DNA of 34,753 bases from the NCBI GenBank assembly GCA_030432195.1, contig JAUIHE010000014.1, positions 1 through 34,753 on the forward strand. Reading direction: 5' to 3'. The position numbers and the translations under genes are program-made. This document shows positions 1 through 34,753 of the stretch, piece after piece. Source of the stretch: Alphaproteobacteria bacterium (GTDB lineage: Bacteria; Pseudomonadota; Alphaproteobacteria; UBA7985; JAUIBT01). Position 1 is the stretch's first letter, and every line of letters starts with the position of its first letter. The notes below the pieces were generated by a model, which saw only the letters and a list, made by a program, of their open reading frames with translations, made no database searches and was not told the DNA's origin.

Positions 1-298
1 CAGGACATCAATGCTGCGCGCTCCGACAATGACAGAAAATGGGGTTCAATCCGCATGTTCACATCTGAATCGCTGGAGCCTGCCAAGTCAAGGAAAACGC
101 GGATCTCTCAGGAATCGGAGTATAATATGAAAAGTTTCTTGTGAACCCTGCTCACCATGTCCAGGTTAGGCACTCGTGGTCCGACAACGGCGTTCAGCTC
201 AGTGGTCCACGAGCAGCCCCGACTTGACCCGACCCGCAAAGCACCCAACGGCCGCCAAAGAGCCGGGTATTTGCCCCAACCGAACGTTTCTAACGACA

Positions 299-1000
299 AT
301 GAATAACCCCAGACGGCCGCTGCCGCGCACACAGCCCTTTATTCAGCTCACGTGCCTTGCGGATGATGACAATTCTACCCAATCCGCGCGCGACTTGGTT
401 GCTCGCCTGCGCTTGCTCGGCCTGGCCTGCCAAGGGCCGACGGACGCGCGCACTGACCTTGCATCGGGCAACGCGCACACCTGTGCGAACTTGGCGACAC
501 AGGGTGTGCCAACAGAGCAGACCATTTGTGTTTTGTATTGGCCTCAGGGCGCTGGCATCACGCCAGAGACGGCGGCCCAGCACCTTAGCGCGGCAGCGGT
601 GGCCGTGCCAGATCGACCGCGTATGCTGCTCGCTGAGGCGGAGCAGGTGCAGGGCCTGGGGCTGACACTGCTCAGTCAAGTTGATGCCTGTCTTTCGGCT
701 GCTGCGCCCGCGCGTGAATTGCTGAGCGCGCTTCAAATCGTCCAGCTGCGCGGTTGCTATTTCGCACCAGAGATCAAGCGCAGCCTGCTCGGGTCACTGA
801 CGCAGGGCGATTTTCCCGCCAAGTCAGCCGACGAAAAACTATCGCTGCCCACTACGCCTGCGATGACGCCGCGCGAGCAGCAGATTTGGCTGTTGGTTGA
901 AGAGGGCCTGACCTCGCGCGCTATTGCAGAGCAATTGGATATCTCGGTGCGGACGGTTGATGCGCACCGGCGCAGCCTGCGCCAGAAGATGAGCGTTTGA
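299..1000 (+). CDS. LuxR-type HTH regulator (response-regulator-like, divergent N-terminal domain)
   Basis: C-terminal 'MTPREQQIWLLVEEGLTSRAIAEQLDISVRTVDAHRRSLRQKMSV' matches the GerE/LuxR HTH pattern. The ORF opens at 176; the ATG at 299 is a plausible start. Confidence 0.75.
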   Translation: MNNPRRPLPRTQPFIQLTCLADDDNSTQSARDLVARLRLLGLACQGPTDARTDLASGNAHTCANLATQGVPTEQTICVLYWPQGAGITPETAAQHLSAAAVAVPDRPRMLLAEAEQVQGLGLTLLSQVDACLSAAAPARELLSALQIVQLRGCYFAPEIKRSLLGSLTQGDFPAKSADEKLSLPTTPAMTPREQQIWLLVEEGLTSRAIAEQLDISVRTVDAHRRSLRQKMSV

Positions 1001-1040
1001 GCTGGCAATCAGGCACCGGTTAAGCGCTGTTGGTAACGTC

Positions 1041-1074
1041 AAAAAAACCCGCTCTGGTTTGGAGCGGGTTTTTT
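1041..1074. terminator. Bidirectional Rho-independent terminator between convergent genes
   Basis: AAAAAAACCCGCTC-TGGTTTG-GAGCGGGTTTTTT: perfect 7-bp stem with an A tract on one side and a T tract on the other, between a + gene ending at 1000 and a - gene ending at 1102. Confidence 0.9.
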
Positions 1075-1101
1075 CTTTGAGTTGGTTCGTTTGGGCTGTG
1101 C

Positions 1102-1860
1102 CTAGGCAGCGTCCACGTAGACCGGCACGGAGCGCTTCAGGCTAATGGACTTGGTCGGGCCCTTCTTCAGCTCTTGAATTTCTGCGCGTGACCGGGGCTG
1201 GCCATCGCGTTCAAGCATCCAAGAGGCCAGGCGCCCGGCTTGTTCAACGCGCACACAGCCTGAAGAGGCATAGCGATCTTCTCCACCAAAGCGGGCCTTG
1301 AAGGGGGTGTCATGAATAAAGATGGCGTGGTTGTTATGCATGGTAAAGCGGATCGAACCCAGCGCGTTGCCTTTGCCGGAATCCTGAACGAAGCGGTACT
1401 GCTTCAGGTTTTCTTCCGTCTTCCAGTTGACTTTCTTCGGATCGATTTTCTTGCCCCCTTTGTAGACCGTCCATCCGCGATACAAGAAGCGCGGATTGCG
1501 GCGCAGCTCGGGATACAGATCTTCTTCGACAATGCGCTTGGGCGGGTTCCATTCAGGCGCAAACTTAATGGCTGAGATCTTGTCCACCATGATTGGTGTC
1601 GGGCGCTTAGGACTGCCGACAATGGCGCGCATCCGCATGGCAACGCGGCCGTCCTCATAGACCACCAGCGTTTGCTTGGCCAAACTGACCTCAATGCGCG
1701 TGCCTGGGCGCCCAGATTTGTCGATAGCGGCTGGTCTACCGGTGTTTCCGTCGGCGTCTGCCACTGTCAGGCCTTCTGGGCCACAGCCACTCAGGACCAA
1801 GACCAGGCCAACTGCTAAGACAGAAGAGAGCGCCACTAAGGTTCGGCGAAGCATGGACAT
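1102..1860 (-). CDS. L,D-transpeptidase (YkuD domain), lipoprotein-like
   Basis: Lipobox-like 'VLVLSGCG'. 'IEVSLAKQTLVVYEDGRVAMRMRAIVGSPKRPTPI' and catalytic 'HDTPFKARFGGEDRYASSGCVRV' are typical of YkuD. Confidence 0.88.
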   Translation of the reverse strand: MSMLRRTLVALSSVLAVGLVLVLSGCGPEGLTVADADGNTGRPAAIDKSGRPGTRIEVSLAKQTLVVYEDGRVAMRMRAIVGSPKRPTPIMVDKISAIKFAPEWNPPKRIVEEDLYPELRRNPRFLYRGWTVYKGGKKIDPKKVNWKTEENLKQYRFVQDSGKGNALGSIRFTMHNNHAIFIHDTPFKARFGGEDRYASSGCVRVEQAGRLASWMLERDGQPRSRAEIQELKKGPTKSISLKRSVPVYVDAA

Positions 1861-1930
1861 TCCTTTTGAAATTTATGAGCAAGTGTCGGCCCTAGGCCCA
1901 AAATTGTGCCCGTAGTGTATCCCAAGCAAG

Positions 1931-2110
1931 CGAGGTCTAGCCAGCCTTGCGCTCGGTCCTATGCTACAGACGACCCCACCAGATCGTTGCCAGCCTGAAA
2001 GGGCCCTGCTGCGAGGGTCTTCACCCCTCCCCAGAGGCCTTGCGGGCTCTGATGCGAAAGAGTCAAACAGTGGCCAGCCCTGCATAAGGTCAGCGCACCC
2101 CAGCCCCTCG
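1931..2110. ncRNA. Candidate structured RNA (strand undetermined)
   Basis: ORF-poor intergenic region with nested long-range complementarities: 1931-1935/2106-2110 (CGAGG/CCTCG), 1948-1953/2092-2097 (TGCGCT/AGCGCA), 1958-1964/2082-2089 (CCTATGC/GCATAAGG, one bulge). Internal local hairpins: GAGGGTCTTCACCCCTC and CAGAGGCCTTGCGGGCTCTG. Confidence 0.3.
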
Positions 2111-2403
2111 TTCTTATTTAGCACGGAGTGATACCAGCCGGAGCGCAAATTGCAAACGGCAATTAGGGGGACTTGACCCGTCTTTCGGCCTGGAATGGCT
2201 GTCGCAAGCAATCGTGATCGCTTCCTTGGTTATTAGTAGCCCTCGTCAGGGCTGTTTGCGGCGTGTCGTTCTGGCTTTGCCGGAATCAAGCCGTTAGAAT
2301 GCAGCCGAATCGCAGCGGGTCGCGATGCCTTTCGCGAGCTTTGCCACGATCTTTGCCAAAAGGCTGTTGGGCCCGGCTTGATCGTCCCTCGCGAACCGAC
2401 ACC

Positions 2404-3432
2404 ATGACCCTGATCTTGAGAGCCAGCAAGCAATCTATGCCCACCAACACATCGCTCAACGACCCATCGCAACGTCTGCCAGAGCCTTGCAAAGTGCCGC
2501 TCATTGCCCTTTCAAATCGCGGACTTATGACCATTAGCGGCCAGGATGCGCGGTCGTTCCTACAGGGGTTGGTGACAGCGGATTTGGACAGCCTGGTGCC
2601 GGGTCGCGCGCTATACTCGACCCTCTTGACGCCCCAAGGTAAATTCCTGGACGATTTCTTCTTGCTGCAACCGGACAGCCAGATGCCAAACCTGATTTGG
2701 CTAGAGGCTCCCAAAGAACGCCTGGCCCCGATTGCCAAGCGCCTGTCCATGTACCGCTTGCGCGCTGATGTAAAAATTGAGGCTCTGGCACCGCCCCATC
2801 ACGTTTACGTGTCCCAAGCCCATGAGCCAACAGCTCTGACGGTGATGCTGCCACCTGAAGCTGGGCTATGGTGCAGTGATCCGCGCCCCGGTAGCAGCCA
2901 TGATTTGGAGCCCACAGCCGACCTGCCCACCATTGGCAGTCGCTATTACAGCAGCCAGCCCATCACCGGGGCGGTCGCGCAAGGCACGGCGGCCCACCAA
3001 GCTTATGAACGCCAGCGTATTCGCCTGGGCTTGCCCGACGGCGATCAAGACGTTGAGCGAGAGCGCTCGACGCTGCTGGACAATGGATTTGACCGCGCGG
3101 GCGCCATTGCATGGCAAAAAGGCTGCTATATGGGCCAGGAGATTACCGCGCGCATGCGGTATCGCGGTCTAGCCAAATGGGACTTGTTGCCGGTCACCTT
3201 GGAGGCTGGAAATTTTTCTGACTTTGATCTAGGCCAAGGGGCGGTGGTCTCGCTTGACGGTAAGAATGTGGGCCAACTGCGCTCATGCAGCGGCAATGTG
3301 GCACTAGCTCGCTTGCGCCTAGAAGTCTTAACTGGTGGCTTGGACCGCTTATTGGTTCACGATCAGCCTTTGCGTGTGCTGGGGCGGGTGCTAGGATCGT
3401 CGGCGCAAGATACCGAAGGATCAGGGGCCTAG
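2404..3432 (+). CDS. ygfZ: YgfZ/GcvT-like folate-binding protein (Fe-S cluster maintenance)
   Basis: 'WQKGCYMGQEITARMRYRG' matches the YgfZ signature K-G-C-Y-x-G-Q-E; N-terminal 'ALSNRGLMTISGQDARSFLQGLVTADL'. Start could also be 2437. Confidence 0.88.
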   Translation: MTLILRASKQSMPTNTSLNDPSQRLPEPCKVPLIALSNRGLMTISGQDARSFLQGLVTADLDSLVPGRALYSTLLTPQGKFLDDFFLLQPDSQMPNLIWLEAPKERLAPIAKRLSMYRLRADVKIEALAPPHHVYVSQAHEPTALTVMLPPEAGLWCSDPRPGSSHDLEPTADLPTIGSRYYSSQPITGAVAQGTAAHQAYERQRIRLGLPDGDQDVERERSTLLDNGFDRAGAIAWQKGCYMGQEITARMRYRGLAKWDLLPVTLEAGNFSDFDLGQGAVVSLDGKNVGQLRSCSGNVALARLRLEVLTGGLDRLLVHDQPLRVLGRVLGSSAQDTEGSGA

Positions 3433-3617
3433 GCGATTGGCCCCCCAAATGCGCGACCTAAGGAGGCGCGCGCGATCTAGGGACAGGCGGCATGCAATTG
3501 CCCTAGGCTGTTACAACCGGCCCCAAGGCCGCACGGGTTGCTCGATATTGGCGCCCGCGCACAAATCCGGCTCCTGATTGCCTTTGTGGAAATCTGGTGC
3601 CAGCAAGAGGACTAGAC

Positions 3618-4844
3618 ATGGACTATTTGGGCTTTGCAGCAGAGCATCTTCAAGGGCTCAAGGACGAGGGGCGCTATCGCGTTTTCAACGCGCTTAAGCG
3701 CCAGGTCGGCGCCTTCCCGGAAGTTGTTTGGCATGGCGACGGCAAGTCGATGCCGGTGACGGTCTGGTGCTCAAACGATTATCTCAACATGGGCCACCAC
3801 CCAGCGGTCATTGAAGCCATGGATGCAGCCCTGCATACGCACGGCGCCGGTGCTGGCGGGACACGCAATATTTCCGGCACCAATATCCTGCACGAAGAGT
3901 TGGAGGCCGAAGTCGCCTCCCTGCACCAAAAGGAAGCGGCGCTCATCTTCACCTCTGGCTATGTTGCCAACGAGGCCGCGCTCTGCACGTTGGCCGCGCG
4001 TTTGCCCGACTGCGTGATCTTTTCGGATTCCAAAAACCACGCCTCAATGATCGAAGGCATGCGGCTGTCGCGCGCCGAACGGGTCATTTTCAAGCACAAT
4101 GACCTGGCCGATCTGGAAGAAAAGCTAGCCGCTTATCCCAAGGAGCGCGCAAAGATTGTGGCTTTTGAGTCGGTCTACTCCATGGATGGCGATATCTCTG
4201 ACATTGGCGCGACCTGTGATTTGGCGCACAAGTACGGCGCGCTGACCTATCTGGATGAAGTGCATGCGGTTGGTCTTTACGGCCCGCATGGCGGCGGTGT
4301 CGCCGAACGGGACAAGGTTTTGGACAAAGTAGATATCGTTGAGGGCACCTTTGCCAAGGCCTTTGGCGTGCAAGGGGGCTATGTAGCCACCTCACCGGTC
4401 TTCGTCGATTTCATTCGCTCTTTTGCTTCGGGCTTCATCTTCACCACCTCCATGAGCCCGGTTTTGACCGCCGGGGCCCTGGCTTCTGTGCGTCACCTGA
4501 AGCAAGATGATGCTCTGCGCCAACGCCACCAGGAGCGCGCTGCTACGCTGAAGGCGCGGTTACGAGCCGCCAACATTCCCGTTATGGACAACCCCAGCCA
4601 CATCGTGCCGGTCATGGTCTATGACGCGGCCTTGTGCCAAGAAGCCAGCAACATGCTGTTGCATGACCATGGCATCTATGTTCAGGCCATCAACTACCCG
4701 ACAGTGCCAAAAGGCATGGAGCGGCTGCGCTTTACCCCAACGCCGCATCATACCGATGCGCACATGGACCATCTGGTCAAGTCGTTGATTACGGTCTGGG
4801 AAAAGCTGTCTCCGCCGCGTTTGCCGGTTGAACAGGCGGCTTGA
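3618..4844 (+). CDS. hemA: 5-aminolevulinate synthase
   Basis: '[20 protein letters not shown]...[13 protein letters not shown]...[22 protein letters not shown]...[13 protein letters not shown]' is the ALAS (alpha-oxoamine synthase) PLP-binding pattern; ATG at 3618. Confidence 0.95.
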
Positions 4845-4859
4845 GACGGCTTGAGCGGC

Positions 4860-5597
4860 CTAGCGCTGGTCGTTATTGCCGGTTCGCAGCCTATGTGAGG
4901 CCACCAGTTGCGGCATGAGCGGGATGCGCGGTTGACCGTTATTTGGGCCGTGTGGCCCATCTGCTGGCTGATTTCCTGGCTGATTTCCTGGCTGATCGCC
5001 AGCGACCGGCCGCATCTCCAGTTCATCAAGATCGCTTTTTAGCAGCGAGACCATGCGGGCTTTCAGGGCGATTTGCGCCCGTTCACCGGTGTCGGGCCGC
5101 GACCAGAGCACGCCGTCAAAGGCCCGCGGGCTCAAGGCTGGTCCGCGATGGCCCAGAGCCCAAAAGCCGCCGTCCTTGGCGGGCGCCAAAACGCTGCCCG
5201 GCCTTTGCAGGGCCTGAAATAAGTGGGCGATGTCGGACTGCTCGATCCCCAACACATCTGAGCCAATCAAAACAACCGGCTTGGGCGCAAAATGGGCCAG
5301 GCAGGCCAGCATGCGCTGTCCCAGATCGCCCGCTGGCTGGCTTCTCCTGGCGTTGGGCCAGTCTTGCAGGATGGCGGGCTGCTGTGGCGCTAGGCCAAGG
5401 CGCGCGGGAGCGCGGTCGAGCGCCAGCACTAGGCGCCAGCGCTCAGGCGCAGATAGGCGCCGGGTTAGCGCTGCCAACTGGGCGCGATACCATTGATGGG
5501 TCGGATGGTCGCCAATCTGGGCCGCCAGGCGGCGCTTGCCTTGGCCCAAGCGCGGATGGCGGGCAAAAATCACGAGGTGGCGTTGGGCGGGCGACAT
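4860..5597 (-). CDS. DUF2064 / TIGR04282-like glycosyltransferase-family protein
   Basis: 'HLVIFARHPRLGQGKRRLAAQIG...PVVLIGSDVLGIEQSDIAHLFQAL...LAPAKDGGFWALG'. ATG at 5597 gives this conserved start. Confidence 0.75.
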   Translation of the reverse strand: MSPAQRHLVIFARHPRLGQGKRRLAAQIGDHPTHQWYRAQLAALTRRLSAPERWRLVLALDRAPARLGLAPQQPAILQDWPNARRSQPAGDLGQRMLACLAHFAPKPVVLIGSDVLGIEQSDIAHLFQALQRPGSVLAPAKDGGFWALGHRGPALSPRAFDGVLWSRPDTGERAQIALKARMVSLLKSDLDELEMRPVAGDQPGNQPGNQPADGPHGPNNGQPRIPLMPQLVASHRLRTGNNDQR

Positions 5598-5706
5598 GAA
5601 AAGGCGCTTGGTTGTTGCTGGGGCCTGGCGGGCGCGCTTCCCAGAGCCGGGAAAAGCGGCAGGGCCAAAGCTTGCCAGCCGTGGCCACCCGTGCCAAGAG
5701 CCTTGC

Positions 5707-6438
5707 ATGACCCAAAGCAAGCCACCCAGCCCCGCAAAGCGCTATGCGCTGGACCTCAGCCACGAACGCGCCTGTATGCAAGCCGCGGGCGCGCCGTCGT
5801 TTTGCCTGCCGTGTGGCTTGGACGAAGCCGGACGCGGCCCTTTGGCAGGGCCGGTGGTGGCTGCTGCGGTGGTGTTGCCGTCCCACTTCTATCAGCGGGG
5901 CGCCGAAGGCGCACAACCCCTTGCCCTGCCCATTCGCCTGACCGATAGCAAGAAACTCAGCGAGCGCCAGCGCGACCAGGCCCTGGCCTGGGTGCAGCAG
6001 CACTGCTTTTGGGCGATCTCTGGGGCGTCGGCGCGTGAGATTGACCAGCTCAACATTTTGCAGGCCTCTTTATTGGCTATGCGGCGCGCGGCGCTCAAAT
6101 TGCAGGCCCAGTTGGCGCGACGTGGCCGGGGCGATGCCGCCCTTTTGGCGCTGGTTGACGGCAACAAGCTGCCGTCCGGTCTGCCTTGGCCCGCGCAGAC
6201 CGTGGTGAAGGGCGACGCGCTGTGCCCGTCGATAGCTGCGGCTTCGGTCTTGGCCAAGGTCGTTCGCGACCGTGCCATGCAGCGCCTGGATCATCGCTAT
6301 CCCGTCTTTGGGTTTTCAGGACACAAGGGATATCCGACGGCGGCGCATAGAGCCGCAATTGAGCAGCACGGCCCCAGCGCCCATCATCGCTTGAGCTTTG
6401 CGGGCCTGGTCGATCTGGCCAAGCCTTCGCCCCGCTAG
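5707..6438 (+). CDS. rnhB: Ribonuclease HII
   Basis: 'CGLDEAGRGPLAGPVVAAAVVL...LTDSKKLSERQRD...VKGDALCPSIAAASVLAKVVRDRAM...GFSGHKGYPTAAH' are RNase HII motifs; ATG at 5707. Confidence 0.95.
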   Translation: MTQSKPPSPAKRYALDLSHERACMQAAGAPSFCLPCGLDEAGRGPLAGPVVAAAVVLPSHFYQRGAEGAQPLALPIRLTDSKKLSERQRDQALAWVQQHCFWAISGASAREIDQLNILQASLLAMRRAALKLQAQLARRGRGDAALLALVDGNKLPSGLPWPAQTVVKGDALCPSIAAASVLAKVVRDRAMQRLDHRYPVFGFSGHKGYPTAAHRAAIEQHGPSAHHRLSFAGLVDLAKPSPR

Positions 6439-6639
6439 CGCAAGGCGTCGGTGGGTCGCATGCATGGCCCCCAAGTCAACGCGGTCCTATTTGACCAAGA
6501 CTAGCCTTAGGCTCGCCACACTTAAGATTTGTTCGCCCAGGTTGCAGGATTATTCTTGTTAAGGTTGCAAGCCCGGCTAAGGTGACAGGGATTTTATTGC
6601 TGTTTTCAGCGCCGAATTTTCAATCGACCTTCATTTTAG

Positions 6640-7734
<1,095 letters not shown>

Positions 7735-7750
7735 GCGTAGAGTAGCGGCG

Positions 7751-8767
7751 ATGCGGCGCGTTCTCGTCACCGGCTCGGCTGGCTTTATTGGATCGTTCGT
7801 CTGCCATGCTCTGTTGCGGCAAGGCGATGCTGTGTTGGGCTATGATGGCGTAACCGATTACTATGACCCCGCCCTGAAGCGGGCCCGGCTGGCCCAACTT
7901 GCGCGGCATAACGGTTTTCAGGCCGTCGAGGCGCGCTTGGAAGATACGGCCAGCTTAGAGGCTGCGTGCGAGGCCTTCCGCCCGCAAGTCATCGTCCATC
8001 TAGCGGCCCAGCCCGGCGTGCGCTACAGCATCGAAAATCCGCGCAGCTATATCGACAGCAATATCGTTGGCAGTTTTAACGTGCTGGAGATTGCGCGTCG
8101 GTATCAAGTACAGCACTGCCTCATGGCCTCGACCTCGTCGGTCTATGGCGCGGGCAGGGACATGCCCTACCACGAGCGGCAAAAATGCGACACGCCAATG
8201 AGCCTTTATGCGGCCACCAAAAAGGCTTGCGAAGCACTGGCCCATAGTCAGGCTCACTTGTTTGGCTTTCCCGTCACCATGTTTCGTTTCTTCACGGTCT
8301 ATGGGCCTTGGGGCCGCCCGGATATGGCGCTGATTAAATTCTCAGACGCCATCATGCAGGGCCGCCCGATCGACGTCTATAATCACGGTGATCTCTATCG
8401 CGATTTTACCTATGTCGAAGATCTGGTCGAAGGCATTCGCTTGTTGATCGACTGTCCGCCACAGCGCCCCGCGGCCTCGGAAGACATAGCCAATGACGAT
8501 AGCTTGAGCCCGGTGGCGCCATACCGTGTGGTGAATATCGGCAACTCAAAACAAGTCCACCTGATGGACTTCATTGCGGCGCTGGAACGGCATCTGGGTG
8601 TGGAAGCGCAGAAGAATTTCTTGCCCATGCAGCCCGGCGACGTGGCGGCAACTTGGGCCGATTGCCGTTTGTTGGAGCGGTTGACCGGTTATCGCCCCCG
8701 TACCAGCCTGGATGAGGGCGTGGCTCGATTTGTGGCTTGGTATCGCCAGTATCGGGCTGAGACGTAG
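7751..8767 (+). CDS. NAD-dependent epimerase/dehydratase, UDP-glucuronate 4-epimerase-like
   Basis: 'VLVTGSAGFIGSFVCHALLRQGDAVLGYDGVTDYYDPALKRARL', 'HLAAQPGVRYSIENPRSYIDSNIVGSFNVLE', 'SSVYG', 'YAATKKACE' (YxxxK). Confidence 0.88.
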   Translation: MRRVLVTGSAGFIGSFVCHALLRQGDAVLGYDGVTDYYDPALKRARLAQLARHNGFQAVEARLEDTASLEAACEAFRPQVIVHLAAQPGVRYSIENPRSYIDSNIVGSFNVLEIARRYQVQHCLMASTSSVYGAGRDMPYHERQKCDTPMSLYAATKKACEALAHSQAHLFGFPVTMFRFFTVYGPWGRPDMALIKFSDAIMQGRPIDVYNHGDLYRDFTYVEDLVEGIRLLIDCPPQRPAASEDIANDDSLSPVAPYRVVNIGNSKQVHLMDFIAALERHLGVEAQKNFLPMQPGDVAATWADCRLLERLTGYRPRTSLDEGVARFVAWYRQYRAET

Positions 8768-8999
8768 GGGGGCATAGGGGCGTGTTTTGCATGAAACATA
8801 ATCGCACGGGCACTAGTCGCGGCCCAAAGGCCCCTGCTGGCGTCTAATCTTTCGAGTGGTCTACACCTCTAAAGAGAGGGGAGAGATCCCGATGCCAGGA
8901 TCGTTCGTTCTCCTCACCGTGCTAGCCTGAATCAGGGTCTCGGCACACTGCTGCCGACGTTTGATTGCCCCCATCTTGAACGCTACTGGAGAACTTGAT

Positions 9000-9191
9000 A
9001 TGAAATCCCTAATGTTTGCTGCCCTGGCCGCTATAGCATTGTCCACTTCGGCGCACGCCGGCCTGGTCCTAACCTCCGGTGGCTGCGTCTTGGCCAGCGG
9101 CAATTGCGTAACGCTAGAGGCGCCAGGCACACCATCACCTGGAATTTCTGGCAATCCAGCGCCTGTAGAGCCTGAGCCTATACTGGGCTGA
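9000..9191 (+). CDS. Small secreted protein, paralogue 1 of a three-gene tandem family
   Basis: MKSLMFAALAAIALSTSAHA|GLVLTSGGCVLASGNCVTLEAPGTPSPGISGNPAPVEPEPILG: signal peptide with AHA|G cleavage-like site, CX6C, GISGNPAP. SD-like TGGAG upstream; terminator at 9229. Confidence 0.72.
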   Translation: MKSLMFAALAAIALSTSAHAGLVLTSGGCVLASGNCVTLEAPGTPSPGISGNPAPVEPEPILG

Positions 9192-9228
9192 TGCAAGGCC
9201 ACTAGGCCCTAAGGAACCAACCCCAAAC

Positions 9229-9273
9229 AGCGCGCGAACAAGTCTCTCCTAGACCGTTTGCGCGCTTTTTTTT
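9229..9273 (+). terminator. Rho-independent terminator after small-protein gene 1
   Basis: AGCGCGCGAAC ... GTTTGCGCGCT (11-bp stem, one G-U) followed by 8 T. Confidence 0.88.
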
Positions 9274-9599
9274 GGGGGGGGCGCTTGGGCACTCTTTGGA
9301 ATCGGCCTTCGAGCAAGTTAGTGCGGGGGGCCATGTCTTCGAGGCCGCTCGCGTAGCTTTGCCTTTTGCCAAAGGCAGTAGGGACGATATCCAGGCGCAG
9401 GGCGCATGTCCAAAAGGGCGCAAGACCTTATCAAGTAGGGCCAAAACATCTAGCGAAAGAGATTGCATCCATACCGAAGCGAGGCTCCGTCGTTTGCGGT
9501 TTGTTGCTAAACCCCCGGCGTTGCTTGGCCAATTTGGGTCGAGCCTTAACCCGTCCTTCACGGCGCTTGTCCGCCTTGAGGGCCTATGGAGACGCCGAA

Positions 9600-9794
9600 A
9601 TGAAAACACTATTTTTCGCAGCGATGGCGGCCTTGGTGCTCGTAGCCAACGCGCATGCAGGTCAAGTGGTGACCGCTCGCGGTTGTGTCCTGACCGATGG
9701 TCACTGCGTGAATCTGGACGCCTCCAGCAAACCCTCGCCAGGGATCTCAGGCAATCCCGCGCCGGTCCCGGCGCCACCCGTGATTGACATCTAG
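9600..9794 (+). CDS. Small secreted protein, paralogue 2 of the tandem family
   Basis: MKTLFFAAMAALVLVANAHA|GQVVTARGCVLTDGHCVNLDASSKPSPGISGNPAPVPAPPVIDI: same architecture as 9000-9191; TATGGAG upstream; strong terminator at 9835. Confidence 0.72.
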   Translation: MKTLFFAAMAALVLVANAHAGQVVTARGCVLTDGHCVNLDASSKPSPGISGNPAPVPAPPVIDI

Positions 9795-9834
9795 GGTAAG
9801 CCCCGCAACTCTCATAGAATCCTAGCACTTGCAA

Positions 9835-9879
9835 AGCGCAACACACTCGCCTTCGGGCTGGTGTGTCGCGCTTTTTTTT
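9835..9879 (+). terminator. Strong Rho-independent terminator with TTCG tetraloop
   Basis: AGCGCAACACACTCGCC-TTCG-GGCTGGTGTGTCGCGCT followed by a run of 8 T; 17-bp stem with two mismatches and one G-U. Confidence 0.92.
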
Positions 9880-10100
9880 GCGCCCAATTCAAGGTCTGGC
9901 GAGCGTCGCGGTGGCCCTGCGCCGGGCTGGCGCCCCAACATGGCAGCTTCGCTTCATGCCACCGCCCGGATCGGTTGGTTACATAGTGTGACTATGCGCC
10001 GGGCTGCTTCTGCGATATTATGACGCTCCTGGGGGCTAGCCTCTGAGGAAAATCGCCTATATTGACAATGCGATAATTAAACACTTTTGGAGTGCACGTC

Positions 10101-10349
10101 ATGAAGCAACTATTTCTCACCGCCCTGACCGCCGCCACCCTGACCGCCGCCACCCTGACCGCCGCCACCCTGACCGCAGCTGCGCTGACATCTCCGGCCT
10201 ATGCGGGGTTGGTCGTTACGAGCCAGAACTGCGTGCTCAACCAGGGCGTTTGCGTCGTCTTGGGCGGAACAGGGTCTGGTGCAACAAGCATTACCGGCAA
10301 CCCTGCGCCAACCCCGCCAGTGCCGATTCAAGATCCGTTTGACGACTAG
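10101..10349 (+). CDS. Small secreted protein, paralogue 3 of the tandem family, with repeat-expanded signal peptide
   Basis: MKQLFLTALTAATLTAATLTAATLTAAALTSPAYA|GLVVTSQNCVLNQGVCVVLGGTGSGATSITGNPAPTPPVPIQDPFDD: shared GxVxTxxxCVLxxGxCVxL and ITGNPAP. Confidence 0.72.
   Translation: MKQLFLTALTAATLTAATLTAATLTAAALTSPAYAGLVVTSQNCVLNQGVCVVLGGTGSGATSITGNPAPTPPVPIQDPFDD
10125..10184 (+). repeat. 15-bp in-frame tandem repeat (CTGACCGCCGCCACC x3 plus one degenerate copy)
   Basis: Units at 10125-10139, 10140-10154 and 10155-10169 are identical; 10170-10184 is degenerate. Encodes LTAAT repeats in the signal-peptide hydrophobic region. Confidence 0.93.
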
Positions 10350-10543
10350 GTTGCGGGCTGTTTCGGCTGACCAGGCCGTAACGCCGGGTCACTCAAGCTG
10401 AGTGCCATATTCTGATCGCGTGGGGTCGCGTGCCCATTTTGCGCCCATTTTGCGGCCTGACAAGCTTGCTGCTAGTCTGGGTGGCGAAGCAATTGTGCCA
10501 ATTGGGCGGGCGATGTTCATGTGTAGCGGAAGGACGCGGGCAA

Positions 10544-10939
10544 ATGGCTGTTGATGAAGAACTGTCGAAGAACTTTCGCGATGCCTTAGAGGGGCTGCCG
10601 GGTACGTCTGACAAAAAAATGATGGGCGGGACTTGCTTTTTTGTGAACGGCCACATGGTGGGCGGTGCTCACCGCGAAAAGTCCGGCCGTGGCTTGTTCA
10701 TGTTTCGCGTCGGCGTCGATAACGTGGCGGCGGCCGAAGTGATCGGCGGCGGTGAAAAGCTGGTCCAAGGCGGCCGTCTCATGCGCGGGTTTTATTTCGT
10801 AGAGGCCGACGACTGCCCGCCCGAGCTGTTCGAAGCCTGGAAGAGCCTTGCGGTCGCCCACGCTATGTCGTTGTCGCCGAAGGAACCCAAAGCAGACGGC
10901 AGCAGGCGCAAACTTGCGGGCACAAAGGCTAGGTCATGA
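10544..10939 (+). CDS. TfoX/Sxy N-terminal domain protein
   Basis: 'KKMMGGTCFFVNGHMVGGAHREKSGRGLFMFRVG' and 'GRLMRGFYFVEAD' are typical of TfoX-N proteins; ATG at 10544. Confidence 0.8.
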   Translation: MAVDEELSKNFRDALEGLPGTSDKKMMGGTCFFVNGHMVGGAHREKSGRGLFMFRVGVDNVAAAEVIGGGEKLVQGGRLMRGFYFVEADDCPPELFEAWKSLAVAHAMSLSPKEPKADGSRRKLAGTKARS

Positions 10940-10950
10940 GGGGTGGCGCT

Positions 10951-11658
10951 ATGGGCTTCAGCCCCGATACGCTCCAGTTTTTAGCAGAGCTCAGGGCGAA
11001 CAATACCCGTGACTGGTTCGCGCAGAACAAGCAGCGCTATGAGCGCAACGTCAAGCAACCCACGCAAGACTTTGCCGAGCACTTCGCCAAATTCATGCAG
11101 GAGCGGCACCAAAGCGCGATGCGTGCGCGCGTCTTTCGCCTCCACCGCGACATCCGGTTTTCCAAAGACAAAACGCCCTTTAACACGCATGTTCATCTGG
11201 CGTGCATGGATGAGGCGACCGGCGCTGCCTGGATGGTTGGGCTTGAGCCGGTCGAGCGCGCGAACGGACAAACAGGGGATGCAAGTCCGACCGGTCGCTT
11301 GCATTTGGGCTATGGCTGCCTTGTGTTTTCAAAGCCCCGGCTAGAGGCTTGGCGGGCTGGTGTTGCAGGTGCAGGTGCAGCTGACCTGGAGCAGGCTCTA
11401 TCCGAGGCCGCAGAGCGACTCACTGCCGGCCTAAGCCTGCGGATCAATGACCCGAGCCTCAAGCGCGTTCCCGCAGGCTTTGATCCCAGCGATCCCGGCG
11501 GCGCGTGGTTACGACGCAAGGCCTTTTGCGTCTGGATTGAGGGCTTGTCGGTGGACTTGGCCATGGGCGAAAGCGCGCTGGACGCGATCACAAAAAGCGT
11601 GACGGACCTGGAGCCGCTGCGCGCCTGGTGGTTAACAACCATGGGACCAGCAGCCTAA
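10951..11658 (+). CDS. DUF2461 (TIGR02453) family protein
   Basis: 'LQFLAELRANNTRDWFAQNKQRYE', 'RVFRLHRDIRFSKDKTPFNTHVHLAC'. The start could be 10936. Confidence 0.85.
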   Translation: MGFSPDTLQFLAELRANNTRDWFAQNKQRYERNVKQPTQDFAEHFAKFMQERHQSAMRARVFRLHRDIRFSKDKTPFNTHVHLACMDEATGAAWMVGLEPVERANGQTGDASPTGRLHLGYGCLVFSKPRLEAWRAGVAGAGAADLEQALSEAAERLTAGLSLRINDPSLKRVPAGFDPSDPGGAWLRRKAFCVWIEGLSVDLAMGESALDAITKSVTDLEPLRAWWLTTMGPAA

Positions 11659-11720
11659 GCAACCCCACGATGGTGTCTCGTTTGCCTGTTGAGCCCGCAA
11701 AGCCGCTTAGGATCAACGCC

Positions 11721-11921
11721 CTAGCAGCACGTGCCGTTCTGTTGGATCGGCGGGCAAGGCACCGTTGCGTAGGAACAGTAGACGCAGCAATCGCCGGGCT
11801 TTGGGCGCAGTACGGTCTTGCAGGCTTCGCACTCATAGAACCACTGGCAATAGTCCGTCGGCATGGTCTCGGTCTTGGCGTGCCCGCAATGGGGGCAGGT
11901 CAGTTTTGACTGAAGTTGCAT
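11721..11921 (-). CDS. Small Cys-rich conserved protein (GDCCVYCSY family)
   Basis: 'LTCPHCGHAKTETMPTDYCQWFYECEACKTVLRPKPGDCCVYCSYATVPCPPIQ': 66 aa, 11 Cys, recognisable conserved family. Confidence 0.82.
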   Translation of the reverse strand: MQLQSKLTCPHCGHAKTETMPTDYCQWFYECEACKTVLRPKPGDCCVYCSYATVPCPPIQQNGTCC

Positions 11922-11984
11922 AGCAAGTTCCTGGAAACGGGACGGGGTGCCCCCAGCTTAGCGATCCCGGGTCATCACGGCAAC

Positions 11985-12632
11985 TCAACGATCTTTTCTT
12001 GGTCTAGAGCGCGTTTCGCTGTCTGGTCTTCGTTCGGCGAGCTCATTGAATTTCCGCGCTATTTTGAACCCAGAAAAGGGCCAGGCGCTTACCACGATCC
12101 GCTCCTCGCCGCGAAAGATTTCAATGGCTAAAAGGCCGCCGGCGATGGCCGTCACCTCCTTCAGATCTAGAACGAAGCTCGCCCGGCTGAACCGCCAGCG
12201 CCCAAAATCGCCCGCGTGTAAGGGGCCGTATCCAAGGAACCCAACGCGACGACTGGTGAGAAAAATTCGGCCAAAGGTCCAGCTCCAGTTGCTGAGCAAC
12301 CAGTGGTAATCCAAATAGCTGGTCGTCCCCTGCAACCTCGGCTCCCAAAACATGAGGGGTGGTCGGCCAGAGAGCGTGTAGACAAGCAGCCGTTCGCCGG
12401 GCGGCAGTTTGCGGGCAAAGACCCGGCCTCGCCAACGTATAGCGCCGTGGATCAGCAGCAAAGCGGAGAAGGTAAAGAAGAAGCTTGGCAGCGCCTTCCA
12501 GGTTTCGACGACAAACAGACGGCTAGCGCCAAGCTGGCGGATCCAGGCGAGTTCTACCGCCGGGTTGAAGTTCGCTTGGATCGCCAGCAGCGCCAGCCCC
12601 AGCATGAGGAAAAGCAGTCCTAGTCGAAGCAC
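11985..12632 (-). CDS. Membrane protein with two N-terminal TM segments and a GRAM/bacterial-PH-like C-terminal domain
   Basis: Two hydrophobic segments, then 'RIFLTSRRVGFLGYGPLHAG...FVLDLKEVTAI', resembling the 12820-13341 protein. Confidence 0.55.
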   Translation of the reverse strand: MLRLGLLFLMLGLALLAIQANFNPAVELAWIRQLGASRLFVVETWKALPSFFFTFSALLLIHGAIRWRGRVFARKLPPGERLLVYTLSGRPPLMFWEPRLQGTTSYLDYHWLLSNWSWTFGRIFLTSRRVGFLGYGPLHAGDFGRWRFSRASFVLDLKEVTAIAGGLLAIEIFRGEERIVVSAWPFSGFKIARKFNELAERRPDSETRSRPRKDR

Positions 12633-12819
12633 CCAAGATCCTTATTATTTAGATATCAGGTGCCATTTTACCCGTTCATAGGGTGCTAAACAAGGGCGAA
12701 AATCCATGAGGAGAGCCAAGCGCGCTTTGACCCCAGTGTGTCCCCCGCCAGCAGGAAAGGGGCACCGGTCATGCTCGTGAACCAGGTTGTGGGCCTCGGT
12801 CGTATGCGACAGCTATGTG

Positions 12820-13341
12820 CTACAAGCGGCTCCGGATCGCGTCGGCGATTTGCCCTGATAAAATGGCACCGGTCTTGAACCTAACCGTCTCTCCTTGTGC
12901 GGTGATCGTCACATACATGAAGCGCTTTTCAAAGCTTGTGACCTCGCGCAGGTTCCAGACAATGCCTTGAACATCCATTTCTCTTGTCTGCAAGTGTTTG
13001 TAGGCTTTGGGCAGTTCACCCAAGAACCCAAGGCGCTTGTTGGTCACAAAGAGATAGCCGTGCTTGGGGCGGCCGAATAGGCCCGGGCTGCGCAAGTTGG
13101 CCGAGCGAAACAGCACCAGTTCTTCACCAGCGACCAAATTGTCGAGCAGCACCTTCTTGGCATTTTGGCCGAAAACCATCGTTAAGATCACCGCGCCCAA
13201 GCCGATGGCGATGACCGGCGAATAGGTAGCAATAGGCCCGGTTAGTGGGATGCCAAGCAGGGCGTAAATATCAAGGCCGCTGCGGCCTGCCACGAAGTCA
13301 ATCAGACCAAGGCCGATAAGGGCAAAACCAATGATGGACAT
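12820..13341 (-). CDS. Membrane protein with two N-terminal TM segments and a GRAM/bacterial-PH-like C-terminal domain (paralogue of 11985-12632)
   Basis: 'MSIIGFALIGLGLIDFVAG...', then 'GYLFVTNKRLGFLGELPKAYKHL...IVWNLREVTSFEKRFMYVTI'. Start chosen at ATG 13341 (ORF opens at 13401). Confidence 0.55.
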   Translation of the reverse strand: MSIIGFALIGLGLIDFVAGRSGLDIYALLGIPLTGPIATYSPVIAIGLGAVILTMVFGQNAKKVLLDNLVAGEELVLFRSANLRSPGLFGRPKHGYLFVTNKRLGFLGELPKAYKHLQTREMDVQGIVWNLREVTSFEKRFMYVTITAQGETVRFKTGAILSGQIADAIRSRL

Positions 13342-13430
13342 GTTGCTTCGTGTGCTCCTTTGCTTGTCAGAAAATCTGACCGCATCTCTTAGGCCAATCA
13401 ATCAGCTACACGGCGCCTTGCCAAGAGGCA

Positions 13431-14048
13431 ATGTACGAGCGGTCGTCCGGTCGCAAGTCAATGTTGAATCAATTATTGAGGGTAATGTGTGATAAAGAGC
13501 TTTACACGAGTGCAGCGTTCGCGTTATGTTCATCATATTTTCAGTTACCCAAATGGCAGGCAAACCAGAAAAGGAGCCTAGAATTGCCGACAAATCGAAA
13601 CCCCAAGCATAACCTTTTGTATCCGGTCCCTTTGCCACCCGGCAGCGGACTTGCAGTTCCGGTATCGTTCCCTACCTTGACGCCTGACCGTGGCCTCTAT
13701 GAGGCGGCCGTGGCGACAGCAAGCTTTTTGAATAATTTCCGACGAATGAGAAGGGCGAACTGGGTAGATGCAGACAAATATTATCACTGTAAAGCCAACG
13801 CCAGGTCGGCCCAGCTTGGGCCGCACGGGCGGGCGGTTGCGAAGATCATTAGTGAAGGCCGTGAGATTAGCGATCGGTTCAAATACAAGTACATAAGAAA
13901 AGAAAAAAACGACGCAGAACTGGATCAAGAGGCCAACCACTTCGGTCGGCAAGCTGGGTCCTTGTATCCTCGTGCCGATCTCAGCGCGGTTCGGGGCGAG
14001 CTGTGCGCCGGCTTTCGCCCGCCAAACTTTCCAAAGCGGCTTTGGTAA
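13431..14048 (+). CDS. Serum amyloid A-like domain protein (possible orphan polymorphic-toxin C-terminal region)
   Basis: 'FRRMRRANWVDADKYYHCKANARSAQLGPHGRAVAKIISEGREISDRFK...DAELDQEANHFGR...FRPPNFPKRLW' follows the SAA pattern (M.R.AN...DKY.H...N..A..GP.G..A..IS..RE...RF...DQ.AN..GR...FRP..P). The true start is uncertain. Confidence 0.6.
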   Translation: MYERSSGRKSMLNQLLRVMCDKELYTSAAFALCSSYFQLPKWQANQKRSLELPTNRNPKHNLLYPVPLPPGSGLAVPVSFPTLTPDRGLYEAAVATASFLNNFRRMRRANWVDADKYYHCKANARSAQLGPHGRAVAKIISEGREISDRFKYKYIRKEKNDAELDQEANHFGRQAGSLYPRADLSAVRGELCAGFRPPNFPKRLW

Positions 14049-14049
14049 C

Positions 14050-14307
14050 ATGATTAAGCGACCCAAGTTACGGCTTTGGCATGTGATCGTCTTGGCAATT
14101 CTTGTTGCCCCGGTTTTGTTTAAAGACCAAATAATCACGTTTCTTGAAATTGACATTTGCCTCGATAGCGGCGGACGCTGGGACTACGAACTGTCTGACT
14201 GCGACTATGGCACCAAGGAAGAGTGCCTTCTGCGTGGCAATGACTATTTTTGGAACGCATTCGCCGAGCGGTGTCGCAGGGTAACCGAACCCACGCAGGC
14301 CCCATAA
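14050..14307 (+). CDS. Small single-TM protein with Cys-containing domain; candidate immunity partner
   Basis: 'MIKRPKLRLWHVIVLAILVAPVLFKDQIITFLEIDICLDSGGRWDYELSDCDYGTKEECLLRGNDYFWNAFAERCRRV': one N-terminal TM, then a CLDSGGRW motif. ATG is 1 bp after the upstream stop. Confidence 0.6.
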   Translation: MIKRPKLRLWHVIVLAILVAPVLFKDQIITFLEIDICLDSGGRWDYELSDCDYGTKEECLLRGNDYFWNAFAERCRRVTEPTQAP

Positions 14308-14567
14308 TGCCAAAGCCGCGCCGCTCCATGCAGCGTTCCGCAAAGTTCGATTTATGTTTGAACGCCCTATCAACGGCGGTCGCGGTCACCGCAGCGTGGC
14401 GTAGGTACAAGGCGCCCCGCGTTGGTTTGGGTGACAGCGCAGAGGCTACGGGGGCGCTTGCCCCCGCCGCAATCGCCCTTCGCTCAAATCCTTCAGATCA
14501 TCTATGGACGAATGTTGTCGGTGGTTTGTGATTAGCCGTCTGCTTGTGGCTGCCTACTTCTGGCCGC

Positions 14568-16118
14568 CTATTCCCACTCGATCGTGCCCGGCGGCTTTGA
14601 GGTGTAATCGTAGACCACCCGATTGACGCCGCGCACTTCGTTGACAATCCGGGTCGCCACCCGCGCCAAAAAGGCGGGCTCAAAGGGGTAGATGTCGGCG
14701 GTCATGCCATCGACCGAGGTCACAGCGCGCAGCGCACAGACCCGCTCATAGGTTCTAGCATCGCCCATGACCCCAACCGAGCGCACGGGCAGCAGGGCTG
14801 CAAAGGCCTGCCAAATCTCGTTGTAAAGCCCGGCCTTGCGGATCTCCTCAATATAGATGGCGTCGGCTTTGCGCAGGATATCGCAAGAATCGGCGTCCAC
14901 TTGACCTGGAATGCGGATTGCTAGGCCAGGGCCCGGAAAGGGGTGACGGCCGACAAAGCTGTTGGGCAAGCCCAACTCGCGACCCAGCGCGCGAACCTCG
15001 TCCTTAAACAGCTCGCGCAAAGGTTCGACCAGATCCATTTGCATGCGCTCGGGCAGGCCGCCGACGTTGTGGTGCGATTTGATGGTCACAGAAGGTCCGC
15101 CGATGACCGAAACGCTCTCGATCACATCCGGGTAGAGCGTGCCTTGCGCCAAGAAGGGCGCGCCGCCCAGCTTGCGGGCTTCTTCTTCGAACACGTCGAT
15201 AAAGCGCGCGCCGATGATTTTGCGCTTCATCTCGGGGTCTTCGACGCCCTTTAGGTCGCCCAGGAAGGTCAGGGCCGCATCCACCGTCTTCAGCGGGATG
15301 TTGTAGTGCTGGCGGAACAGGCTCTCGACCTCTTCGCGCTCGCCTTTACGCAGCAGGCCATGATCGACAAAAATACAGGTGAGCTGGTCGCCGATGGCTT
15401 CGTGGATCAAGACCGCGGTCACGGCTGAATCAACGCCGCCGGAAAGGCCGCATATCACGTTTTGATCGCCGACCTGTGCGCGAATGCGCTCGATGGCCTG
15501 GTCCTTGAAGGCGGCCATGGTCCAGTCGGCGCTACAGCCACAAACCTTGATGGCAAAGTTGGCGAGCAGCGCGGCGCCCTGGTCGGTGTGGGTCACTTCC
15601 GGGTGGAACTGCAGGCCGTAATAGTGGCGGCTTGTGTCAGCGATGGCCGCATAGGGCGCGCCAGAGCTGGAGCCGACAACCTTAAAGCCGGGGGCCAAAG
15701 CGTCCACGCGATCCCCGTGGCTCATCCAAACACGCTGATCGACAGGCAGGTCTTCGAACAAGCGACAGGGGGCATCGACATGCAGGTTGGCCGCGCCGAA
15801 CTCTTGGTGATCGCTGGCCTCCACCGAGCCGCCCAGTTGAACGGTCATGGTCTGTTGGCCGTAGCAGATTCCCAGGACCGGCAATTTGGAGTCAAACACC
15901 CACTGCGGCGCGCGTGGCGAGCCTGCCTCGGTCACCGATGAGGGGCCGCCCGCCAAAACGATGCCGCGCGGCTCCAAGGCCTGCATACGCGCGACCTCCG
16001 CGTTGAAGGGCAGGATCTCGCAATAGACCTTGGCTTCGCGCAGGCGGCGCGCGATCAATTGGGTGACCTGGCTACCAAAATCCAAAATCAGGATGGTGTT
16101 ATCAGACAGTGAGGACAT
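14568..16118 (-). CDS. guaA: GMP synthase (glutamine-hydrolysing)
   Basis: '[27 protein letters not shown]', 'GICYGQQTM', '[20 protein letters not shown]', '[11 protein letters not shown]', C-terminal 'PPGTIEWE'. ATG at 16118; the ORF extends upstream to 16322. Confidence 0.97.
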
Positions 16119-16219
16119 GGGCTCTCTCAGCGGCTCTCTCAGCAGAAAAATAGAAGCGCGAACGCGGCGGTCAGCTCCTTGAGTGCCGACCACCGCCCTC
16201 TTTAGACCAGGCGACGTGC

Positions 16220-17791
<1,572 letters not shown>

Positions 17792-18124
17792 TTATACGCC
17801 TGAGCACCGCCCTTGCAAAGCCCCAAGACGCCGCCGCAATCGCCCAAGGTGTCACAGCCTATTTGGCGGCGCTATTGCGACGATTGCCGGTTGCGCTGCC
17901 CCGTCGTGCTTGATGTCGTGCATGTGGTTGCAGTTGCCGGTCGCAGGTGCCGGGTTTCCTGCGGCTCTAGCGGCCTCTCGGGCACCAAATGGGCAAAAAC
18001 AGGGGTGGGGCAGCCGCGCTTTGCAACTCAAGACGCAAAACGGGGCTTGCATTTTGCTACCTAGGGTAGTAAGACGGGAGAGATTTTATCCGCCCTTGTT
18101 TGGCTCATGTTTAGGTGAATTGCT

Positions 18125-19030
18125 ATGCGCCGCTACTACTCAGCGCTTTTTGCCCTGTCCGCGCTGCTTTTGGTTTTTGCGTGTCAACCGACGCAAAATG
18201 GTCCGGTGAACTGGCGTCTGGACCCCGAACGCGGGGCTCTGACCCCCAGCGAATGGACCTCGATCCCAGCCTTTATTGTTGATTATACGGCCCAAGATGG
18301 CACGCCGCTGAAGGCTTGGGTCTGGAAGGGCTGGCTGCCAGCCTCACCGACGCTCATGTACCTGCACGGCCCGCGCGGGCATTTGGGCTATTCGGCGCAA
18401 TACCTGCGCTACATAATCGAGCAAGGCCATTCGGTCATCATTCCAGAATACCGCGGCTTTGGACCCAACGAGGGTGAGGCCTCGCTGGACGCCATGATTG
18501 ATGATGCCTTGGGCGCTTACGCTATGGCGCAGCGCGAAGCGACTTTGCCCTCGCAGATCGTCGTCATGTCGCATTCGGTGGGCTCGCTGCCGGCGGCCGA
18601 AGTGGCCAAGGCCTTCCCCAACGTCTTTGGGATGATCCTGATTTCCGCGATGCCAGAAGGCAGCACGCAAAAGGTCAAACAGCAAGATCCGTTGGCCCAG
18701 GCCCTGCAAAATATGGCCGACCAAAACAACCAGGCACGCCAAGGGACAACCACCGTTGCCGAGACCAGCTTTACCGAGATTAAGGTGCCCAAGATCTTTG
18801 TTCACGGTCGCTTGGACAACGTGATGGACTATGCCTCGGCGCACTTGCTGTATGAATCCAGCCCCGGCCCGTCGGCCTTCATCACCTTGGACGATGTCGG
18901 GCACCGCCCCTCAGAGTTTGCTATCGCCAATCTCTATCCCTTGGCGCTGCAAGCCATTACCACCCGCAACATGGCGCTGCTCAAACCCTTGGAGCGTAGT
19001 GGCCTGATCCATGTCGAGGTCAAGTACTAG
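18125..19030 (+). CDS. Alpha/beta hydrolase, lipoprotein-like
   Basis: N-terminal 'LSALLLVFACQPTQ' lipobox-like, 'LMYLHGPRGHLGYSAQYLRYIIEQGHSVIIPEYRGFGPNEG', 'VMSHSVGSLPAAEVAK', 'KIFVHGRLDNVMDY'. Confidence 0.8.
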   Translation: MRRYYSALFALSALLLVFACQPTQNGPVNWRLDPERGALTPSEWTSIPAFIVDYTAQDGTPLKAWVWKGWLPASPTLMYLHGPRGHLGYSAQYLRYIIEQGHSVIIPEYRGFGPNEGEASLDAMIDDALGAYAMAQREATLPSQIVVMSHSVGSLPAAEVAKAFPNVFGMILISAMPEGSTQKVKQQDPLAQALQNMADQNNQARQGTTTVAETSFTEIKVPKIFVHGRLDNVMDYASAHLLYESSPGPSAFITLDDVGHRPSEFAIANLYPLALQAITTRNMALLKPLERSGLIHVEVKY

Positions 19031-19076
19031 AGCCGAAGGTCGTCCGGCGGTCTGACCGCCAGCCTTCAATCCATCA

Positions 19077-19108
19077 AAGCGAGCGGCGTCCAGTCGCTCG
19101 CTTTTTTT
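19077..19108 (+). terminator. Rho-independent terminator
   Basis: AAGCGAGCG-gcgtccagt-CGCTCGCTTTTTTT. Confidence 0.9.
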
Positions 19109-19215
19109 GTGGGCCTGCTCATTTTCCTGCGACGATCCACATGCACGGTTGAATTTTGCCGCTGGGCGCGCAACATGGCGCGCATGACAGGTGCGACAAA
19201 CATAGGAACGCGGGC

Positions 19216-19872
19216 ATGAGCAGAGTAGTCTTGGTGCGGCACGGGCAAGCCAATGCAGGGGCGGCCAGCGAGGAGGACTACGACCGCCTCAGTGATTTGG
19301 GCCAGCAGCAAGCGCGCTGGTTGGGCGAGTACCTGTCGCGCGTGGACCACGGCGTCGAGCGGATTATTGCAGGCAATCTCAATCGCCAGCGCGATACGGC
19401 GGCGGCGGTTGCCGAACACTTGGGTCTGCCGGTCGCCGAAGATCCGCGCCTGCGGGAGATGAACTATTTTGAGCTGGCGCAGTCGGCCCGCGAGACCATG
19501 AACATAGGCGCCTATACGGGGCGTCAGTCCTTTATCGAGCACTTCCCTCTGGTGCTAGAGGCCTGGGAAGCAGGCAAAATTTCCTGCTCGACGGAAACCT
19601 ACGATGAGTTCGCCAGCCGTGTGTTGAGCGCGCTTGAAGACGCTGAGCGCCAAGACGGCACGATGCTGGTGACCTCGGGCGGGGTGATTGGCGTTGCGAT
19701 CCGCCATATTTTGGGGCTGGACACCCACAGCTTCGCGCACGTGCTGCTGCAGATCAACAATTCCTCGCTGCACCGCTATACGGTGGAGTACGGCCAGCGG
19801 CGTCTGAATTCTTTCAACGCGCTGGCCCATCTGGAGCTGCCCGACCGCGCCCACGCCCGCACCTTTGTTTAG
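19216..19872 (+). CDS. Histidine phosphatase (phosphoglycerate mutase-like) family protein
   Basis: 'SRVVLVRHGQANAG' (RHG motif), 'LSDLGQQQARWLGEYL', 'TSGGVIGVAIRHILGL'. Confidence 0.87.
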   Translation: MSRVVLVRHGQANAGAASEEDYDRLSDLGQQQARWLGEYLSRVDHGVERIIAGNLNRQRDTAAAVAEHLGLPVAEDPRLREMNYFELAQSARETMNIGAYTGRQSFIEHFPLVLEAWEAGKISCSTETYDEFASRVLSALEDAERQDGTMLVTSGGVIGVAIRHILGLDTHSFAHVLLQINNSSLHRYTVEYGQRRLNSFNALAHLELPDRAHARTFV

Positions 19873-19961
19873 ACCTGGATTTCGCGGGCTACCTCATAAC
19901 TAATTGCGAGCAAAACAATAAACCGCTAAGCTATGGCAACTCTTGAGTTCAGGGAGGCAAA

Positions 19962-21860
19962 ATGCGGTTCAAGGCGTTTCGGATCAAAAACTATCGGGGT
20001 ATCAACGACACCACGATCGAATTGGGCCCAAGACCGGGTACGGTCCATACACTGGTTGGCCTCAACGAAAGTGGCAAGACAACGATCCTGGAAGCGATAA
20101 ACAGCTTTCGAAAGGATGTAGACGGCATCCATGCGTTGGCCCAGCAGACGTCGGTTACACCTGCAACAATGGAAGAACTCATTCCAAAACGGAAGAAAGA
20201 TAACTTCAACGACTCGATATCAGTATCTGCGTTCGTTGAATTATCAAGAGATGACATAGAACAAATATCTGATAAATGTCGAAGCGAACACGAATTTCAA
20301 ATTAATTTAGAGACATTTTCAAACTGTCATGAGCTTCGTTTGGTCCATAAATTTGAGAATTCAGAGTACAAAAAAACGAGTATACATTGGAATTCAAAAC
20401 CGGAAATAAAACGTAAAAATGGGCGCAAATTTTTAGAAATTGATCAAGAAGATCGCGAATGGACCATACTAATAAAGCAAATCATAAAATTATTTCCTCG
20501 TGTTGTATATTTTCCAACATTTTTATTTAATTTTCCAGATAATATACAGCTTTGCGGTAAGGACGAAGGTATAAACGGAAATAAATATTTACTGACTATA
20601 ATAAATGAGGCTTTGCATTCTGTTGATGACAAATTAAATATTAAAGATCATATAGTAGATCGAATTAAAAAAGTTTACTCCGCTAGCCCCGGTGATTTTC
20701 AGATGACGTGGCCGAGTACTAGCCAACGAGAGCAAGTTGATATAGTTCTTTCGCGTTTGGCGCAATTGATATCAAACGAGATATTTAGTCGTTGGAAAGA
20801 GGTTCTTGGAGTTGATATTGGCGGAAAAGGATTGGTAATTGAGTCATTTCAAAAACCGGAGGTCACTGGAGACTTGGCGGTATTTTTGAAGCTACGAATT
20901 AAAGATGGGCACAATTTTTATAAAATATCCGAGCGATCTCTTGGGTTTCGTTGGTTTTTCTGTTTTTTACTGTTTACTCGTTTTTTTGAAAAAAACGATT
21001 CTGGTCGATGTGTTTTTTTATTTGACGAGCCGGCATCGAATTTACACGGCATGGCTCAATCAAAATTATTAGAATCTCTGAGAGTAATCGCCGATGGCCG
21101 AAATGACATTATTTACAGCACACATAGTCACCATTTAATCGAGCCACTTTGGTTGGAGTCGACATATGTAATTACAAATGGTAAATTGGTGACAGACTCG
21201 ACCTTCGCTGATCCGGATTTTGGGATTGAAGAATCCGATATAAAGGCTACCAAGTATCGTAGGTTCGTAGGGGAAAATGCGGAGAAGAGCCATTACTTCC
21301 AGCCGATTTTGGATAAACTCCAAGCCAAACCTTCCAAGTTAGAGGCGACACATCGTGGAGTTTTGGTCGAGGGAAAATCGGATTACTATGTGCTGAATTG
21401 GTACAAAAAATACCACAATCCTACTTTGCAATTGGATTTTGTTCCAATTGGCGGGGTTCAAAAGGCCGATGCGCTTTTGTCTCTTTATTTGGGGCTTTGC
21501 TATTCTTTCGTGTTTTTGGTTGATGGCGATGAGGCGGGGAAGAATGCAAAGTCGCGATATTTAGAGTCCTTGCCCATCGAAGAGCAGAATATTGTTCTAT
21601 TGCCAGAATTGGCTGAGAGTGGTTTGAAGGAAATCGAAGATTTAATCAGTGAAGACATGAAATCCGATGTTGCAAAAAAATTTGATGTCCCTCACGCAGG
21701 TAAAAAGCAGCTTCAACGGGCGTTTGCGGAGGCTCTGGCTGCTGACAATAACCTGCCAGATGACCAGGAGACGATCGCAAATTTGGAGCGGGTCTGCTCG
21801 GCCTTGGTGGCGCGACTTGACGCTATGGTGGGTCGGTCGGTAGTGGCGGACGCGACTTGA
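19962..21860 (+). CDS. OLD-family-like ATPase with C-terminal TOPRIM nuclease domain
   Basis: 'MRFKAFRIKNYRGINDTTIEL...LVGLNESGKTTILEAI' (Walker A), 'CVFLFDEPASNLH' (Walker B-like), 'IIYSTHSHHLIEP', then TOPRIM-like 'GVLVEGKSDYYVLNWY' and 'FVFLVDGDEAGK'. Body strongly AT-rich relative to its neighbours. Confidence 0.85.
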   Translation: MRFKAFRIKNYRGINDTTIELGPRPGTVHTLVGLNESGKTTILEAINSFRKDVDGIHALAQQTSVTPATMEELIPKRKKDNFNDSISVSAFVELSRDDIEQISDKCRSEHEFQINLETFSNCHELRLVHKFENSEYKKTSIHWNSKPEIKRKNGRKFLEIDQEDREWTILIKQIIKLFPRVVYFPTFLFNFPDNIQLCGKDEGINGNKYLLTIINEALHSVDDKLNIKDHIVDRIKKVYSASPGDFQMTWPSTSQREQVDIVLSRLAQLISNEIFSRWKEVLGVDIGGKGLVIESFQKPEVTGDLAVFLKLRIKDGHNFYKISERSLGFRWFFCFLLFTRFFEKNDSGRCVFLFDEPASNLHGMAQSKLLESLRVIADGRNDIIYSTHSHHLIEPLWLESTYVITNGKLVTDSTFADPDFGIEESDIKATKYRRFVGENAEKSHYFQPILDKLQAKPSKLEATHRGVLVEGKSDYYVLNWYKKYHNPTLQLDFVPIGGVQKADALLSLYLGLCYSFVFLVDGDEAGKNAKSRYLESLPIEEQNIVLLPELAESGLKEIEDLISEDMKSDVAKKFDVPHAGKKQLQRAFAEALAADNNLPDDQETIANLERVCSALVARLDAMVGRSVVADAT

Positions 21861-21950
21861 GCCTTGCCGCTTCAAGGCGCCCAAGCCAGATGCGCCCATG
21901 CCATATGTACGCCTGTGTTGGTTGGGCACTGACGTGAATTCGAACAAGCC

Positions 21951-24392
21951 TCAGCCGCGCATGCGCGCACCGTCGGCATCAAACAAGGGCTGGGTCAGTA
22001 AGCGTGCCTTGCGACGTTCGCCCAAGATTTCGATCTCAACTTCCAGGTCATCGCGAATGAAGTCGACCGGCACAAAACCCAGCGCGATCGACTTGCCCGC
22101 ATAGTGCGAATAGCCGCCCGAGGTGCAAAAACCCACCACCGCGTCGTCGATATAGATCGGCTCATAGGCCACAACGTCGGCGTCCAACGCATCGACCTCA
22201 AAGGCGCAGATTTTGCGTTTGGGACCGGCGGCCTTGTCCTGCAACGCGGCGGCCTTGCCGATGAAATTGGAGGCCTTGTTGTAGGCGGTAAAGCGGTCCA
22301 TGCCGGTCTCGGCGGGCATATAATCCGGGCCGAACTCGCGCAGCCATGAGCCAAAGAATTTGTCCAGGCGCAGGCTCATCATGGCACGCATACCAAAGGG
22401 CTTCAGGCCCAAATCGCGCCCGGCCTCCTCCAAGGTCTGATAGAGCTGACGCTGGGCATCCGCACTGACATAGATCTCATACCCCAAATCGCCGGTATAG
22501 GAGACGCGCTGCACCAAGGCGTCTTGCATGCCCACGGCGATGACCTTGGCATCCATAAAGCGGAAGGCCTCAGCCGATACATCCGCGCGGGTGGAGCGGG
22601 CCAAGAGGTCGCGTGCCCGCGGCCCCGCGATCTGAAAGCCAATCCGCCGGGTCGAGACGTTTTCAATCGTAACCCCGGTCTTGGGCAGGTGCTGTTCGAA
22701 CCAGCGCATATGGAAAGCCTGCGCGCCATAGGAGGCGGTGAGCTGAAAGCGGTGCTCGTCCAGGCAGGTGACGGTAAAATCGCCGATCAAGCGCCCTTTG
22801 GGCGACAGCATGGGGGTCAGCGTTAGGCGGCCGGGATGCGGGATGCGGCCCGCCATGATGGTATCCAGCCAAGCCCGCGCGTCAGGACCTGTGACCAGAT
22901 ACTTGCCGAAATTGTGGATCTCATTGATGCCCACGGCCTCGCGCACGGCTTTGACTTCGCGCGCGGTGGCGGCAAAGGCATTGGAGCGGCGAAAGCTGGG
23001 GGTCTCATAGCGCGGCTCGCCCTCGTCGGCGAAATAGTTGACGGCCTCCATGCCATAGGCCGCGCCGAATACCGCGCCTTGCTTGTCCCAAATGTCATAG
23101 GCGGGCGTGGTCTGGAAGGGGCGCGCGACCGGCAGCTCTTCGTTCGGGAAGCCGATGGAAAAGCGGCGCTGATAGTTTTCGCGCACCTTGGCGCGGGTAT
23201 AGCCGGTGGTGATCCAGCGCCCGGCATCGCGGTCGGTACGCAGCTCGCCAAAGCGGGCAACGTCCATGGCAAAGACATCGCGTTCGGGCTCGCCCTCGAT
23301 CATCCATTGCGCCAGCGACAGGCCGACGCCGCCACCCTGGCTGAAGCCCGCCATGACCGCACAGGCGGACCAATAGTTGCGCAGTCCTGGCACGGGTCCC
23401 ACCAGCGGATTGCCGTCGGGCGCGAAGGTGAAGGGGCCGTTGATGATGGACTTGATGCCGGCGCGCTCCAGCACTGGGAAGCGGCGATAGGCAAACTCCA
23501 CCGAATCCGAGATGCGGTCGAGCTGATTTTCCAACAATTCGTGGCCGAAATTCTGCGGGGTGCCATCGACCGCCCAAGGATCACAGCGCTGTTCATAAAA
23601 GCCGATGCACAGCCCACGGCCTTCCTGGCGCAGGTAGGACTCGCCCGCCGGGTCCATGACGTGCGGCAGCTCTTGATCGCGCTCATAGACTTCGGGGGTC
23701 TCTTCGGTGACCAGATATTGGTGCTCCATGGGGTGGAGCGGCAGCATGAGCCCGGCCATGGCGCCCACTTCGCGCGCCCACAGGCCGCCAGCGTTGACCA
23801 GGTGCTCGGCGATAATGGTGCCGTTTTGGGTCACGACCTCCCAGCCTTCCGCGCAAGGACGGGTCGCCAATACGGGATTGCGCAGGACGATCTCAGCGCC
23901 CGCCATGCGCGCGGCCTTGGCATAGGCATGGGTGGTGCCCGACGGATCCAGGTGGCCGTCCAGCGGGTCATAGAGCGCGCCCAAGATGCCGTCTACACTC
24001 GTGATGGGCGACAGCTTTTTGATCTCCTCGGGGCCGACAATCTCGGTCTCCAGCCCCATGTAGCGGTGCTTAGCGCGTTCGGCTTTCAAGAAATCCAGCC
24101 GCTCGGGCGTGTCAGCTAGGGTGACGCCGCCGACGTGGTGCAGGCCACAGGACATTCCGGTCAGCGCTTCTAGTTCACGATAGAGGCGGATGGTGTAGCC
24201 CTGCAGGGCGGCCATGTTGGTATCGGCATTGAGCGTGTGAAAGCCCCCGGCGGCGTGCCAGGTTGAGCCCGAAGTTAGCTCAGAGCGCTCAATCAGCATG
24301 ACATCGTTCCAGCCCAATTTGGTAAGATGGTACAGCACCGAACAACCGACGACCCCGCCGCCGATGACTAGAACTTGAGTGTGGGATTTCAT
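21951..24392 (-). CDS. FAD-dependent oxidoreductase fused to GcvT-like domains (dimethylglycine/sarcosine dehydrogenase-like)
   Basis: 'VLVIGGGVVGCSVLYHLTKLGWNDVMLIERSELTSGSTWHAAGG' (Rossmann GxGxxG + TSGSTWHAAG) and a C-terminal aminomethyltransferase-like region. Confidence 0.9.
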   Translation of the reverse strand: MKSHTQVLVIGGGVVGCSVLYHLTKLGWNDVMLIERSELTSGSTWHAAGGFHTLNADTNMAALQGYTIRLYRELEALTGMSCGLHHVGGVTLADTPERLDFLKAERAKHRYMGLETEIVGPEEIKKLSPITSVDGILGALYDPLDGHLDPSGTTHAYAKAARMAGAEIVLRNPVLATRPCAEGWEVVTQNGTIIAEHLVNAGGLWAREVGAMAGLMLPLHPMEHQYLVTEETPEVYERDQELPHVMDPAGESYLRQEGRGLCIGFYEQRCDPWAVDGTPQNFGHELLENQLDRISDSVEFAYRRFPVLERAGIKSIINGPFTFAPDGNPLVGPVPGLRNYWSACAVMAGFSQGGGVGLSLAQWMIEGEPERDVFAMDVARFGELRTDRDAGRWITTGYTRAKVRENYQRRFSIGFPNEELPVARPFQTTPAYDIWDKQGAVFGAAYGMEAVNYFADEGEPRYETPSFRRSNAFAATAREVKAVREAVGINEIHNFGKYLVTGPDARAWLDTIMAGRIPHPGRLTLTPMLSPKGRLIGDFTVTCLDEHRFQLTASYGAQAFHMRWFEQHLPKTGVTIENVSTRRIGFQIAGPRARDLLARSTRADVSAEAFRFMDAKVIAVGMQDALVQRVSYTGDLGYEIYVSADAQRQLYQTLEEAGRDLGLKPFGMRAMMSLRLDKFFGSWLREFGPDYMPAETGMDRFTAYNKASNFIGKAAALQDKAAGPKRKICAFEVDALDADVVAYEPIYIDDAVVGFCTSGGYSHYAGKSIALGFVPVDFIRDDLEVEIEILGERRKARLLTQPLFDADGARMRG

Positions 24393-24507
24393 GGCTGCCT
24401 TCCTGCCTTACTGGGTTTGCGGCTTGTTTTTGCCCGCTCAGACTAGCCGCTGGCGCGCGCCTGGCAATCCGATTTGCGGCAAAATCTGTCCTGTTGCTGA
24501 TGTGGCC

Positions 24508-24538
24508 TTGACCTTCCAGTAACTGGAAGGACTATGTT
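24508..24538 (+). promoter_or_regulatory. CueR/MerR-family-type promoter-operator for the Cu ATPase
   Basis: TTGACC-TTCCAGTAACTGGAAGGAC (19 bp)-TATGTT. The CCTTCCAGTAACTGGAAGG dyad lies between -35 and -10 with the long 19-bp spacer typical of MerR-family promoters. Confidence 0.85.
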
Positions 24539-24580
24539 GTCTGTATGCGAATGTAACTGGCCGAAAGAAAAGGGCGCACT

Positions 24581-27500
24581 ATGACTGTCACCCAGGATGC
24601 AAACAAAGTTTCACAAACACCAGACGCCTTGCGCTTTGCGGTCGAGGGCCTGTCGTGTGCCTCATGCGTTGGGCGGGCCGAAAAGGCGCTGAGCGGCGTT
24701 GCAGAGGTAACCAGTGCCAGCGTCAATCTGGCGACCAAGACCGCCGAGGTTGAGGGCAATACGTTGAGCGCCCACGATCTTGCAGCCGCCTTGGACGAGG
24801 CGGGCTATCCCGCCGTGCGTCGGTCGGTGAGCCTGGAGATCGAAGGCATGACCTGCGCTTCTTGCGTGAACCGGGTTGAAAAGGCGCTGGCCTCAGCGCC
24901 GGGCGTGGTGAGCGCTGCGGTCAATTTGGCGACCAGCCGGGCAGAAATCGAAGTCTTGGCGGGTGCGCCAAGCCAGGAAGAAGCCAGCATTGCCGCCGCC
25001 ATGCAAGCGTCAACCGAGACCGGGTATCCCGCGCGACGCTTGGGACGCAGACCCACACTCACGTTGGACGGCAGCCGGTTGCGCTTTGCCGTCGAGGGCC
25101 TGTCGTGTGCCTCATGCGTTGGGCGGGCCGAAAAGGCGCTGAGCGGCGTTGCACAGGTAACCAGTGCTAACGTCAATCTGGCGACCAAGACCGCCGAGGT
25201 TCAGGGCACTGCGCTGAGCGCCCACGATCTTGCAGCCGCCTTGGACGAGGCGGGCTATCCCGCCGCGCGTCGGTCGGTGAGCCTGGAGATCGAAGGCATG
25301 ACCTGCGCTTCTTGCGTGAGCCGGGTTGAAAAGGCACTGGCCTCAGCGCCGGGCGTAGTGAGCGCTGCGGTCAACCTGGCGACAAGCCGGGCAGAAATTG
25401 AGGTCCTGGCGGGTGCGCCAAGCCAGGAAGAAGCCAGCATTGCCGCCGCTATGCAAGCCTCAACCGAGACCGGGTATCCCGCCCATCGGCCGGGTATGAG
25501 CGCGGGGTACAGCGCGGCCGATGAAGACCATGTGCCCCTGAGACCGGCAGAACGTCAGGCCAAAGAACGCGCGCTCACGTGGCGCAACTTCGTGATTGCT
25601 GGCGTTTTGACCGCCCCCGTTTTTGTGCTTGAGATGGGCGGGCACTTGATACCGGCATTTCACATGTGGGTGCAGGCCACCATCGGCCAGACGACCAGTT
25701 GGTTGCTGCAATTTGTGCTGACCAGCCTGGTGCTGATCTGGCCGGGGCGCAAATTCTTTCAAAAAGGCCTGCCGGGCCTCATCAAAGGCCGCCCGGACAT
25801 GGATGCTTTGGTCGCGATGGGCGCAGGCGCGGCCTGGCTTTATTCAAGTGTAGCGACCTTCGCCCCTAGCCTGCTGCCAGAAGCGAGCCGGGCGGTCTAT
25901 TTCGAGGCTGCGGCAGTCATCGTGACCCTGATCTTGCTAGGGCGCTTCTTGGAAGCTAGAGCCAAAGGTGAGGCGGGCGCGGCCATTCAAAAGCTTTTGG
26001 ACCTTCAGGCCAAGACCGCTTGGGTCGAACGATCAGGCAGGTTTGTTGAGCTGGCGATAGAAGATGTGACGGTCGGCGATCGCCTGCAATTGCGTCCCGG
26101 CGAGACCGTGGCCGTGGATGGCCGCGTGGTGAGCGGGCAATCCAACGTCGATGAGAGCATGATTTCTGGTGAACCCCTGCCGGTGGCCAAATCCGAAGGC
26201 GACGGTCTGGTCGCGGGGACCATCAATGGTCAGGGCAGCCTGGTCTATCAAGCCGAGGGCGTCGGCAGCGATACCATGCTGGCGCGGATCATCCGTATGG
26301 TCGAGCAAGCCCAAGGCAGCAAGCTGCCCGTGCAAGATTTGGTCAACCGCATCTCGGCTTGGTTTGTCCCGGCGGTCATGGTGATTGCGGCGGCGACCTT
26401 GCTGATATGGGTGCTGGCTGGCGCGCCGATCAATCAAGCGCTGGTAGCCGCGGTGTCCGTGCTGATTATTGCCTGTCCTTGTGCCATGGGCCTTGCGACC
26501 CCGACCTCAATCATGGTGGGGACCGGACGGGCCGCCCAGCTGGGTGTCTTGTTCCGCAAGGGCGCGGCCCTTCAGAGCCTCAATCAGGCTGAAGTGGTGG
26601 CCTTCGACAAGACCGGGACCTTGACACAAGGGCGACCAGAACTCACCCACTTTGAAACCCAGCCCGGCTTTGACGAGGAAGGCCTGTTGGCGCAGGTGGC
26701 ATCAGTTGAAGCGGCGTCCGAACACGCCATCGCCGAGGCATTGGTCCGGGCCGCAAAAGCGCGCGGCCTAGAGCTGCCAGAGCGACAGAGCTTTGAGGCT
26801 GTCCCCGGTTACGGTGTGGTGTCCGAGGTGGCGGATCAGCGCATGACGATCGGCGCGGCACGCCTGATGCAGCGCGACGGCATCGCGCTGGGCGCGCTGG
26901 AAGAACGTGCAGACAGCCTTGCTCATCAAGGTGTTACGCCCTTGTTCGTCGCGGTCAATGGCAAGCTGGCGGCACTGGTTGGCGTCAGCGATCCCCTCAA
27001 GCCCAGTAGTCAAGCCGCTGTCGCGGCCTTGCAGGCCTCGGGTCGAAAGGTGGCCATGATTACCGGTGATGCGCAAGGTACAGCCGAGGCCATTGCCGCC
27101 ACGCTGGGTATCGACAGCGTGCGCGCAGAAGTCCTGCCAGACGGCAAGGTCCGCGCTATCGAAGAATTGCGCGCTGAACATGGCAAGCTGGCTTTCGTCG
27201 GCGACGGCATCAACGATGCGCCGGCCCTGGCATCGGCAGACTGCGGCTTGGCCATGGGCAGCGGCACCGATGTCGCCATTGAAAGCGCCGATGTGGTGTT
27301 GGTGTCGGGCGACCTGTCAGCGGTGACGCGAGCCTTGCAACTGAGCCGTGCGACCATGGCCAATATTCGCCAAAACCTGATCTGGGCCTTTGGCTATAAC
27401 TTGGTGTTGATCCCGGTGGCTGCGGGCTTGCTCTACCCCAGTTTCGGGCTCCAGCTTTCACCGGTCTTGGCGGCGGGCGCTATGGCGGCTTCCAGCGTTA

Positions 27501-27643
27501 TGGTGGTAACAAACGCCCTGCGCCTGCGTTGGGTCGGCCAGCCTGGGAGCGATACCCGGCCCGGAGGCGACGAGCCAACGACGGGGCCAACAACGGGGCC
27601 AATGACGGGCCACGTGGTGGCGCCCGCTTCAGAGGCGGCCTAG
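24581..27643 (+). CDS. copA: Copper-translocating P1B-type ATPase with four N-terminal HMA domains
   Basis: Four CASC metal-binding motifs (GLSCASC, GMTCASC, GLSCASC, GMTCASC), '[21 protein letters not shown]', '[12 protein letters not shown]', '[34 protein letters not shown]'. Confidence 0.96.
24629..25483 (+). repeat. Tandem duplication (450-bp period) of the two-HMA segment within copA
   Basis: 24629-25033 and 25079-25483 align at constant offset 450 with only about 20 mismatches counted by eye. Confidence 0.92.
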
Positions 27644-27645
27644 TC

Positions 27646-28278
27646 ATGCCCGATCTGCCTCAGCACTGGCAGCAGGTCTACCAGACCAAGAGCCCGGACA
27701 GTGTTTCTTGGTATCAAGAGGCGCCACGGCCCAGCCTTGACCTGATCTTGGCCCAGCGCCCTGATGTGAGCCAGCTAAGCTTTATCGACGTTGGTGCTGG
27801 GGCCTCCGGCCTAGTCGATGCGCTGCTCGAACGGGGGCTCGCTAGCGCGAGCCTGCTGGATATCTCGAGCTCGGCCTTGGCGGCTAGTCGCGCGCGCCTT
27901 GAGGCCAAGGGCGATAAGACGGTCGGTGATGTTGACTTTCTGGTTCAGGACATCTGCCAATGGCAGCCTAGCACCGCCTTTGATATTTGGCATGATCGCG
28001 CCGTGTTTCACTTCATGATCACGCCAGAGGCCCAGGCTAGCTACCGCCGCGCCCTGATCGCGGGCACCCGTCCTGGCAGCCTGGTGGTCATGGCGACATT
28101 CGCCCTTGATGGCCCGGAAAAGTGTAGCGGTCTGCCGGTGCAGCGATGGAGCCCTGAAGGGTTGCAGTCCTTCTTGGGTGATGGATTTGTTCTGCATGGC
28201 AGTCAAGAACAGGGCCATACGACACCCGGCGGCGGGGTCCAGAAGTTTCAGTTTTCAGTCTTTGAGCGTCGTCTTTGA
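27646..28278 (+). CDS. Class I SAM-dependent methyltransferase
   Basis: 'HWQQVYQTKSPDSVSWYQEAPRPSLDLI', 'SFIDVGAGASGLVDALLERG', 'ASLLDISSSAL', 'DIWHDRAVFHFM'. ATG is 2 bp after the copA stop. Confidence 0.82.
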   Translation: MPDLPQHWQQVYQTKSPDSVSWYQEAPRPSLDLILAQRPDVSQLSFIDVGAGASGLVDALLERGLASASLLDISSSALAASRARLEAKGDKTVGDVDFLVQDICQWQPSTAFDIWHDRAVFHFMITPEAQASYRRALIAGTRPGSLVVMATFALDGPEKCSGLPVQRWSPEGLQSFLGDGFVLHGSQEQGHTTPGGGVQKFQFSVFERRL

Positions 28279-28291
28279 GCTTGGCGGCTTG

Positions 28292-28828
28292 CTAATGACC
28301 CGCGGGTGCGCGGTGGAGCTGGATCAAGTGCCAGGCGTCGTCGTCATAGCACAGCAAAGCCAGGTCGCCGGGGTTGATGTCCAACAACTCGCGGCTCATG
28401 GCCGGTGAACCGCCCACCGTATCGGCGAGCCAGAGGCCAAGCCCAGGATTGTGAGTAACGATCAAGGCCGAGGCGGTGGGCAATTCGTCCAATGCCGCCA
28501 GACACTCCATAGGAGAATCGTACAAACTATCCAAGGTTTGCGCGTCAAGCGCCACCTTGCCGCCCGCAGCCCCTGCCACATGCGTGAATGTTTGCTGAGC
28601 GCGGCTCGCCGGCGAGACATAGGCGGCTTCAAGCGGCTGCTCCAAGGTGTCAGCCAGCCAGGCTCCTTGGGCCCTGGCACAGGCCTGGCCGTGATCGGAC
28701 AGCTCGCGTTCGATGTCGCTTTGATCCAGATCGGCGGGCAGAGCGTGGGCATGGCGCATGACCGCCAAAAAACGCAGGTGGGTTTTGGGCTTGCTTGGGG
28801 CAAGGATGGCGCGCAGGGCTCTTAACAT
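28292..28828 (-). CDS. SixA-like phosphohistidine phosphatase family protein
   Basis: 'HLRFLAVMRHAHALPADLDQSDIERELSDHGQACARAQGAWLAD', 'ALIVTHNPGLGLWLADTV'. ORF opens at 28870. Confidence 0.85.
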   Translation of the reverse strand: MLRALRAILAPSKPKTHLRFLAVMRHAHALPADLDQSDIERELSDHGQACARAQGAWLADTLEQPLEAAYVSPASRAQQTFTHVAGAAGGKVALDAQTLDSLYDSPMECLAALDELPTASALIVTHNPGLGLWLADTVGGSPAMSRELLDINPGDLALLCYDDDAWHLIQLHRAPAGH

Positions 28829-28894
28829 GGGTATCAGTTTAAGGCCAATTGGCCGCGGATGCAAAATCAACCCGTCTCACAGCTGTAACAGCGC

Positions 28895-29329
28895 CTAGTC
28901 ATCTGGGCCCAGGGCCTTGTCGAGCTGGCGCCGCTCTTTCTTGGTCGGCCGGCCGGTCCCTTCTTCACGAACGGCGGGCGCCGACATCCGCACAGGTCGA
29001 TCCCTTTCTTCGCCGTCAGCCAACGGGCCACGCTCGGGCGGCGGGGCCAAGTCGTTGTAAAGCTGCCGGGCTTCTGGCGCCGGGCCTCGCCGAGTGCCCA
29101 GGGCCAAGATTTCAATCACTCGGGTCAAACTGCCCTGCTGAAAGGTCAGCACGTCACCTGGCCGGACGGCGTAGTGGGCCTTGCTGGTGGGGGCCTTGTT
29201 GACCCGCACCTTACCGCCTTGCACCACCTTGGAAGCCAGGCTGCGGGACTTGAAAAAGCGCGCCTGCCAGAGCCACTTGTCGATGCGTAGGCTCTCGGTG
29301 CTTGCGTTGCCCTGTTCGGCGCTGCTCAT
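28895..29329 (-). CDS. S4-domain RNA-binding protein (Hsp15-like)
   Basis: 'LRIDKWLWQARFFKSRSLASKVVQGGKVRVNKAPTSKAHYAVRPGDVLTFQQG' matches S4/HslR. Start overlaps the helicase stop (ATGA). Confidence 0.87.
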   Translation of the reverse strand: MSSAEQGNASTESLRIDKWLWQARFFKSRSLASKVVQGGKVRVNKAPTSKAHYAVRPGDVLTFQQGSLTRVIEILALGTRRGPAPEARQLYNDLAPPPERGPLADGEERDRPVRMSAPAVREEGTGRPTKKERRQLDKALGPDD

Positions 29330-32300
29330 GAAGCCTTCTTGTTTAGTTGGTCTTTCAAACCGGCCAGCACCGCGAAGGGCGAATCGGGGTCCATGGGCTT
29401 ATCCTTGGCGGGGCGCCCCTTACCACCAGAGCTGTCACCTGCGTGGCGCTTGGCCTGATGGCGTCGGTCATCATCACGGCGGGGCTTGCCCTTGCCGGGC
29501 TTCTTGCCGCGCGCCTCGTTGGTTCTTTGGGTCTGGTTGGCTTCGCCCTTGGCGGCCTCGTCACCGCTCGATTGCGGACGATTGCGCTCGGACGCTTGGC
29601 CGTGGCGCGGGCCGCTGTCTTTATTCCCGTTGCGCGGGCCACTGTCTTTGCCCCCGTGGCGTGGGCCACTGTTTTTGCCCCCGTGGCGTGGGCCACCGTC
29701 CTTATTACCGTGGCGCGGGCCACTGTCTCTCTCACGGCGCGGAGGGCGGAACGCAATGACCTCGAATTGCAGCTCTGGGCGTTGTTTCTTGCCCTTCTTG
29801 GCCTTGTCGCTGGTCCCACCGGATGCTTCGCTAGTGTCGCCGATTTCACTGAGACCTGTCTCGTCGCTCTGGGCATGCACCGCCTGGTCCTCAGCCACCG
29901 GGTCTGTCGCGGCGTCTTGAGCGGTTTCGTCCGTTGCGGCCTCTAGGCTTGGCGGTTCAGCGCCGGGAGTGGCATGGTCTGCTTCGGCTGCTTCAGCTTG
30001 TTCGCTCGCCTCGGCTTCAGGTGCAGCGGGGCTTGCTTGCTCGGCCGACGGGGCCTCTGCTTGGCTCTCTGCATCCGTGTCAATTGGCGCTTCGGGCGGT
30101 AGCTCATAAATCCGGTAATCGAGGGCTGCAAGTGCGCCGCGCACCAGCTCACTGTCTCCGCCCATCAAAGTTGCCATGAGGCGATTTGAACGTGCCGGTT
30201 CGTCGCGGGTGGCTTTGCGCGCGGTGCGGAAAGCCACGTCGGCGAAGTTGTCCAAGACATCGGCACGCATGATCATGCGCTTATCGCCTTTACCCATAAT
30301 GACAAAGCCCATGGCCTGCCAGAATCCAGCATCGTCGTTGTCCAGGGCTGGGCGCGCGGTCAGACCGGGCGCGGGCAGTTCGGGAATTGGTTTGTCGTTG
30401 TGCAGGCTCCAAAGCAGGGCGCGCAGCGCGCGGTTGCGCGGGCGCACCAAGTTGCCGAGCCAAATTGCATGACGACCGAAGACCACGCCCAAGTCCTTCA
30501 GGGCCTTGCGGCTGGCGCGGTCCAGAGTGACTTGCTCAAGCGCTTGTTCACGCTGTAAGCATCCAAAGGCCTCGACCAGTTGGAAGGCAAGGCCCTTGGC
30601 GGCTCCGGTCAGCTCAGCGTCACGCAGACGGGTCAGCGTGGTCAGGCGCTGTTGGATATCACGTTGCGCCCAAGTCTCCACATAGGCAGCGAGCGTTTCG
30701 CGTTCGCTCTGTTCTAACATGTTGGTCTCGTGCAGACGCAGCTTGGGCGTGAAGCGGTCGCTGCCAGCTTGCAAGGTGGCGATCTCATGGCCTTGCCAGG
30801 TCACGGACCCGGTGTCGGTGATGGCATAGACCGCGCCAGCCGGTGCCAGCATAGCAGCCAGACGCTGTTTGACCGGTTCGCCCATGGCGCTCTTGGCTGC
30901 CGACAGCAAGCTGCGGGCGTCTTTGGCCTCTAGGGCGTCGATAGGCCTAAAGTTAAGCCCAATCAATTTGCCCACGTGTTGGCCTTCTACCTGAACGTCG
31001 TTTTCAATAATCTCTGCCACGGCGGCGCTTTCCCTTGCTTTCATCAGCACTGCGGCGCGCTGGTCCACGAACTGCAAGGTCAAGCGTTCGTGGAGCGCGT
31101 CCGACAGCCTGTCTTCTATCTGACGGGTCACTTCTTGCCAATGGCTGTTGTTCTGCAACCAGTCTCTTCGGTGCGAAATAAAGGTCCAAGTGCGGATCGA
31201 GGCCAAGCGATTGGTCAATGTGTCGATGTCTCCACGCACATCGTCTAGACGAAGCACCTGTTTTGCGATCCAATCCTCGGGGATGCTCGCCTCGGGGCCC
31301 ATCAAGAATCCATACAGGGCGGACAGCAGCTTGACGTGGCTGCCGGTCATGGTCTTGTGGAAGTCGGGCACCTGGCAGACATCCCACAAAATGCCGACTG
31401 CCGCCGGACCCAGCGCCAAGCGGCGGACCTGTTCTTCTTTCGCCAGATAGCGCAGGGCGCGCTGATCATCGGCTTCGCGGCCCCGGACTAGTTCGCTGCG
31501 GGGCGAAGGCGCGTCTAGGGAGCGCAGCAGGCGCTGGATGTCGTAAAAGTCCAGGTCCGGGTTTCGCCAAACCAGATTTTCGAGCGGCGGGAAGGTGTGG
31601 CTCTCGACCGCTTCAACGATATCCGGGTCCAGATCGCCCAACTCTTGGGCCATGGAAAAAGTACCGTCGTTCTGATAGCGGCCTGCCCGGCCCGCGATCT
31701 GAGCAACCTCAGCGGCATCAAGGCGGCGAGGACGGCGGCCATCAAATTTGGTCAGCCGGGTAAAAGTCACATGGTCCAAATCCATGTTGAGCCCCATGCC
31801 AATGGCATCGGTGGCTACCAGATAATCAACTTCGCCCGCCTGGAACATGGCCACTTGCGCGTTGCGGGTTCGCGGGCTGAGCGCGCCTAATACCACCGCT
31901 GCTCCCCCGCGATGGCGCCGGATCGTATCGGCGGTGGCGTAGACATCTTGGGCGGAAAAGGCCACGACGGCCGAGCGCTTGGGAATCCGCGACAGCTTTT
32001 TAGGCGCCACATAAGACAGCTTGGAAAAGCGCGCTTTGGAAATGATCCGCACTTGCGGAACCAGGCGCTTAATCAGTGGCTCGATCGTGGACGAGCCCAT
32101 GAACATGGTCTCTTCAAGCCCGCGTGCATACAACAGTCGTTGGGTAAAGATGTGCCCGCGTTCAAGATCAGAAGCGAGCTGGATCTCATCGACGGCCAGG
32201 AACTCGGTGCTGATATCCAGCGGCATGCTCTCGACCGTGCAAATCCAATAAGCAGGCGCCCGCGGAACGATCTTTTCTTCGCCCGTCAGCAAGGCCACCT

Positions 32301-32472
32301 GCTGAGCGCCGCACTTGAGCACCAGCTTGTCAAAGACCTCGCGCGCCAGTAGGCGCAACGGAAATCCCATAATGCCCGACTTGTAGGACAGCATGCGATC
32401 AATGGCAAAATGGGTCTTGCCGGTGTTGGTCGGGCCCAGCACTGCTGTTACGAATGCATCATTATAGCTCAT
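29326..32472 (-). CDS. SUV3/MgpS-like DEAD/H helicase with repetitive basic C-terminal tail
   Basis: 'VTAVLGPTNTGKTHFAIDRML...GFPLRLLAREVFDKL...LTGEEKI...VDEIQLASDLERGHIFTQRLL...ATDAIGMGLNMDLDHVTF...QIAGRAGRYQNDGTFS'. ATG at 32472. Confidence 0.9.
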   Translation of the reverse strand: MSYNDAFVTAVLGPTNTGKTHFAIDRMLSYKSGIMGFPLRLLAREVFDKLVLKCGAQQVALLTGEEKIVPRAPAYWICTVESMPLDISTEFLAVDEIQLASDLERGHIFTQRLLYARGLEETMFMGSSTIEPLIKRLVPQVRIISKARFSKLSYVAPKKLSRIPKRSAVVAFSAQDVYATADTIRRHRGGAAVVLGALSPRTRNAQVAMFQAGEVDYLVATDAIGMGLNMDLDHVTFTRLTKFDGRRPRRLDAAEVAQIAGRAGRYQNDGTFSMAQELGDLDPDIVEAVESHTFPPLENLVWRNPDLDFYDIQRLLRSLDAPSPRSELVRGREADDQRALRYLAKEEQVRRLALGPAAVGILWDVCQVPDFHKTMTGSHVKLLSALYGFLMGPEASIPEDWIAKQVLRLDDVRGDIDTLTNRLASIRTWTFISHRRDWLQNNSHWQEVTRQIEDRLSDALHERLTLQFVDQRAAVLMKARESAAVAEIIENDVQVEGQHVGKLIGLNFRPIDALEAKDARSLLSAAKSAMGEPVKQRLAAMLAPAGAVYAITDTGSVTWQGHEIATLQAGSDRFTPKLRLHETNMLEQSERETLAAYVETWAQRDIQQRLTTLTRLRDAELTGAAKGLAFQLVEAFGCLQREQALEQVTLDRASRKALKDLGVVFGRHAIWLGNLVRPRNRALRALLWSLHNDKPIPELPAPGLTARPALDNDDAGFWQAMGFVIMGKGDKRMIMRADVLDNFADVAFRTARKATRDEPARSNRLMATLMGGDSELVRGALAALDYRIYELPPEAPIDTDAESQAEAPSAEQASPAAPEAEASEQAEAAEADHATPGAEPPSLEAATDETAQDAATDPVAEDQAVHAQSDETGLSEIGDTSEASGGTSDKAKKGKKQRPELQFEVIAFRPPRRERDSGPRHGNKDGGPRHGGKNSGPRHGGKDSGPRNGNKDSGPRHGQASERNRPQSSGDEAAKGEANQTQRTNEARGKKPGKGKPRRDDDRRHQAKRHAGDSSGGKGRPAKDKPMDPDSPFAVLAGLKDQLNKKAS
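29601..29727 (-). repeat. 27-bp tandem repeat encoding (D/N)(S/G)GPR(H/N)G(N/G)K units in the helicase tail
   Basis: Protein tail: DSGPRHGNK DGGPRHGGK NSGPRHGGK DSGPRNGNK DSGPRHGQ, about five 9-aa units. Confidence 0.9.
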
Positions 32473-32653
32473 GGCAAAGCCCCGCCTTCTCGTCGCCAAA
32501 TGTCTTGCAAGCCTGCACGTCGTCCCCCATATGCGGGCCGTTAGCCTGCTTTTTCCTACCCAAGCCTGTGTGGCTTGTGTGCCGGTGGTTCTGGCAGGCT
32601 GTTCTGACATTCTGATACGACTATACGCGCAAAAAGAAGAGCAACAAAACCTT

Positions 32654-34546
32654 ATGACTGCCGCCGCCGCCGAACCCAAAACCTACCAATTTCAAGCCGA
32701 AGTCTCGCGTTTGTTGGATATCGTGGCTAATGCCCTGTATTCCAACAAAGAAATTTTCCTGCGAGAGCTGATTTCAAACGCTTCGGATGCCTGCGATAAA
32801 TTGCGATACCGCGCCCTTACGGAGGAGGGATTGTTGGCCAGCAATCAGGAGTTGAGCGTCTTGCTGGAACCTGACCCCCAGGCGCGGAGCCTGACAATCA
32901 CCGACAACGGCATCGGCATGAGCGAGGCGGACCTGCAGGATACCTTGGGCGCGATAGGACGGTCTGGCACCGCAAAGTTCATGGAAGCCTTGGAAAATTC
33001 CAGCGATAGCAATCTGATTGGTCAGTTTGGCGTCGGCTTCTATTCGGCCTTCATGGTGTCTGATTTGGTCACGGTTGAAACGCGCAAAGCCGGTGAAGAG
33101 CAAGCCTGGCGTTGGCAGTCGGACGGTAAGGGCGACTACAGTATCGAGCCAATCGACCAACGCCCCGTAGGTACGCGCATCATCTTGCGCCTGAAAGAGG
33201 ACGCCAGCGAATACGCTGAGCGGCACCGCCTGGAGCACCTGGTCAAGAAATACTCCGACCACATCGTGATCCCGGTTCAGATGCCCGCTGAAAAACAGGA
33301 TGTCGGCGAAGAGGGCGAAGAGGGCCAGGAATCGGACGACTGGCTGGTGACGCTGAACAAGGCCTCTGCCCTTTGGACCAAGTCAAAGTCAGACATCAAC
33401 AAGGAAGAATACGCGAGCTTCTATAAGTCGGCGGCCGGTGCTTGGGATGAGCCCTGGGAGACCCTGCACTTCAATGTTGAGGGCCACTTGGAGCATACGG
33501 GGCTGCTGTTTATTCCCTCTGCGCGCCCTTTCAATTTGTTCGAACCCGACCGCAAGAACGCCATCAAGCTGTATGTCAAGCGGGTCTTTATTACCGACGA
33601 CTGCCAGGAGCTGGCGCCCGCCTACCTGCGCTTCTTGCGCGGTGTGATCGATTCCTCCGATTTGCCGTTGAATGTCAGCCGTGAATTGTTGCAGGCCTCG
33701 CCCATCTTGAACCTGATCCGCAAAGACGTGACCAAGCGCACGCTGTCGGCGCTCAAGTCGCGCGCCAAGAAAGACGCTGAGGGCTACGATGCCTTCTGGA
33801 ACACCTTCGGAGCGGTTGTGAAAGAGGGCCTCTACGAAGATCCCGATCAACGCGACCCCTTGCTAGACTTGGCCCGCTTCCGATCCTCTACCCAAGACGG
33901 GTGGGTCAGCTTGGCCGATTACAAGGCACGCATGGTCGAAGGGCAGAACGCCATTTACTATTTGGTGGGCGAAGACCTGGAGACCGTCAAACGCTCACCG
34001 CATCTGGAGGGCTTCAAAGCCAAAGGCGTCGAGGTGCTGTTGTTGACGGATCCGGTGGACAGCTTCTGGACCTCGGTCGTTGGCGATTACCAGGATACCG
34101 CGCTGAAGTCCGTCACCCGAGGCGCCGACGACCTTGCCGCGATTAAGACCGGCGAAGAGGCGAGCGACCAAGCAGCCAGCGAGCCGGTCAAGGAAGGCGA
34201 TTTCGCCGAGCTGATCGCTGCCATGAAGACCGCCTTGGAAGAGGACGTTAAGGATGTACGTCTGTCCGAGCGCCTGACGGACTCCGCGGTCTGTCTGGTG
34301 GCCGATGAAGGCGACATGGACATGCAGTTTGCCCGCATGATGGCCGCCCACGGTCAGGAGATCCCCAAGCAAAAGCGCATCTTGGAAATCAACCCCAAGC
34401 ACGCCACCATCAAAGCGCTGAAAGAACGGCCTGCACACCTGGATGACAGCGTGCAGCTCTTGCTCGATCAGGCGTTGATTTTGGAAGGCGAAGCGCCGCG
34501 CGATGCAACCCTGTTTGCTCTGCGGCTCAGCCGTTTGATGGCCTAG
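32654..34546 (+). CDS. htpG: Molecular chaperone HtpG (Hsp90)
   Basis: 'FQAEVSRLLDIVANALYSNKEIFLRELISNASDACDKLRY...ITDNGIGMSEADL...GQFGVGFYSAFMV...RFLRGVIDSSDLPLNVSRELLQ'. ATG at 32654. Confidence 0.97.
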   Translation: MTAAAAEPKTYQFQAEVSRLLDIVANALYSNKEIFLRELISNASDACDKLRYRALTEEGLLASNQELSVLLEPDPQARSLTITDNGIGMSEADLQDTLGAIGRSGTAKFMEALENSSDSNLIGQFGVGFYSAFMVSDLVTVETRKAGEEQAWRWQSDGKGDYSIEPIDQRPVGTRIILRLKEDASEYAERHRLEHLVKKYSDHIVIPVQMPAEKQDVGEEGEEGQESDDWLVTLNKASALWTKSKSDINKEEYASFYKSAAGAWDEPWETLHFNVEGHLEHTGLLFIPSARPFNLFEPDRKNAIKLYVKRVFITDDCQELAPAYLRFLRGVIDSSDLPLNVSRELLQASPILNLIRKDVTKRTLSALKSRAKKDAEGYDAFWNTFGAVVKEGLYEDPDQRDPLLDLARFRSSTQDGWVSLADYKARMVEGQNAIYYLVGEDLETVKRSPHLEGFKAKGVEVLLLTDPVDSFWTSVVGDYQDTALKSVTRGADDLAAIKTGEEASDQAASEPVKEGDFAELIAAMKTALEEDVKDVRLSERLTDSAVCLVADEGDMDMQFARMMAAHGQEIPKQKRILEINPKHATIKALKERPAHLDDSVQLLLDQALILEGEAPRDATLFALRLSRLMA

Positions 34547-34753
34547 AGCGTCGGGCGCTGGCCCTGCAACAGCCCTTCCGCTCTAGCTGACGGATCTCTA
34601 ACGCAAGTCCATGCTCATTCGTATTGCCACTCATTCGCGGCTTGCTTGTCTTATGGATTTGGCAGGCTTCCGAGGGATTGGAAGCCACTGCACGCCACGC
34701 CATTTATGGCGAGCAGTGGCGGCGGTTGGATCGTGAGTTGCTGGGTCTATTGT

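Follow-up and report, generated by a model that had tools for sequence, protein, structure and literature searches.

Three tandem paralogous genes for small, putatively exported CX6C peptides in an alphaproteobacterium

Three consecutive genes in a 34,753-nucleotide stretch of alphaproteobacterial DNA (the window) encode small peptides, m1, m2 and m3, that share a signal sequence and a pair of cysteines in CX6C spacing. They are paralogues, and codon comparison shows that they have evolved as translated genes under purifying selection. They appear to belong to a small, young, narrowly distributed and apparently undescribed orphan family, one of a common type. The overall reading offered here, in which young, genus-restricted peptides are exported by Sec, form a disulfide hairpin and act alone outside the cytoplasm, stands at about an even chance of being right.

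The three genes and their products

The original prediction described three consecutive plus-strand open reading frames of 63, 64 and 82 aa, each with a signal peptide ending in A-x-A/G (the slash marking the predicted cut) and each with CX6C. The coordinates and translations bear out the frames, and both motifs are seen in all three products (Table 1). Each ATG is preceded by a GGAG-type ribosome-binding site a few bases 5'. Aligned end to end, the products are 51-59% identical to m1 and have in common MK, AxA/G and CX6C as well as the longer motifs T-x3-C-V-L-x2-G-x-C-V-x-L and I-[ST]-G-N-P-A-P. In m3 the hydrophobic part of the signal peptide is lengthened, in frame, by a 15-bp tandem repeat; a change in repeat number would give another signal length without a frameshift.

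Table 1. Features of the peptide locus and the broken family copy of a sister species (G001)
Feature	Position	Strand	Evidence
NAD-dependent epimerase/dehydratase, left neighbour	7754..8767	+	Pfam PF01370, E 5.1e-50
m1, 63 aa predicted exported peptide, MKSLMFAALAAIALSTSAHA then mature GLVLTSGGCVLASGNCVTLEAPGTPSPGISGNPAPVEPEPILG	9000..9191	+	translation, paralogue alignment, codon evolution
Terminator-like hairpin (GCGCGCGAAC...GTTTGCGCGC) and T run, 3' of m1	9228..9273	+	sequence, fold
m2, 64 aa predicted exported peptide, MKTLFFAAMAALVLVANAHA then mature GQVVTARGCVLTDGHCVNLDASSKPSPGISGNPAPVPAPPVIDI	9600..9794	+	translation, paralogue alignment, codon evolution
Terminator-like hairpin (AAAGCGC-A-ACACACT...GGTGTGT-C-GCGCTTT) and T8, 3' of m2	9832..9880	+	sequence, fold, shared T-run
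m3, 82 aa predicted exported peptide with a 35 aa signal peptide, mature GLVVTSQNCVLNQGVCVVLGGTGSGATSITGNPAPTPPVPIQDPFDD	10101..10349	+	translation, alignment, pS/pN
15-bp tandem repeat in m3 signal peptide, TLTAA units	10120..10194	+	repeat family D1
TfoX_N-like protein, right neighbour	10544..10939	+	PF04993, E 1.8e-5, 25.2 bits, below the cut-off of 30.1
DUF2461 protein, second right neighbour	10936..11658	+	PF09365, E 7.7e-37
Broken family copy	G001 C24, L014 1501-1747		in-frame TAA 5' of the first cysteine; has the tail of the C51 copy

Are such short frames genes at all? Likeness by chance is excluded for m1-m3: pairwise alignments of the mature parts score 103-139, and the highest score among 2000 shuffles of each pair is 63. 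The 56 codons compared between m1 and m2 contain 65 base differences, distributed 17/7/41 over codon positions 1, 2 and 3. The resulting pS of 0.83, at which synonymous differences are saturated, together with the pN of 0.22 shows translated genes under strong purifying selection on the protein, and a duplication that is not recent. In the core, pS exceeds pN for every other pair as well, by a less clear margin where the most divergent copy is involved. The original prediction of a family under selection rather than a recent copy error is therefore upheld by these values, and also by the retention of the core in a sister species. If the frames were instead chance open reading frames or a decaying repeat, the in-frame stop in one G001 copy and the absence of the family from another species (G002) would be readily accommodated. 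The synonymous excess, the core that is invariant across species, the ribosome-binding sites and the terminators argue the other way, and the codon-position data refute this reading, which is left with a negligible probability.

Two intact copies in G001 extend the comparison to five sequences. AxA/G and CX6C are kept in all five, from two species, and the family signature is G-[LQ]-h-x-T-x3-C-V-x3-G-x-C-V-x-[LV] followed by a variable Pro-rich tail. The invariant part of the family is the 17-residue CX6C core; G1, T5, C9, V10, G14, C16, V17 and two prolines are the mature residues that never vary. GNPAP occurs only in the three copies of the present species, while the G001 copies combine the same AxA/G...CX6C core with other tails. 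Thus, of the CX6C/GNPAP pattern first proposed for the family, CX6C is kept in G001, whereas GNPAP and the spacing to it vary. By eye, the core can be read as two V-h-x4-C heptads and then V-x-[LV]: VLTSGGC/VLASGNC/VTL in m1, VVTARGC/VLTDGHC/VNL in m2, VVTSQNC/VLNQGVC/VVL in m3, and VVTKRSC/VLALGTC/VKL and LTTKTGC/VKANGVC/VVV in G001.

Both m1 and m2 are followed by a stable hairpin and a T8 run, and an identical CGCGCTTTTTTTTG is present after each of the two genes. The m1 hairpin is missing from the consensus-scanner list because its loop is longer than the scanner allows. No such terminator lies between m3 and the TfoX-like gene. It is predicted that m1 and m2 are single transcription units, each with its own terminator-like hairpin. 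Upstream of m1, m2, m3 and the G001 copies, a GGGCTAGCCT-like stretch with up to 2 mismatches is present in five of six regions; as a shared motif it was dropped, being barely more frequent than in shuffles and lying at varying distances.

Distribution and gene neighbourhood

The genome that carries the window is a draft (3.14 Mb, 224 contigs, 86% complete) in which m1, m2 and m3 are the only family members; a weak match on C194 (E 0.02) has an internal stop and was rejected. Three species of the genus were sampled. In G001 two copies are intact and a third is broken by an in-frame TAA, and the family was not found in G002, a sister species whose genome is 99% complete. A strict core pattern searched in DNA, G-x-h-x-T-x3-C-V-x3-G-x-C-V, has exactly five matches in 11 genomes of the order, namely m1-m3 and the two intact G001 genes; the reversed pattern, used as a control, has zero. 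In 387 genomes of the class the strict pattern added no further copy. Profile searches of samples of 387 genomes (class) and 399 genomes (phylum) likewise added none; scoring there was limited to the 15-16 best first-look candidates of each genome, so that a diverged copy may have escaped. Two scans of GTDB contigs returned pattern matches, none of them a confirmed relative, and a translated search of plasmids and phages found no relative. Weak profile matches in two other genera of the order were both rejected, one (G009) because it lies inside another open frame, that of a TsaE-like protein, and the other (G010) because it is without a signal peptide or Cys pair.

Profile and sequence searches of Pfam, NCBIfam, PHROGs and PDB sequences found no relative, with no match over a curated cut-off; with E values up to 1 allowed, the five members match no Pfam family better than chance, and Rfam finds nothing in the window. 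This agrees with the earlier view that the peptides fit no recognised named family. Conservation of the frames in related genomes, on which the original prediction also depended, is seen in G001, where the CX6C core is kept at partly syntenic places. As far as these searches reach, the family seems to be confined to one genus, and one of its three sampled species is without it.

Have the copies multiplied once or repeatedly? The G001 copies on C51 and C24 score nearest to each other (143) and the window copies nearest to each other (103-139), which points to a separate duplication in each species. The absence from G002 implies that the family is dispensable. Separate duplications, a broken copy and absence from one species would fit a dispensable gene with fast turnover.

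In the window, the genes run epimerase, m1, m2, m3, TfoX_N-like, DUF2461. The broken G001 copy lies directly 3' of the orthologous epimerase, in the same place as m1, and the orthologous TfoX-like/DUF2461 pair lies downstream of the intact C51 copy, separated from it by two extra genes; the gene that follows this copy is on the opposite strand. From these two placements, the ancestral order was probably epimerase, peptide genes, TfoX, DUF2461, and it has probably been disrupted in G001. The remaining G001 copy (C6) is found elsewhere, adjoining a thiolase gene, and stands just 5' of a same-strand gene. In G002, a multi-copy repeat comes right after the orthologous epimerase on C10, at 39 bases into the stretch tested, and ends the contig (L024 1-165). 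It occurs in six places, several of them at contig ends. DUF2461 was not found in G002, and no transposase was identified. In this species the block has likely been lost, and a mobile element is likely to be present. Across the four loci with intact or broken copies no same-strand partner gene recurs, which counts against a role as a regulator or in an operon.

Export, fold and possible function

The signal-peptide call is based on the pattern of n-, h- and c-regions with AxA. All five intact copies have the Sec-type sequence of MK, hydrophobic stretch and AxA, and export of m1-m3 is a well-supported prediction. Signal peptidase I would cut after AxA to leave a mature peptide of 43-47 residues. 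A DsbB orthologue is encoded in all three genomes of the genus; exported cysteines could thus be oxidised and a disulfide is feasible, and the CX6C cysteines would be oxidised once outside the cytoplasm. AlphaFold2 models from full-length and mature alignments, each of five sequences only, are of low confidence (mean pLDDT 56 and 65; pTM 0.21 and 0.23). In each of them, mature residues 9-12 and 15-18 form a hairpin in the segment that contains the two cysteines, and the tail is unstructured. The models hint weakly at a small disulfide beta-hairpin in the core, and the mature peptide may be a small beta-hairpin or meander with a flexible Pro-rich tail.

What might such peptides do? Working alone, either in the periplasm or outside the cell, the peptide could perhaps be an extracytoplasmic factor that binds a target or serves the envelope; duplication within each species and diversification of the tails would tune its target. 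It would take no part in an enzyme operon and would not control a downstream gene. A more specific proposal is that these are exported disulfide-hairpin mini-proteins of a new family that arose within a single genus of alphaproteobacterial type, in which the fixed 17-residue core, a doubled V-h-x4-C heptad, displays tails that differ between species to an extracellular partner that changes fast; this is put forward tentatively and is somewhat more likely to be wrong than right.

Small exported peptides with several variants per genome and species-specific tails could also be signalling peptides or components of a matrix or adhesion system. Among the neighbours of the copies, however, there is no recurrent gene for a receptor, sensor kinase, protease or polymer; the epimerase is conserved by position. 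Such a role is considered unlikely. A slightly poorer candidate is a secreted bacteriocin-like antagonist, in which tandem, diversified exported peptides would act on close relatives. In size, export and diversified paralogues the peptides resemble class II microcins and other small secreted bacteriocins; they are disulfide-capable, differ between species and are patchy in the genus. Class II microcins have a double-glycine leader and a dedicated exporter, whereas the signal here is of the general Sec type with AxA/G and no candidate immunity gene or dedicated exporter adjoins any copy; the array has no transporter gene beside it. The mature parts, with net charges of -6 to +1, are acidic to neutral, neither cationic nor strongly hydrophobic.

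CutF of Rhodobacter capsulatus has a Sec signal, a Cys motif and a Pro-rich C-terminus (PMC9973294), and the layout of the peptides is broadly as in CutF and the DUF2946 regulators, which are small, Sec-exported and Pro-rich at the C-terminus, with at least two Cys (PMC9973294). Acting in this way, a peptide would stall the ribosome as a nascent-chain sensor and control a downstream gene. The C6 copy of G001, just 5' of its same-strand gene, would suit such a role, and is the exception. CutF-like systems have a same-strand target close downstream, the ribosome-binding site of which lies in a stem-loop; no such target is seen after m1, m2 or the C51 copy. After m1 and m2 there are terminator-like hairpins, and within 400 nt only the next paralogue lies downstream; the C51 copy is followed by the opposite-strand gene, and the copies share no downstream gene and have no metal-handling neighbour. 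CutF binds Cu through CxxxC (PMC9973294), in contrast to CX6C in every copy here, and none of the five members matches the DUF2946 profile at E up to 1. Control of this kind is quite improbable. A stand-alone extracytoplasmic factor is favoured over both a CutF-like nascent-chain regulator and a bacteriocin.

The peptides may be compared with orphan small secreted Cys proteins, which are likewise small and exported, with a Cys pair, a narrow taxon and rapid gain and loss. This is a describing term and not a homologous family, and no sequence relative was found. The family is a clean, testable example of secreted proteins that arose recently: its members are short and have invariant residues, and it is triplicated here; in the sister species it has been split and relocated, with one copy broken (G001), or is absent (G002). 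It could be used to study the origin of new exported proteins and the causes of their turnover; its practical use stays limited until it can be assigned a function.

Other features in the window

Elsewhere in the window, the open reading frame of a copper-type P-type ATPase (24581-27643) contains a recent internal duplication at 24629-25378. Its two 300-nt stretches, 95% identical and 450 nt apart, double a pair of GxTCASC metal-binding domains. On the minus strand, a large helicase-like protein (29326-32679) has C-terminal repeats of the GPRHGNKD/GPRHGGK type.
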